From: Paracoccaceae bacterium
GTDB lineage: Bacteria > Pseudomonadota > Alphaproteobacteria > Rhodobacterales > Rhodobacteraceae
Direction of reading: 5' to 3'
Assembly: GCA_022824005.1 (NCBI GenBank)
Contig: JAJEBG010000023.1
Span: 62,001-126,000 of the forward strand
Length of the DNA stretch: 64,000 nucleotides
A program made the position numbers and the translations under genes. Shown piece after piece: positions 1 to 64,000 of this stretch. The notes beneath the pieces are model-generated. The model saw only the letters and a list, made by a program, of their open reading frames with translations. It did not search any database and was not told the DNA's origin. Each line of letters starts with the position of its first letter. Position 1 is the stretch's first letter.

Positions 1-124
1 GGGATTGAAACATCGTGACTACCCTATCTATGGGGTACAGTTTCACCCCGAAAGTATCGCCACACTCCAGGGGCAAAATATTCTTAAAAATTTCCTGCAA
101 ACAATTGATTTTACTAATGAATAA
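1..124 (+). CDS. trpG: Anthranilate synthase glutamine amidotransferase subunit, 3' end (partial)
   Basis: The frame beginning at base 2 is open into the window edge and ends with TAA at 122-124. It encodes about 40 residues containing GVQFHPES, the His-Pro-Glu end of the class I glutamine amidotransferase triad, followed by a short C-terminal helix. In the family this subunit supplies ammonia from glutamine to TrpE for anthranilate synthesis. The stop overlaps the trpD start by 8 bases, so the genes are translationally coupled. The 5' part lies outside the window. A pabA-type amidotransferase is the alternative, but the trpD neighbour favours trpG. Confidence 0.85.
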
Positions 125-1136
125 GATTTTGAAAGACTATATCGACTTGGCCTCTCAACGCGGTTTGAGCGGGCTGGAGGCAAAAGTGGTTTTCTCATTG
201 ATTATGGAAGGGAAAGCGACGGACGCCCAGATTGCCGGTTTGCTTATGGTGATGCGGACAAGGGGGGAGACGGTTGAAGAAATTGCCGCCGCCGCGACAG
301 TTATGCGTGAGAAGTGCAAACCCGTTAAAGCCCCAGACGGGGCGATCGATATTGTGGGAACGGGGGGCGATGGCAAGGGCACATTGAATATTTCGACCGC
401 CGCGGCGCTTGTTGTCGCCGGGGCCGGCGTGCCCGTGGCCAAACACGGCAATCGAAATCTATCGTCGAAGTCGGGCGCGGCTGATGCCTTAATTGAGCTC
501 GGCATCAATGTGATGGTTGAACCCACCATCGTTGAAGAAGCCATCGAAAAAGCTGGCATTGGGTTTATGATGGCGCCGGTGCATCACCCGGCGATGCGGC
601 ATGTGATGACCGCGAGGCAGGAGCTTGGCGTCCGAACCATTTTCAATATTTTGGGTCCCCTGACCAATCCCGCCGCCGTCAAACGCCAACTATCTGGGGC
701 GTTTTCACCTGACTTGCTGCATCCCATGGCGGCGACACTTGACCAACTCGGTGTCGAACGCGCTTGGCTCGTTCACGGTCGTGATGGCACAGATGAAATA
801 TCTATTTGTGGCGCGACCGATGTGGTTGATCTGGCACATGGTGTGATCACTGAGACGGTGGTGAGACCAAGTGATGGGGGTCTTCCCGAACATTCATTGG
901 CCGACATCGCTGGACATGAACCAGCCTACAATGCACAAGCCTTGAGAGATTTACTTGAAGGCAAAAAGAACGCCTACCGGGATGCTGTTCTTCTCAATGC
1001 CGCCGCTTCATTGCTAGTCGCCGGAGTCGCGGCCGATCTTCGTGAGGGAGTCATGATCAGCCAAGACAGTCTTGATCAAGGTCGGGCCAAGCGATGCGCC
1101 GACCTACTCGTTGAAGTGACTCGCAACCCAGAATGA
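117..1136 (+). CDS. trpD: Anthranilate phosphoribosyltransferase
   Basis: TrpD transfers the phosphoribosyl group of PRPP to anthranilate, the second committed step of tryptophan synthesis. The 339-residue product has the family's usual length. The PRPP-binding glycine-rich motif [14 protein letters not shown] begins near residue 81, and [15 protein letters not shown] follows. The frame is open further upstream to base 15, but that part overlaps the trpG end in another frame. The ATG at 117 gives a normal N-terminus ([10 protein letters not shown]) and an 8-base overlap with trpG. The stop overlaps the trpC start as ATGA, so trpG, trpD and trpC form one operon. Confidence 0.97.
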
Positions 1137-1942
1137 CAACGATTCTAGAGAATATAGCCCAATACAAATGGGAGGAAATCCGTTCCGCCAAAAGCCATCG
1201 GTCGCTCAGCGAGTTACAATCACGGTTCGCCGAGCTGGATTCGCCGAAAGGGTTCAAGGCGGCCTTGGCCGCCGCCTCAAGACAGGGATTTGGACTCATC
1301 GCAGAGATAAAAAAAGCCAGTCCATCCAAAGGCGCGATAGTTGATCATTTTGATCCCGTTGAAATTGCCAAGAGTTACTATGAAGGAGGGGCCCACTGTA
1401 TTTCGGTGCTGACTGACCGGCCGAGCTTCCACGGCTCACTCAATCATTTGCAGCAGGTCGCGGCCGCCACGCCGCTGCCCTGTCTTCGTAAAGATTTTAT
1501 GCTGGACCCTTATCAAGTTTGGGAAGCCCGAGCTTTCGGCGCTGATTGTATTCTGATCATTATGGCCATGGTCTCCGATACCCAAGCGTCGGAACTTGAG
1601 TCGGCGGCGTTTGAATGTGGATTGGATTGTCTCGTTGAGGTTCATCATGAAGGCGAATTGCAGCGGGCCACAGAGAGGTTGAAGTCACGCTTGATTGGCA
1701 TCAACAATCGCGATTTGACGACATTTGAAGTCTCCATAGAGACCACATGCAAACTTTTGCCGCACATTCCCGCCGACACAACTTTGGTTGCCGAATCGGG
1801 TCTCAAAGGCCGAGCCGAGCTTGATCAACTCGCAAGACGCGGCGCCCGTTGTTTCTTGATTGGTGAGAGTTTGATGAGATCACATGATCGTGTCGACACA
1901 ATTGAAAGGCTTCTGCGCCCCCCTTTTCCTGAGGCGGATTGA
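1133..1942 (+). CDS. trpC: Indole-3-glycerol phosphate synthase
   Basis: TrpC closes the indole ring of CdRP to give indole-3-glycerol phosphate. The 269-residue product shows the family's (beta/alpha)8 landmarks: [13 protein letters not shown] with the catalytic lysine near residue 55, [10 protein letters not shown] near 120, [10 protein letters not shown] near 185, and VAESGL near 215. It is not fused to TrpF, which is usual in alphaproteobacteria. It starts inside the trpD stop (ATGA) and moaC begins 3 bases after its stop, so the Trp genes run directly into molybdopterin genes. Confidence 0.97.
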
Positions 1943-1945
1943 TCA

Positions 1946-2425
1946 ATGAATGACTTTACCCATATCAGCCCAGACGGCGATGCGAGAATGGTTGATGTGT
2001 CAAACAAATCTGTCACCTCGCGAACGGCCGTGGCCAGAGGCCGAATTTCCATTGATGCCAAAATGAGCCAACTGATTGAAGAACGGCGGGGAAAAAAGGG
2101 CGATGTTCTTTCCGTGGCACAACTCGCGGGCATCATCGGGGCCAAACGCACCGCCGATCTCATTCCGCTTTGTCATCCCCTGCCCTTGACGCATGTCGAA
2201 GTTCTTCTTCAATTGAAGAATGACCCCCCATGTATTGAGATTGAAGCCACCACCAAGACCGATGGCAAGACGGGGGTCGAAATGGAAGCTCTCACCTCTG
2301 TATCAATCACTGCCTTGACGATTTATGACATGCTCAAGTCAGTCGGCCGCGAGATGAAAATTACTGATATTCGATTGGTCTCTAAATCAGGCGGAAAATC
2401 TGGCCCCTATGAGGAGGCGGTATGA
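1946..2425 (+). CDS. moaC: Cyclic pyranopterin monophosphate synthase MoaC
   Basis: MoaC converts the MoaA product (3',8-cyclo-GTP) to cyclic pyranopterin monophosphate in molybdenum cofactor synthesis. The 159-residue product is the usual length and carries MVDVSNK near the N-terminus, [15 protein letters not shown] in the middle and [15 protein letters not shown] with the conserved lysine and acidic residues. It sits between trpC and moeA and shares a 4-base ATGA overlap with moeA, the conserved alphaproteobacterial arrangement. Confidence 0.97.
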
Positions 2426-3639
2426 TTTCGGCTGATGAGGCATTGCATCGAATCTTTTCATTGTTGCCGCGACTGACATCATCGGTGACGGTCCCCTTAC
2501 TTGAAGCCAACGGGCGCGTATTGGCGCGAAAGGTTCGGGCCAAGAGAAGTCAACCGCCATTTGCCGCGGCTATGATGGATGGATTTGCCCTGCGCGATGA
2601 AGACGCAAAGCGCGGAGTTCGATTTCGGATTATTGGCGAATCAGTGGCCGGAAAAGGGTTCACGGGGCCGCTGCATTCAGGTGAAGCCGTTCGAATCTTC
2701 ACCGGTGCGCCCCTGCCCGAAGGGGCCGACAGAGTTGTGACACAGGAAAGCACTGAATTTAAGCGCCATGAGATGACCATTATCGATGAGGTCAGCCGGC
2801 ATGATAATTATTATATTCGAGATGAAGGCGCTGACTTTAAGGCGGGAGCGGAAGTGGCCGCCGGTCAAATCATCACCCCCGAACGCGTAGCTTTGTTGGC
2901 GGCTATGAATGTTGACAAAGTCGATGTGATTCGCCGCCCCCGCATCTCAATCATTCCCACGGGGGACGAACTTCAAATGCCTGGCCGTGACACGATCGGT
3001 GAACATGAGATTGTGTCGTCGAGTGGTTTTGGTCTGGCCGCGATATTGGCTAATGCGGGTGCCGGCCCACGAATTCTTCCCATTGCTCGTGATCGTGAGT
3101 CATCGCTCCGCTCGGCTTTAGAGGCGGCGTCTGATTCGGACCTTATCGTGACATTGGGGGGTGCATCGGTTGGCGATCATGACCAAGTGGTGCCCGTGGC
3201 CCGTAAATTAGGAATGACACTTGCTTGTCAGCAAGTGGCCATGCGACCCGGCAAACCTCTGTTCGCGGGACAACTCTTTGGCAAGCCTCTCATTGGATTG
3301 CCTGGCAATCCCGTCTCTACCCTTGTCTGTGGGCATCTCTTCCTCGTTCCCGCCGTTGCTGCTATGTTGGGTCTTGGTGAAAGGCCTCGTCGGCGCAAAA
3401 CAGCCACGCTTGACTCGGCTGTCCAAGCCAATGGTGAACGTCAGCATTTTATGCGGGCCGCTTGGCATAACGGACAATTGAAAATATTCTCCCGTCAGGA
3501 TAGTTCTTTGATAAGTGTAATGGCGGCGGCCGATGCGCTAATTGATCGTCCCGCCCATGATTCGCCTCGCCAAGCAGGTGAGAAAATTTCTTATATTGAT
3601 GTGAATTTTTCTCTTTTCACCTTAAGAGAACAAGTTTAG
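2422..3639 (+). CDS. moeA: Molybdopterin molybdenumtransferase MoeA
   Basis: MoeA inserts molybdate into adenylylated molybdopterin. The 405-residue product has the MoeA N-terminal domains ([11 protein letters not shown] near residue 50), [15 protein letters not shown], the MogA-like domain motif [19 protein letters not shown], and [10 protein letters not shown] followed by GLPGNPVS. It overlaps moaC by 4 bases. An SOS box for the downstream lexA gene lies across its stop codon, so the last codons double as operator DNA. Confidence 0.97.
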
Positions 3640-3642
3640 AAC
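3628..3642 (+). promoter_or_regulatory. LexA operator (SOS box) upstream of lexA
   Basis: The 15-base site reads GAAC, seven bases (AAGTTTA), GAAC. This is the alphaproteobacterial LexA direct-repeat operator on the plus strand, equivalent to GTTC-N7-GTTC on the other strand. It covers the moeA stop codon (3637-3639) and lies 44 bases before the lexA ATG, where an autoregulatory site is expected. Both half-sites are exact. Binding itself is inferred. Confidence 0.85.
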
Positions 3643-3686
3643 TTGAATTTAGCAGTTTAAACAAGAAACGGAAAAAGGATGTAATT

Positions 3687-4370
3687 ATGTTGACCAAACG
3701 TCAATTAGAATTGTTGAAGTATATCGACGAGCGAATCAAAGAAGACGGTTACTCGCCCTCTTTTGATGAAATGATGGTTGAAATGGGACTGAGGTCAAAA
3801 TCTGGAGTTCATCGCCTCGTCGAATCATTGGTGGAACGAGGCTTTCTGCAGCGGCTCAGGAATCGCGCCCGAGCTTTAGAAGTTGTCAAACTTCCCAACG
3901 AAGAGGCGCGCGTGCCTCTGCCTCATCCCGCCTCACCATTTGCCAATACCAAACCCCTCGGTTGGCAGTCAGAACAACCCGTTGGCGATACGGTGTTACC
4001 GATGATGGGGCGAATCGCCGCCGGAACGCCCATTGAGGCCATCAGCACACGAGAATCGGATGTCAGTGTGCCTCCCCATCTTGTTAATGGAATTGGCGAA
4101 CATTTTGCCCTTGAGGTCGACGGCGACTCCATGGAGGGGGCCGGTATCAACCATGAAGACATCATTATTGTTCGACGCCAAGAGACCGCCGATAACGGTG
4201 AGATCATTGTGGCCCTGATACGGGGCGAAGAAGCCACGCTCAAAAGGCTTCGCTGTCACGGCCCTTCCATTGCCCTTGAAGCGGCCAATCCAAAATATGA
4301 AACACGGGTATATAACGGCGATGAAGTTTCTGTTCAGGGCCGACTTGTTGGATTGATCCGGCGTTATTGA
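3687..4370 (+). CDS. lexA: LexA repressor, self-cleaving
   Basis: LexA represses DNA-damage genes and cleaves itself when stimulated by RecA filaments. The 227-residue product has an N-terminal winged helix (MLTKRQLELLKYI, then RSKSGVHRLVESL as recognition region), a linker, and an S24 peptidase-like C-terminal domain. The scissile Ala-Gly is at 112-113 (MGRIAAGTPIEA), the catalytic serine is S148 in DGDSMEG, and the lysine is K186 in EATLKR. AAGGA lies 7 bases before the ATG. An SOS box just upstream indicates autorepression. gltX follows with its own strong ribosome site; comEC, often found between them in relatives, is absent here. Confidence 0.98.
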   Translation: MLTKRQLELLKYIDERIKEDGYSPSFDEMMVEMGLRSKSGVHRLVESLVERGFLQRLRNRARALEVVKLPNEEARVPLPHPASPFANTKPLGWQSEQPVGDTVLPMMGRIAAGTPIEAISTRESDVSVPPHLVNGIGEHFALEVDGDSMEGAGINHEDIIIVRRQETADNGEIIVALIRGEEATLKRLRCHGPSIALEAANPKYETRVYNGDEVSVQGRLVGLIRRY

Positions 4371-4389
4371 TTGAACAGAGGGGAAGGCC

Positions 4390-5811
4390 ATGAACGGGTC
4401 GACCGTCACCACAAGGTTTGCGCCTTCCCCCACGGGAAAACTTCACATCGGCGGCGCGAGGACAGCGCTGTTTAACTGGTTGTTTGCCCGCGCCCACAAG
4501 GGTCAATTTTATTTGCGCATCGAAGACACTGACCACGAAAGGTCAACGTCAATAGCCGTGACGGCCATTGTCGAAGGGCTCGAATGGTTAGGCGTTGACT
4601 GGGATGGAGAGCTCCTCTTTCAACGTGATCGCCGCCACCGCCATCTTGAATGCGTGGACAAATTGCTCGCCAGTGGCGGAGCGTATAAATGTTTTTGTAC
4701 CCCCGAAGACATCGAAAGGTTGAACCACCAAGCCAAAGGAAGCCCAACCCGCTTCACGAGTCCATGGCGAGACTCTCCGAGATCACACCATCCAGACCGT
4801 CCCTTCTGTGTACGTCTGAAAATGCCTCAAAGTGGCACAACCCAGATTGATGATGTCGTGCATGGCCGAGGGCGGTGGGACAATTCTCTATTTGATGATT
4901 GGGTGATCCTAAGAACATCCGGCACTCCCACCTACAATTTTGCCGTTGTCGTCGATGACCATGACATGGCGATCTCGCATGTGATTCGTGGCGATGACCA
5001 TCTCATCAACACGGCCAAACAAGTTCATGTCTACCGCGCCCTCGGGTGGGCTTTGCCTATCTTTGCCCATGTGCCTCTCATCCTTGACGAGAATGGCAAG
5101 AAATTATCAAAACGGACCGCATCCGTGGGGATGGAGACCTATATCAATGAGGGTATTCCCGCCGTTGCTATGCGCAACTATCTCGCCCGCCTCGGTTGGA
5201 GTCACGGCAATGATGAATTCTTTACGACTGAACAAGCCATCGCTTGGTTTGATCTTAATGGTCTAAGAAAATCAGCGGCGCGGCTTGACGCAAAAAAACT
5301 GGCGCATCTCTCGAAAAAACATCTCTCAGCCTACCGAGATGAATCGCAACTGCTCGACGAGCTGAATCAATTTAGGCAATGGCACGGAGAGGCCCCCATC
5401 AAACCTGAATACCAAACACAGGTTTTGGCGGCGCTCGCTATTCTCAAATCCCGTTGCAAGTCTCTTTTGGATCTTCAAGCGGGTATTGCCTTTATTGGGG
5501 CTGAGCGGCCTCTCACTCTTGACGAAAAAGCGGCGGAACAATTGGATGATCGCGGTCGGGCTTATCTCAAGAAATTAAACGAGGATTTAGCCAAAATCGA
5601 TTGGAGCCGGCATGAAATCGAAAAGACTATGAAAAATCGACAAGTCTCTGAATCGATCCGCTTTGAGGATTTGGCTCGACCTCTGCGTGCGGCATTGACA
5701 GGTCGAGCTGCATCGATGGGAGTGCTTGATGTTATGGTGATTTTGGGCGCAAAGGAAACATTGGGACGGATCGGTGAGGCGATAGAAGGTCATTTTAAGA
5801 CCGTGCCCTGA
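4390..5811 (+). CDS. gltX: Glutamyl-tRNA synthetase
   Basis: GltX is a class I aminoacyl-tRNA synthetase that charges tRNA(Glu), and in many alphaproteobacteria also tRNA(Gln) as the substrate for GatCAB. The 473-residue product has the first signature as HIGG (residues 19-22, in FAPSPTGKLHIGG) and the second as KLSKR (238-242). A GGGGAAGG ribosome site precedes the ATG. It lies 19 bases after lexA and 184 bases before gltA, on the same strand. A shorter paralogue, gluQ, is present at about 46.4 kb. Confidence 0.97.
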   Translation: MNGSTVTTRFAPSPTGKLHIGGARTALFNWLFARAHKGQFYLRIEDTDHERSTSIAVTAIVEGLEWLGVDWDGELLFQRDRRHRHLECVDKLLASGGAYKCFCTPEDIERLNHQAKGSPTRFTSPWRDSPRSHHPDRPFCVRLKMPQSGTTQIDDVVHGRGRWDNSLFDDWVILRTSGTPTYNFAVVVDDHDMAISHVIRGDDHLINTAKQVHVYRALGWALPIFAHVPLILDENGKKLSKRTASVGMETYINEGIPAVAMRNYLARLGWSHGNDEFFTTEQAIAWFDLNGLRKSAARLDAKKLAHLSKKHLSAYRDESQLLDELNQFRQWHGEAPIKPEYQTQVLAALAILKSRCKSLLDLQAGIAFIGAERPLTLDEKAAEQLDDRGRAYLKKLNEDLAKIDWSRHEIEKTMKNRQVSESIRFEDLARPLRAALTGRAASMGVLDVMVILGAKETLGRIGEAIEGHFKTVP

Positions 5812-5995
5812 CATTCAACGTCCATAAGGGAGCGAATATTTTGACCCTTCCCGTTTGCACCGAAAGGTGACAGGAAATATAAAGACTTTTCCATCATTTA
5901 TGGCCAGTCATTGCGGTTGATCAAAAATACGCGATTCAACCCGAGTTTAATTTTTGGTGTTTGTTGGCCATTCTTTTGAATCTGGAGACTAAGAA

Positions 5996-7288
5996 ATGAA
6001 TGCTGAGCGAATCGCCACACTTCACGTCGATGGGCAAGAGTATAAATTGCCCGTCTTGAAACCAGCGATTGGGCCCGACGCCATTGATATCCGTAAACTA
6101 TACAAAATGGCGAATCTGTTCACTTTTGATCCGGGATTTACGTCAACCGCGGCGTGCGATTCAACCATCACCTTCATCGATGGTGAAGCGGGTGAGTTGC
6201 TGTATCGAGGGTATCCTGTGGATGAACTCGCAGAGCATTCGCATTTTCTCGAAGTCTGTTACTTGCTGCTTTACGGTGAATTGCCCAACCAATCCCAATT
6301 AGATGATTTCGAACATCGTGTGACGATGCACACCATGGTGCACGATCAGATGACCTATTTTTTCCGTGGATTTCGTCGCGATGCTCACCCGATGGCGATC
6401 ATCACAGGGGTGATGGGGGCTATGTCGGCCTTCTACCATGACTCAACCGATATCGCCGACCCCGAACAGCGAGAAATTGCCTCCATTCGGATGATCGCCA
6501 AATTGCCAACGATCGTGGCGATGGCGTTCAAATATTCTATCGGTCAACCCTTTGTCTTTCCGAAAAACAATCTCAATTATGCGGCCAACTTCCTCCATAT
6601 GTGTTTCAAAGTCCCGACGGAGAAATTTACCGCCGCCAAGGCGGTGAGCCGGGCGTTGGATCGAATATTTATTCTTCATGCTGATCACGAGCAGAATGCC
6701 TCGACATCAACCGTCCGTTTGGCTGGCTCATCGGGGGCCAATCCCTTCGCGTGTATTGCCGCTGGGATTGCCTGCCTCTGGGGCCCGGCTCACGGCGGTG
6801 CCAATGAAGCGTGTTTGCTGATGCTTCGGGAGATCGGTTCGGTCGACAGAATTGCCGAATTTATCCGCCGCGCCAAAGACCCTTCAGATCCCTTCCGCTT
6901 GATGGGATTTGGTCATCGTGTTTACAAGAATTTTGATCCGCGTGCCAAGATCATGAAACAATCGGCCGACGAAATTCTCCATGAATTGGGTGATTCCGAT
7001 AACTCCACATTGCAAGTGGCAAGGGAATTGGAACGTATTGCCCTCGAGGATGAATATTTTCAAGAACGTTGCCTCTATCCGAATGTTGATTTTTACTCGG
7101 GGATCATTCTTGATGCTGTGGGTTTCCCAACCGATATGTTCACGCCTATTTTTGCCCTTTCTCGGACAGTCGGATGGATATCACAATGGAAAGAGATGAT
7201 CGCCGATCCCGATGTCAAAATTGGTCGTCCTCGTCAGATGTATGTGGGTAAAAGAAATCGCCATTATCAGCCGGTGAAGGCGCGGTAA
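5996..7288 (+). CDS. gltA: Citrate synthase (type I, hexameric class)
   Basis: GltA condenses acetyl-CoA and oxaloacetate to citrate at the entry of the TCA cycle. The 430-residue product matches the Gram-negative type I enzyme. The N-terminal small beta domain ([11 protein letters not shown]) is present; [11 protein letters not shown] starts near residue 228. The catalytic histidines are H266 in WGPAHGGAN and H307 in [13 protein letters not shown] ribosome site lies upstream. In many alphaproteobacteria gltA is followed directly, and convergently, by lpxB. Here a 4.4-kb island separates them. Confidence 0.97.
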
Positions 7289-7334
7289 ATATCATTTGTG
7301 AAGGAAATTATATACGTGATTACCCACGGCCCGC

Positions 7335-7502
7335 TCAGGACTCCGTGCCGGATTTCTCGCGACTCTCCTGATCCCGCGCCAATTCCCTAGCCACCTCGAA
7401 ACGCCATTCCCGCTTTGGTGGCCCCAACGAAATAGCCCGCGCTATATTCTCCGGTGTGTCCGGAATCGGCTCTATGTCGGGGTAGCGTTCCTTGTGGGCC
7501 AT
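7335..7502 (-). CDS. Small hypothetical protein (PDTPENIARAI motif)
   Basis: This 55-residue minus-strand frame starts with ATG at 7502, one base after the stop of the upstream frame (7504-7851), so the two look like one operon. The peptide contains IPDTPENIARAI followed by a Lys/Arg/Glu-rich helical tail. I recall short alphaproteobacterial proteins of unknown function with a similar PDTPENV motif, but cannot check this. A longer start at 7556 would overlap the upstream gene. No function is assigned. It sits at the left edge of the accessory island, divergent from the broken methyltransferase. Confidence 0.5.
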   Translation of the reverse strand: MAHKERYPDIEPIPDTPENIARAISLGPPKREWRFEVARELARDQESREKSGTES

Positions 7503-7503
7503 G

Positions 7504-7851
7504 TCAGACAATGACCGTTTCCCAATCGGAGACACCTTGTTCGGCGGCAATAGCATCGCCTAAATCATATCCCAACTTGAGTTTTTCCGGAGCAAAATCG
7601 ATCCAACTGATTTGGTCTTCCAGCAACATCTCACTGTCACCAATAATCCCTGCCGTCCAACTTCCGTCCTGATTGATGGCGTGGAATTTACGTGTATTCC
7701 GCCACGCCTTGCGCCTGATTCCAACACCGCGCTCTATGGACATATGCTTGGCTTCTGAATGTGTCATCATGTCAAATTCTCGTTCTCGAATGCCCATACC
7801 CTTCCGGGATGAGAGCAAGAAGTCAAGCCAGGCATTGACTCTTTTCGTCAC
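7504..7851 (-). CDS. Hypothetical protein, island operon partner
   Basis: A 115-residue minus-strand frame from a GTG at 7851; an ATG at 7797 preceded by GGAAGG is an alternative and perhaps better start. The product is charged, with one internal segment resembling a beta-rich domain (KFHAINQDGSWTAGIIGD) and no membrane segment or signal peptide. I do not recognise the family. Its stop is one base from the ATG of the next frame, which argues for a real two-gene unit. It is divergent from the methyltransferase gene with about 40 bases between them, so the two could share a control region. Confidence 0.45.
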   Translation of the reverse strand: MTKRVNAWLDFLLSSRKGMGIREREFDMMTHSEAKHMSIERGVGIRRKAWRNTRKFHAINQDGSWTAGIIGDSEMLLEDQISWIDFAPEKLKLGYDLGDAIAAEQGVSDWETVIV

Positions 7852-7894
7852 CTAGACTGAACCTGCCGAGACGCGACAAAGGGAGGAATTGTCA

Positions 7895-9344
7895 ATGAGC
7901 GAAAAGCAGTCCAAACTAGAAAAGTGGGCCAGCGGCAATGAAGCCAATTGGGAAAACCGGACGATCTGGACGCGGGATAATCTGCATGTTCTATGCGGTC
8001 TAAATTCAGCTACTGTTGACCTCATTTATCTCGACCCCCCGTTCAACAGCAATCAGACATATAGCGCCCCCATTGGCTCACAGGCAACGGTTGCAGCTTT
8101 CAAGGATGCATCGACCTTCGATGACGCAGATCGGGTCTATCTGGCATTGCTGCAAGAACGCGATCCCACGACATTCGCCATCATAGACGCGGCGCGTCTG
8201 GCGCACGGGAAAGGCATGGCCGCGTATCTCGGAATGATGGCGCAGCGACTTGTCGAAATGCGCCGCATCCTCAAGCCAATCGGAAGCATCTACCTGCATT
8301 GCGACGATGCTGCCGGTTTGTACCTGCGGCTCTTGATGGACGGCATATTCGGGGCCTGACAACACCGGAACGAAATCGTTTGGAGACGTTACAGTTCACA
8401 CAATGACTCCCGTCGATATGGGCGTGTGCATGACGTTCTTCTCTACTATGTACGGGACTCAAAGTGGACATGGAACGGCGCTTGGCTTCCTCATGACCCT
8501 GATTACGTTTCTCAAGCATATCGCCATGAAGATGAACGAGGCCGCTATCGAACAGTCCCTCTTCATACCTGGCGGGCTACAAGGCGGCGGATACGAATAT
8601 GAATTCCGGGGCCATTCGCGTACATGGCGCTATCCACAGGAACGCACGGCGGAAATGGAGCGGCAAGGTCTAATCCGGCAAGCCAAAGGCGGGACGGGTG
8701 TTCCCGAGAGGAAGGTGTATTTGAGTGATAGCAAGGGGCGTCCGGCCGCGGCAGACATTTGGGACGATGTAAAAGCGCTTACGGGACAGCATACGAAGCG
8801 TAAGGGCTACCCCACCACGCAGAAGCCTCTTGCCTTGCTGGACCGGATCATCCGCGCCAACAATAATGAAGGCGACGTTGTGTTCGACCCGTTTTGCGGA
8901 TGCGCGACGGCTGCGGTTGCGGCCGAACGTCTGCAACGGCAATGGATAGGGAAAGACATATCAGCGCAAGCGGCGGCACTGGTCACGACGCGACTGCAAG
9001 GCATCCTTAACCAAGTGCCGCTCTACAAGACGGGCGTCATAATCCACAGAACAGACCAGCCACTTCGTACGGACATGGGGAAACTACCACCTTACCGGAC
9101 GCACTTGGATTTGCTGTTCGGGCAACAGGACGGCATATGCGGCGGATGCGGGGAATACTTCCGAAAGCGAAACCTGACCGTTGACCATATTGTGCCCCGT
9201 GCGCACGGCGGAACCGATCATCTGGAAAATCTCTGGCTTCTGTTTGCCGCCTGCAATTCGTCAAAAGGGACACGCTCGCAAGAGCAATTCCTGAAAGAAC
9301 GGATGCAAAAACGTGCGGCCTTGTTCCCCTGGCTCGTGGATTGA
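7895..9344 (+). pseudogene. Site-specific DNA methyltransferase fused to HNH nuclease, disrupted
   Basis: Read across two lesions this gives one polypeptide of about 480 residues. The ATG at 7895 follows GGGAGGA. Motif IV, DPPF, is at residues 47-50; motif I, DPFCGCAT, lies far downstream near 8887. This is the IV-before-I order of beta-class amino-methyltransferases. Residues from about 9138 form an HNH domain (CGGCGEYF, LTVDHIVPRAHGG, NLWLL, CNSSKG). An in-frame TGA at 8357-8359 interrupts the gene, yet the same frame continues with QHRNEIVWRRY and methyltransferase-like sequence to about 8566. The coding frame then shifts to the one used to 9344. The first Cys of the second zinc pair is Phe (TTT, 9243-9245). 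Function is therefore probably lost. Confidence 0.85.
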
Positions 9345-9383
9345 GTGGCAGGCAATGCACAATGACCCGCGTCATCACCGTCA

Positions 9384-9677
9384 TTGAGAAGGAAACCAGA
9401 TACCGCGCCCGTGGGAGAGTTTGCGGCCAAGGTGAAGCAGAGGCTTCATTCAAGCGGCGTCGATCTGCACACGCCTGCCTTTTGCCACCCGGCACGTTCA
9501 TCGGATTCTATGGGGGCGACTTCGGGCCGGATGCGTGGTTTGTCGGGTTATACCCTAGACGAAGTCGTGAAGCCGCCAGCGGAGAAACCAGACGTGGCGG
9601 AATCCGTCATTTACGGATTGATTGCGGTAATCTGCATTGCAGTCTTCGCTGGCGTTTCTGCCATGTTGGCACAATAA
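9384..9677 (+). CDS. Possible small tail-anchored membrane protein
   Basis: A 97-residue frame from a TTG with no clear ribosome site. The N-terminal half is charged, and the C-terminus ends in a single hydrophobic segment of about 20 residues (VIYGLIAVICIAVFAGVSAM), a tail-anchor pattern. A second frame (9341-9709) overlaps it but has a composition unlike a protein. The 5' end may be damaged: upstream the same frame meets a TGA at 9363-9365. I do not recognise the family. The case rests on the membrane tail and the position in the island. Confidence 0.35.
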   Translation: MRRKPDTAPVGEFAAKVKQRLHSSGVDLHTPAFCHPARSSDSMGATSGRMRGLSGYTLDEVVKPPAEKPDVAESVIYGLIAVICIAVFAGVSAMLAQ

Positions 9678-9710
9678 CCGCGATACGCAGACAAATGAGA
9701 GGAGCGTGAA

Positions 9711-9977
9711 ATGCCCGTTTTGTCAGACCGGATGACGGTGCTTGAAGTGACGGTCGAGATGCTGACTTCGCACAACATGGCGATGGAGGCCGATCAGGAT
9801 CAGGCGTTGAGCGACTACAGGGAAGTCGCGATCATGGCTCTTTCCCGCCGTCGCACAGCGGACGAAATGGACGATGTCGTTTAGATCCTGAATGAACGAA
9901 TTATCAAGGTTCAGGAGCATCTGCACATCATTGAGCAGATGATAAACCAACAACGTGATGAAGGAACTCGACATTGA
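9711..9977 (+). pseudogene. Small helical protein gene interrupted by TAG
   Basis: An ATG at 9711 with a strong GAGGAG ribosome site opens a frame of 57 codons that ends at TAG 9882-9884. The same frame then continues for 30 protein-like codons (ILNERIIKVQEHLHIIEQM) to TGA 9975-9977. The combined 88 residues would be mostly alpha-helical and charged, with heptad-like hydrophobic spacing (MTVLEVTVEMLTS and later IIKVQEHLHIIEQM). A CAG-to-TAG change is the simplest explanation. A genuine 57-residue protein is the alternative. Function is unknown. Confidence 0.55.
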
Positions 9978-10023
9978 CTTCCGGCGCTTCGGATTTTACG
10001 AAGTGCAGACAAATGGAGGTCAC

Positions 10024-10377
10024 ATGAACGTCAGACACATAGCCATCATGGCAACAATCATCGTCACGGTTGGTTGCCGACCAACGCCACCAATACAGGA
10101 TCAAGCTTCTGAAAACGTGGTTTCATTCCGATATCACGCATATGACAGTGTTCCCACGCTGACTGCGGCAGCACTCGACAAGGCCATGAGGCACTGTGCC
10201 AGATTCGGAAAATTCGCCAACTATAAGGGCGCGTCCGTCAGCGAGTGGACCACTGAAGAAGTCCACACGTTTGCATGTGAAGACACGAAAATCGATGACG
10301 GCGCGGTCATTGCCGGACAGTCTCGACGCCCTGACGTTTTGATTGGAGGCAGCACCTTCGTGAACGTTTATCAATAG
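10024..10377 (+). CDS. Hypothetical lipoprotein
   Basis: A 117-residue product from an ATG at 10024 preceded by GGAGGT. The N-terminus is a lipoprotein signal (MNVRHIAIMATIIVTVGC), with the lipidated cysteine at residue 18 followed by a Pro-rich linker. The mature part contains two further cysteines and the stretch MRHCARFGKFANYKG. A start further upstream at 9955 is possible but would lose the signal peptide position. It is intact, unlike its neighbours. The family was not recognised. Confidence 0.6.
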   Translation: MNVRHIAIMATIIVTVGCRPTPPIQDQASENVVSFRYHAYDSVPTLTAAALDKAMRHCARFGKFANYKGASVSEWTTEEVHTFACEDTKIDDGAVIAGQSRRPDVLIGGSTFVNVYQ

Positions 10378-10413
10378 TCTGGCGCGGACGGGCATTAACA
10401 TCAAGAAGGAACA

Positions 10414-10767
10414 ACGAAACACGTATTCGCGCTGTTGACTGCGACTGGGTGCGCCACAATCACGCACGACCCGAACGTTCCAATCACTCTTTCATTCAGC
10501 GATAGCTCGAACGGTTAGTGCAAGTTGCGGAACAAGCGTGGGAACTGGAAAGCGGATGTTCCGGGGACAGTAGATGTTCGTAGGTCCGACGATGTGCTGC
10601 ATTATGACTGCGTGAACGCCAAAGGCTTGATCGCGACGGGTGGCATACCAAGCAGGTTGGTCGGCAAGATCGTCGCAAGTGCCGTCTTCTTGGATTACGG
10701 CATTGTCGATTCAATCACTGACAAGCATCGGGAGTATCCTGCGAGTTTCGTGATCCCGATCAAGTGA
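10414..10767 (+). pseudogene. Lipoprotein gene with lost start codon and in-frame TAG
   Basis: The frame from 10414 encodes a short signal-like stretch (KHVFALLTATGCATIT) with a lipobox cysteine, but the codon where ATG is expected is ACG (10414-10416), 4 bases after AAGGAA-like sequence. A TAG at 10516-10518 interrupts it. The frame then continues cleanly (CKLRNKRGNW, TPGTV-like and hydrophobic segments) to TGA 10765-10767. The arrangement GCATIT, then Cys plus NKRG-W and a late hydrophobic segment, resembles a common family of small proteobacterial lipoproteins with unknown role. Start loss plus nonsense point to decay. Confidence 0.6.
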
Positions 10768-10775
10768 ACGAAACC

Positions 10776-11414
10776 CTACGACCGCGCACCTGATGGCAAT
10801 CCGTTATCCGCGATCAGGGACTTGTAAGGGAGGTGCTTCCGGTCAAGTCCCTTCGCGATGTTCTGCATGAGGTCAAGCGTGTCTTCGCAACGGTTGTTGT
10901 GACGGCCCGAAAGCTCGTTGACGTATCTGTGCAGGTGCTTGTGCGCCCGCTTGATGATGGCCCAATGGGACTCGATGCCGTTGGTATGGGCCTGATCTCG
11001 CACGTATTCGCTGACGCTGTGATTGACCGACTCGTGGTCGAAAGGCATCCCCGAATAGGAGGTCGAGTCGTCGCTGTAGACTTTCGCGTCAGGCGATGCC
11101 TTGTCCGCAAGGAACCCCTGCAACGTGGCCTTGTCGGTCGATTCAACGACCTTCGCGCTCACCTTGTTGGTTTCCCTGTCCTTGACCCCAACGACCGCGA
11201 CCTTGCCGACCGCGCCCCGGCCAGTGTCCTTGAGTTCCTTCCGCTTGGAATTGCTCATGTTACGTCTGCGGCCACCCATGTAGGTTTCGTCAACTTCAAC
11301 TGGTCCGGCAAAGTCCTCAAGCGCGTCCTGATTGTCCACCCAAGTCTCACGAATGCGCTGTGCCAGATACCAAGCAGTCTTCTGCGTCACTTCCAGATCG
11401 CGGCTCAACTTCAT
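10776..11414 (-). mobile_element. IS1595-family (ISXO2-like) transposase, N-terminally truncated
   Basis: The 212-residue frame is the DDE catalytic domain of an ISXO2-type transposase. VEVDETYMGG holds the first Asp, VYSDDSTSY the second, and HTNGIESHWAIIKRAHKHL the final Asn/Glu block, followed by NELSGRHNNRCED. Full members are about 300-330 residues with an N-terminal zinc ribbon of about 90 residues. Upstream of the ATG only KASP still fits the family before an in-frame TAG, so the zinc ribbon is missing. No matching terminal inverted repeats were found on both sides. This is a remnant at the right side of the island. Confidence 0.85.
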
Positions 11415-11658
11415 GGGCGACGCCTTCTATTCTGGGGCGAGCGGGTTGGTTTTGACTGTCTCTCCGCCAATACATGAGTCATCGGATGGTCGGGATGATC
11501 GGTGGCGTAGTGATGGTGGAGAGTGGCAACCAAATTGACTTAGCTGTCAGTCCCCTCTCCTCCAATACCGAAGATCCAACCAAAAAAATTGACCGGCACT
11601 CGTTCTCGGTAGGCCTCTCTGATTAGACCTCGAGAATCCGCGGCGAGATGTTTTTCTT
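11415..11658. other. Non-coding junction between IS remnant and lpxB
   Basis: This 244-base stretch holds no supported gene. It contains the sequence before the truncated transposase start and an oligopyrimidine block (CCCCTCTCCTCC near 11552-11563) that could be a degraded element end. No counterpart was found on the left side. The lpxB stop follows directly. Confidence 0.4.
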
Positions 11659-12843
11659 TCATTTTGAGAGGGATCGCTCGCCTAACTGCCGCATCACAAC
11701 ATGAGCCGGCGAGTCGCCCTTCGGTTCCTGCAATTGCTGCATGATGTCAGAAAACGTGGCGATTTGCCGCCTCTGGGCGGCTTTATCCAAACATAACTGG
11801 CGAAGCGCTTCAAGAATCAACGATGGCTGACAATTCTTGCCCAACAATTCGGGAATGATAGCCTGTCCTGAGATTATATTGGGCAAAGTGACAGAGGGAA
11901 TGCGTAAAAGAGTCGAAATGATCAGCCGTGACAAGAATTGAACGTCATAGGCTGACACGGTTGGAGTTTGAGCTGCCGCGAGTTCAAGCGTCACTGTACC
12001 CGAAGCCGCTAGTGCCAAATCAGCGGTCGAGAAAAGAGCCCATTTTTGTCGATCCTGTGGCAGTTTCAAAGCTGGATTGGGGATAAAAATTTGCCCATCG
12101 AATGGCCATTTCTTGGCTTCCTCTTGAACCCAATCACGAACCGGATCAGCGGCGGGGAGAATTACCTGATAATGAGGAAATTCGACCAAGAATTGTCTGA
12201 CTACGTTGGCAAAAACCGGACCCAAACGTTGAATCTCACTTTTCCGTGACCCTGGCAGCATCAATAGAACAGGACGGTTTGGACTCAATTGGCACGATTG
12301 TCGAATCAACTGTGTCTCTTCACATTGTGCCGCCTCCCTTTGGGCCACAGGATGGCCGACGAAAGTGGCGCTTATGCCGGCATCGCGGAGAATGTCGGGC
12401 TCGAACGGCAGCAGGGTCATCACATGATCAACCCGTTGGTAAATTTTTTTAACCCGCCCAGCCCGCCAAGCCCACACACTAGGCGAGACGTAATGGACAA
12501 TACGGAAGTTTGGCCGTCTTTGGCGAATCCGGGCCGCCAAGCGAAATGAAAAATCAGGTGAGTCGATGGTGACCAAACCATTTGCACCACTCGTGAGAGC
12601 CGCATTGGCGGTTCGTTTGATACATCTCAACAGCTGAGGAAGACGTGGGAGAACTTCGGTAATCCCGTTGACCGAAAGCTCTTCATAATCAAAAAGAGAC
12701 GTCAGACCCATCGCGCTCATCTCAGAGCCGCCAACACCCGAAAAACGAATATTTTTGTCGATCGAGAGCAACCCTCGCATCAGATGGGCACCGAGTTGAT
12801 CTCCCGATGATTCGCCAGCCACAAGAAACAAATGTCGACTCAT
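11659..12843 (-). CDS. lpxB: Lipid-A-disaccharide synthase
   Basis: LpxB joins UDP-diacylglucosamine and lipid X to form the lipid A disaccharide at the inner membrane face. The 394-residue product has the GT19 family start FLVAGESSGDQLGAHLM, the region VHYVSPSVWAWRAGRVKKI, LLPGSRKSEI and the late ALAASGTVTLELA. It overlaps the lpxI stop by 4 bases and is the last gene of the long minus-strand envelope cluster. Its 3' end now faces the island rather than gltA. Confidence 0.97.
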   Translation of the reverse strand: MSRHLFLVAGESSGDQLGAHLMRGLLSIDKNIRFSGVGGSEMSAMGLTSLFDYEELSVNGITEVLPRLPQLLRCIKRTANAALTSGANGLVTIDSPDFSFRLAARIRQRRPNFRIVHYVSPSVWAWRAGRVKKIYQRVDHVMTLLPFEPDILRDAGISATFVGHPVAQREAAQCEETQLIRQSCQLSPNRPVLLMLPGSRKSEIQRLGPVFANVVRQFLVEFPHYQVILPAADPVRDWVQEEAKKWPFDGQIFIPNPALKLPQDRQKWALFSTADLALAASGTVTLELAAAQTPTVSAYDVQFLSRLIISTLLRIPSVTLPNIISGQAIIPELLGKNCQPSLILEALRQLCLDKAAQRRQIATFSDIMQQLQEPKGDSPAHVVMRQLGERSLSK

Positions 12844-13688
12844 AAATCTGATTTGTTGAGTGACCAGATGAAAACGCCGAGACGGTCGGCTTCGGCAATG
12901 ATGTCTTGACGGTCGAGCAGTAACACTCGATTGGCCTCAATCGCGATGCCGGCAAGACCGGCCTGATGAACTTGGCGAATGGTCTGAGGACCAATGGACG
13001 GCATATCGAGCCGCAATTCCTGGTGAGGTTTTGACCCCTTATAAACGACCCCCCGCGCTTCATTGGGCAAGGGTTTGATATCATTGATCGTTTGGGCGGC
13101 AAATTTGAGCATGGCGTCGGTCCCCGATAAAGTTTCGATGGCAACACAAAGCTGACAGACAACCACCGCTGCTTGCCCCACATCAACCCGCCCCATGGCA
13201 TCGACAATGTCAACGGCCCGCTGGATATCACGGCGGTTCCCGTCATTCGGTTGGTGGCGTGTGGGTATCCAATTACCACCGGCGAGGAAGCAATCGGGTG
13301 CCAACTCATGCCCACCGATGATCTCAAAACCTTCGTTTTCAGCGACCACAACAATGTCTCGAAGCACGGTATCGTCACCCGAATAGATATCAATCAACAT
13401 ATCAGATGTATCATTTGAAGGGACGTTTGGCCTTTGTACACCGCCGGCAAAGGCCAAGTGTTGACATCCATTCTGCCGTTGTTGAGTTAAGCATTGACGA
13501 AAATTTTCCAATGTAACCTTGGAATCGATCAAATCGGAAAATTGGTCTTTGGGATCAAAACCGGGCAAAGCCATGATGCCGACTTTAACACGATGTTCAC
13601 GTAGGATTTTGATGAGTATTTCTGGATATCGACCGCTACCGGCCACCAATGCGATGCGGTCGAGTTGAACGGTCGATCGTACCATCAT
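12840..13688 (-). CDS. lpxI: UDP-2,3-diacylglucosamine pyrophosphatase LpxI
   Basis: LpxI hydrolyses UDP-2,3-diacylglucosamine to lipid X, the role filled by LpxH in gammaproteobacteria. The 282-residue product shows the family's N-terminal IALVAGSGRYPEIL, GHELAPDCFL in the middle and the C-terminal DMPSIGPQTIRQVHQAGLAG. Position between lpxA and lpxB is the conserved alphaproteobacterial arrangement, with 2 bases to lpxA and an ATGA overlap with lpxB. Confidence 0.95.
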   Translation of the reverse strand: MMVRSTVQLDRIALVAGSGRYPEILIKILREHRVKVGIMALPGFDPKDQFSDLIDSKVTLENFRQCLTQQRQNGCQHLAFAGGVQRPNVPSNDTSDMLIDIYSGDDTVLRDIVVVAENEGFEIIGGHELAPDCFLAGGNWIPTRHQPNDGNRRDIQRAVDIVDAMGRVDVGQAAVVVCQLCVAIETLSGTDAMLKFAAQTINDIKPLPNEARGVVYKGSKPHQELRLDMPSIGPQTIRQVHQAGLAGIAIEANRVLLLDRQDIIAEADRLGVFIWSLNKSDL

Positions 13689-13690
13689 CG

Positions 13691-14491
13691 TTATGGTTTA
13701 AGATACGATTTTTTGGAACCATTCCTAACAAATCGAATGACATCATCGACCAAGGCCGAGGGAGATCGCCCACCATCGGCGAGAGCGGCGACACTGTCAT
13801 CAAAAGTTTCAGAAGATTCTTTTAACCGTTGATAAGCCTGCTGCAAATCGGCAATCGCTTGATTATCTTCGCCCCGCCGTCGCAGCCCCACAATATTGAT
13901 GTTTTCAAGTTTCGCCCCAGGACCATGAACCAACCCATGCGGGATGACATCGCGTCGAACCATGCAAACTGCGCCAATGAATGCCCCAGTTCCAACGCGG
14001 ACCTCTTGGTGAACACCTGATAAGCCGCCGATCGTCACATGGTCGCCAATAATGCAGTGACCGCCTAGGGCCGCTTGATTGGCCATAATAACGGAATTTC
14101 CGACGCGGCAATCATGACCGACATGCGCCCCCGCCATGAACAGGCAATCGTCACCGACGAGCGTTTTTCCACCGCCGCCAAGTGTCCCAATATTGAGGGT
14201 CGCGCCCTCGCGGATACGATTGCGTTTGCCGACCCGTAATATGGTTTTTTCACCCCGATATTTGATGTCTTGAGGAATCTCACCGACGCAAGCAAATGGG
14301 AAAATAACCGTCCCCTCACCAATTTCAGTTTGCCCCGTGATGACAGCGTGTGACTTCACCACAACGCCGGTGTGAAGTGTCACCTCAGCGCCAATAACTG
14401 AGAAAGGACCAATCTGGCAACGCTCGCCAATGCGAGCTCCTTCTTCAACAATGGCCGTCGCATGCACGTTTGCTGTGGGTGAGATGGGCAT
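13691..14491 (-). CDS. lpxA: UDP-N-acetylglucosamine O-acyltransferase
   Basis: LpxA places the first hydroxyacyl chain on UDP-GlcNAc, beginning lipid A synthesis. The 266-residue product is a left-handed hexapeptide-repeat trimer subunit. Repeats begin at TANVHATAIVEEGARIGERC; ANQAALGGHCIIGD contains the catalytic histidine, and ENINIVGLRRRG starts the C-terminal helical domain. It lies 3 bases after fabZ. The neighbouring lpxD, another hexapeptide acyltransferase usually upstream of fabZ, is absent here. Confidence 0.97.
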   Translation of the reverse strand: MPISPTANVHATAIVEEGARIGERCQIGPFSVIGAEVTLHTGVVVKSHAVITGQTEIGEGTVIFPFACVGEIPQDIKYRGEKTILRVGKRNRIREGATLNIGTLGGGGKTLVGDDCLFMAGAHVGHDCRVGNSVIMANQAALGGHCIIGDHVTIGGLSGVHQEVRVGTGAFIGAVCMVRRDVIPHGLVHGPGAKLENINIVGLRRRGEDNQAIADLQQAYQRLKESSETFDDSVAALADGGRSPSALVDDVIRFVRNGSKKSYLKP

Positions 14492-14494
14492 GAT

Positions 14495-14971
14495 TCAGTC
14501 TTTCTCGTCCTTGGATTCCCAGAAAGCTGTAATATCCGCCTCGGCCGATAATTGGCCCTCCACCATGGCTTTACCATTGAATTTCCAAACCTGCCCACGA
14601 TGACGCGAGACTGACAGATGCAATTCAAGGACATCACCGGGAACCACCATTCGGCGAAATTTCGCGTTATCAAGGGCCATCAGATAAATGCCGATTTCCC
14701 GATCTATCATATCGAGAGTAAAATTGACCAAGATTGCCGCGGTTTGCGCCATTGATTCCACAATAGCAATACCCGGCATCACGGGATTGTTAGGGAAATG
14801 GCCGGTAAAATAGGGTTCATTCTGCGTCACATTCTTGACACCAATGGCGCTTTTTCCACTTTCAATCGAATGCACTTTATCGACGAGCAAGAATGGATAC
14901 CGGTGGGGGATCATGCGTCGAATCATCTGATGATCAATGACGATGGAGGATTCATGTGTTTTGTTTGTCAT
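14495..14971 (-). CDS. fabZ: 3-hydroxyacyl-ACP dehydratase FabZ
   Basis: FabZ dehydrates 3-hydroxyacyl-ACP in fatty acid elongation and competes with LpxA/LpxD for the same substrate. The 158-residue product shows IPHRYPFLLVDKV, the catalytic His in YFTGHFPNNPVMPG, and the Glu in GIAIVESMAQTA. The ATG at 14971 is chosen because it overlaps the preceding stop as ATGA; an upstream GTG at 14983 is possible but less natural. Confidence 0.97.
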   Translation of the reverse strand: MTNKTHESSIVIDHQMIRRMIPHRYPFLLVDKVHSIESGKSAIGVKNVTQNEPYFTGHFPNNPVMPGIAIVESMAQTAAILVNFTLDMIDREIGIYLMALDNAKFRRMVVPGDVLELHLSVSRHRGQVWKFNGKAMVEGQLSAEADITAFWESKDEKD

Positions 14972-15639
14972 GACTCGAACCACTCTTTACGACACCTCTC
15001 CGAATTCTCTGAAAGGCCATTGATGTTATCATCAGTCAAACGGATCAAGTCGAGAGCCGGTTGATAACTCGGGTTCGCACGACCATCGCCAAACTCGCTG
15101 TTCATTAACCCAATGAAGAGTTCCGTTAAATCAAAACGTGCGTCAAAGAAAACGACTTGATTGCTCTCAACGACGAAATTAACACCCTCTCGATTGGCAA
15201 AACTTTGGGTCATTGACGCCAAAGCCTTTTGGTAACGCGACTGCTCGCCACGATACCATTCCGTCAGTTGATTTTCTTTCTCATCTTGTGATCCACGACG
15301 CCTTTCCGCGGTAGCGGCGAACCGAATTCTCAATTCATTGAATTCATCTTCGTTTAGAGTGGGTTTCAGCTGCAATAAACGATTCTCTTCAACGGTCAGC
15401 ACGCAGTCAAAAAATCTATTTTGCTGCTCTAATTGTTTGATGGCACCTTGATTCTCTTGCTCGATTCGACGCCCAAAATCTGAGCGACGGTAGGTGCCAA
15501 TTGAGTCCAAAACCGCCAGATTAATTGAGCGCGAGCTTTGAAAATCGGAAAAACGACTCGTTTGAGAAGATGCACCTAAAGCGAACGATACCAAAAAAAT
15601 GACATAAGCGATGGCAAGACGCCCTTTGATCCCCATCAT
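14968..15639 (-). CDS. Skp/OmpH-family periplasmic chaperone
   Basis: The 223-residue product has an N-terminal signal peptide (AIAYVIFLVSFALGAS) and a central charged, coiled-coil-rich region with many Glu, Gln and Arg residues, as in Skp. Skp holds unfolded outer membrane proteins on the way to BamA. It lies 4 bases downstream of bamA and overlaps fabZ by 4 bases. Sequence identity to classical Skp is not obvious by eye, so the assignment rests on position, signal peptide and helical content. lpxD normally follows this gene but is absent. Confidence 0.75.
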   Translation of the reverse strand: MMGIKGRLAIAYVIFLVSFALGASSQTSRFSDFQSSRSINLAVLDSIGTYRRSDFGRRIEQENQGAIKQLEQQNRFFDCVLTVEENRLLQLKPTLNEDEFNELRIRFAATAERRRGSQDEKENQLTEWYRGEQSRYQKALASMTQSFANREGVNFVVESNQVVFFDARFDLTELFIGLMNSEFGDGRANPSYQPALDLIRLTDDNINGLSENSERCRKEWFES

Positions 15640-15643
15640 GGAA

Positions 15644-18049
15644 TTAGAATCTCGAAGCCACAGCTAAATCAAAAGTTTGGGTCCTATCGTAAATTTCATG
15701 CTGGAGCGGTTTGGTAAAGTTAAGGCGCAAGGGTCCAAAAAGCGTATCCCAGAATAGAGAGAAGCCCACCGAGGTGCGAAGTTTGAATCCGTCATCCACC
15801 ACGCACCAAGACGCTTGAACCGGGTCGGCACATTGAGTGTCGTCAAGGCCCCAAACCGAGCCCATGTCGTAAAAAAAGCCTCCGTCAAGACCAATTTCAG
15901 CAGGAAGGCCAATTGGGAATCGACTCTCAAGCCGCATAGCGGTGAAATAGTTTCCACCGAGTGAGTCAAGATAAATCCGGTTGAGTGTGCCGTTCTGATT
16001 GGATCGAACGACAAAATCTCGAGGACCAATTCCATTATTGCCAAAGCCACGCATCAACCCTGTTGTCATCCGAAACCGGTCACGAACACGCGTGTTTCCA
16101 CTCAATGCCGCGACAACACCCCCTTCGAGTTCACCGGTGAGAGTTATATTTCCATCCCATATGATGGTCTGTGCGCCCACCCTACCCGTTGTGGTCAAAA
16201 CGGTCGATTGATCTTGCAAGCCTTGGTGAATTTCCTGACCGAAGTTGAGGACATATCCCGTATCTGGATTGAAACTCGTCCGACGGCTGTCATAATTCAA
16301 CCCATAATTGATGAAGACTGAATCGGCGTCTCCGCGTTTAAAGTCGTTTTGCAGTATGCGGGAGAGAGTGGCCACATTCTGAACCCTGAAGGTCGAAACT
16401 CCCGCCCCGACTCTAAGGCGAGTTTCCTCGGAAATCGGGAAGGCGAGACCGCCACTAACTTGCCATCTCTCGGTGTTGAAGAACTGGCCCGCCCCTCTCG
16501 TTCTTTGCAATGAGGTGGAGAGTTGCAGAGAAACCTCTCGGTCAAGGAATCGGGGCTCAGTAAATGACAACGTATAGGTGGCATTGTCGCCTGTCTCCAA
16601 TCCAAAACTCAATCTTTGACCGCGCCCAAGAAAATTCCTTTCAACGATCGAAAACTTACCCGTCACCCCCGAATCTTGTGACCAAGCACCGCCAAAACTC
16701 AACGAACCAGTCGGTGCTTCTTCCACATTGACTTTGACGACAGCTTGATCGGGCGATGATCCTTGACTACTAGTCACTTCAACGTTGCCAAATAAACCGA
16801 GGGCTCGAATGCGATCGGCCGCGTCCCTGATTTCACGCTCATTGAAGGGGTCTCCTTCAGCAATTTTGAATTCGCGACGAATCACCCGATCCAAAGTTGT
16901 GGTATTGCCGCCAATATCAATCCGTTCAACAAAGGCGCGTTTGCCACGATGAATTCGAAAATTCACGTCGATCTTGCGGTTTTCAATGTCGATTTTCTCA
17001 ACCGGTTCCACAAAAACAAATCGAAGGGCATTCTGTTTGGCAAGAAATTCCATCCTTCGGAGTCCGTCGCGGACGATATTTGGTGAGTAAACGTCTCCCC
17101 TCTCGCCGCGGAATTGGCGCAAATATGTGGGCGCATCAACGCCATCAACTTCACTGGTCGCGGTGATTTGTCCAAAAGTGTATTGAGGCCCCTCTCGCAC
17201 TGTAAAGGTCACAAAAAAGGCATCGCGTTCTGGCGTTGTCTCGGCGGAAACCGACAATATCTTGAAACTCGCGTATCCTCGGTCGTTATAAAATTCAGTG
17301 AGCAACTGACGGTCAAGCTCGATGCGCTCTTCAACGTAAACATCACTCTTGACTAACGTCCGCAGAAATCCAGCCTCTTTAGAGGCCAACTCGCGGCGGA
17401 GGCGTACTCCTGAAAAGGCGCGATTGCCAATAAAACTGATCCGCTCTGTCTCAACGACCTGACTCTCTGCCACTTCAAAAACCAAGTCCACTCGATTGTC
17501 TTCACGACGAATAATTTTGGGTGACACATCAGCGGCTAGTCGTCCCACGCGACGATACAAGCCAGACATGGCGACGGCATCTTGTTCGGCCTGTGAAGGA
17601 AGGTAGACGCGACGGGGGGCTGATTGAACAACGGAAAGAAGTTGTTCATCTTTGAGGCGTCTGTTGCCCTCCACCGAAATCTCATTGATGGTCGGGAACT
17701 CAACGACGTCTATGATCAAATCCCGTCCTTCGGGCCTGATCTCAATTGACTCAAAGAGCGCGGCGTTTGATATTCGACGATAGGCAGACCCCAATTCATC
17801 GATCGTGACTCGTCCCTCGGAGGGCAGATTGGCAATCCGCAAAATACTGTTGCTATCGATCCGTGCATTTCCCCCGACAATCACCTGATCATAATCGTAG
17901 GTTTGCGCGAATGTCGGCGAGATGTTGAGCACGGCCATGATCAACATCAACAATAGGCCTCTGCCAATGGCACAATGCTGACGACTCATGCAGCAATTCA
18001 ATCGTAATGCTTTGGTCAATGCTAAAACTCCCCTCACCAACCGACTCAT
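15644..18049 (-). CDS. bamA: Outer membrane protein assembly factor BamA
   Basis: BamA is the central beta-barrel of the outer membrane protein insertase. The 801-residue product has a signal peptide in the first 50 residues (GLLLMLIMAVLNISPTFA), five POTRA repeats (for example ISVEGNRRLKDEQLLSVVQ and RIDIGGNTTTLDRVIRREF) over roughly residues 50-420, then the 16-strand barrel with RFPIGLPAEIGLDGG and a C-terminal Phe (DLAVASRF). The ATG at 18049 has GGAAAT upstream. It follows rseP by 161 bases, enough for its own promoter. Confidence 0.97.
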   Translation of the reverse strand: MSRLVRGVLALTKALRLNCCMSRQHCAIGRGLLLMLIMAVLNISPTFAQTYDYDQVIVGGNARIDSNSILRIANLPSEGRVTIDELGSAYRRISNAALFESIEIRPEGRDLIIDVVEFPTINEISVEGNRRLKDEQLLSVVQSAPRRVYLPSQAEQDAVAMSGLYRRVGRLAADVSPKIIRREDNRVDLVFEVAESQVVETERISFIGNRAFSGVRLRRELASKEAGFLRTLVKSDVYVEERIELDRQLLTEFYNDRGYASFKILSVSAETTPERDAFFVTFTVREGPQYTFGQITATSEVDGVDAPTYLRQFRGERGDVYSPNIVRDGLRRMEFLAKQNALRFVFVEPVEKIDIENRKIDVNFRIHRGKRAFVERIDIGGNTTTLDRVIRREFKIAEGDPFNEREIRDAADRIRALGLFGNVEVTSSQGSSPDQAVVKVNVEEAPTGSLSFGGAWSQDSGVTGKFSIVERNFLGRGQRLSFGLETGDNATYTLSFTEPRFLDREVSLQLSTSLQRTRGAGQFFNTERWQVSGGLAFPISEETRLRVGAGVSTFRVQNVATLSRILQNDFKRGDADSVFINYGLNYDSRRTSFNPDTGYVLNFGQEIHQGLQDQSTVLTTTGRVGAQTIIWDGNITLTGELEGGVVAALSGNTRVRDRFRMTTGLMRGFGNNGIGPRDFVVRSNQNGTLNRIYLDSLGGNYFTAMRLESRFPIGLPAEIGLDGGFFYDMGSVWGLDDTQCADPVQASWCVVDDGFKLRTSVGFSLFWDTLFGPLRLNFTKPLQHEIYDRTQTFDLAVASRF

Positions 18050-18210
18050 TTATAAATTTCCATTCACGCGTTGTCAAAATAAATGCAACTTAGTAGATTG
18101 CCGCCGTACGCCCAAAGAGGCTTCAGATAGTGGGTTTATTTTGACCCGTGGCCTCACTCAATAAGATTAAGGCAAGTCAAACATCGAAATCGCTATCTTT
18201 ATTCTCAATC

Positions 18211-19509
18211 TCAACAGGTCAAGTCATTAAACGTACTAAAAATCAACAAAAGAATGAGCATGATGACACCCAAAGAGAGCATGATTTTCATCAAGGATTC
18301 GGGCGGCGCTTTGCCGACAACACTCTCGTATAAATAAAAGGCAAGATGGCCTCCATCGAGTCCAGGAATAGGGATGAGATTAATGAAACCAATCGCCGTC
18401 GAGAGCAGAGCAATCAGGTGAATAAATGTGATCGGACCTTGTTCCGCGGCAGCACCAGAAATCCGCGCAATCCCAATCGGACCCTGAATATGACATGTGC
18501 TGATCTCGCCTCGAACCATTGACACCAATCCACGAACGGTTCCTTCAACAATGGCGGCCGTTTGTCCCACACCTATCTGTAACAGTTCCGTAAAATGGGC
18601 CCGCCTTGTTGCGATTTCAAAAAAACGTCCACCATTTACACCGATCAAAATTTTCTTCTCGACATCTCCTCCGGGCAAAATCAATTCCTGTTCCTGTCCT
18701 CGTAATGATACCATGAACGATTGACCGTCACGCCAAATTTTAAAATTCAATTCCCCTCCCTCTGAGTCTGCGATGAGGCGGCCCACTTGACTAAAAGTGA
18801 CAATTGCCTCGTCATTGATTGATAGAATCACATCATCCGTGCGCAAGCCAGCTTCAGCCGCCACCGAGTTCGGAATCACTCGGTTGATGATGGCCGGCAT
18901 GGGATGGGGCCCCTCGACCTCTCCTACGCGGCCTCCACGCTCAATTGTATAGAGGAAAGGGTTTATATCGGGAGGCGTTTCGCTCGCCACTCGGATGAAA
19001 CGAGAATAATCTTCTGTCGCGTGGTCGCCGATGGCCACAATCTTGTCGCCTTCAGACAACCCCCCAGTTGAGAAAGGCAGTGGCCTCAAACTGTCAATAA
19101 TCACTTCATCGCGGGGAATGCCAATGAACAGGGCCAGCGAGATGAAAATGACAACCGAGGCTATGAAATTTGCCAAAGGCCCGGCGATGACAGTCGCCGC
19201 TCGCCGCCATAAATGAGCCTCTGGAAAGGCCATAGCCCCACGTTTTGCTGGCTGATTGAGATCATCACCTTCATTAAATCGAACATAACCGCCCACCGGA
19301 AGCAAGCTGAGCCGCCATTCGGTGCCATTTCGATCCATTTTTTTGATCAGCGCTGGACCAAATCCGATTGAAAAGACCGTAACTTCAATTCCCGAGACTC
19401 GGGCCGCGATGTAATGGCCCGCTTCGTGAACGAAGACCACAATTCCAATGGCCGCTAGGAAAGCAAAGATAGGAATCAACATACCGCTCAATGCCGAAAT
19501 GAGTTCCAT
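18211..19509 (-). CDS. rseP: Site-2 intramembrane metalloprotease RseP
   Basis: RseP cleaves anti-sigma factors and remnant signal peptides within the inner membrane. The 432-residue product has the zinc motif HEAGH at 28-32, the second metal site in PGLDGGH (LDG at 384-386), membrane segments at both ends, and two PDZ-type domains between (NRVIPNSVAAEAGLRTDDVILSIN is the clearer one). GAGG precedes the ATG. Only 65 bases separate it from cdsA; dxr, which usually lies between, is missing. Confidence 0.96.
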   Translation of the reverse strand: MELISALSGMLIPIFAFLAAIGIVVFVHEAGHYIAARVSGIEVTVFSIGFGPALIKKMDRNGTEWRLSLLPVGGYVRFNEGDDLNQPAKRGAMAFPEAHLWRRAATVIAGPLANFIASVVIFISLALFIGIPRDEVIIDSLRPLPFSTGGLSEGDKIVAIGDHATEDYSRFIRVASETPPDINPFLYTIERGGRVGEVEGPHPMPAIINRVIPNSVAAEAGLRTDDVILSINDEAIVTFSQVGRLIADSEGGELNFKIWRDGQSFMVSLRGQEQELILPGGDVEKKILIGVNGGRFFEIATRRAHFTELLQIGVGQTAAIVEGTVRGLVSMVRGEISTCHIQGPIGIARISGAAAEQGPITFIHLIALLSTAIGFINLIPIPGLDGGHLAFYLYESVVGKAPPESLMKIMLSLGVIMLILLLIFSTFNDLTC

Positions 19510-19574
19510 GATAGACTCTTACCTCGTCAAAAATCTAATGCGCCAACCTTGAAGTAATGGTGTTATGCCTTTGA

Positions 19575-20336
19575 TCAATGGATGAAGTGATCAATAAGCA
19601 GGAAAATTAAGACTCCCCCTACCATACCATCGAATCGGTCAAGAAAACCGCCGTGACCGGGCAACAAGGAGGAGCTGTCTTTCACTTGCGCTGTCCTCTT
19701 GAGCCAACTCTCTGCCAAATCGCCACATTGCGCCATGACCGAAACAGCGATTCCGGTCAACAAAAAGACTTTGACATCAAAAGATTGAAATAGCCAACTG
19801 ACTCCGACCGCTCCCATCCATCCGCCCACGGCCCCCGACCAAGTCTTTTGTGGACTGATCTTGACCAGAAGTTTAGGGCCGCCGAATATCCGCCCGAACA
19901 CAAAGCCTCCCACATCGGTCGCGACCACGGTCATGATCAACCACAAAGTGATCAACATCCCCATGTTTTCGCGAACCGAGAATAGCCCTTGGACGGCCAA
20001 TAAAATGGCCAAACTAAAGGCCAAACATACCCATCGTTGACCGCCCACAAAGACGACAACCAGCAACAGTGACAAAGCGATGAGCGATGTGGTCAAGCCG
20101 ATATGGGTATTCATTTGAGTGGTGCCGAGAGTCACCAACGCCGCCATGCATGCGAGAGAAAGAGCGCGAAAGGGGGTGATGGCCGCGTTCGATAAACGTG
20201 TGGTCTCCCATATCATGACTCCGCCGATCACGGCACAGAACAAGGCAAAGGCGACGCCGCCCAAATAAACGGCCATCGCCGCCACAAAGCCAAGGACAAC
20301 GGCTGACCAGAAGCGCCTCGCCACCTCATGAATCAT
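19575..20336 (-). CDS. cdsA: Phosphatidate cytidylyltransferase
   Basis: CdsA makes CDP-diacylglycerol, the precursor of all the cell's phospholipids. From the ATG at 20336 the product is 253 residues, an integral membrane protein of seven to eight segments. The family signature near the C-terminus is intact: SWLKRTAQVKD followed by PGHGGFLDRFDG. A longer frame to 20453 would overlap uppS by 110 bases and add no membrane sequence, so the internal start 7 bases after the uppS stop is preferred, although its ribosome site is weak. Confidence 0.93.
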   Translation of the reverse strand: MIHEVARRFWSAVVLGFVAAMAVYLGGVAFALFCAVIGGVMIWETTRLSNAAITPFRALSLACMAALVTLGTTQMNTHIGLTTSLIALSLLLVVVFVGGQRWVCLAFSLAILLAVQGLFSVRENMGMLITLWLIMTVVATDVGGFVFGRIFGGPKLLVKISPQKTWSGAVGGWMGAVGVSWLFQSFDVKVFLLTGIAVSVMAQCGDLAESWLKRTAQVKDSSSLLPGHGGFLDRFDGMVGGVLIFLLIDHFIH

Positions 20337-20343
20337 GGTTTTA

Positions 20344-21072
20344 TCAAACGCGGCTATTGGCACCGAAACGGCGAGAACGGGCCGGATATCGTGCCAGAAT
20401 CGATTTGAAATCTTGGGGCGTAAAATCGGGCCATAAGGTGTCCACGAATTCAAACTCCGTATAAGCCGATTGCCAAAGGAGGAAATTTGAAATCCTCACG
20501 TCTCCAGCGGTGCGGATGATCAAATCAGGATCGGGTAAATCGGCCGTCATCAGATGCCTTTGCAAAAGACTTTCGTTGATTTCATCAATTGAAAATTTTC
20601 CCTCACGGATCCCAACGGCGATGTCTTTGACGGCTTGGGTCAGTTCAGCCCGACCGCCATAATTGATGGCGACAGTCAAAGTCAGAATTTTGCCCCCTGC
20701 CGTTTCTTGCTCAAGCGTATCCAGTTTTTCTCTCAAACTCCTATCCAAACTGGTGAGATCGCCAATGAAGACCACCTCAACGCTGTTTTCCTTTAACTCT
20801 TTAATCATCGAATTCGAATAGAGATGCATCAGCGACATCAACCCACTGACCTCTTCAGGTTCTCGCCGCCAATTTTCAGTCGAAAAGGCAAAAACGGTCA
20901 GATAACGTATATCGAGTGAAGGACAAACGGTGACGATACGGCGCAAGGTTTCGGCCCCGGCTTGATGACCATGAAATCTGGGCCTTCTTTTCTGGCTGGC
21001 CCATCGACCATTGCCGTCCATGATCAAGGCGACATGGAGTGGATAGGTGGAGGCCTGGTATTCTTCGCGCAT
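20344..21072 (-). CDS. uppS: Undecaprenyl diphosphate synthase
   Basis: UppS elongates farnesyl diphosphate to the C55 carrier lipid for peptidoglycan and LPS. The 242-residue cis-prenyltransferase shows IMDGNGRWA with the catalytic Asp near residue 19, FAFSTENWRRE in the middle and DPDLIIRTAGDVRISNF near the C-terminus. It lies between frr and cdsA in the usual order. Confidence 0.97.
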   Translation of the reverse strand: MREEYQASTYPLHVALIMDGNGRWASQKRRPRFHGHQAGAETLRRIVTVCPSLDIRYLTVFAFSTENWRREPEEVSGLMSLMHLYSNSMIKELKENSVEVVFIGDLTSLDRSLREKLDTLEQETAGGKILTLTVAINYGGRAELTQAVKDIAVGIREGKFSIDEINESLLQRHLMTADLPDPDLIIRTAGDVRISNFLLWQSAYTEFEFVDTLWPDFTPQDFKSILARYPARSRRFGANSRV

Positions 21073-21093
21073 GGAGGAGTGAGATGTGGCAGA

Positions 21094-21657
21094 TCAAACT
21101 GCCATAATTTCTTCTTGTTTGATCTCCAAAGCACGATCGACTTTGGCAATTGTCGCATCGGTCATCTCTTGCAAATCATCTGACCAAAGTTTTTCTTCGT
21201 CCTCGCTTAAACCTTCGGATCTAGCCTTACGCAATTGCTCCATTCCATCTTTACGGACATTGCGGATGGCGATACGAATATTCTCGGCTTGTTTTGCCGC
21301 CGTCTTTGTCAACTCGATACGGCGCTCTTCGTTGAGTTCAGGAATTGGCAATCGAATCACACTCCCCTCCGTTACCGGTTGGATTCCCAATCCCGATTCT
21401 TGGATGGCTTTCACCACCGAGTCGACCAAGTCCTTGTCCCAAATAGAAATCGTGATCAGCCTTGGTTCTGGTACATTAATCGTTGAACATTGGTTGAGCG
21501 GCATCACTGTGTCATAGGCGGAGACGCTGATCGAATCGACCATTCCTGATGAGGCCCGGCCGGTTCTCAGGGAGGAAAATTCACTGCGCAATGCATTGAC
21601 GGCACCATCCATCCGGCGCGCCATATCCTCCATGTCTAATTCAAAATCCTCGTCCAT
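21094..21657 (-). CDS. frr: Ribosome recycling factor
   Basis: Frr separates ribosomal subunits after termination, together with EF-G. The 187-residue product starts with MARRMDGAVNALRSEFSSLRTGRAS after a short acidic leader and has the two-domain pattern, including PLNQCSTINVPEPR and NIRIAIRNVRKDG. It follows pyrH by 66 bases and precedes uppS by 21. Confidence 0.97.
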   Translation of the reverse strand: MDEDFELDMEDMARRMDGAVNALRSEFSSLRTGRASSGMVDSISVSAYDTVMPLNQCSTINVPEPRLITISIWDKDLVDSVVKAIQESGLGIQPVTEGSVIRLPIPELNEERRIELTKTAAKQAENIRIAIRNVRKDGMEQLRKARSEGLSEDEEKLWSDDLQEMTDATIAKVDRALEIKQEEIMAV

Positions 21658-21723
21658 CGGTCTCTTTCCCTTGTTGTCAAACCCAGTCTTATCATTGTCA
21701 CCAAATATGGCTTTTGTATAAAG

Positions 21724-22455
21724 TCAGGAAATGATTGTATAGACACCTCCGCCCTCAAGAATGGCTTGCAATCCACCCATCTTCAAGATGGAATAGACGA
21801 TAATCGGCAGTTTTTGATCTCGAGCCAAGGCCAGCGCGGAGGCATCCATCACCTTAAGGTTTTTCTGAAGAGTTTCATTATATGTGATGGATTCGTAACG
21901 CTTTGCGTCAGAGTCAATTGTCGGGTCGCTCGCGTAAACCCCATCGACTTTGGTGGCCTTAAAAATAACTTGGCATTCCATCTCGGAAGCCCGCAGAACC
22001 GCCGCTGTATCGGTGGTGAAACACGGATTTCCCGTTCCTGATGCAAAAATGCAGACCCGCCCCTTCTCCAAATGTCGCATGGCCCGCCTTTGAATGAAGG
22101 GTTCGCAAATTTCATGCATCGGAATAGCGGACAAGACGCGTGTTTGAACCCCCAATGATTCGAGCGCCGATTGTATCGCCAAAGCATTGATAACCGTCCC
22201 CAACATTCCCATATAATCGGCTGTTGTGGGTTCAATCCCGTGGGTGACTCCTTGGATGCCCCGAAACAAGTTTCCACCGCCAATCACGAGGCAGATTCTA
22301 ACTCCCAATTCATGAGTCCGAGACAACTCGCTAGCAATCCTCTCGACCGTCGGTGGATGCAATCCATAGTTCTGTTCACCCATAAGGGCTTCACCCGACA
22401 ATTTGATTAATATTCGTGAATATGTCTTCGCTTCGACGCCCGACTCAGATTCCAT
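21724..22455 (-). CDS. pyrH: Uridylate kinase
   Basis: PyrH phosphorylates UMP to UDP, a bacterial-type hexameric amino acid kinase fold enzyme. The 243-residue product has ILIKLSGEALMG near the N-terminus, IVIGGGNLFRG (here CLVIGGGNLFRG), ADYMGMLGTVINALA and FASGTGNPCFTTDTAA. In most relatives rpsB and tsf lie immediately upstream on the same strand; here miaA lies upstream on the opposite strand, so pyrH is the first gene of the cluster and needs its own promoter. Confidence 0.97.
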   Translation of the reverse strand: MESESGVEAKTYSRILIKLSGEALMGEQNYGLHPPTVERIASELSRTHELGVRICLVIGGGNLFRGIQGVTHGIEPTTADYMGMLGTVINALAIQSALESLGVQTRVLSAIPMHEICEPFIQRRAMRHLEKGRVCIFASGTGNPCFTTDTAAVLRASEMECQVIFKATKVDGVYASDPTIDSDAKRYESITYNETLQKNLKVMDASALALARDQKLPIIVYSILKMGGLQAILEGGGVYTIIS

Positions 22456-22508
22456 GTCCGTTATCCCTTTCCAATCGTGTAAACATTCATTGATTGAATC
22501 GGCGCGTT

Positions 22509-23453
22509 ATGACAACCGGAAAGAGAAAATCCATAATGGCCATTGACGACATCCCTGACCATATCAACGCAAGGCCAAACGTCCGAGGCGTATTTGTTGC
22601 CGGGGCGACGGCGTCAGGGAAATCGCGACTCGCGATTCAAATTGCCACCGCTTGTCAGGGACTCGTGGTCAATGCCGACTCGATGCAAGTATATGATTGC
22701 TGGCAAACTCTGACATCGCGTCCCGATCGTCAAGATGAGGATATTGCTCCGCACGTCCTCTATGGTCATATCTGTCGAGATCGGCCTTATTCGGTGGGAC
22801 AATGGCTTGATGACGTGACACATATTTTGCGGAAAAATCCCAATCGACTTCCCATTATCGTTGGCGGCACGGGTCTTTATTTCCAAGCTCTGAGCGAAGG
22901 GTTGGCGGCGATACCACCGATTGACCCCGAGATACGAAAAGCCGCGCAAAATCGCCTTAAATCAGACGGATTAGAGACCATGGTGAGAGACCTCACCCGC
23001 CGCGACCCAGAGACAATGCAAGCGCTTGATTGCCAGAATCCGGCGCGTGTCCGGCGTGCTTGGGAAGTGCTGAGGGCGACCGGTCGGGGTTTGCGGGCTT
23101 GGCAGAAATCAAGTGCCAATCCACCCTTATTGCCCTTATCGCATGTTTATTCGATACTTCTTGACCCCTCCATAGAAGCCAATTCTCGCGCCATCAATGC
23201 GCGCGTTAGTTGGATGGCTCACCATGGAGCGCTTGAAGAATGCGCGCTCTCTCTGCCCGATTGGAATCCCGAATGGCCATCATCTAAAGCATTGGGAGCC
23301 CATGAGTTGATCGCATTCCTGCAAGGTCGGACAACCCTCGAATTGGCGATCGAGAGAATCACCATATTGACGCGACAATACGCCAAACGACAACGAACTT
23401 GGTTTCGCAACCGAATGTCCAATTGGACAAAAATCTTGTCGGATTATCAGTGA
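22509..23453 (+). CDS. miaA: tRNA dimethylallyltransferase
   Basis: MiaA transfers a dimethylallyl group to A37 of tRNAs reading U-starting codons. The 314-residue product has the P-loop GATASGKS, NADSMQVYD, the substrate motif IVGGTGLYFQAL, and RRAWEVLRATG. The ATG at 22509 is chosen over a TTG at 22494; an ATG at 22536 (MAIDDI) is also possible, and ribosome sites do not decide. It is divergent from pyrH. The isoprenoid precursor links it to the MEP pathway, of which ispH is in this window. Confidence 0.96.
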   Translation: MTTGKRKSIMAIDDIPDHINARPNVRGVFVAGATASGKSRLAIQIATACQGLVVNADSMQVYDCWQTLTSRPDRQDEDIAPHVLYGHICRDRPYSVGQWLDDVTHILRKNPNRLPIIVGGTGLYFQALSEGLAAIPPIDPEIRKAAQNRLKSDGLETMVRDLTRRDPETMQALDCQNPARVRRAWEVLRATGRGLRAWQKSSANPPLLPLSHVYSILLDPSIEANSRAINARVSWMAHHGALEECALSLPDWNPEWPSSKALGAHELIAFLQGRTTLELAIERITILTRQYAKRQRTWFRNRMSNWTKILSDYQ

Positions 23454-23560
23454 GCGATTCGCCATTAGTCATCATGAAAGGACAGAGGATACCATTGAAC
23501 ATGTCGGTGTAATCAGCCCATATTTTTCACTAAAATTAAGAGAAGTCGGAAACCAAAACA

Positions 23561-24391
23561 ATGAAACCACAGTCATCTGATACAGCGGGCCGTATTGCTG
23601 GTCTGCTCGAAATTATGCGGCAATTGCGTGATCCCCAGACCGGCTGTCCTTGGGATATCAAACAAGATTTCCATTCAATCGCGCCTTGCACACTTGAGGA
23701 AGCTTATGAAGTGGTGGACGCGATTGATCGTCAAGATTGGAATGAACTCAAGCTCGAGCTCGGCGATCTTCTTTTGCAAACCGTTTATCATTGCCAAATC
23801 GCTTGTGAAATGAATCTCTTTTCATTCAACGATGTCGTCAATGCCATTTGCCAAAAGATGATTCGCCGCCATCCGCATGTCTTTGGATCGGAAGCGAGAC
23901 CCTCTGTCTCGCAGCAAATAGAAAATTGGGAACAAGCAAAAGCCCACGAACGGCAAGCCAATTCAGACCCCTCGGCTCCCGCAGGAATGCTTGATGGAGT
24001 TGCCCTTTCGTTGCCCGCGCTGACACGTGCCATCAAACTCCAAAAACGCGCCGCAAAGGTGAAGTTTGATTGGACTTCATTGCCGGATGTCATTGGCAAA
24101 GTGTCGGAAGAGTTGAATGAAATGGCGAATGAGATTGAGGCCGGCGATCGCGCAAAGATATTTGAAGAATTTGGTGACCTGCTATTCTCACTGGTCAACT
24201 TTGCCCGTCACGCAGACATCGATGCAGAAGCGGCTCTTCGATTGGCCAACAACAAGTTTGTCAAACGATTCGCCATGATGGAAAGAGAGATGTCGAAAGA
24301 TGGACTTTCATCTAGCGACGTCGATACTGGCACGTTGGAGCGATATTGGGAGCGGTCAAAAAATCTCCTTGGTAAGGCTGATTCTGCCTGA
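23561..24391 (+). CDS. mazG: Nucleoside triphosphate pyrophosphohydrolase MazG
   Basis: MazG hydrolyses NTPs to NMP and pyrophosphate, acting in nucleotide housekeeping. The 276-residue product contains two MazG domains. The first has GCPWDIKQ and metal-binding EEAYEVVDAI plus ELGDLLLQTVYH; the second has EELNEMANEIE plus EEFGDLLFSLVNF, ending in NNKFVKRF. The length matches the tandem-domain form. It stands alone between miaA and the iron-binding protein gene. Confidence 0.96.
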   Translation: MKPQSSDTAGRIAGLLEIMRQLRDPQTGCPWDIKQDFHSIAPCTLEEAYEVVDAIDRQDWNELKLELGDLLLQTVYHCQIACEMNLFSFNDVVNAICQKMIRRHPHVFGSEARPSVSQQIENWEQAKAHERQANSDPSAPAGMLDGVALSLPALTRAIKLQKRAAKVKFDWTSLPDVIGKVSEELNEMANEIEAGDRAKIFEEFGDLLFSLVNFARHADIDAEAALRLANNKFVKRFAMMEREMSKDGLSSSDVDTGTLERYWERSKNLLGKADSA

Positions 24392-24488
24392 TTGCCGCCT
24401 AAACTTCTGCTCGTTTTAAGTTTTAGCGACTTTTTGCAAATAAAATGACCATCCATGCAATAAGTCGGTTGCAATCGACCTGTTTGCC

Positions 24489-24517
24489 TTATACCTGACT
24501 ATATTAGTCAAGTATAA
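24489..24517 (+). promoter_or_regulatory. 29-base palindrome with TGA-N9-TCA core, likely iron-responsive operator
   Basis: Left arm TTATACCTGACTA (24489-24501), spacer TAT, right arm TAGTCAAGTATAA (24505-24517). The arms pair at 12 of 13 positions. The core is TGA (24496-24498), nine bases, TCA (24508-24510), the form of the iron-responsive operator bound by RirA in rhizobia and relatives. It ends 15 bases before the ATG of the iron(III)-binding protein gene, just before its AAGGAT ribosome site, a place suited to repression. Binding by a RirA/IscR-type protein is inferred. Confidence 0.7.
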
Positions 24518-24532
24518 AGAAGGATCAATTAA

Positions 24533-25549
24533 ATGACTAAAAGTTCAATATTGTGGGGGATGGTTTTTGCGCTCTTAGCGACGTCACCCCTCTACGCCGA
24601 TGGCCATGAGGTAAATGTCTACTCTTACCGCCAGCCGGAACTTGTGAAACCGCTCTTTGACGCGTTTACGCAAGAAACGGGTATTGAAGTCAATGTGGCC
24701 TTTCTAAACAAAGGCATGATTGAACGATTAGAAGCTGAGGGAGACCGATCACCGGCCGATCTCGTAATGACGGTCGATATTTCTAGATTGCAAGCGCTCG
24801 TCGATGCCAGCGCGACTCAACCCGTCAAGTCGAAAATCTTAGAAGAGGCGATCGCCCCAGAATTTCGGTCACCCGATGGTTCGTGGTACGCGCTCACACT
24901 TCGTGCTCGTGTGGTTTATGCCTCAAAGGAGCGGGTTCCTGATGGCGAAGTCACCACTTACGAGGATTTGGCGGATGCCAAATGGAAGGGTCGTATCTGC
25001 ACTCGTTCCGGAACCCATCCCTACAATCTAGCTCTATTTTCAGCGGTCATCGCCCGTTACGGTGAAGAAGTCGCGACGGACTGGTTGACGGGGGTTCGGG
25101 ACAATCTGGCCCGTAAACCTCAAGGTAATGATCGCGCCCAGGTGAAAGCCGTATGGGCGGGAGAATGCGATATTTCCCTTGGCAATACCTATTATATGGG
25201 AAAAATGCTTGAGGATGATGAGCAACAGCAATGGGCCAATTCAGTGCGAATCATCTTTCCCAGGTTCGTTGATGGCGGCACACATATGAATGTTTCAGGT
25301 GTGGCGATGACAAAAGCGGCACCAAATAAAGAAAATGCGCTCCGATTAATGGAGTTTTTGGCCTCCCCCCAAGCGCAACAGATTTATGCTGAAATCAACT
25401 ACGAATATCCTGTTGACCCTTCAGTTCCGCGATCTGAATTGGTGGCAAGTTGGGGTTCTCCCAAGGCCGACTCGGTGAGTTTATCAGAAATTTCTGCATT
25501 GCGTCCGACGGCGCTCAAACTCGTTCAAGAAGTCGATTATGATCGTTGA
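24533..25549 (+). CDS. futA: Periplasmic iron(III)-binding protein of an ABC transporter (FutA/FbpA type)
   Basis: Family members capture ferric iron in the periplasm for an ABC importer. The 338-residue product has a Sec signal peptide (ILWGMVFALLATSPLYADG) and matches the FutA/IdiA pattern: EVNVYSYRQPELVKPLFDAF, ICTRSGTHPYNLALFSA, DISLGNTYYMGKML with the paired tyrosines that bind iron, and MNVSGVAMTKAAPNKENALRLMEFL. No permease or ATPase genes are adjacent, so it depends on partners elsewhere. A strong palindrome sits just upstream and a hairpin follows the gene. Confidence 0.92.
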   Translation: MTKSSILWGMVFALLATSPLYADGHEVNVYSYRQPELVKPLFDAFTQETGIEVNVAFLNKGMIERLEAEGDRSPADLVMTVDISRLQALVDASATQPVKSKILEEAIAPEFRSPDGSWYALTLRARVVYASKERVPDGEVTTYEDLADAKWKGRICTRSGTHPYNLALFSAVIARYGEEVATDWLTGVRDNLARKPQGNDRAQVKAVWAGECDISLGNTYYMGKMLEDDEQQQWANSVRIIFPRFVDGGTHMNVSGVAMTKAAPNKENALRLMEFLASPQAQQIYAEINYEYPVDPSVPRSELVASWGSPKADSVSLSEISALRPTALKLVQEVDYDR

Positions 25550-25590
25550 GTGATTGATGGCTATGTTAGCCATCCACGACAGATAATGAC

Positions 25591-25628
25591 CGCGACCGAT
25601 TGGCGACTTAAAATGTCAATCGGTCGCG
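25591..25628. terminator. Perfect 12-bp hairpin after the iron-binding protein gene
   Basis: CGCGACCGATTG (25591-25602) pairs exactly with CAATCGGTCGCG (25617-25628) across a 14-base loop. It lies 42 bases after the stop. No T-run follows on the plus strand, so it is not a classical intrinsic terminator; an mRNA 3'-end stabiliser is an alternative. The rest of the 248-base gap to the next gene holds nothing recognisable. Confidence 0.5.
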
Positions 25629-25797
25629 CCCCATGGCGCAAGACGACCCCCATCAAAGACGACGACTCATCCCGAGGCTTGCATCAAGAACCCACTCATG
25701 GCAATAATTTCTGTCGCGGTGAGTCCCCTGACGGCAATATCGCCCGAGCGTTTATTTAACCCGCCCGCCAAAACTGCATTTTCAACAGGCCGGTCTG

Positions 25798-26733
25798 ATG
25801 GCACAGAAAATCATTATTGACACGGATCCAGGCCAAGACGACGCGGTCGCCATACTCGTGGCTCTGGCAAGCGAAGAACTTGATGTGATCGGCATCACCG
25901 CTGTCGCGGGTAATGTGCCCCTCTCCCTGACTGAAGTCAATGCGCGGAAGATTTGTGAATTGGTGAAAAGGCCCGATATACGCGTCTTTGCCGGCTGCGA
26001 TCGCCCCATGCGACGCCCTTTAGTGACGGCAGAAAATGTCCACGGCAAGACGGGGCTTGATGGGCCCCGTTTACCGCCGCCGACAATGACTCTACAATCC
26101 CTGCACGCGGTTGATTTTATTGTTCAATCATTGCTTGAGCACGACGCGCAATCCCTCACCTTATGTGCCCTCGGGCCGCTGACAAATATTGCCCAAGCGA
26201 TGGACCAAGAGCCCAGAATTATCCCCAGAATTCAGCAAATTATCCTGATGGGCGGTGCCAATTTTGAACGTGGCAATGTGACACCTGCGGCCGAGTTCAA
26301 TATTTACGTGGACCCGCATGCTGCTGATATCGTGTTCTCTAGCGGCGCTTCGGTGACCGTCATGCCCTTGGATGTGACACACCAAGCCCTGACCTCGCCC
26401 GAGCGAATCCAAGCCTTTCGAACAATTGGCAACCGCGCCGGGTCTGTGGTGGCGGATTGGGCGTCATTTTTTGAAAGATTTGATACCGCCAAATACGGGA
26501 TGGAAGGCGCTCCCCTCCATGACCCTTGCGTCATCGCCTATCTTCTGGAACCCAGTTTATTTGCCGGCAAACAAGTCAATGTTGAGATTGAGACCGAATC
26601 AAACTTAACCATGGGTTTCACGGTCGTCGATTGGTGGAATGTCACAAAACGAAAAGCCAATGCGATGTTTATTAATAAGGTAGATGCACCGAGATATTTT
26701 GATCTCATTACCCAACATGTGGCCAAATTATGA
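25798..26733 (+). CDS. Ribonucleoside hydrolase (IunH family)
   Basis: Enzymes of this family split nucleosides into base and ribose for salvage. The 311-residue product has the N-terminal calcium-binding DTDPGQDDA near residue 8, AVAGNVPL, LGPLTNIAQA, IILMGGANFERGNVTPAAEFN and LHDPCVIAYLL. The substrate preference (purine, pyrimidine or inosine/uridine) cannot be told by reading. The stop overlaps the selO start as ATGA, so the two are translationally coupled. Confidence 0.93.
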   Translation: MAQKIIIDTDPGQDDAVAILVALASEELDVIGITAVAGNVPLSLTEVNARKICELVKRPDIRVFAGCDRPMRRPLVTAENVHGKTGLDGPRLPPPTMTLQSLHAVDFIVQSLLEHDAQSLTLCALGPLTNIAQAMDQEPRIIPRIQQIILMGGANFERGNVTPAAEFNIYVDPHAADIVFSSGASVTVMPLDVTHQALTSPERIQAFRTIGNRAGSVVADWASFFERFDTAKYGMEGAPLHDPCVIAYLLEPSLFAGKQVNVEIETESNLTMGFTVVDWWNVTKRKANAMFINKVDAPRYFDLITQHVAKL

Positions 26734-28220
26734 TCAAGCCGGCTCCGCCACGGGTGCGTTTTCACCATCTTTACGCTGACCTGCCAGAGAGGTTTTATTC
26801 TCCTTATCCGCCCGTCCCGGTCCGTCAGCCTAAACTCATTGCCGTCAACGAATCTCTTGCTGAATCCTTGCTCATTGAACCTGAACAATTTCAAAGCCAA
26901 GACTTTATTGACATTTTCTCTGGCAACCGAGTGGCTATGGGCTCCAAACCTTTATCAATGGTCTATGCGGGGCATCAATTCGGCAATTGGGTTCCCCGTC
27001 TTGGCGATGGTCGTGCCCATTTGCTAGGGGAAATCAAAGATCAAACGGGGCAGATCTATGATGTTCAACTGAAAGGGTCAGGCCCCACAATCTACTCACG
27101 AGGCGGTGACGGTCGGGCGGGTCTAGGTCCCGTCCTCCGTGAATTTCTTGTCAGTGAGGGGATGCAGGCGTTGGGAATCCCGACGACGCAAGTCTTGTGT
27201 GCCATTGAGTCAGGCGACACTATCTTTCGTGAAACAACGTTGCCCGGGGCGGTTCTGACACGAATCGCTCGCAGCCATATTCGTATCGGAACTTTCCAAT
27301 ATTTTTTATCAAGAAATGATCATAAAGGTTTGGAATTGCTGCTTAATTTCACTTTGCAACGACTCTATCCGCAACACGCAGCGGAAGGTTGCCCGGCCCT
27401 TGAATTGCTAAAGGCGACTTGTGAGGGGCAAGCAAGCCTCATCGCCAAGTGGATGGGGGTCGGGTTTATTCACGGAGTGATGAATACCGACAATATGTCG
27501 CTATCCTGTGAGACCATTGATTACGGTCCCTGTGCCTTCATGGATGAATTTCATCACAATAAAGTTTTCAGCTCCATCGACGGGAACGGCCGATACGCCT
27601 ATCAGAATCAGCCGGCCATAGCCCATTGGAATTTGGTGCAACTTGCTAACTGCTTGTTGCCGATGATTGATACAGATCGAAAGCAAGCTATCGACCGAGC
27701 AACCGAGATTGTCCACTCTTTCGATGATCGTTTTCAACATTATTGGCAGCGCGTTCTGGCGAAAAAACTGGGCTTTTCTACATTTGTCGATGGTGATGCT
27801 GATCTCGCAAGACAATGGTTGCAATTGATGGAAGACTCGGAGGCCGATTTCACACTGGCATTTCGATATCTTTCTCACTGCGTAGATGCGTCTCAAAAAG
27901 CCTCCCAAGACTTTCTCCAACTCTTTGATCAAAATGACGCAATCCATGAATGGCTGGCAAAATGGCATAGGAGATTATCGCAAGAGGCGGGAGAGCCCGC
28001 CCAACGCGCCATCGCCATGTGTTCGGTCAATCCCCTTGTCATTCCTCGAAACCACCAAATCGAAAAGACAATCCAAGGTGCGTTAAAGGGAGATTATACC
28101 CATTTCACTCGTTTGCGCTCGGCTCTGCATAGACCTTTTGACGATGCGCCATCTCAATCTGAATTTAGCCAAGCGCCCACGAAACACGAACGTGTCAGCC
28201 AGACTTTTTGTGGGACTTAA
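26730..28220 (+). CDS. selO: Protein adenylyltransferase SelO (YdiU)
   Basis: SelO is a pseudokinase-fold enzyme that transfers AMP from ATP to Ser/Thr/Tyr of proteins, linked to redox stress. The 496-residue product shows YAGHQFGNWVPRLGDGRA, QLKGSGPTIYSRGGDGRAG, LREFLVSEGM, HGVMNTDNMSL and IDYGPCAFMD, the latter two holding the catalytic Asn and Asp. The usual C-terminal Cys pair region is reduced to FCGT. It overlaps the nucleoside hydrolase by 4 bases. Confidence 0.95.
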   Translation: MIKPAPPRVRFHHLYADLPERFYSPYPPVPVRQPKLIAVNESLAESLLIEPEQFQSQDFIDIFSGNRVAMGSKPLSMVYAGHQFGNWVPRLGDGRAHLLGEIKDQTGQIYDVQLKGSGPTIYSRGGDGRAGLGPVLREFLVSEGMQALGIPTTQVLCAIESGDTIFRETTLPGAVLTRIARSHIRIGTFQYFLSRNDHKGLELLLNFTLQRLYPQHAAEGCPALELLKATCEGQASLIAKWMGVGFIHGVMNTDNMSLSCETIDYGPCAFMDEFHHNKVFSSIDGNGRYAYQNQPAIAHWNLVQLANCLLPMIDTDRKQAIDRATEIVHSFDDRFQHYWQRVLAKKLGFSTFVDGDADLARQWLQLMEDSEADFTLAFRYLSHCVDASQKASQDFLQLFDQNDAIHEWLAKWHRRLSQEAGEPAQRAIAMCSVNPLVIPRNHQIEKTIQGALKGDYTHFTRLRSALHRPFDDAPSQSEFSQAPTKHERVSQTFCGT

Positions 28221-28379
28221 AACATAGGAGCGAGGCGATCGTCTGCTCCATTTGCCTCAGCTTGTGCCCACATTGGTTGAACAGTACTCCACAATATCAT
28301 CAAATGAGAGGACGCGAGGCCACCACGAGTGGCGGATTTTCGCCTTTCAAATTGGGCGCCGCCTCATTAGACTGGCGTT

Positions 28380-31163
<2,784 letters not shown>

Positions 31164-31226
31164 AAGAGGTTTATTTCTGTTACCAAGCCGATAAAATACA
31201 AGCACTAATTTGGGATTTTTTCAACA

Positions 31227-32486
31227 ATGACAACACCGCCGAAATCCGAATTCCTTAAGGTCATGAAAGCGCGCGGCTTTTATGATGATTGCAGCGATAT
31301 TCAACAACTGGATGAGGCACTCGAAAGCGGTGTGGTGACGGCCTATATCGGCTTTGATGCGACGGCCAAATCCCTCCATGTCGGCAGTTTGATTCAAATT
31401 ATGATGCTGCGATGGCTGCAAAGAACGGGGCATCGACCTATTGTATTGATGGGCGGGGGCACCACCCAAGTGGGTGATCCCTCATTCAGGTCTGATGAGC
31501 GCCCTCTCCTTTCCAAAGACGAAATTAACCAGAATATTTCCGGCATCCGTCGTGTGTTTGAGCGGTTTTTGGTCTTTGGCGAGGGCCCGACCGATGCCAT
31601 TATGATCAACAATGCCGATTGGCTTGATGATCTGAATTACCTTACTTTTTTACGCCAGATCGGACGGCACTTTTCGATCAACCGAATGTTATCTTTTGAA
31701 TCGGTTAAATCAAGACTTGATCGGGAACAGTCCCTGTCTTTTCTTGAATTCAATTACATGATCCTACAATCCTATGATTTTTTCATCCTGCAACAGAAAT
31801 TGGGCTGTCGTTTGCAAATGGGAGGTTCAGATCAATGGGGAAATATTGTCAATGGGGTTGATCTGATTCGGCGCATTAACAACCGGACTGTATTTGGATT
31901 GACCTCGCCCCTACTCACGACCGCGAGCGGTGCCAAGATGGGCAAGACCGCGTCAGGGGCCGTCTGGCTCGACGCCGACCTGCTTTCGCCCTTTGATTTT
32001 TGGCAATTCTGGCGCAACACAAATGATAAGGATGTGGCGAAGTTCCTCGCCCTATTTACGGATATTGACATGGCTGAATGTCAACGGCTCGGTCAGGTTG
32101 ACGACAGAAATGATATCAATGCGGCCAAAGTGATCTTGGCCGACAAGGTCACTGAACTTACGCACGGCGTTGTCGCGGCCCGTGAATCACGACAAACAGC
32201 AGAGGCGGTCTTTTCTCGGGGAGCGACCGGCATCGGCATACCCGAGATGCTTCTTGATCAGAAAGACGTTCAGGGGGGGCTGACAATTTTACAAGCTCTG
32301 GTGCAAACAGGTCTTGCCGATTCAGGGAAAGCGGCACGACGTCTCATCACCGGAGGTGGCGTTAAAGTTAATGGCCAACAAATCTCTGATGCGTCGCACC
32401 GCATTGATCCCAAGAAATGGGATGGTGATTCGGTGGTCTTATCTGCGAGTCGCAAACGGCACGCGTCCATCCGTCGGCGTCGTTAA
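31227..32486 (+). CDS. tyrS: Tyrosyl-tRNA synthetase
   Basis: TyrS charges tRNA(Tyr). The 419-residue class I enzyme has the TyrRS start [19 protein letters not shown] (HVGS as first signature), [39 protein letters not shown] and KMGKTASG as the second signature. The C-terminal S4-like RNA-binding domain is present ([17 protein letters not shown]). It converges on a DUF3179 gene with a 13-base gap. Confidence 0.97.
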
Positions 32487-32499
32487 AGTTAAGCTTACG

Positions 32500-33486
32500 T
32501 TACGGTTGGATCATCCATTGCCCATCGGGAAAGAAGGCGTGGAAAGCAAAGGCGAAGAGTATGTCATGGGCAACGATCTGCCCCGATTCGGCATCGGTGA
32601 CCCGAATGGTTCCAATCTCCCGCCCCTCCGACAATTCACTTGTATCCAAAGGAGATGATTGTCCTTCGCGCCAATCAATTTGATAACCCTGTTCAATAAT
32701 CTGGGTTTCTCGGCGCAATCTCGGGAGCGGCCACGCCATATCTTCGATTCGAACCACGCGCACAAGAGGAGGGATATTGTGAGGTGGATTCTCTCCTTGG
32801 TAAAGGAAAGGCCGCGCCGAACTATCGTAACCGATATAGGGATTGCGACCATAGGGGCGAGAGAATTGCGGTTGATCCATCACCTCGGCTCCCTCACCGG
32901 CCATCAGGCGATATTCCTGCCAACTCAATGTCATGGCGGGTATTTGTTGTAAGACCTGGCCGACAAAGTCACCGGCAATGCCCTCCCCAAGGGCTTGCTG
33001 CCACCAACTCTCGGTTTCTCGATCATACATAATCATGTCGGAAAATCTGAGTTGGCCTGTGACACCAAAGTTTAGAATTTGGTCGTTTATGCGGCGATCA
33101 AAAACTATTCCAGAATTGCATAAAGGGCAGTAGGTGATCGCGAGTCTTTGCTCATTGATTTGGTCATTCACAATCTCATGCCAAAGAAGATAGCGGATGG
33201 GGTAAGCCCGCCATTGTCCCCTCACGGCAACGGCAATGACCGGCTCGCGCGGGTTCAGCCGCGTCTCTTCAGAGGCGAAGATGATGGCGGGGTCAGAAAT
33301 GGCAGGAATACCATCCTTCGGGACGCCCCCTGAGATGATTTCAGATGGCTCAACACTGAGAGTTGAAAAGTCTGTGTCGGGCCATTCATCGCGCCAATCC
33401 GAAGCCTCTCCGGTATGTGGCGAGATCAAGCCTAGTGACATCAATGCGATAGCGAGGAGGCTGCTTCGGTATGGCACTTCATTCAC
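32500..33486 (-). CDS. DUF3179 secreted protein
   Basis: A 328-residue protein with a Sec signal peptide (LLAIALMSLGLISPHTGEA) and the DUF3179 core: AVRGQWRAYPIRYLLWHEIVND is preceded by PREPVIAV, then ITYCPLCNSGIVFDR with two cysteines, and FGVTGQLRFSDMIMYDRETESWW. The biochemical role of the family is not known to me. It overlaps the peptidyl-prolyl isomerase gene upstream by 4 bases, so both are exported products of one operon. Confidence 0.88.
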   Translation of the reverse strand: MNEVPYRSSLLAIALMSLGLISPHTGEASDWRDEWPDTDFSTLSVEPSEIISGGVPKDGIPAISDPAIIFASEETRLNPREPVIAVAVRGQWRAYPIRYLLWHEIVNDQINEQRLAITYCPLCNSGIVFDRRINDQILNFGVTGQLRFSDMIMYDRETESWWQQALGEGIAGDFVGQVLQQIPAMTLSWQEYRLMAGEGAEVMDQPQFSRPYGRNPYIGYDSSARPFLYQGENPPHNIPPLVRVVRIEDMAWPLPRLRRETQIIEQGYQIDWREGQSSPLDTSELSEGREIGTIRVTDAESGQIVAHDILFAFAFHAFFPDGQWMIQP

Positions 33487-34061
33487 TTCATCGATTTGAG
33501 ACGGACAGTGACCATATAATCGGGGTTTTCTCGCACCACGCCATTGGCCGATGGGTCTCCCCGTTTGATTTGATCCACAACATCTTGGCCCGCAATGACA
33601 CGACCAATGACCGTGTATTGACCGTTCAAAAATGGGGCCGCCTCAAACATGATAAAAAATTGTGAATTGGCGCTGTTGGGACTTTGGGCCCGCGCCATAC
33701 CCACTACGCCTTTTTCATAAGGAAGATTAGAAAATTCGGCAGGCAAGTCGGGTTTGTCTGAACCGCCTTGACCGGCACGCCGCAGATCATCGTTGTGGTG
33801 ATGGCCATACTGAACGTCACCGGTTTGTGCCATAAAACCGTCAATCACCCGGTGAAAGACCACACCATCGTATTGACCATCCGCGGCTAGTTCCTTGACT
33901 CTGTCGACATGTTGAGGCGCGATATCAGATAGAAGTTGAATCTCAACGACTCCATTGGCCTCACCGGCCACTTCGATGAGCAAAATATTGTCGGACTCAG
34001 AGGATAGAACAGAGGTCGCAACAGTGGCCGCGGTCACCGCGCCGATGGTTATTTTTTTCAA
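33483..34061 (-). CDS. Secreted cyclophilin-type peptidyl-prolyl cis-trans isomerase
   Basis: Cyclophilins speed proline isomerisation; this one is likely periplasmic. The chosen start is a TTG at 34061, 9 bases after AAAGGA, giving 192 residues with an N-terminal signal-like stretch (KKITIGAVTAATVATS). The longer frame to 34184 would overlap coaD by 86 bases. Cyclophilin landmarks are present: VVFHRVIDGFMAQTGDV, MARAQSPNSANSQFFIMF, and NGQYTVIGRVIAGQDVVD. It lies 37 bases after coaD and overlaps the DUF3179 gene by 4. Confidence 0.92.
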   Translation of the reverse strand: MKKITIGAVTAATVATSVLSSESDNILLIEVAGEANGVVEIQLLSDIAPQHVDRVKELAADGQYDGVVFHRVIDGFMAQTGDVQYGHHHNDDLRRAGQGGSDKPDLPAEFSNLPYEKGVVGMARAQSPNSANSQFFIMFEAAPFLNGQYTVIGRVIAGQDVVDQIKRGDPSANGVVRENPDYMVTVRLKSMK

Positions 34062-34098
34062 GTGATGTAATCCTTTATTGTGAGAGTGAAGGAGGTTA

Positions 34099-34611
34099 TC
34101 AGGACTTTCCTTTTGGCGGAACGTCAAAATGTTTGTTGAGCGAATGGGCAACAAAGGGCGGCACAAAAGGACAAACATCGCCACCTAAACGGGCAATTTC
34201 TTTCACCAGTCTTGACGAGATCGCCTGACAGCGGGCGTCGGCCATAAGGAAAACAGTTTCAATGTCGGCGTTGAGAGTCCGGTTCATTCCAACCATCTGA
34301 TACTCATATTCGAAATCTGACACCGCGCGCAGGCCGCGGATAATAATGCTCGCCCCCACATCATTGGCACAATCTACCAGAAGATTGCGAAACGGATGCG
34401 CACAGATGTCAATTTTGACCTCGCGCTTGATAAGTTTGGCGGATTGCGAAATCATATCAGCCCGTTCTTCAAAATTGAATAACGGACTCTTCTCGCTATT
34501 GATAGCGATTCCCACCACCAATTTATCCACCAAAGCCGCGGCGCGTCGAATAATGTCTAAATGGCCGTAAGTCACCGGGTCGAAGGTGCCAGGGTAGAGC
34601 GCAACTTTCAT
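34099..34611 (-). CDS. coaD: Phosphopantetheine adenylyltransferase
   Basis: CoaD makes dephospho-CoA from phosphopantetheine and ATP. The 170-residue product starts with MKVALYPGTFDPVTYGHLDII, whose T/HxGH motif binds ATP, and has IIRGLRAVSDFEYEYQM and SSRLVKEIARLGGDV. The ATG at 34611 has GGAAA 6 bases upstream; a GTG at 34623 is the alternative. The coaD-cyclophilin pairing is common in alphaproteobacteria, usually near gyrA, which here lies 9 kb away. Confidence 0.97.
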   Translation of the reverse strand: MKVALYPGTFDPVTYGHLDIIRRAAALVDKLVVGIAINSEKSPLFNFEERADMISQSAKLIKREVKIDICAHPFRNLLVDCANDVGASIIIRGLRAVSDFEYEYQMVGMNRTLNADIETVFLMADARCQAISSRLVKEIARLGGDVCPFVPPFVAHSLNKHFDVPPKGKS

Positions 34612-34637
34612 CTGGTTTTCCACGTGTCAGGATATCA

Positions 34638-35072
34638 TCAATGTCCGCTGACCATCTCCTCAAGAGCGTCGCGCTCGAGGTTGAGTTCATTGAGACGGGC
34701 TTTGACCACATCACCGATTGAAATGAGGCCGACCATCACTTGGCGATCAAGCACCGGCATATGCCGAAAACGGCTCGTCGTCATCACTGATAGAATATGA
34801 TCAGCCGTATCGGTAAGTTGGCAACTAATAACTTGGCGGCTCATAATGGAGGTCACTCCCTTGTGGAGCAAATGTTCCCCCATCGTCGCCAATTCTCGGA
34901 CGATATCTCTCTCCGATAAAATACCCTCTGGGCTTGTGCCCGTTGAGGAGACCACCAATGCACCCACCCGGTGCTCGGCAAGACAAACAATTGCTTCCTT
35001 AACACTCGCTGTCGGCTTGATGGTCAGGACATCACCACTCTCTTTTGCTTTTAGAATCTGTTCAACGAACAT
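34638..35072 (-). CDS. Protein with paired CBS domains
   Basis: The 144-residue product consists of two CBS motifs: residues about 8-65 (TASVKEAIVCLAEHRVGALVV, GILSERDIVREL) and 75-130 (DTADHILSVMTTSRFRHMPVL, GLISIGDVVKARL). CBS pairs bind adenosine nucleotides and regulate partner proteins. No fused catalytic domain is present. It is the first gene upstream of coaD on the minus strand, 26 bases away, and divergent from the valine operon. Confidence 0.88.
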   Translation of the reverse strand: MFVEQILKAKESGDVLTIKPTASVKEAIVCLAEHRVGALVVSSTGTSPEGILSERDIVRELATMGEHLLHKGVTSIMSRQVISCQLTDTADHILSVMTTSRFRHMPVLDRQVMVGLISIGDVVKARLNELNLERDALEEMVSGH

Positions 35073-35306
35073 GGTTCGAATTCCCTACTAAGTTTACCCA
35101 TCCTACGCTGAATCGCGGACAATTCTCAACAACTTTTCGCCCCCGTGGCTTTACCCCAAAAATGCGGCCCCATTTGAAGAGACCGGCGTTGGTTCATTTC
35201 AAGATAATTTGATGAGCTAGTTGAACCTGTATTTTTGTCGCGAGATGTTGACTCGCCGGCGAAAAGGCACCAATTAATTCATGCGTTTTACTTAAGGAAT
35301 ATGTCG

Positions 35307-36806
35307 ATGCAAGAGTTAAGCCATTTTATAGACGGTCGTCATCAATCGGGCCAATCGGGCCGTTTTGGCGATGTCTACAACCCTGCCACCGGGGAGATTC
35401 AGGCGAAAGTTCCCCTCGCTTCAAGGGAAGAACTTGATCGGGCGGTGCAAAGTGCCAAGAAAGCGCAGCCAGCTTGGGCGGCCGTCAATCCGCAAAAACG
35501 GGCTCGTGTGATGATGGAATTTATTCGTCTCCTGCATCGTGATATGGAGGCATTGGCAGAAATCCTCTCCCGCGAGCACGGCAAAACGTTACCCGATGCT
35601 CGAGGCGATATCCAACGTGGGCTCGAAGTTGTCGAGTTCTGCATCGCGACGCCACATTTTCTTAAGGGTGATTATTCAGCGAGCGCCGGACCAAATATTG
35701 ACCTGTATTCCATGCGGCAACCGCTCGGTATTGCAGCTGGAATTACACCTTTCAATTTTCCCGCGATGATCCCCATGTGGAAATTTGCCCCCGCCATTGC
35801 CTGCGGAAATGCTTTTATTCTCAAACCATCTGAACGCGACCCATCCGTGCCCATCAAACTTGCCGAACTCATGCTAGAGGCGGGTTTGCCAGAGGGGATA
35901 TTGCAAGTTGTTAACGGTGATAAAGTGGCGGTTAATGCCATACTCGAGCACCCCGACATCAGTGCTGTGGGATTTGTCGGCTCGACACCCATTGCGCAAT
36001 ATATCTACTCACAAGCCTCGGCCTCGGGAAAACGCGTCCAATGTTTTGGCGGCGCCAAGAACCATATGATCATCATGCCAGATGCCGACCTTGACCAAGC
36101 CGCCGATGCATTGGTTGGAGCGGGCTATGGAGCCGCTGGAGAGCGATGCATGGCGATATCGGTCGCTGTACCCGTAGGCGATCAGACCGCCGATGCTCTG
36201 ATGGCGCGGTTGATTCCAAAAGTTGAGGACTTGAGGGTCGGCCCCTACACCGCGGGAGACGATGTTGATTTCGGTCCTCTGATCACCAAAGAGGCCAAAG
36301 AACGGGTGTTGGGTCTCATTCAATCAGGTGTGAAGCAGGGGGCCGAATTGGCGGTTGATCATAGGGCGTTCTCCCTTCAAGGCTATGAAGAGGGTTTCTT
36401 TGTCGGCCCGCATTTGTTTGATCGGGTCAGTAGAGATATGGACATCTACAAAAATGAGATTTTTGGGCCTGTTCTCTCCACCGTTCGCGCCGAGTCTTAC
36501 GAAGACGCTATTGGCCTTGCCTCGGACAATCCCTATGGGAATGGCGTGGCTATATTTACTCGTGACGGAGATACGGCGCGCGATTTTGTGGATCGGGTGA
36601 ATGTCGGTATGGTGGGGGTCAATTTTCCCATTCCCGTTCCCCTCGCCTATCACACATTCGGTGGATGGAAAAAATCAGGTTTTGGTGACCTCAATCAACA
36701 TGGCCCGGACGCTTACCGGTTCTACACCCGAACTAAAACTGTAACATCGAGATGGCCGTCGGGAATTAAAGAAGGGGCCTCACTGAATATACCGGTCATG
36801 GAATAA
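35307..36806 (+). CDS. mmsA: CoA-acylating methylmalonate-semialdehyde dehydrogenase
   Basis: MmsA oxidises methylmalonate semialdehyde to propionyl-CoA, the last step of valine breakdown. From the ATG at 35307 the product has 499 residues; AAGGAA ends 7 bases upstream. ATG 35301 is also possible, and a far upstream start at 35235 has no support. ELSHFIDGR begins the family N-terminus; ITPFNFPAMIPMWKFAPAIA, GFVGSTPIAQYIY, the catalytic Cys in GAAGERCMAISV, and YKNEIFGPVLS follow. It leads a four-gene valine/isobutyrate operon. Confidence 0.95.
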   Translation: MQELSHFIDGRHQSGQSGRFGDVYNPATGEIQAKVPLASREELDRAVQSAKKAQPAWAAVNPQKRARVMMEFIRLLHRDMEALAEILSREHGKTLPDARGDIQRGLEVVEFCIATPHFLKGDYSASAGPNIDLYSMRQPLGIAAGITPFNFPAMIPMWKFAPAIACGNAFILKPSERDPSVPIKLAELMLEAGLPEGILQVVNGDKVAVNAILEHPDISAVGFVGSTPIAQYIYSQASASGKRVQCFGGAKNHMIIMPDADLDQAADALVGAGYGAAGERCMAISVAVPVGDQTADALMARLIPKVEDLRVGPYTAGDDVDFGPLITKEAKERVLGLIQSGVKQGAELAVDHRAFSLQGYEEGFFVGPHLFDRVSRDMDIYKNEIFGPVLSTVRAESYEDAIGLASDNPYGNGVAIFTRDGDTARDFVDRVNVGMVGVNFPIPVPLAYHTFGGWKKSGFGDLNQHGPDAYRFYTRTKTVTSRWPSGIKEGASLNIPVME

Positions 36807-36841
36807 ATATGGATGTTCTTGAGTAAAGGGAGTGTTGGAAT

Positions 36842-37990
36842 ATGGATTTTTCGCTGACTGAAGAGCAGGAAGCCATCATGGAAATGGCGCGGGGATTTGG
36901 GGAAGACAATATCGCCCCGTATGCTCTTGACTGGGATAAAGAAGGAAATATTCCCAAAGAACTATGGCTGGAGGCTGGAAAACTAGGTCTGGGTGCCATT
37001 AATGTCAGTGAGGATTTCGGTGGCTCTGGTCTCTCTCGACTCGACGCGTCGTTGATCTTTGAAGCCTTGTCTCGGTCCTGTCCGTCGGTGGCCGCTTTTC
37101 TCTCCATCCACAATATGTGTGTATGGATGATCGATACCTTTGGCGATGAAGACCTGAAGGCGCGATTTCTCGACCAAGCCGTGACGATGAATCAGGTGCT
37201 GTCATATTGCTTGACCGAACCGGGTTCTGGCTCTGATGCGAGTGCACTCACGACATCAGCATCTCGAACCAATCACGGCTGGCGGCTCAATGGCACCAAG
37301 TCCTTTATTTCCGGCGGTGGCTACTCCGATGCCTATATTGTCATGGCCCGTACCGGCACACAGGATTCAAAAGGAATTTCTGCCATCGTGGTGACGGCCG
37401 ATGCGCCGGGGCTTTCCTTTGGGGGATTGGAAGATAAAATGGGCTGGCGGGCGCAACCCACTCGACAGGTTCAAATGGATGATTGTGACGTGAGCATGAA
37501 TAATTTGTTGGGTGAAGAAGGGGCGGGATTTCGTTACGCTATGGCCGGGCTTGACGGCGGCCGGCTCAACATTGCCGCGTGCTCACTCGGGGCCGCCCAA
37601 TCCGCTTATGAGAAAACCCTGACCTATATGGACGAGCGGAAAGCCTTTGGTGAAAAACTTCACGCCTTTCAAGCCTTGCAATTCAAAGTCGCTGACATGA
37701 AAACCCAATTGGAAGCTGCCCGATCAATGTTGCGACAAGCGGCTTGGAAACTCGACCAAAAGGCAAAAGATGCCACCGCCTTCTGCGCCATGGCAAAGCG
37801 TTTTGTCACGGATACAGGTTTTAACGTGGCCAACGAATGCCTTCAGTTGCATGGTGGATATGGCTACCTCACAGATTATGGGATTGAGAAAATCGTTCGC
37901 GACCTCAGAGTCCATCAGATACTTGAGGGAACCAATGAGATCATGCGGTTGATTATCTTTCGACATATTCAAGCCGAACTTCATCAATGA
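36842..37990 (+). CDS. Acyl-CoA dehydrogenase, probable isobutyryl-CoA dehydrogenase
   Basis: A flavoenzyme that oxidises an acyl-CoA at C2-C3. The 382-residue product has the family pattern: FSLTEEQEAIMEMARGF, YCLTEPGSGSDASAL, SFISGGGYSDAYIVMARTG, ERKAFGEKLHAFQALQFKVAD, and the catalytic Glu in HQILEGTNEIMR. The isobutyryl-CoA specificity is inferred from the operon, in which the next gene hydrolyses 3-hydroxyisobutyryl-CoA. It overlaps that gene by 4 bases. Confidence 0.92.
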   Translation: MDFSLTEEQEAIMEMARGFGEDNIAPYALDWDKEGNIPKELWLEAGKLGLGAINVSEDFGGSGLSRLDASLIFEALSRSCPSVAAFLSIHNMCVWMIDTFGDEDLKARFLDQAVTMNQVLSYCLTEPGSGSDASALTTSASRTNHGWRLNGTKSFISGGGYSDAYIVMARTGTQDSKGISAIVVTADAPGLSFGGLEDKMGWRAQPTRQVQMDDCDVSMNNLLGEEGAGFRYAMAGLDGGRLNIAACSLGAAQSAYEKTLTYMDERKAFGEKLHAFQALQFKVADMKTQLEAARSMLRQAAWKLDQKAKDATAFCAMAKRFVTDTGFNVANECLQLHGGYGYLTDYGIEKIVRDLRVHQILEGTNEIMRLIIFRHIQAELHQ

Positions 37991-39039
37991 ATGACATTAT
38001 CGTCCGCGTCGAAGGCCGAGCGGGTCGGATCACATTGAACCGGCCTCACGCCCTCAACGCCATGACATATGCCATGTGTCTGGCCATCAAAGAGGTGTTG
38101 AAATGTTGGGTTAACTGCCCTGATGTTGACCTTATACTCATTGACGCGATTGGCGAACGTGCCTTCTGTGCCGGGGGCGATGTCGCCGATATGTATCATC
38201 GCGCCCCCAACGATCGGACTGTTTTCGGACGAAAGTTCTGGCGGGACGAATATCGGATGAATGCGGCAATATCCGACTACCCGAAACCCATCGTCAGTTT
38301 TCTCCACGGATTTGTGATGGGGGGTGGTGTGGGTATCGGCTGTCACGGCTCGCACCGGATTGTCGGAGAGAGCAGTCAAATCGCCATGCCTGAATGCGCC
38401 ATTGGTTTGGTTCCCGATGTCGGCGGCTCCTATCTCTTGGCACAAGGGCCGGGGCGGACGGGCGAATATCTCGGCATCACTGGCCAGCGCATGAATGCGA
38501 CGGATGCCATACTCATCGGCTTTGCCGACATATTTATCGCCCAATCAGATTGGCCAGAGATCAAAGGTGCGCTTTGCCGCGAGGGTCAACTGACCGCTAT
38601 TGAGGCCGCCACATCCCCTCCTCCAATGGCGAGTCAAATAACTCCGCAACAAGATTCCATTGATCAACATTTCTCACAATCAACCCTCGTCGATGTGATG
38701 AACTCGCTTGAGAATAAAAAGTCAGATTTTACGAATCATTGTCTTAAATTGATGTCTCGAAACTCACCTTTGTCGATGGCTTGCACATTGGCGTTGATTG
38801 GACAGCAAAGGCGATCGCAAGATTTACGTCAAGGATTGAGTCTCGAATACCGTTTTGTTTCGCGTGCTCTCGATTCGGCTGATTTTATGGAGGGGATCCG
38901 CTCGTTAATTATCGACAAAGATAACCAACCCAATTGGAGCCATGCCGCGCCTAATGAGATTGAAGACATTGAAATTGAAGCCCTCCTCGCGCCACTCGGA
39001 ACCGACGAATTGACGTGGGATGATAGGCCTCACTATTGA
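37987..39039 (+). CDS. 3-hydroxyisobutyryl-CoA hydrolase (enoyl-CoA hydratase family)
   Basis: This crotonase-fold enzyme releases free 3-hydroxyisobutyrate in valine degradation, avoiding loss of CoA-bound intermediate. The 350-residue product is longer than plain enoyl-CoA hydratases, as in HIBCH. It shows ITLNRPHALNAMTYAM, RAFCAGGDVADMY, FLHGFVMGGGVGIGCHGSHR and AMPECAIGLVPDVGGSYLL. It overlaps the dehydrogenase upstream by 4 bases; mmsB follows. Enoyl-CoA hydratase is the alternative, less likely by length and context. Confidence 0.9.
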   Translation: MNDIIVRVEGRAGRITLNRPHALNAMTYAMCLAIKEVLKCWVNCPDVDLILIDAIGERAFCAGGDVADMYHRAPNDRTVFGRKFWRDEYRMNAAISDYPKPIVSFLHGFVMGGGVGIGCHGSHRIVGESSQIAMPECAIGLVPDVGGSYLLAQGPGRTGEYLGITGQRMNATDAILIGFADIFIAQSDWPEIKGALCREGQLTAIEAATSPPPMASQITPQQDSIDQHFSQSTLVDVMNSLENKKSDFTNHCLKLMSRNSPLSMACTLALIGQQRRSQDLRQGLSLEYRFVSRALDSADFMEGIRSLIIDKDNQPNWSHAAPNEIEDIEIEALLAPLGTDELTWDDRPHY

Positions 39040-39059
39040 ATCAGAAGGATGACGATGCC

Positions 39060-39935
39060 ATGACAGTTAAGATCGGCTTTATTGGACTTGGAAATATGGG
39101 GGCGCCCATGGCACGCAACCTCAAACAGTCAGGCTATGATGTCACCGGATTTGACATTCAAGCCCCTTGCCCAACCGAATTGGTGGCGGCTTCATCTGTT
39201 GAGGACGCCGCCACGAGCAAAGATATCGTGGTGACGATGCTGCCCAACGGCGCGGCATTGCAAGCGGTCACGCATGATATTCTTCCCGTCATGTCGTCGG
39301 GCTCACTCTTGCTTGATTGTTCGACCGTTGAGATTGATCACGCGCGCCAGGCCGCTCGGGATGCCTATGCCAAGAGCATTGAATTTGTGGACGCGCCTGT
39401 CTCTGGTGGGGTCGTCGGTGCCGAAGCCGGAACGCTGACCTTTATGGCCGGGGGGCGCCCATCGGCCTTCGCGCGAGCCCGTCCACTCTTTGATATACTT
39501 GGGGGAAAGGCTGTCCATTGCGGCGAAACGCCGGGCTCGGGCCAAGCGGCAAAAATCTGCAATAACATGATTTTGGGCGCGACAATGATCGTCACATGTG
39601 AAGCCTTTGCCCTTGCCGACCAACTAGGTTTGGATCGCCAAAAAATGTTTGACGTGGTCTCGACCTCTTCGGGGTATAGTTGGAGCCTCAACGCTTATTG
39701 CCCCGCCGAAGGTGTGGGACCAGAATCGCCCGCTGACCATAACTACAAGCCCGGTTTCGCGGCTGATTTGATGCTCAAGGACTTGCGTTTAGCGCAGATG
39801 GCGGCCGCGTCCACGGGTTTGTCGACAAAGATGGGACAGCTGGCGACCGAAATTTACGCTGATTTTGTTGAAAATAAGTCGGGATCAGGTCTCGATTTTT
39901 CTGGGATTTTGAAAATGTTGAAAGCCAATGGATAA
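39060..39935 (+). CDS. mmsB: 3-hydroxyisobutyrate dehydrogenase
   Basis: MmsB oxidises 3-hydroxyisobutyrate to methylmalonate semialdehyde, the substrate of MmsA at the head of the operon. From the ATG at 39060 (AAGGA 9 bases upstream) the product is 291 residues. It has the Rossmann start IGFIGLGNMGAPMARNL, the substrate motif FVDAPVSGGVVGAEAGTLTFM, GSGQAAKICNNM with the catalytic Lys, and FAADLMLKDLRLA. The frame continues upstream to a TTG inside the previous stop, but that start is less likely. It converges on uvrA. Confidence 0.94.
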   Translation: MTVKIGFIGLGNMGAPMARNLKQSGYDVTGFDIQAPCPTELVAASSVEDAATSKDIVVTMLPNGAALQAVTHDILPVMSSGSLLLDCSTVEIDHARQAARDAYAKSIEFVDAPVSGGVVGAEAGTLTFMAGGRPSAFARARPLFDILGGKAVHCGETPGSGQAAKICNNMILGATMIVTCEAFALADQLGLDRQKMFDVVSTSSGYSWSLNAYCPAEGVGPESPADHNYKPGFAADLMLKDLRLAQMAAASTGLSTKMGQLATEIYADFVENKSGSGLDFSGILKMLKANG

Positions 39936-39968
39936 TTAAATCAAGATTGGTTGCGCCCTGATCTCTGA

Positions 39969-42830
39969 TCAAGCGGCGGCGTTCTCACGCGCCAGAATTT
40001 GACGAAGAAATTTTCCTGTTTCACTGATTGAAGAGCGGGACACCTGCTCTGGTGTCCCCTCGGCGATGACACGTCCCCCTTGTTCTCCCCCTTCAAGGCC
40101 CATGTCAATAATCCAGTCGGCGGTTTTAATCACATCCAAATTATGTTCAATCACCACAACGCTGTTGCCCTCGTCGACCAATCGGTGAAGAACGGCGAGC
40201 AACCGTTTGATGTCCTCAAAGTGAAGGCCGGTCGTCGGCTCATCGAGTACATAGAGAGTGCCGCCTTGTGATTTTTTTGATAATTCCTTGGCCAGTTTGA
40301 CCCTTTGGGCTTCCCCGCCCGACAAAGTGGGGGCTGATTGTCCTAGTGTGATATAGCCAAGGCCAACCGATTGCAGCGATGACAGTTTGTTGTGAATGGC
40401 CGGGATAGCGGAGAAAAACTGTGCCGCTTCTTCAACCGTCATATTTAAGACATCAGCGATAGAACGACCACGATATTTGACTTCCAGAGTCTCTCGATTG
40501 TAGCGCGCTCCCCGACAACTCTCACAAGCCACGTAAATGTCGGGTAAGAAATGCATCGCCACCTTCTTGACCCCGTCGCCTTGACAGGCTTCACATCGCC
40601 CCCCTTTAACGTTGAAAGAGTATCGGCCGACTTTATAGCCACGGGCTTTGGACTCGGGAAGTTTCGAAAACCAATCTCGGATCGGTGTAAAGGCGTCTGT
40701 GTAGGTCGCGGGATTGGAGCGTGAGGTACGACCTATGGGTCTTTGATCAATATCAATCGCATTGCGAAGCGCATTGAGACCTTCAACGGAATCACAATGG
40801 CTTGGCGGCGCGCGGTGGGAATTGAAGTAAGATTCAGCATGGCGAAACAGCGTTTCAAATGTCAACGTTGATTTACCGCTCCCCGATACACCTGTTACGC
40901 AAACAAATTTGCCGAGGGGAAATTCGACATCAATCGATTTGAGATTGTGACCCTTGGCTCCTATGACCCGCACCGACGCGCCGTTTCCAGCGCGGCGAGT
41001 GGCGTTATAACTGATGGCACGAGCGCCTGAGAGATACTGTCCTGTTAGGGATTCAGGAACCGCCTGAATTTCGGCCGGTGTGCCTTGTGCAATCAGCTCT
41101 CCCCCATGCCGTCCGGCGCCGATACCAATATCAATGATCATATCGGATTCGCGCATGGCCTCCTCATCATGTTCGACGACAATGACTGTGTTGCCTTGAT
41201 CACGAAGGTTCTTGAGGGTGGCGAGGAGTTTCTGATTATCGCGTTGATGAAGACCAATTGACGGCTCATCGAGGACATAAAGAACACCAGAGAGACCGGC
41301 GCCCACTTGGCTCGCGAGACGAATTCTCTGGCTCTCACCGCCCGAAAGTGTGCCTGATGTTCGCGCCAACGTGAGATATCCTAACCCGACATTCTCCAGA
41401 AATCTCAGTCTTTCGTTGATTTCTTTGAGAATCGGTGTGGCGACTTTGTGTTTTTCGTCAGAGAAGGTGGGGCGGATCGCTTCAATCCACTTCAACGCAT
41501 CGGTGACACAAAGTTCAGTCACCTGACCGATATGTTTTTGGTCAATTTTGACCGCCAACGCCTCGTCTCGTAGCCGGAAGCCTGCGCAGGCTTTACAATC
41601 TCTTTGGTTTTGAAATTGCTCAAAATGGTCACGCACATGGTGCGATTCGGTTTCCCGAAACCGTCTCTCCATGTTGGGGATGACGCCTTCAAAGACTCGT
41701 TTGACTGTATAAGAGCTGTTGGAGTCAGAGAATTTGAACTCAATGATCTCTTTTCCTGACCCGTAAAGGACGATGTGGCGAAAAGATTCGGGAAGAGTTT
41801 TCCATTTTTTATGCGGGTTGATGCCATAATGCCGCGCCAAAGAATCGATGGTTTGTTCACGATAGAGTGACGTTGACCGCTGCCATGGCTCGATGGCGTC
41901 ATAAGCGAGAGGTTGATTTTCGTCGGGAATGATTCGACGTTCATCGAAATACATTTCTCGCCCCAAACCATCACAGGCCGGACAAGCCCCAAATGGCGCA
42001 TTGAAGGTAAAGAGTCGCGGTTCGATTTCGGGGATCGAAAAGCCCGACACCGGACAGGCAAAATTTTCTGAAAAGGTCAGTTCCACGCGATCTTGACCTT
42101 CAACTTCAACATGTGCGAGGGCGATCCCCTCAGCTTGATCTAGCGAGGTTCGAAGAGAGTCGGCGAGCCTTTGCTCAATGCCCTCTTGCATGACAATCCG
42201 ATCGACCACCAATTCGATATGATGGCGGATATTCTTTTTGAGGGCGGGGACATCATCAAGTTCATAAACCTCCCCATCGATTCGAACTCGTTGGAATCCT
42301 CGTTTTTGAAAGTCCTGTAATTCTTTCTTAAACTCCCCTTTACGGTCACGAACCACGGGAGCCATGAGAAGCACTCGCGTGCCTTCAGAAAACCTCTTTA
42401 GCCGATCAACCATATCGTGAACTTGCTGTGCCTCAATCGGTAGGCCCGTGTCGGGCGAATAAGGTGTCCCGGCGCGAGCAAATAAAAGGCGCAAATAATC
42501 ATAGATTTCAGTGACGGTACCGACAGTCGACCGAGGGTTGCGCGATGTTGTCTTTTGTTCAATTGAGATGGCCGGTGAAAGACCGGTGATGGAGTCAACG
42601 TCCGGCTTTTCCATGACGTTCAAGAATTGTCGTGCATAGACCGACAAACTTTCTACATAACGGCGCTGGCCTTCGGCGTAGATGGTGTCCATCGCCAAGG
42701 ATGACTTTCCTGATCCGCTCAAACCGGTCAAGACAATGAGTTTGTTGCGTGGGATATCGACATCAATCGATTTGAGATTATGTTCACGCGCACCACGGAC
42801 TTGGATGACTTTGACGTCAGACATTGACAC
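39969..42830 (-). CDS. uvrA: Excinuclease ABC subunit A
   Basis: UvrA finds bulky DNA lesions and loads UvrB in nucleotide excision repair. The 953-residue product has two ABC ATPase modules (Walker [10 protein letters not shown] near residue 36 and GVSGSGKST near 650, signature LSGGESQRI and LSGGEAQRV) and the zinc motifs including [27 protein letters not shown] and RCEACQGDG. It is divergent from ssb with 262 bases between. No exact GAAC-N7-GAAC or GTTC-N7-GTTC operator was found in that gap. Confidence 0.98.
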
Positions 42831-43092
42831 TATCTCCCTACGGAATTTTCGCTACCGCAATCGGCAATTATTGGCAATGGTCTGACGGCGATAAGTTTTG
42901 TCATCACATGGTGTGATTTAGTCATAAAATAGGGTCAATTAAAACCAGATAAACCATTTCTTTCATAGAAAATGCCACCGATGAGAGTATTATTTGATCG
43001 CCTTCGCCAGAAAGTTTTTGCTTGCTAATTGTCATCAAATAAAAGAGGTTAAAACGGTTTAAGTCATTAATTTCAATCGAGGGGAGATCGAT
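42831..43092. promoter_or_regulatory. uvrA-ssb divergent intergenic region
   Basis: This AT-rich 262-base gap must hold promoters for both genes. The one clear structural element is ATCACA-TGG-TGTGAT at 42903-42917, a perfect short inverted repeat that could be an operator. The ssb side has GAGGGGAG as ribosome site. Promoter boxes were not assigned. Confidence 0.4.
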
Positions 43093-43581
43093 ATGGCCGC
43101 ATCTGTCAACAAGGTCATTATTCTTGGCAATCTGGGGGGTAATCCGGAAGTTCGAGAATTTCCCTCTGGAGCCAAATATTGCCGGTTTGGGGTGGCCACG
43201 AGTGAGCGATGGAATGATCGGAATAGTGGTGAGAGCCGGGAGCGGACAGAATGGCATAATGTCACCGTTTATGCCGAGCAACTGGTGCGAATCTCTGAAC
43301 AATATCTCCACAAAGGCGACAAAGTTTATATTGAAGGCAAACTAGAAACCCGAAAGTGGCAGGATCAAGACGGTCGTGACCGCTATACGACAGAAGTGGC
43401 TGTTCGACCCTATGGCGGACAGATTTGTCTCTTGGGTGGGCGTGGCTCAGGCGCAAATCAAGATTCCCAGAGCCAAGTGGGAACCTCCTACGGCGGTGGC
43501 AGCCATCAGAGTTCGCCTTCGCCCAAAACCGAGAGTGACGCCTCGCGAATGGATGACATGGACGATGATATCCCGTTCTAG
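43093..43581 (+). CDS. ssb: Single-stranded DNA-binding protein
   Basis: SSB coats single-stranded DNA in replication and repair. The 162-residue product has an OB fold in residues 1-115 (ASVNKVIILGNLGGNPEVREF, RTEWHNVTVYAEQLVRI, YIEGKLETRKWQDQDG), a Gly/Gln/Ser-rich linker and the acidic C-terminal tip DMDDDIPF that recruits partner proteins. GyrA follows 107 bases downstream, the common uvrA-ssb-gyrA order. Confidence 0.98.
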   Translation: MAASVNKVIILGNLGGNPEVREFPSGAKYCRFGVATSERWNDRNSGESRERTEWHNVTVYAEQLVRISEQYLHKGDKVYIEGKLETRKWQDQDGRDRYTTEVAVRPYGGQICLLGGRGSGANQDSQSQVGTSYGGGSHQSSPSPKTESDASRMDDMDDDIPF

Positions 43582-43688
43582 GTTTTTTTTGAATACCCAT
43601 TCTCTAAAACGTATTTGATCTACAAACACCATGATCCCCACCTCTTTAAATCACGTGAAGCACACTCCGAATGGGGTGATGAGCAGGT

Positions 43689-46382
43689 TTGACCTTGGAT
43701 GATTTGACCGGCCGGCCCAAGGATGATGATCCTTCCAAAGGCCTAGGCGGGCCGACAGTATCCATCGTCGATGAGATGCGCTCGGCGTATCTCGACTATG
43801 CCATGAGTGTCATTGTGTCGCGGGCGATCCCCGATCTTCGTGACGGTCTCAAACCCGTCCATCGTCGTATTCTTTACGCCATGTTCGAATCCAACAATTT
43901 ACACGACAAACCGTACCGAAAATCGGCGCGGCCTGTTGGCGATGTGATGGGGAAATATCACCCCCATGGTGACGCGGCCATTTATGATGCCTTGGTTCGA
44001 ATGGCGCAAGACTTTTCGATGTCTCTGCCCTTGCTAGACGGGCAAGGCAATTTTGGCTCGATGGATGGCGACAACCCGGCGGCAATGCGATACACCGAAG
44101 TCCGTATGGCCAAGGCGGCGCAATGGCTGCTCACCGATATTGATCGCAATACGGTTGATTTTGAAGACAATTATGACGGTAAAGATCGTGAACCGGTTGT
44201 GCTTCCTTCGCGCTTTCCCAATATCCTCGTCAACGGCGGGGGTGGAATCGCTGTCGGCATGGCGACCAACATACCTCCGCACAATCTCGTCGAGGTTGTT
44301 GACGCCACATTAGCCATGATTGCTGATCCTGATATTTCAATTGAAAGTCTGATGGAGATCATGCCGGGACCTGACTTTCCGACCGGTGGTGTGATTCAAG
44401 GCCGTCTTGGATGCATGAAAACTTACACGAAAGGGCGTGGTGGCATTGTGATTCGTGCCAAAACGCGACTCGAAGAATTCGGACAAGATCGTGTGGCCAT
44501 CATCATTGACGAGATACCGTACCAAGTGAACAAAGCTGATTTGATCGAACAAATCGCCCATGTAGTGCGGGATAAAAAGGTCGAGGGGATTTCGGCGGTT
44601 CGAGACGAATCTGACCGCACGGGGGTCCGCGTCGTGATTGAACTCAAACGCGATGTGACACCGGAAATTGTGCTCAATCAATTATGGAAGAACACGCGAT
44701 TAGAGACGTCGTTCAATTGCAACATGCTCGCTTTGAACGGGGGGCGTCCCGAACGGATGCCCTTGGACAAAATTCTGCGGTCTTTCATTGCCTTCCGTGA
44801 ACACGTCGTCACGCGACGGACCGCTGATGAGCTCAGTCGCGCCCGAACTCGTAGCCATTTGCTTTGTGGACTGGCCGTGGCCGCGTCCAATATCGATCAG
44901 GTTGTCGATATCATCCGATCCTCAAATGAACCGGCGACGGCAAGGTCCCGTCTCATGGAAAAAAATTGGGTGGCGGACGAAATTGCCGAATATGTGCGTC
45001 TGATTGATGATCCTCTCAATGCGTTGCGAGAGGATGGAACTTACCGCTTATCCGATGCGCAAGCGCGCGCGATTCTTGAATTGAGACTGCAGCGGTTGAC
45101 CGCAATGGGCATTCAAGAAACAACGAATGAATTGCAAAAACTCGCCGACAAGATTCGTGAATGCCTAGATATCCTTGGCTCTGGTGAGCGCGTGAGAGCG
45201 ATCATTTCCGCTGAACTCAATGAGGTTAAAGATACCTTTCCAATCAGCAGGCGAACCGACATTTCAGAGTCTGAGGAAGACATTGACGACGAAGACCTGA
45301 TTGAACCAGAAGAGGTCGTCGTCACCATTACGCAAGGGGGATATATCAAACGAACCTCATTGAATAACTTTAAGGCCCAGAACCGTGGCGGTAAAGGATT
45401 AACCGGAATAGCGACCAAGGATGAAGACTTCGTTATCGCGCAATATGTCGTCAATACTCACGATGCTCTCTTGTTTTTTACCACCGATGGATATGTCTAC
45501 AAAATCAAAGCTTGGCGACTTCCAAGATCGGGCCGTAACGCCCGTGGCAAAGCGATTGTTAATATTTTTCCAGCGATAAACACTGGGGTATCAATCGCCG
45601 CCATTACGCCCATTGATATTGATGAAGCCCAGTGGGATGAGCGGCAGATCGTTTTTGCGACTTCGGCCGGGCAGGTTCGCCGTAATCAATTGTCTGATTT
45701 TACCAATGTTCGGAGAAGTGGCAAAATCGCCATGCGATTGCCCGACGGAGTGAAATTGGTGAACGCGTGTATTTGTTCAGAAACAGACGATGTCTTGATG
45801 GCAAGTGCCAATGGGCGAGCGATACGTTTCTCAGTCTTAGATGTGAGAATAGTTGCATCAAGGAATTCCATGGGCGTCCGTGGAATGCGGCTGAAAGTTG
45901 ACGATCAAGTGGTGGCCATGGAGGTCATTCCAAATTTTAAAACCAGTCAATCCGACCGTGTCGCCTTTCTCAAAAAGCGTCGTGCTGAACGAATCGGAAA
46001 ATCTATTGATGAGCCCGCCATAGATTCGGAAATAACATCACTTGAGGCAAAACAATACGAAGATATGCTCAATGCTGAACGGTTGCTCTTAACCATCACT
46101 CGGGATGGCAAAGGCAAATGTTCAAGCTCTTTTGATTATCCTCAAAAAAGCCGCGCCGGCCAAGGTGTCAAAGCGATGCGCGGCGGCAAAATTGTCGCTT
46201 TTCTCGCCGTCACTAATGAAGACCAAATCATGTTGACAAGCGGGTTGGGTCAGTCCATTCGCTGTCGGGTTGCCAATATCTCTTTTCGCTCACGGTCAGC
46301 TGGAGGCGTTCGTGTCTTCAATTTGCCCAATGGTGAAGAGGTCGTCGCGGTGGCACGGATTGATGATCCTGAGGAAAATTGA
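43689..46382 (+). CDS. gyrA: DNA gyrase subunit A
   Basis: GyrA cuts and rejoins DNA for negative supercoiling. The 897-residue product starts from TTG at 43689; no in-frame ATG lies near. The catalytic Tyr is Y135 ([11 protein letters not shown]), and the GyrA box is QNRGGKG in the C-terminal pinwheel domain. At the quinolone pocket the site equal to E. coli S83 is Ala (A96, GCG at 43974-43976), while the D87 equivalent is kept (D100). The last bases overlap the next gene's TTG start. Confidence 0.96.
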
Positions 46383-47314
46383 GGTCCCGTCCCGCCATCG
46401 GGCATTACAGCAGGTCATCCGTGACGTTGGGCGAGGCTATATCATCCACATGGCGTGACCGATTTGCGCCCTCTCCCACCGGACCTTTGCATCTTGGCCA
46501 TGCTTTTTCAGCTCTGACCATCTGGGAGGCGGTACAGCGAGAAAATGGTCAATTTCTTCTTCGTATTGATGATATTGATACGGGGCGCTCGCGGGACCAT
46601 TATGTGACCGGGATATTCGACGATCTAGCTTGGCTTGGAGTGGAATGGCCGACTCCCGTCATGCGACAATCGGATCGTCGCCCCCGTTATGCCACAGCCC
46701 TCCAGACGCTCATTGATCTTGGCATTTGTTATCCGTGCAGTTGTTCACGACGGGACATTCAAACCGCTCTGTCGGCCCCGCATCATCGCCCCGAATCATT
46801 TTTACACAATGTAACCGAGATCTATCCGGGCACATGCCGCTCTCGTTCCATCGAAGATGCTGGCCCCGATGACACGATCAGATTGGATATGCGCAAGGCT
46901 ATTGAGAAGCTCGGTGGAGAAAATGCTGTTGGCAAAATCAGCTATAGAGATATCGGTGCCCAACACGCGGGCACTCATTTTCTAAATGTCCGCCAACTCC
47001 TTTACGCTCATGGCGATATCGTGCTCGCTCGCCGAGACATTAAAACATCCTATCATCTCTCGGTCGTGGTGGATGACCGGGACATGGCGGTCAGCCATGT
47101 CAGCCGCGGTGAAGATTTGTTTGGCTCCACGCAGATTCACCGCCTTCTGCAAACCTTGCTAGATATTGCGCCCCCCATTTGGAATCACCATCGCCTTATC
47201 AAGGATGAGGCGGGCCACCGTCTTGCCAAGCGTGATAAGGCGCGCTCCTTGTGTGAGTTGCGCCAATCGGGTTATTCACCCGATTGGGTACGGAAACGAC
47301 TAGGCCTGTTATAG
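46379..47314 (+). CDS. gluQ: Glutamyl-Q tRNA(Asp) synthetase
   Basis: GluQ attaches glutamate to queuosine at position 34 of tRNA(Asp). It resembles GltX without the anticodon-binding domain. The product shows RFAPSPTGPLHLGHAFSAL, FLLRIDDIDTGRSRDHY, a zinc-site region with CYPCSCSRRD, and a degenerate second signature, LAKRDKAR. The start is uncertain: TTG at 46379 has GAGGA nearby and overlaps the gyrA stop (311 residues); GTG at 46421 gives 297 residues, nearer the usual length. Confidence 0.92.
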   Translation: MRSRPAIGHYSRSSVTLGEAISSTWRDRFAPSPTGPLHLGHAFSALTIWEAVQRENGQFLLRIDDIDTGRSRDHYVTGIFDDLAWLGVEWPTPVMRQSDRRPRYATALQTLIDLGICYPCSCSRRDIQTALSAPHHRPESFLHNVTEIYPGTCRSRSIEDAGPDDTIRLDMRKAIEKLGGENAVGKISYRDIGAQHAGTHFLNVRQLLYAHGDIVLARRDIKTSYHLSVVVDDRDMAVSHVSRGEDLFGSTQIHRLLQTLLDIAPPIWNHHRLIKDEAGHRLAKRDKARSLCELRQSGYSPDWVRKRLGLL

Positions 47315-47320
47315 TGGACC

Positions 47321-47659
47321 TCAAGATGTCGCATCATTCGCTTGGTCAATCTCATTAAAGAAACAGCTTCGCGCTCCCGTATGGCAGGCGACACCGGTTT
47401 GGTTGACCTTAGCCAACAGACAGTCTTGATCGCAATCGGCCTTGATTTCAACAAGATCCTGAACATGACCACTGGTCTCGCCTTTAACCCAATAGCACTG
47501 TCGAGAGCGTGACCAATATGTCATCCGCCGAGTGGTCAACGTCCGTTGGATAGACTCTTGATTCATCCACGCCATCATCAATACATCGCCGACCTGATCG
47601 TCTTGCACAACGACAGGTATCAGTCCATCGGAATTAAATTTTAAGCCTGTGATTTCCAT
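47321..47659 (-). CDS. hisI: Phosphoribosyl-AMP cyclohydrolase
   Basis: HisI opens the adenine ring of PR-AMP in histidine synthesis. The 112-residue single-domain product has VLMMAWMNQESIQRTL, YWSRSRQCYWVKGETSG, the metal ligands in IKADCDQDCLLAKV and the motif ACHTGARSCFF. There is no HisE fusion. It stands alone, convergent with gluQ (6-base gap) and divergent from the IscU-like gene, outside any his operon. Confidence 0.96.
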   Translation of the reverse strand: MEITGLKFNSDGLIPVVVQDDQVGDVLMMAWMNQESIQRTLTTRRMTYWSRSRQCYWVKGETSGHVQDLVEIKADCDQDCLLAKVNQTGVACHTGARSCFFNEIDQANDATS

Positions 47660-47714
47660 TTGGTGTCTATCCTTTGATTTTTTTCAATTGAACCCTACAT
47701 CAGGGGAAAGGACG

Positions 47715-48227
47715 ATGGCTAACTTTGTGATGACCGACTCTGCTGAACTTATCAAACTCTATTCCGAGAAAATTCTGGCATTGGCGGCTGATATCCCTTT
47801 GACCGAGCGGCTAGAAAGTCCCCATGCCACGTCGAAAGTCCGATCACCGCTTTGTGGTTCGACCGTCACTGTTGACATGAGAGTCGAGGACGGCATTGTG
47901 AGGGGCTTTGGTCAGAATGTCAAAGCCTGTGCGTTAGGTCAAGCCGCGGCTTCTGTTGTTGGCAGGAACATCATCGGCTGCCAACGGGTTGAACTCTCAC
48001 GCGCCCGCTCGCAACTGAAGTCCATGTTGGACGATAACGGGCCCCCTCCGAGCGCGCCTTTCGCCGCCTTGCATGTGTTGCAACCGGCCAAAGACTACAA
48101 GAATCGTCACGCCTCCATCATGCTAGCCTTGGATGCAAGCCTCCTCGCCTTCGATCAGGCCATCGCCGCTTCTCCACCAGTCTCTGCAGATCACAAAACC
48201 GGTTCAGAAACAGATGGCATAAGTTGA
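47715..48227 (+). CDS. IscU/NifU N-terminal-like iron-sulfur scaffold protein
   Basis: A 170-residue protein related to SufU/IscU scaffolds, starting at the ATG 47715 after AAAGGA. KVRSPLCGSTVTVDM, GFGQNVKACALGQAAASVV hold two of the cluster-ligand cysteines at the expected places; the third, usually in an RxxCxxL-like late motif, is not obvious (only NGPPPSAPFAALHVL). In alphaproteobacteria such a protein commonly lies next to hisI and folE-type genes. Cluster binding is therefore uncertain. It converges on ligA with a 4-base gap. Confidence 0.8.
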   Translation: MANFVMTDSAELIKLYSEKILALAADIPLTERLESPHATSKVRSPLCGSTVTVDMRVEDGIVRGFGQNVKACALGQAAASVVGRNIIGCQRVELSRARSQLKSMLDDNGPPPSAPFAALHVLQPAKDYKNRHASIMLALDASLLAFDQAIAASPPVSADHKTGSETDGIS

Positions 48228-48231
48228 TGTC

Positions 48232-50451
<2,220 letters not shown>

Positions 50452-50538
50452 CTATCAGCCCTAAGCTCTGGCCTCACATGAAACGGGACAAGACCTGCAA
50501 CTTCTATTCTATCCCAATGTTGGGAAACAACAAAAACG

Positions 50539-50703
50539 ATGCAAGTGCCCCAGCATAGAGATGGCGAATGCGAGATTCGCCAACTTTGGGACGAAGCGGT
50601 GGCTATTGCAATTGGATGGGACGCGGGCGAGTTAGCGGAATGGAGAAAGTTGTTGCACGAGGAGCCGCATGTCAGAGGGCTAGGACGAAATCAATTTGCG
50701 TGA
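50539..50703 (+). pseudogene. Orphan C-terminal gene fragment
   Basis: An open frame of 54 residues, ATG 50539 to TGA 50701-50703, reads like the C-terminus of a larger protein: ECEIRQLWDEAVAIAIGWD, then ELAEWRKLLHEEPHVRGLG. The tryptophan-rich, well-formed helices contrast with the surrounding non-coding DNA. In-frame upstream sequence ends at a TGA (50479-50481) and shows nothing protein-like. No ribosome site precedes it. It may be the tail of a lost gene; the family is not recognised with confidence. Confidence 0.45.
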
Positions 50704-51037
50704 ACCGCAATCGTTCTTTCGTGAGGTTTTTTTGCGGGTTACAAGAAACATGAGCTTAATTCCTGATAAATTAAGGTCAACTTTACCTTCTTTCAGTAGC
50801 TGATGGTGTGCTCACTCTTAAGGTCGAAATCCACACGCATTAAATGTTTGCCAATTGATGGTGAGGCAAAGGTCTTGTGATAAAGAAACTCCTATCTCCC
50901 TAGACAACCACGCTATACCCACTAAATTTATATTAGGATTTTGTCGTGGTGGAAGTTTTCTATTAAATAGATTAGGTTAACCGAAGATAATCACTGGCAA
51001 AGCAACAATCGTGCTTGACCATCACGGACCCACTCAC
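50704..51037. other. AT-rich intergenic region before mnmA
   Basis: About 330 bases with no supported gene. No tRNA, riboswitch or strong terminator was recognised. Together with the orphan fragment it makes a gap of about 670 bases between ligA and mnmA, unusually long for this compact window, which suggests gene loss. Confidence 0.5.
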
Positions 51038-52171
51038 ATGCTTGATCAAGGCTTAAATTCGCTTGGTTTTGCCAAGCCGCCCGCCGAGACACGGGTGATT
51101 GTCGCCATGTCAGGTGGTGTCGACAGTTCTGTTGTCGCGGCTCTGCTGGCCGAGCAAGGTTATGATGTCGTGGGCATTACGTTGCAACTCTACGACCATG
51201 GCGCTGCGCTTGCCAAGAAAGGAGCCTGTTGCGCTGGGCGTGATATTCACGATGCCCGAAAAATCGCGACAGAATTCGACTTCCCGCACTATGTGCTTGA
51301 TTTCGAATCAATATTTCAGGAATCAGTCATTGACGAATTCGCCGACAGTTATCTGGCCGGTGCTACACCCGTTCCATGTATCCGCTGCAATGAACGGGTT
51401 AAATTTCGTGAGTTGCTGGAGACGGCACAAGATTTGGGCGGTGATTGTTTGGCCACCGGCCATTACATTCGCCGTCGTGCGGGAGCGCGGGGGGCTGAAC
51501 TTCACTCCGCGAGGGATTCAGAGCGAGATCAATCCTATTTTCTCTTTTCAACAACCCGAGAGCAGTTAGAATATCTTCGATTTCCTCTGGGAGAATTGGG
51601 CTCAAAACAGCAAACGAGACAGTTGGCGCGCCAGTACGGATTAAGCGTTTCTGAAAAACCTGACAGTCAGGACATTTGTTTTGTGCCGCAAGGAAAATAT
51701 GCCGATGTGATCAAAAAATTGCGACCAGACGCGATTGAGCCGGGGGATATCGTTGATTTAGAGGGACAGCGGATAGGCTCCCATCAAGGCATCATCCATT
51801 ATACCATCGGTCAACGAAGAGGTTTGGGAATTGGGGGACAGGAGAAGCCGTATTATGTGGTGCGACTAGATGCCAAAAAGCGTCAAGTTGTTGTGGGGCA
51901 TAAAGAAGAATTACAATCCACACGCATCCATGTTCACCAGATCAATTGGCTCGGAGACCAACCTTTCAACCAAGATGTTGCACATCGACTTCGGGTTAAA
52001 ATTCGCTCAACGCGACCTCCTCGTCCAGCTAAGGTTCGGGCCATGGGAGGTGATAAAGCTGAAGTTGAACTGCTAGAACCTGAGGAAGGTATTGCAGCCG
52101 GGCAAGCTTGCGTCTTTTATAGTGCCAATAGCAGCCGTGTTTTTGGTGGCGGATGGATTTATAGCGGATGA
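51038..52171 (+). CDS. mnmA: tRNA-specific 2-thiouridylase MnmA
   Basis: MnmA places sulfur on U34 of tRNAs for Lys, Glu and Gln. The 377-residue product has the PP-loop [28 protein letters not shown] with the first catalytic Cys, LATGHYIRR, and [15 protein letters not shown] with the second Cys. A GTG at 51011 would add nine residues; the ATG at 51038 is preferred. The C-terminal beta domains ([14 protein letters not shown] onward) are complete. Confidence 0.96.
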
Positions 52172-52217
52172 ATCAAAGGTGGATTTGTGAGGTCAACGTA
52201 ATCAATGGAGATCGCTC

Positions 52218-53594
52218 GTGTCATTACAAGACGTTTTGGATGAAATTGACAGAAATGTAGACGCGGCTTCGTCGCGACTCCTTGAATTTTTGTCTATCGC
52301 TTCGATTTCTACCGACCCCGCCTACCAAAAGCAATGCGACCAAGCGGCGGATTGGTTGGTTAACCAACTCACCGACATCGGCTTTATCGCGTCGAGCAGG
52401 CCGACTGAAGGCCACCCAATGGTGGTTGGTCAGAGTTCTGATGCTGTCGACGGACAATCGCGGCTCTTCTATGGTCACTACGATGTGCAGCCCGTCGACC
52501 CAATCTCGGAGTGGAATCATCCACCATTCGAGCCTTTTGTCGATAAATCATTGACTCACCCGGTGATTCGCGGGCGGGGGGCTAGCGATGACAAGGGACA
52601 ATTAATGACTTTCATTGAAGCCTGTCGGGCATGGAAAAAGGTGAGCGGCAGGGTCCCCAAAAATCTCAAATTTCTTTTTGAAGGCGAGGAAGAATCGGGG
52701 TCTCCATCGCTCGTGCCATTTTTGGAAAGTCATGCTGATGAATTGTCGAGTGACATCGCGCTGATCTGCGATACCGGACTCTTCAACTATGAAACGCCAT
52801 CCATTGTCCTTATGCTTCGTGGGCTGTTGGGTGAAGAAATTTTTGTTCAGGGACCCAATCAGGACTTACATTCGGGTATGTTTGGCGGAATCGCGATGAA
52901 TCCGCTGCGTGTACTATCAAAGATTTTGGCCGGACTTCACGATGACCAGAACCGAGTCACACTGCCCCAATTTTATGACAGAATTGACGAGCCACCGGCT
53001 GATATGCTAGCAGAGTGGAAAGGATTGGTCAGTGACGCCTCGACCCTCTTGGCTCCAATTGGACTGGCCGTACCGGCTGGAGAAAAGGATTGCTCACCCC
53101 TCGAAATGACTTGGGCCAGACCTTGCTGCGATGTTAACGGGGTGACTGGCGGCTATTTTGGTGATGGGTTCAAAACTGTGATCCCCTCGCAAGCCTCGGC
53201 GAAGGTCAGTTTTCGACTGGTAAAGGGGCAGGATCCATTCGAAATTCGACGCCAATTTCGACATTATGTCCGCTCAAAAATTCCCGCCGATTTTTCGGTC
53301 ACTTTCAAAGAACACGGCGCGGCGGCAGCGAGCCGTCTCTCACCAAATCACCCGATGTTCGAGACCGTTCATCATTCGTTGTCCGCCGAATGGCCATCAA
53401 CGGCCGTTTATACGGGAAGTGGTGGCTCCATCCCTATTGCCGGTCACTTCCAGTCTATACTCGGAATTGAGTCAATTCTGGCTGGGTTTGGCTTGAGTGA
53501 TGACTGTAGCCATTCGCCCAACGAAAAGTACGATCTGCGCAGTTTCCACCTCGGAACGCGGATGTGGGCCCGCGTGCTCGGATCTGACGCATAA
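52218..53594 (+). CDS. M20/M25/M40 family metallopeptidase
   Basis: A zinc dipeptidase-like hydrolase of 458 residues from a GTG at 52218. Metal-site motifs are [35 protein letters not shown], and ICDTGLF; the dimerisation domain includes [13 protein letters not shown], and the last histidine is in [14 protein letters not shown]. Members act on dipeptides or related amides; the substrate cannot be told here. There is no signal peptide. It lies 46 bases after mnmA, probably unrelated in function. Confidence 0.92.
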
Positions 53595-53626
53595 CTTCAA
53601 CATCTCAACTAGATAGGCTTAAGAGA

Positions 53627-54625
53627 ATGATGAATTTACCAGACATAAAAACAAAGTCAAAACCAGATTTAGAGGTGGTTTTGGCCGAACCGCGGGGGTT
53701 TTGTGCCGGTGTGGTTCGCGCCATTCAAATCGTTGAAAAAGCCCTCGAACGCTGGGGGCCGCCTGTTTATGTGCGTCACGAAATCGTTCACAACCAGCAT
53801 GTTGTCAATTCATTGATGGCAAAGGGAGCCATATTTGTTGAGGAATTGGAGGAATGTCCCGACGACCGGCCGGTTATTTTTTCTGCCCACGGTGTCCCAA
53901 AATCCGTGATTGCCGAAGCAAAAGGTCGCGAAATGCTCTTCGTCGACGCGACCTGTCCCTTAGTTTCCAAAGTGCACAGCGAATCAAACTGGCATATCCG
54001 CTCCAACCGTCAAATCGTCATGATTGGTCATCGAGACCATCCAGAAACCATTGGCACCATTGGTCAGGTTCCGGAGGGAGAAATATTCTTGATTGAAGAG
54101 AAAGAAGAAGTCGATCGCATCAAGCCGCGTGACGCCAAAAAGTTGGCTTATGTGACGCAAACCACGTTGAGCCATGATGACACCATTGAGATTGTGGAAC
54201 GGCTAAAAGAAAAGTTTCCTGACATTGTCGGACCCAAGACCGATGACATTTGTTACGCGACAACAAATCGGCAGGAAGCGGTCAAAGCCATGATCCCCTT
54301 GGTTGAGGCACTCATCGTCGTCGGCGCCCCAAATTCTTCAAATTCCAAACGTTTGGTTGAGACGGGTTGGAACGCGGGTTGTACCTCAGCCCAGTTGGTG
54401 CAAGGGGCGGGAGATATTGATTGGAAAAAGCTGGAGAGTGTTTCTCGTATTGGTCTCACGGCCGGGGCGTCATCCCCAGAGGTTTTGGTGATGGAGGTAC
54501 TCGACGCCCTCCGAGAAAGATTCAATGTCTCCTTGCAAACTGTGACGACGGCCAAAGAAACCACGGTGTTTTCTCTTCCCCGCAATTTGGGAGACGATCT
54601 GCCGAGACCGGGTCATATCAATTAA
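53627..54625 (+). CDS. ispH: 4-hydroxy-3-methylbut-2-enyl diphosphate reductase
   Basis: IspH makes IPP and DMAPP in the last step of the MEP pathway using a 4Fe-4S cluster. The 332-residue product has the three cluster cysteines in [24 protein letters not shown] and [45 protein letters not shown] and [12 protein letters not shown] are also present. It shows this organism uses the MEP route, so a dxr function must exist although dxr is missing from its usual place near cdsA. Confidence 0.97.
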
Positions 54626-54720
54626 ATCGATTTATTCGCGTGGGTTGACTTTAGGTGCCATCCTTACCGGCGGCCAAACTCTATTGGTGATGGCCGGAAC
54701 AGGGACGGGTTAACTTCCAC

Positions 54721-55497
54721 TCATCGACCTTCAAAATTAGCGGGTCGTTTCTCGATAAATGCCAACACACCTTCCCTAAAGTCTCGTGTCTTTCCCGCCT
54801 CACCTTGCAGTTTGGCTTCAGTGGCGATTTGTTCGTCATAACTGCGATCAAAACTGGAGCGAATCATCTGCTTGATCCGTTTATACGCCTCGGTGGGACC
54901 GCTCGCGAGGGCAAGAGCGCGTGATTGCCAATGGTCGACAAATGTTTCATCGGGAACGGATTCCCAAATCATCCCCATGTCTTGAGCGTCTTTGGCCATG
55001 ACCTTATCTGCGAAAAACGACAATCCCATTGATCTTGCGATGCCAATCTTTCTGGGAAGGAGCCATGTCCCCCCAGCATCCGGAACCAGTCCAATACGCG
55101 TGAAGGCTTGCACGAAATAAGCACTTTCGCTGGCGATGACGATATCTGCCGTCAACGCGAGGTTGGCCCCTGCCCCAGCAGCCGCGCCGTTGACGGCGCA
55201 GATGGTGGGTATTTCTAGTTTTTGAAAGGCGCGCAGCATCGGGAAATATTCATCAATGAGCGTTCGCTCAAGATCAGCATCGGCCGGGTCGACGCCATCG
55301 CCCAAATCTTGCCCTGAACAAAAGGCCCTCCCTGAACCTGTCATGACGAGGACCCGTCCATATTGGGGAGATTGCTCAATCGCATCGGTAATCTCACCCC
55401 GCATTTGGCTGTTCAATGCATTCATGACATCCGGCCGATTGAGAGTAATCAGCACGACCCCTTCTTCGGCCTTAAATGTAATGGTGTCGTATTCCAT
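54721..55497 (-). CDS. Enoyl-CoA hydratase/isomerase, PaaG-like
   Basis: A 258-residue crotonase-family protein: LITLNRPDVMNALNSQM, GRAFCSGQDL, CAVNGAAAGAGANLALTADIV and RIGLVPDAGGTWLLPRKIG. GRAFCSGQDL and the length are close to PaaG (ring-1,2-epoxyphenylacetyl-CoA isomerase), but no other paa genes are in the window, so a general enoyl-CoA hydratase role remains possible. It follows ccmH on the same strand by 19 bases and converges on ispH. Confidence 0.85.
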   Translation of the reverse strand: MEYDTITFKAEEGVVLITLNRPDVMNALNSQMRGEITDAIEQSPQYGRVLVMTGSGRAFCSGQDLGDGVDPADADLERTLIDEYFPMLRAFQKLEIPTICAVNGAAAGAGANLALTADIVIASESAYFVQAFTRIGLVPDAGGTWLLPRKIGIARSMGLSFFADKVMAKDAQDMGMIWESVPDETFVDHWQSRALALASGPTEAYKRIKQMIRSSFDRSYDEQIATEAKLQGEAGKTRDFREGVLAFIEKRPANFEGR

Positions 55498-55516
55498 GGC
55501 TTTAACTCACTTATTC

Positions 55517-55999
55517 CTAATCCTTTGAATCACGTTGAGACGTGATGGCTTGCAATTCCCGCTCTTCATCTTCGGTCAAGGGAGCATGACCCTTAATGCC
55601 GACCATCTGACGTTGCCGGACATAGAGCCCCATAGCGACGAGCGCAATGAACATGAAGAAAGGGCCGGAGAGGTAAAGCAGCCAATTGCTGCCGCTCGGT
55701 TGCGGTTTTAGCAGGACGAACTCACCGTACCTTGTGGTCATGTATTGATAGATGTCCTCATTGCTCTTTCCTTCCTGCAACTGTTCACGAAGCAATGCAC
55801 GAAGGTCAGCGGCGAGCGGCGAGTTGGATTCGTCAATTGACTCGTTTTGACAAACCAGACAACGAAGATTTTGAGAGATGTCACGCGCCCGGCTCTCTAA
55901 ATCTTTATTTGAAAGGATTTCATCGGGTTCAACCGCTTGCGCCATATGGAGGCAAGTGAGACCTAATAAAATCCATTTGAGTCCGGCAAACATCATCAT
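55517..55999 (-). CDS. ccmH: Cytochrome c maturation protein CcmH (N-terminal type)
   Basis: CcmH reduces apocytochrome c cysteines before heme attachment. The 160-residue product has a signal peptide (ILLGLTCLHMAQA), the redox motif LRCLVCQNESIDES, SNEDIYQYMTTRYGEFVLL, and one C-terminal membrane segment (LYLSGPFFMFIALVAMGLYV). It overlaps ccmF by 4 bases. ccmG, usually between ccmF and ccmH, and the ccmI tail are absent from this cluster. Confidence 0.95.
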   Translation of the reverse strand: MMMFAGLKWILLGLTCLHMAQAVEPDEILSNKDLESRARDISQNLRCLVCQNESIDESNSPLAADLRALLREQLQEGKSNEDIYQYMTTRYGEFVLLKPQPSGSNWLLYLSGPFFMFIALVAMGLYVRQRQMVGIKGHAPLTEDEERELQAITSQRDSKD

Positions 56000-57996
56000 C
56001 TTTCAAGGGCCGGCGATGGTGTCATGCGGGGACGGGAGCGGCCAACTGAGGCCAGTCGGTAACGTCGGTCGAGCAAACTGGTGAGTCCACCCAATGACAT
56101 GATAATGGCACCGAGCCAAATCCAATTGGCCAATGGTTTGATATACGCTTTGACGGTGACCCGCCCGTCGGCTTGGGAATCCCCAATGACAACGTAGATA
56201 TCTCGCAAGAATCCCATTTCAATGGCCGCTTCGGTCGTCACCATCCCAGATACTGGATAAAATCTCTTTTCTGGAAAGAGTTGTGCCACTTCGTGCGAGT
56301 CTTTCAGTATCATCATTGAGGCGCGGGTGGCTTGGTAATTGGGTCCCTCAACCAGACCTAAATGGTCAAAACGAAGCGCATAACGGTCCGAAATCTGATA
56401 TTGATCGCCCGTTTCGGCCAGCCGTATATCTTCACTTTCCCAAGCTGTGATTGCCGATATGCCGGCGATGGTCACCGCCAATCCAAAATGAGCTAGCGAT
56501 TTTCCCCATTCAGATCGCGGCATATTGAAAATGCGCCAAAGCGCGGCTCGTATGCCGCCCCGCCCCATACCCGCACGTTTTGCAAGATCAGCGACAACCC
56601 CGGCCGCCAACCAAACTGCCAAGGCCAAACCCAATGCACCGAGCGTTGAGTGGGCGTTATCCAAGAACAACACAACCGTTCCACAAAGGACAGCCGAAAG
56701 AAAAACCCACCATAAATGTCGAAGCCCGGCTGTAGAGGCGGTTTTCCATGGCATTGTCGAGCCAAGCGGCAAGAGCATGGCCAACGCGACAAGAAAAGGT
56801 GTTACGGCAATTTCAAAGAATGGCGGTCCCACCGAAAGCATCCGCCCAAAAATGATTTCAGCGACCAAAGGCCAAAAAGTCCCGATGAAAACCACCAGAG
56901 CAGCCACCACAAGCAAGATATTATTGCTAATCAGAGCCGTCTCTCGGCTAAGAGGTGCAAATACATTGTCCGAGACGATCATTGAACCCCGCCATGCATA
57001 GAGTGCCAAGGCGCCGCCCGAAAAAATAATTAAGATGGCGAGAATAAACACGCCCCGCCCTGGATCAGTGGCAAAGGCATGAACCGATGTCAAAATGCCT
57101 GACCGCACGAGAAAGGTACCAAGAAGAGAAAATGAAAAGGCGAGGATGGCCAACAAAAGCGTCCAACTCTTGAGACATCCCCGTTTTTCCGCGACCGTCG
57201 CCGAATGGAGGAGAGCAGTAGCAAAAAGCCACGGCATAAAGGAGGCATTCTCCACCGGATCCCAAAACCACCAACCGCCCCATCCCAGTTCATAATAGGC
57301 CCACCATGAGCCCAGAGCGATACCCAGTGTGAGAAAGACCCATGAAACCAGAGTCCATGGGCGTACCCAACGCGCCCAAGCGGCATTGACTTCACCCAAC
57401 AAAAGAGCCGCCACCGCAAAACTGAAGGATACGGCCAGGCCGACATAGCCGACATAGAGCGCCGGTGGGTGGAAAGCTAACCCGGGGTCTTGGAGAAGAG
57501 GATTTAATCCCATGCCTTCAAAAGGCGCGATGGCCAGCCGTTCAAATGGGTTCGAAGTCAATAAGATAAAGGCATAGAAGGCACTGGCAATCGCTGCTTG
57601 TACCGAAAGAGTGAGAGTCTTCAGGCGGATCGGCAGCGCGCCGCCAAACCAAACGATCAATGCCGAAAAAAGTGAAAGAATCAGAACCCAGAGAAGCATT
57701 GAGCCCTCATGATTACCCCAAACCCCAGAGAGTTTATAGAGAAGCGGTTTTGCTGAATGCGAGTGATTGGCGACAAGCGCAATAGAGAAGTCAGATTGGA
57801 CAAAGGCTTGAGTCAAGGCCGCAAAGGCGATAGCGGTCAAAAAGAACTGCAATAAAGCTGCCGCATGAACGAGATGCATCCATTTTGGCCACATCAAAAA
57901 CACGCCTATCGCCGGGATAATTATCTGCATCAAGGCGACAAGAGACGCTAGAATCAGGGCAAAATGACCGAGTTCTGCTACCACGCAACCCACCAT
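55996..57996 (-). CDS. ccmF: Heme lyase subunit CcmF
   Basis: CcmF handles heme from holo-CcmE and attaches it to apocytochrome c in the inner membrane. The 666-residue product has more than a dozen membrane segments, begins with AELGHFALILASLVAL, and has the tryptophan-rich WWD motif in LGWGGWWFWDPVENASFMPWL. LRSGILTSVHAFATDPGRG follows. It lies 27 bases after ccmE and overlaps ccmH by 4. Confidence 0.97.
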   Translation of the reverse strand: MVGCVVAELGHFALILASLVALMQIIIPAIGVFLMWPKWMHLVHAAALLQFFLTAIAFAALTQAFVQSDFSIALVANHSHSAKPLLYKLSGVWGNHEGSMLLWVLILSLFSALIVWFGGALPIRLKTLTLSVQAAIASAFYAFILLTSNPFERLAIAPFEGMGLNPLLQDPGLAFHPPALYVGYVGLAVSFSFAVAALLLGEVNAAWARWVRPWTLVSWVFLTLGIALGSWWAYYELGWGGWWFWDPVENASFMPWLFATALLHSATVAEKRGCLKSWTLLLAILAFSFSLLGTFLVRSGILTSVHAFATDPGRGVFILAILIIFSGGALALYAWRGSMIVSDNVFAPLSRETALISNNILLVVAALVVFIGTFWPLVAEIIFGRMLSVGPPFFEIAVTPFLVALAMLLPLGSTMPWKTASTAGLRHLWWVFLSAVLCGTVVLFLDNAHSTLGALGLALAVWLAAGVVADLAKRAGMGRGGIRAALWRIFNMPRSEWGKSLAHFGLAVTIAGISAITAWESEDIRLAETGDQYQISDRYALRFDHLGLVEGPNYQATRASMMILKDSHEVAQLFPEKRFYPVSGMVTTEAAIEMGFLRDIYVVIGDSQADGRVTVKAYIKPLANWIWLGAIIMSLGGLTSLLDRRYRLASVGRSRPRMTPSPALER

Positions 57997-58023
57997 TCGA
58001 CGATCAATTGATGGTCTTTCATA

Positions 58024-58470
58024 TTATTGAACAGGTGCTCTAAAAAGCCCCTTCTCCTTTAACGCCTTTGCCACTTCTTTTGGCATATAGGTTTCATCAT
58101 GTTTGGCAAGAACTTCCGTTGCTGAAAAGACGCCATCCGCTAAACGGCCGAGGGCGATGACGCCCTGCCCCTCGGCAAATAGGTCGGGCAAGATACCTCG
58201 GAAGACGACCACCACAGCATGATCGCTATCGGTAATTTCAAATATTGTATTATCTTGATCCTCAATGACAGAACCTTCCGCCACCAGACCTCCCAAGCGG
58301 AACAATTCTTCAGGGGGCGGGGTTTCATTGACCACATCAGAGGGCAGTCGAAAATATGCGATCCCATCACGGAAGCCATAACCCATTAATAAAGCCGCGA
58401 TCACCAATAAAAGGCCTGAAGCCACAACCAGATGAATTCGGCGTTTTTTTTGAATTTGGCTTAACATCAC
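58024..58470 (-). CDS. ccmE: Heme chaperone CcmE
   Basis: CcmE binds heme covalently through a histidine and hands it to CcmF. The 148-residue product has one N-terminal membrane anchor (LVVASGLLLVIAALLMGYGF), an OB-type periplasmic domain with FRLGGLVAEGSV, and the heme-binding His in EVLAKHDETYMPKEV. It lies 3 bases after argC. Confidence 0.97.
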   Translation of the reverse strand: MMLSQIQKKRRIHLVVASGLLLVIAALLMGYGFRDGIAYFRLPSDVVNETPPPEELFRLGGLVAEGSVIEDQDNTIFEITDSDHAVVVVFRGILPDLFAEGQGVIALGRLADGVFSATEVLAKHDETYMPKEVAKALKEKGLFRAPVQ

Positions 58471-58473
58471 AAA

Positions 58474-59496
58474 TCAAGGAAAAAGAGGTGGCGATAGAAG
58501 ACCTGTAGTTTCATTCAAGCCCATCATGAGATTGGCATTTTGTATCGCTTGCCCGGAAGAGCCCTTAACCAAATTATCAAGCACCGCCAAGAGCATCACG
58601 TGATCCCCTCGCCGGTCTGGCACAACGCCTATATGGACAAAGTTTGATCCCCGGACATGTCGTGTTGACGGATGCTCGCCGATGGGGAGAAGATGCACGA
58701 AAGTTTCATCGCGATAACGTGAATGAAGACAGTTATATATTGCCCGGCTATCACCTCTCACATAGATTGTGGCAAGAATACCGCGATTCTGTGGAACCAG
58801 ATGCGGCACGAATGTGACCGTAACGGGTTGCCCCGCAACTTTAGATAATTCCTGGTCAAATTCGGCTAAATGACGATGTTGTGCGACATTGTAAGCCTGC
58901 GTGCCTTCTGACAATTCGGCATGTAATATTGCCTGCTTTGGGGAGCGACCCGCCCCCGATACCCCTGTTTTGAGATCTATGATGATATTGTCCTTGGCTA
59001 TCACGTCATTCGCGAGCAACGGAAGGAGAGCATAGAGACCCGTCGCCGCGTTGCATCCTGTACAGGCAACAAGACGAGTCGCTTTGATGTCATCGCGATA
59101 AAATTCCGTCAGTCCGTAAACCGCCTCGTTCAACAAATGTGGCGCGACATGAGATGCGCCGTACCATTTCTCATAAACCGCCGAACTTTTCAGGCGAAAA
59201 TCGGCAGAAAGGTCAACAATGGGGACCGAGTCGGAAAATTGTGAAATCACTTCTTGACTGGTTCCATGCGGCAGCGCAGAGAAGACGAGGTCAATATCCG
59301 AAACATCGAGTTCATTGACATTCGTGATCTTCGGCAAATCTAAGTGACGAAAGTTCGGAAACACGTCACTGAGGAATTTACCCGCGTTCCGCTCCGCCAC
59401 TAGTGCTTGAATAGTGAAATCGGAATGGTGGTTGATGAGGCGAATGAGTTCAGCGCCCGTATAGCCACTAGCACCGATGATTGCGACTTTAGCCAT
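58474..59496 (-). CDS. argC: N-acetyl-gamma-glutamyl-phosphate reductase
   Basis: ArgC reduces N-acetylglutamyl phosphate to the semialdehyde in arginine synthesis. The 340-residue product has [40 protein letters not shown], the catalytic Cys in [14 protein letters not shown], and [11 protein letters not shown]. argC commonly follows rpsI in alphaproteobacteria; here murI and a 580-base gap lie between. Confidence 0.96.
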
Positions 59497-59513
59497 TTTT
59501 TACATTCTTCCCT

Positions 59514-60329
59514 TCATAATGAACAGGGCTCAAAGATGAGTCGACGGCCAAGAAATTGCGTCGCCTTGGTGGCAATGGAGGCCGGCTCACCTGTCGTTAA
59601 GAATTTTCCATTCAATTGAGTCCCTGCCCATTCGGGCCGACGACTCAAATAATCTGCCAAACTTTCAGCCACAACGTTCGGTTGGTCATATATTGGAACT
59701 TCGCCGAGTGCTTGTTGAAAAACACCTTTGACAAATGGGTAATGGGTGCAACCTAATACCGCGGCTTGGGGTTGAGGCATCCGTCGGAGTAAGGCTTCAG
59801 CATGACTGCGTGCGATGGCATTGGCGAGTATCAAGTCTCGATCCTCTATAGCATCAACAAGACCGGCACAGGGCTGGGATTCCACATCAACACCAATGGC
59901 TCTGTAGGCGAGTTCACGCTGGAAGGCCCGTGATGCCACCGTTGCCGGTGTCGCGAACAAAGCAATCCTCTCCGCCTTGACAGGTCTCGGCGGTGAATTG
60001 TCCGCCCATCGTCGTTCAGTGAGAACTTCAATCAGCGGCACAAACACGCCCAACACGCGCTTGTCAGTCGGAAGCCATTCTTCTTGGATCCTCTTGAGAG
60101 CGGCCGCTGAAGCCGTATTGCACGCCAATATGACGAGGTCACAACCATAACTCCATAACTTTTCAACGCCGTTACAAGTCAATTCAAATATTTCGTCTTG
60201 GCTTCGAACTCCATATGGCGCATGGAGATTATCACCCAAATAACAAAATGAGATATTTGGTAGGCGTTGCGACAGCCTGTCATAGACGGTTAATCCACCT
60301 AAACCAGAATCAAAAATGCCAACGGGCAT
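59514..60329 (-). CDS. murI: Glutamate racemase
   Basis: MurI supplies D-glutamate for peptidoglycan. The 271-residue product has [23 protein letters not shown], the first catalytic Cys in [11 protein letters not shown] and the second in [11 protein letters not shown]. It begins the minus-strand run murI-argC-ccmE-ccmF-ccmH-paaG-like, with 17 bases to argC. Confidence 0.95.
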
Positions 60330-60844
60330 CGGTTAAATCTCCGCCAAAACGGAGAAGTGCAATTCACGAGGGCAATCGATAATCATAAATAACCCCTGCT
60401 TATTGGTGTCTTTGACTTCATTCATCAAAACTCTGTGAGACGTTCGCAAAAGGACAATAAGTGAGAATTTAAGAGTCATCAACGAAGACTCCAAGACATT
60501 TCCGACTTCAGGCCCCGTGGGTTTCAATTCATTGTTGAATGGAGTGATCTTTCACATCTACATTTTGGCATACGGCAAGCCTCGCTGCGCGTGTTCAAAT
60601 GGAAGAACTATGACAAATGACCTTGGCCAAAATCTGAGCTTCGCCGTTTTTGATACGCTTTTGAGTTTTATTGGGAACTTGAACAAATGATTTTAGATTT
60701 TCAGTGTGGGAGTGCCATCTCGTCTTCAACTCACTATTCAAAATAGGTATGGCGAGGATGCTGCAAGGCTCTTTAGCTTCAAGGGTCTGCCGAATGTTAT
60801 TTTGGGCGTCGGTTCTAATCTACCTATGGCGTGACTTACGCGAG
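60330..60844. other. Intergenic region between rpsI and murI
   Basis: About 515 bases without a convincing gene. A minus-strand frame at 60333-60527 (64 codons) and a plus-strand frame at 60704-60907 are open but resemble no protein I know and lack ribosome sites. The rpsI terminator lies at the right edge. The promoter of the murI-argC-ccm run must lie here, but no box was assigned. Confidence 0.5.
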
Positions 60845-60879
60845 CTAAAAAAGAAGGGACGCAACCATTCGCGTCCCTT
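60845..60879 (-). terminator. Intrinsic terminator of rplM-rpsI
   Basis: On the minus strand AAGGGACGC pairs exactly with GCGTCCCTT across an 8-base loop (60854-60862 and 60871-60879), followed by CTTTTTTAG. A strong GC-rich stem with a U-run, 31 bases after the rpsI stop, is a clear intrinsic terminator. Confidence 0.9.
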
Positions 60880-60909
60880 GGCAAAGTCCAGATGGAACAA
60901 AAACTGAAA

Positions 60910-61404
60910 TCACCGTTTTGAGAATTGGAAGCTACGACGCGCTTTACGTCGGCCATATTTTTTGCGTTCCACCACTCGCGCATCTCTCGTGAGGAGTCCG
61001 GCCGCTTTCAGCGCCGGCCGGAATGTCGGCTCATAGAGTTGCAGCGCTTTTGAAATTCCATGTTTGACGGCCCCCGCCTGCCCCGATAAGCCGCCGCCTC
61101 TAACGGTCGCCATCACATCAAATTGGTTCTCTACATTGACCAGTTGGAAGGGGCGGCGCAGTATCATTTGCAGGACGGGTCGGGCAAAATAGGTTTCCAT
61201 TTTCTTGCCGTTGACCGTCATTTGACCGGCACCGGGTTTGATCCACACACGAGCAATGGCATTTTTTCGCTTGCCTGTCGCATAAGAGCGGCCCCATTCG
61301 TCCCGTTGGGGCTCGCGCTGCACAACCTCCTCGGTGCTAGGCTTATCGGGTTCGGTTGACTGGTTTTTTTGTAATTCGTCCAACGATTGTAATGACTCAC
61401 TCAT
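60910..61404 (-). CDS. rpsI: 30S ribosomal protein S9
   Basis: S9 is a small-subunit protein whose C-terminal tail reaches the P-site tRNA. The 164-residue product has an acidic N-terminal extension of about 35 residues, then [59 protein letters not shown] and the C-terminal QFSKR, matching the conserved basic tail. It overlaps rplM by 4 bases and is followed by a terminator. Confidence 0.98.
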
Positions 61405-61871
61405 TGTGATGCCTCTCGTGTATTCTTCTTGTTCATTGATGCCACCATTAGGATTTCAGGTTTCTGCGCTTCATGTGGATGATGGGGGCCGGCATAGACA
61501 CGAAGGTGGGTCATCAGTTTTCTCGACAATCGATTGCCTGGAAGCATGCGTTGAACCGCCTTTAGAACGAGCCGTTCTGGATGCTTGCCTTGTAGAATTT
61601 TTTCTGCCGTGCGTGATTTGATCCCCCCCGGATAGCCAGTATGCCAAAAATAAGTTTTCTGTTTACGTTTCCGTCCGGTCAATTGAATCTTCTCGGCATT
61701 CACGACCACAACATTGTCTCCACAATCCATGTGAGGCGTGAACATGGCTTTATGTTTGCCCCTTAACCGAGTGGCCACAACAGCGGCGAGTCGTCCCAAA
61801 ACGATTCCCTCGGCATCAATGACAATCCAATTTTTTTGAATGTCCTCGGGCTTAGCTGAATATGTTCGCAT
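61401..61871 (-). CDS. rplM: 50S ribosomal protein L13
   Basis: L13 is an early-assembly large-subunit protein. From the ATG at 61871 (GGAA 6 bases upstream) the product is 156 residues with [47 protein letters not shown] in two parts, and [27 protein letters not shown] at 61898 is possible but not needed. It is cotranscribed with rpsI. Confidence 0.98.
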
Positions 61872-61905
61872 TGATTTTCCGTCGTTGACCGGTGGCAAAG
61901 TCTCA

Positions 61906-61933
61906 ACTCTAGCAGGAAACTTTCACTTGTCAA
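61906..61933 (-). promoter_or_regulatory. Sigma-70-type promoter of rplM-rpsI
   Basis: On the minus strand TTGACA (61928-61933), a 16-base spacer, and TAGAGT (61906-61911) form a good vegetative promoter. Transcription would begin near 61899, giving a leader of about 28 bases before the rplM ATG. The leader is too short for an L13-binding autoregulatory structure of large size. Confidence 0.65.
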
Positions 61934-61993
61934 CAGTAATCTTGCTTTACTTCTTGTTTTTTATTGCAAATTTGGTAGGGTAATATATTACCT

Positions 61994-62413
61994 CTAGCCA
62001 TTATTTTCCAATTTTGGTGCCAACGCGTAAGTCATCCCGGCCCGTGCCACGGGCCGATCATCGCCGTCCGAGAACATCAACACATCGCCCACCGCCAACC
62101 GGCGGCCTAATTTTAGTAAACGTCCCTCCGCGATCAGGTCTGCAGGTTTTGGCCGACGCATGAAATCAATCGAACTGTTGACTGTCACGGCGAGTTTCTG
62201 ACCTTCAAGCGAGGCCAATAAAATCACATAGATTGTCGCGTCAGCGAGACCGAACATTGTCGGCCCAGCGATCGTGCCGCCAGGCCGGAGATTGTTATCG
62301 GACACTTTCCATCTTGTTTTTGCAAAACTCCCATCAAGCTGTTCGATCGACAATTGGCGGGCGACGATGGGGAATTCTCTTTGCAGAAATGTATTGATGG
62401 CATCAATGTCCAT
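61994..62413 (-). CDS. PaaI-family hotdog thioesterase
   Basis: The 139-residue product is a small acyl-CoA thioesterase-like protein: LRPGGTIAGPTMFGLADATIYV holds the hotdog helix (quoted part GGTIAGPTMFGLADATIY), and VNSSIDFMRRPKPADLIAEG follows. ATG 62413 has GGAG 6 bases upstream, better than ATG 62425. A hotdog thioesterase upstream of rplM-rpsI is the usual alphaproteobacterial order. The substrate is unknown. Confidence 0.9.
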   Translation of the reverse strand: MDIDAINTFLQREFPIVARQLSIEQLDGSFAKTRWKVSDNNLRPGGTIAGPTMFGLADATIYVILLASLEGQKLAVTVNSSIDFMRRPKPADLIAEGRLLKLGRRLAVGDVLMFSDGDDRPVARAGMTYALAPKLENNG

Positions 62414-62472
62414 AGGAATCTCCATAAGTGCGAATTATGATGGCGCCGTTGATCATCGGCCTTGATGAGCCC

Positions 62473-62512
62473 ACGACCTATGTGCAGTTTACCGTTATAT
62501 CTTATAGGTCGT
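62473..62512. repeat. 9-bp inverted repeat between ctaA and the thioesterase gene
   Basis: ACGACCTAT (62473-62481) pairs exactly with ATAGGTCGT (62504-62512) across 22 bases. There is no T-run on either side. It could be an operator or an RNA hairpin in the 296-base gap; nothing else is recognisable in that gap. Confidence 0.45.
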
Positions 62513-62709
62513 ATTGTAATCACTAAACTGCTGATCTTGGGCCAAAATCAATCATCATCGCAACGTCTCTCGGTTAAAGACGAGGGCGCATGGCAAAGGC
62601 GCAAATTTCTTTGGTCTACTTCGCGGGAAACCTCTTCATTCTCTCTTTGATTCTCGAGTTCCGTCTCTCCGTTGGCCTGATTCCTCTCATCGGAAGAAGC
62701 GGCATACCA

Positions 62710-63834
62710 TCACCGTGCCATATGTCGAGGATAACGCGCCATGAAACGTCCCCAAATGACCACCAAGAAGAGAACAAGAGCACCGAACTGGTGCACAATA
62801 GCCATAGGCAGAATGGCCGACCAGAGTGCGGTTAAAATTCCCATGATTGTTTGCGCCAACACGAGGAAGAAAACGATTGTGAAGACCCACCTCGTTTGCG
62901 CATTGCCAATCCGTCGGCTCAAAACCCAGAGAAACAGCGAAAATAAAACAGTGAGATAACCGAGAATACGATGATTGAAATGCACTAGTGAGACGTTGGA
63001 AATAAAATTTAACCACCATGGTGTCATATCAAAACTGTTTGACGGCAGGAATTCGCTATTCATCAATGGCCAAGTGGGAAAGGACAGGCCGGCGTCATTG
63101 CCGGCCACTAAAGCACCGGCAATCAATTGCAATAATATCAGTAAAATCATCATCGTCGCCGCGATTTCTAATTTAACCTCCCGAAAGCGCCGAGCCTGGA
63201 GGAGAATGTGCGGTGGCCGGCTAAGGAGAAGGATTTCCCAAAATGTCAGTCCCGCGACCGAAAATGCCAACGCTAGATGTGTGGCTAACCGGTAGGGCGA
63301 AACATCAATGGCATCGCCGACAAAACCACTCGATACCATCCACCAACCAATGGCCCCTTGGACGCCAATTAGAGATCCTATGACCAATAGCCGCTTAACT
63401 CGAGGCGTTGTGAGATGTTTACCGATCGCAAACCAGACAAATCCGATGGCCCAAGTCAAGCCAACAAGGCGTCCAAGCTGTCTGTGTCCCCATTCCCACC
63501 AATAAATGACTTTGAACGCCGAGAGACTCATATCAAAATTTTGAACACGAAACTCTGTTGTTTGTTGATATTTTTCGAACTCAGATTGCCAGACTGTCTC
63601 GCTGAAGGGGGGAAAGACTCCTCGTACGGGTTCCCACTCGGTCATCGAAAGGCCCGAATCGGTCAAACGAGTGAGTCCACCAACCACGATCGTCATGGCC
63701 GTCAATACCAGCAGTCCCAAGAGCCATATTCGAACATTTCGCTGTCTTCGTTCAGATCGAAACTGTGAACTATTGATGACACGCTTTTGCTCGTCTGGTG
63801 ATTCAACTTCCTCAAAGATCAGCCGTTTAGCCAT
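62710..63834 (-). CDS. ctaA: Heme A synthase (COX15/CtaA)
   Basis: CtaA oxidises the C8 methyl of heme O to give heme A for cytochrome oxidase. The 374-residue product has eight membrane segments and the type-2 (alphaproteobacterial/mitochondrial) motifs: GGLTRLTDSGLSMTEWEPV, YWWEWGHRQLGRLVGL, THLALAF, AGNDAGLSFPTWPLMN, VHFNHRILGYL and VHQFGALVLF, with conserved histidines. It overlaps the upstream methyltransferase gene by 8 bases. Confidence 0.97.
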   Translation of the reverse strand: MAKRLIFEEVESPDEQKRVINSSQFRSERRQRNVRIWLLGLLVLTAMTIVVGGLTRLTDSGLSMTEWEPVRGVFPPFSETVWQSEFEKYQQTTEFRVQNFDMSLSAFKVIYWWEWGHRQLGRLVGLTWAIGFVWFAIGKHLTTPRVKRLLVIGSLIGVQGAIGWWMVSSGFVGDAIDVSPYRLATHLALAFSVAGLTFWEILLLSRPPHILLQARRFREVKLEIAATMMILLILLQLIAGALVAGNDAGLSFPTWPLMNSEFLPSNSFDMTPWWLNFISNVSLVHFNHRILGYLTVLFSLFLWVLSRRIGNAQTRWVFTIVFFLVLAQTIMGILTALWSAILPMAIVHQFGALVLFLVVIWGRFMARYPRHMAR

Positions 63835-64000
63835 TGTCCATTCCTTTCATCTCCTGACTCGCTGACGCTGATTGTTGAGGGGTTCGAGTTAAAGCCCGGC
63901 GAACGCCATGTAAGGTGCGCAATTCTGCTTCCGACAGGTCCATCCGCATCAATAAATTACGTAAGTTCAGTTCCATCCCAGAGGCGTTTTCAGGCGACCA
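63827..64000 (-). CDS. TrmJ-like tRNA 2'-O-methyltransferase, C-terminal part (partial)
   Basis: The minus-strand frame from the window edge to TAA 63827-63829 encodes the last 57 residues of a protein. LNLRNLLMRMDLSEAELRTLHG is its core (LRNLLMRMDLSEAELRTLHG), which fits the C-terminal helices of SPOUT-family RNA methyltransferases of the TrmJ type. The catalytic SPOUT domain lies outside the window. It overlaps ctaA by 8 bases and so is its upstream operon partner. Confidence 0.7.
   Translation of the reverse strand, partial: WSPENASGMELNLRNLLMRMDLSEAELRTLHGVRRALTRTPQQSASASQEMKGMDNG

Follow-up and report, generated by a model that had tools for sequence, protein, structure and literature searches.

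A putative Iron-Rhodo-box operator for IscR upstream of the ferric-iron-binding protein gene fbpA in a Paracoccaceae bacterium

A 29-bp near-perfect palindrome stands directly in front of fbpA, a gene for a periplasmic ferric-iron-binding protein, in the genome of a Paracoccaceae bacterium. Here we report that it is very probably an operator of the Iron-Rhodo-box kind, at which IscR would bind and repress fbpA in response to iron, as judged by analogy with Rhodobacter sphaeroides. To go by its sequence, the palindrome is most likely a genuine operator that belongs to a known type and not to a new one; its assignment to the Iron-Rhodo-box is based on size, place and regulator and not on a comparison of letters with the published consensus. 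The stretch of 64,000 nucleotides that was analysed, called the window here, belongs to a genome of 2.26 Mb that is 97% complete and consists of 62 contigs. The features around the palindrome are as follows.

24489-24517, no strand: 29-bp near-perfect palindrome (12/13 arm positions), centre at 24503
24491-24515, no strand: predicted Iron-Rhodo-box operator of 25 bp (ATACCTGACTATATTAGTCAAGTAT), based on a held-out matrix and conservation
24520-24524, plus strand: ribosome-binding site AAGGA, found at the corresponding position of the nearest relative too
24533-25549, plus strand: fbpA/futA-type gene for a periplasmic ferric-iron-binding protein of 338 aa with a signal peptide (Pfam SBP_bac families)

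The palindrome, TTATACCTGACTATATTAGTCAAGTATAA, is built of 13-base arms around a 3-base centre; the pairing of 12 of the 13 arm positions and the TGA-N9-TCA core inside it agree with the original prediction. Its end is followed after 15 bp by the ATG of fbpA, with AAGGA in between, and the centre of the box is 30 bp ahead of the start codon. As a bare sequence feature, a palindrome like this is not very surprising in 64 kb. In first-order Markov simulations of 64 kb, a 12/13 palindrome of exactly this geometry turned up in 13 of 200 (mean 0.065), and one with any loop of 0 to 12 bases in 91 of 200, while the 64-kb window contains 29 occurrences of the bare TGA-N9-TCA pattern. The significance of the site therefore comes from its conservation.

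The product of fbpA matches the iron-binding protein FbpA in PDB entry 1q35 (E=1e-98, residues 25-337), so the earlier claim also held in that the palindrome immediately precedes the ribosome site of a gene whose product binds iron(III). The FutA-like structure 2pt1, which we take to be a FutA-type iron transport protein, was matched as well in the PDB comparison, and the protein belongs to the FbpA/FutA group, since its whole mature length is homologous to ferric-binding proteins of solved structure. The gene upstream of fbpA is presumably mazG-like, and a nucleoside hydrolase gene lies downstream. Between fbpA and the latter there is a second long inverted repeat (25591-25628, arms GCGACCGATTG and onward, 12/13), which is not followed by a T-run. 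Every close homologue of the protein, in 80 named loci, is from a record of Rhodobacteraceae or of similar alphaproteobacteria, and these relatives put the genome in the Rhodobacteraceae. The nearest named relative (L064, 78% identity) is a Rhodobacteraceae MAG, in which the gene order is that of the window: a mazG-like gene, fbpA, the nucleoside hydrolase gene and the next large gene.

In total, 101 upstream regions were scanned, 21 of them from same-family genomes (the window's own included) and 80 from the named loci; two were duplicates, leaving 99 unique regions. Nine of the 30 loci in one set (L040-L048), at most 55% identical and in seven cases from other families, were kept out of the 101. 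A palindrome of the same kind was found in all 101 regions, with the consensus ATACCTGACTAAATTAGTCAGGTAT. An iteratively trained symmetric matrix gave a site above 10 bits in 101/101 regions, in 0/101 reversed regions and in 0/101 coding stretches. Because the training set of this matrix was also the set that it scored, which made the result circular in that sense, a held-out matrix was trained without the window and without both copies of the nearest relative. Under the held-out matrix the window site scored 27.5 bits, the top score in the window, and the box of the nearest relative 21.6 bits. The window's second-best operator-like site (5401-5425) reached 12.4 bits, a score of which about 0.3 sites are expected by chance. 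When the matrix was trained on 49 regions and applied to the other 49, a site above 15 bits was found in 48/49, compared with 0/49 reversed upstream regions and 0/49 coding stretches. What counts against the pattern is that two of 98 relatives, one of them (L021) of the same genus, have weak sites only, at about 10 bits under the held-out matrix. By chance, 64 kb should hold about 0.8 palindromes of 12/13 with a loop of at most 12 bases, which would suit a chance origin, but conservation before homologous genes and a held-out score expected only 0.0002 times in the 2.26 Mb genome (6e-6 per 64 kb) rule this reading out and leave it a practically negligible probability.

The relatives also show how the box is placed with respect to the promoter. 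In 63/98 unique relatives there is a pair of boxes, at a centre-to-centre distance of exactly 25 bp, while the window has one box. Each of the 63 has ATTGA between the twin boxes, where it belongs to a -35-like element, TTGACC, and a -10-like TTTAAG starts 10 bp past the centre of the downstream box. The twin boxes lie about 50-130 bp before the gene, for example in L073, L083 and L132. Since ATTGA precedes the downstream box and TTTAAG follows it, this box takes up the interval from the -35 to the -10, which is where one would look for a repressor that acts by blocking RNA polymerase; by sequence pattern, overlap or adjacency of box and promoter is clear in these 63 of the 98. The twin-box arrangement is mentioned neither in the accessible part of PMC4618611 nor in the wider literature that was searched; as Rodionov 2006 lay outside the scope of that search, we claim no novelty for it.

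A promoter scan of 24380-25800 listed no plus-strand promoter before fbpA. Two candidate -10 elements can be named for the window.

24513-24518, plus strand: TATAAA, candidate -10, at +10 from the box centre, the place of the relatives' TTTAAG in a gene-oriented profile of the 63 promoters
24500-24505, plus strand: TATATT, second candidate -10, at the centre of the box, with a possible -35 TCGACC at 24475-24480 and a spacer of 19

TATAAA is called a candidate because it would give a leader of about 8 nt, and the real -10 of fbpA may be TATATT in the box centre. The promoter pattern bears on whether the repeat works instead as RNA, as a hairpin in the mRNA leader or a terminator. A near-perfect inverted repeat that adjoins a ribosome site would suit such a role, but the stem is A/T-rich and has no U-run, the terminator scan lists only another, weak structure at 24467-24480, and in the relatives the box falls between the -35 and -10-like elements and hence mostly upstream of transcription. 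We consider this explanation extremely unlikely.

The length of the arms had led the original prediction to propose a different or additional regulator. In the window, the right outer arm (TATAAA) lies at the place of the relatives' -10 and the left one at the place of their -35, so no further regulator is needed. The long arms fit the 25-bp box consensus together with the A/T-rich flanks that appear to hold promoter elements in the relatives. Among the 101 best sites, 12/13 palindromic positions are found only in the window and L083, and all five outer pairs only in the window; the nearest relative keeps the left arm TTATAC and not the right. A gene for a Fur-family regulator is located at 28380-28802, 3.8 kb downstream, and is assigned to no subfamily by the NCBIfam cut-offs. 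Its nearness, together with arms longer than the core, could speak for a site of a Fur-family protein (Fur, Mur or Irr), for example the product of this gene, or for arms that bind one besides IscR. This is highly improbable: the best match is 9/19 to the Fur consensus and 9/14 to the Irr ICE motif, the bases conserved in relatives are CCTGA/TCAGG at a spacing right for an Rrf2 site, and conservation of the outer bases of the arms is incomplete, with changes in the right arm already in the nearest relative.

One Rrf2-family protein is detectable in the 97% complete genome. Its gene adjoins genes for a cysteine desulfurase, sufB and sufS. The Cys3His site, which holds the cluster in IscR of the E. 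coli type, is absent from the protein, and close to the C-terminus there is a PCPAV motif, like that in the IscR of R. sphaeroides; PCPA is present in 29/30 aligned family members, the remaining one having PCQA. With an Rrf2 domain, suf neighbours, PCPAV and no Cys3His site, it is of the Rhodobacteraceae IscR type. Two points count against this assignment: the NCBIfam IscR model (TIGR02010) gives 140.8 bits against a curated cut-off of 207.55, and the protein has a second cysteine, 14 residues before the one in PCPAV. Its best structural relative is 7zpn, for which the literature search returned no relevant paper.

RirA, whose operator was the model for the original prediction, does not hold up as the regulator, and a RirA (IRO box) operator is very unlikely here. 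The site does contain TGA-N9-TCA, the accessible part of PMC4618611 notes a resemblance between the Iron-Rhodo-box and the RirA box, and at least one family member, Dinoroseobacter shibae, has RirA beside IscR according to the available part of PMC8007024, so that RirA is possible in the family, though it was not found in this genome. Against RirA, the only Rrf2 protein detected scores 46 bits with the RirA model, whose cut-off is 193, and its best structural relative shares the PCPAV. The window site and the IRO box of Rhizobiales have in common, as far as the available text of PMC5863699 describes the latter, the TGA-N9-TCA core and, as predicted for the window site, a regulator of the Rrf2 family and iron repression by a cluster-loaded protein; they differ in that no RirA was found in the window's genome.

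The closest known system is thus the Iron-Rhodo-box, the operator of a single-cysteine IscR in Rhodobacteraceae such as R. sphaeroides (Rodionov 2006, cited and tested in PMC4618611, of which part was accessible). As in that system, a palindromic signal of similar size, in keeping with the signal of about 19 bp common to iron uptake genes of Rhodobacteraceae, precedes an iron uptake gene in a member of this family, and the IscR regulator type is present in the genome; the box overlaps or adjoins the promoter by sequence pattern in the 63 relatives and may do so in the window. In contrast to the published signal of 19 bp, the window palindrome runs to 29 bp; the window also has a single box where most relatives have two, the box is near the start codon, and none stands before iscR. 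The accessible sections of PMC4618611 report that IscR of R. sphaeroides represses genes with an Iron-Rhodo-box and binds such promoters, and that afuA (RSP_2913) is up by log2 1.93 without IscR. Iron-rhodo boxes before ferric ABC transporters of roseobacters are described in the available part of PMC4771312. Like the window's fbpA, afuA encodes a periplasmic binding protein of an iron ABC transporter behind an Iron-Rhodo-box, derepressed in R. sphaeroides without IscR (PMC4618611, accessible part), and the two genes are likened by kind and predicted regulation, not by orthology.

The following scheme takes IscR binding, the switch by the cluster and the direction of control from R. sphaeroides. 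With sufficient iron, an Fe-S-loaded dimer of the Rhodobacteraceae-type IscR, with its single cluster-ligating cysteine, would bind the box and block RNA polymerase at the presumably overlapping fbpA promoter. When iron or clusters run short, IscR would release the box and the ferric-iron-binding protein would be made.

The genome was also searched for other sites of this kind, a scan that had been proposed with the original prediction. The three best sites found are that of the window (27.5 bits), one on contig C35 near 748 (22.7 bits) and one on contig C15 near 31070 (22.4 bits); the weaker ones that were inspected are mostly intragenic. The latter two strong sites are intergenic, each ahead of a similar truncated gene.

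402-758 of L146 (genome G000, contig C35): truncated gene, putatively for a binding protein, with a strong box in front
3061-3403 of L147 (genome G000, contig C15): truncated gene, putatively for a binding protein, with a strong box in front

The two are probable remnants of genes for iron-type periplasmic binding proteins of the Peripla_BP_2 type. As neither remnant has a Pfam or NCBIfam match of its own, the identification rests on their mutual similarity (65% over 50 residues) and on the resemblance between the remnant on C35 and a protein of genome G037 that belongs to Peripla_BP_2 (38% over 47 residues, E=1e-4). The pair suggests a duplicated, decayed gene; the stretches ahead of the two remnants look alike. 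With the three best sites before binding-protein genes or remnants, an iron-linked operator with iron repression, as originally proposed, is the likely function.

Strict patterns did not serve to find further sites: TGACTNNNNNAGTCA with at most one mismatch gave 52 sites in the genome compared with 57 for the reversed pattern, and ACYTGACTNNNNNAGTCARGT with at most three mismatches gave 32 compared with 25 in the control, counts so close to the controls that true sites cannot be told from background by patterns alone. With a looser pattern there were 43 places in the forward and 44 in the reverse direction, against 14 and 27. Scored candidates comprised 26 of the 32 ACYTGACTNNNNNAGTCARGT sites (six were dropped by eye, and the genes around seven were inspected) and 31 places of the looser pattern, picked by eye. 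The sites on C49, C12, C59 and C33 are inside genes, that on C38 scores 15.9 (25 bases) and is inside a gene as well, and that on C41 lies ahead of a Fic-like gene and has 7.5 bits; the other inspected candidates were below 16 bits and, C41 excepted, inside genes. A sequence-only profile of 39 boxes, each on both strands, with which 150 of 907 candidates were scored, found only the window site and that on C35; it missed C15, so the census of sites in the genome is incomplete. No box was found before iscR itself (best score -2.8 bits), although the IscR of R. sphaeroides binds its own promoter. A box was also absent from the genome's only strong FecCD system and from the gene for an FbpB-like permease, and no TonB-receptor plug domain was found in the genome.

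5994-7652 of L257 (genome G000, contig C61): putatively FbpB-like protein of 552 residues, its single reading frame covering two BPD_transp_1 domains

This protein is probably the ferric permease partner of the fbpA product, encoded at a place unlinked to fbpA.

As a more speculative and rather unlikely extension, the iron regulon of IscR may have shrunk in this small genome to about one intact target, fbpA, the ancestral pair of boxes having become a single longer and more symmetric operator by the start codon, and the other two strong sites standing before decayed genes. If this were true, a single dimer on the more symmetric site would match the tight repression that takes two dimers in the relatives. 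For the palindrome itself, the analysis makes IscR, and not RirA, the candidate regulator, and the long arms call for no new one. For the family, it gives a comparative picture of the Rhodobacteraceae fbpA promoter, usually with two boxes 25 bp apart and the -35 between them, an arrangement that leads to a prediction about cooperative binding.
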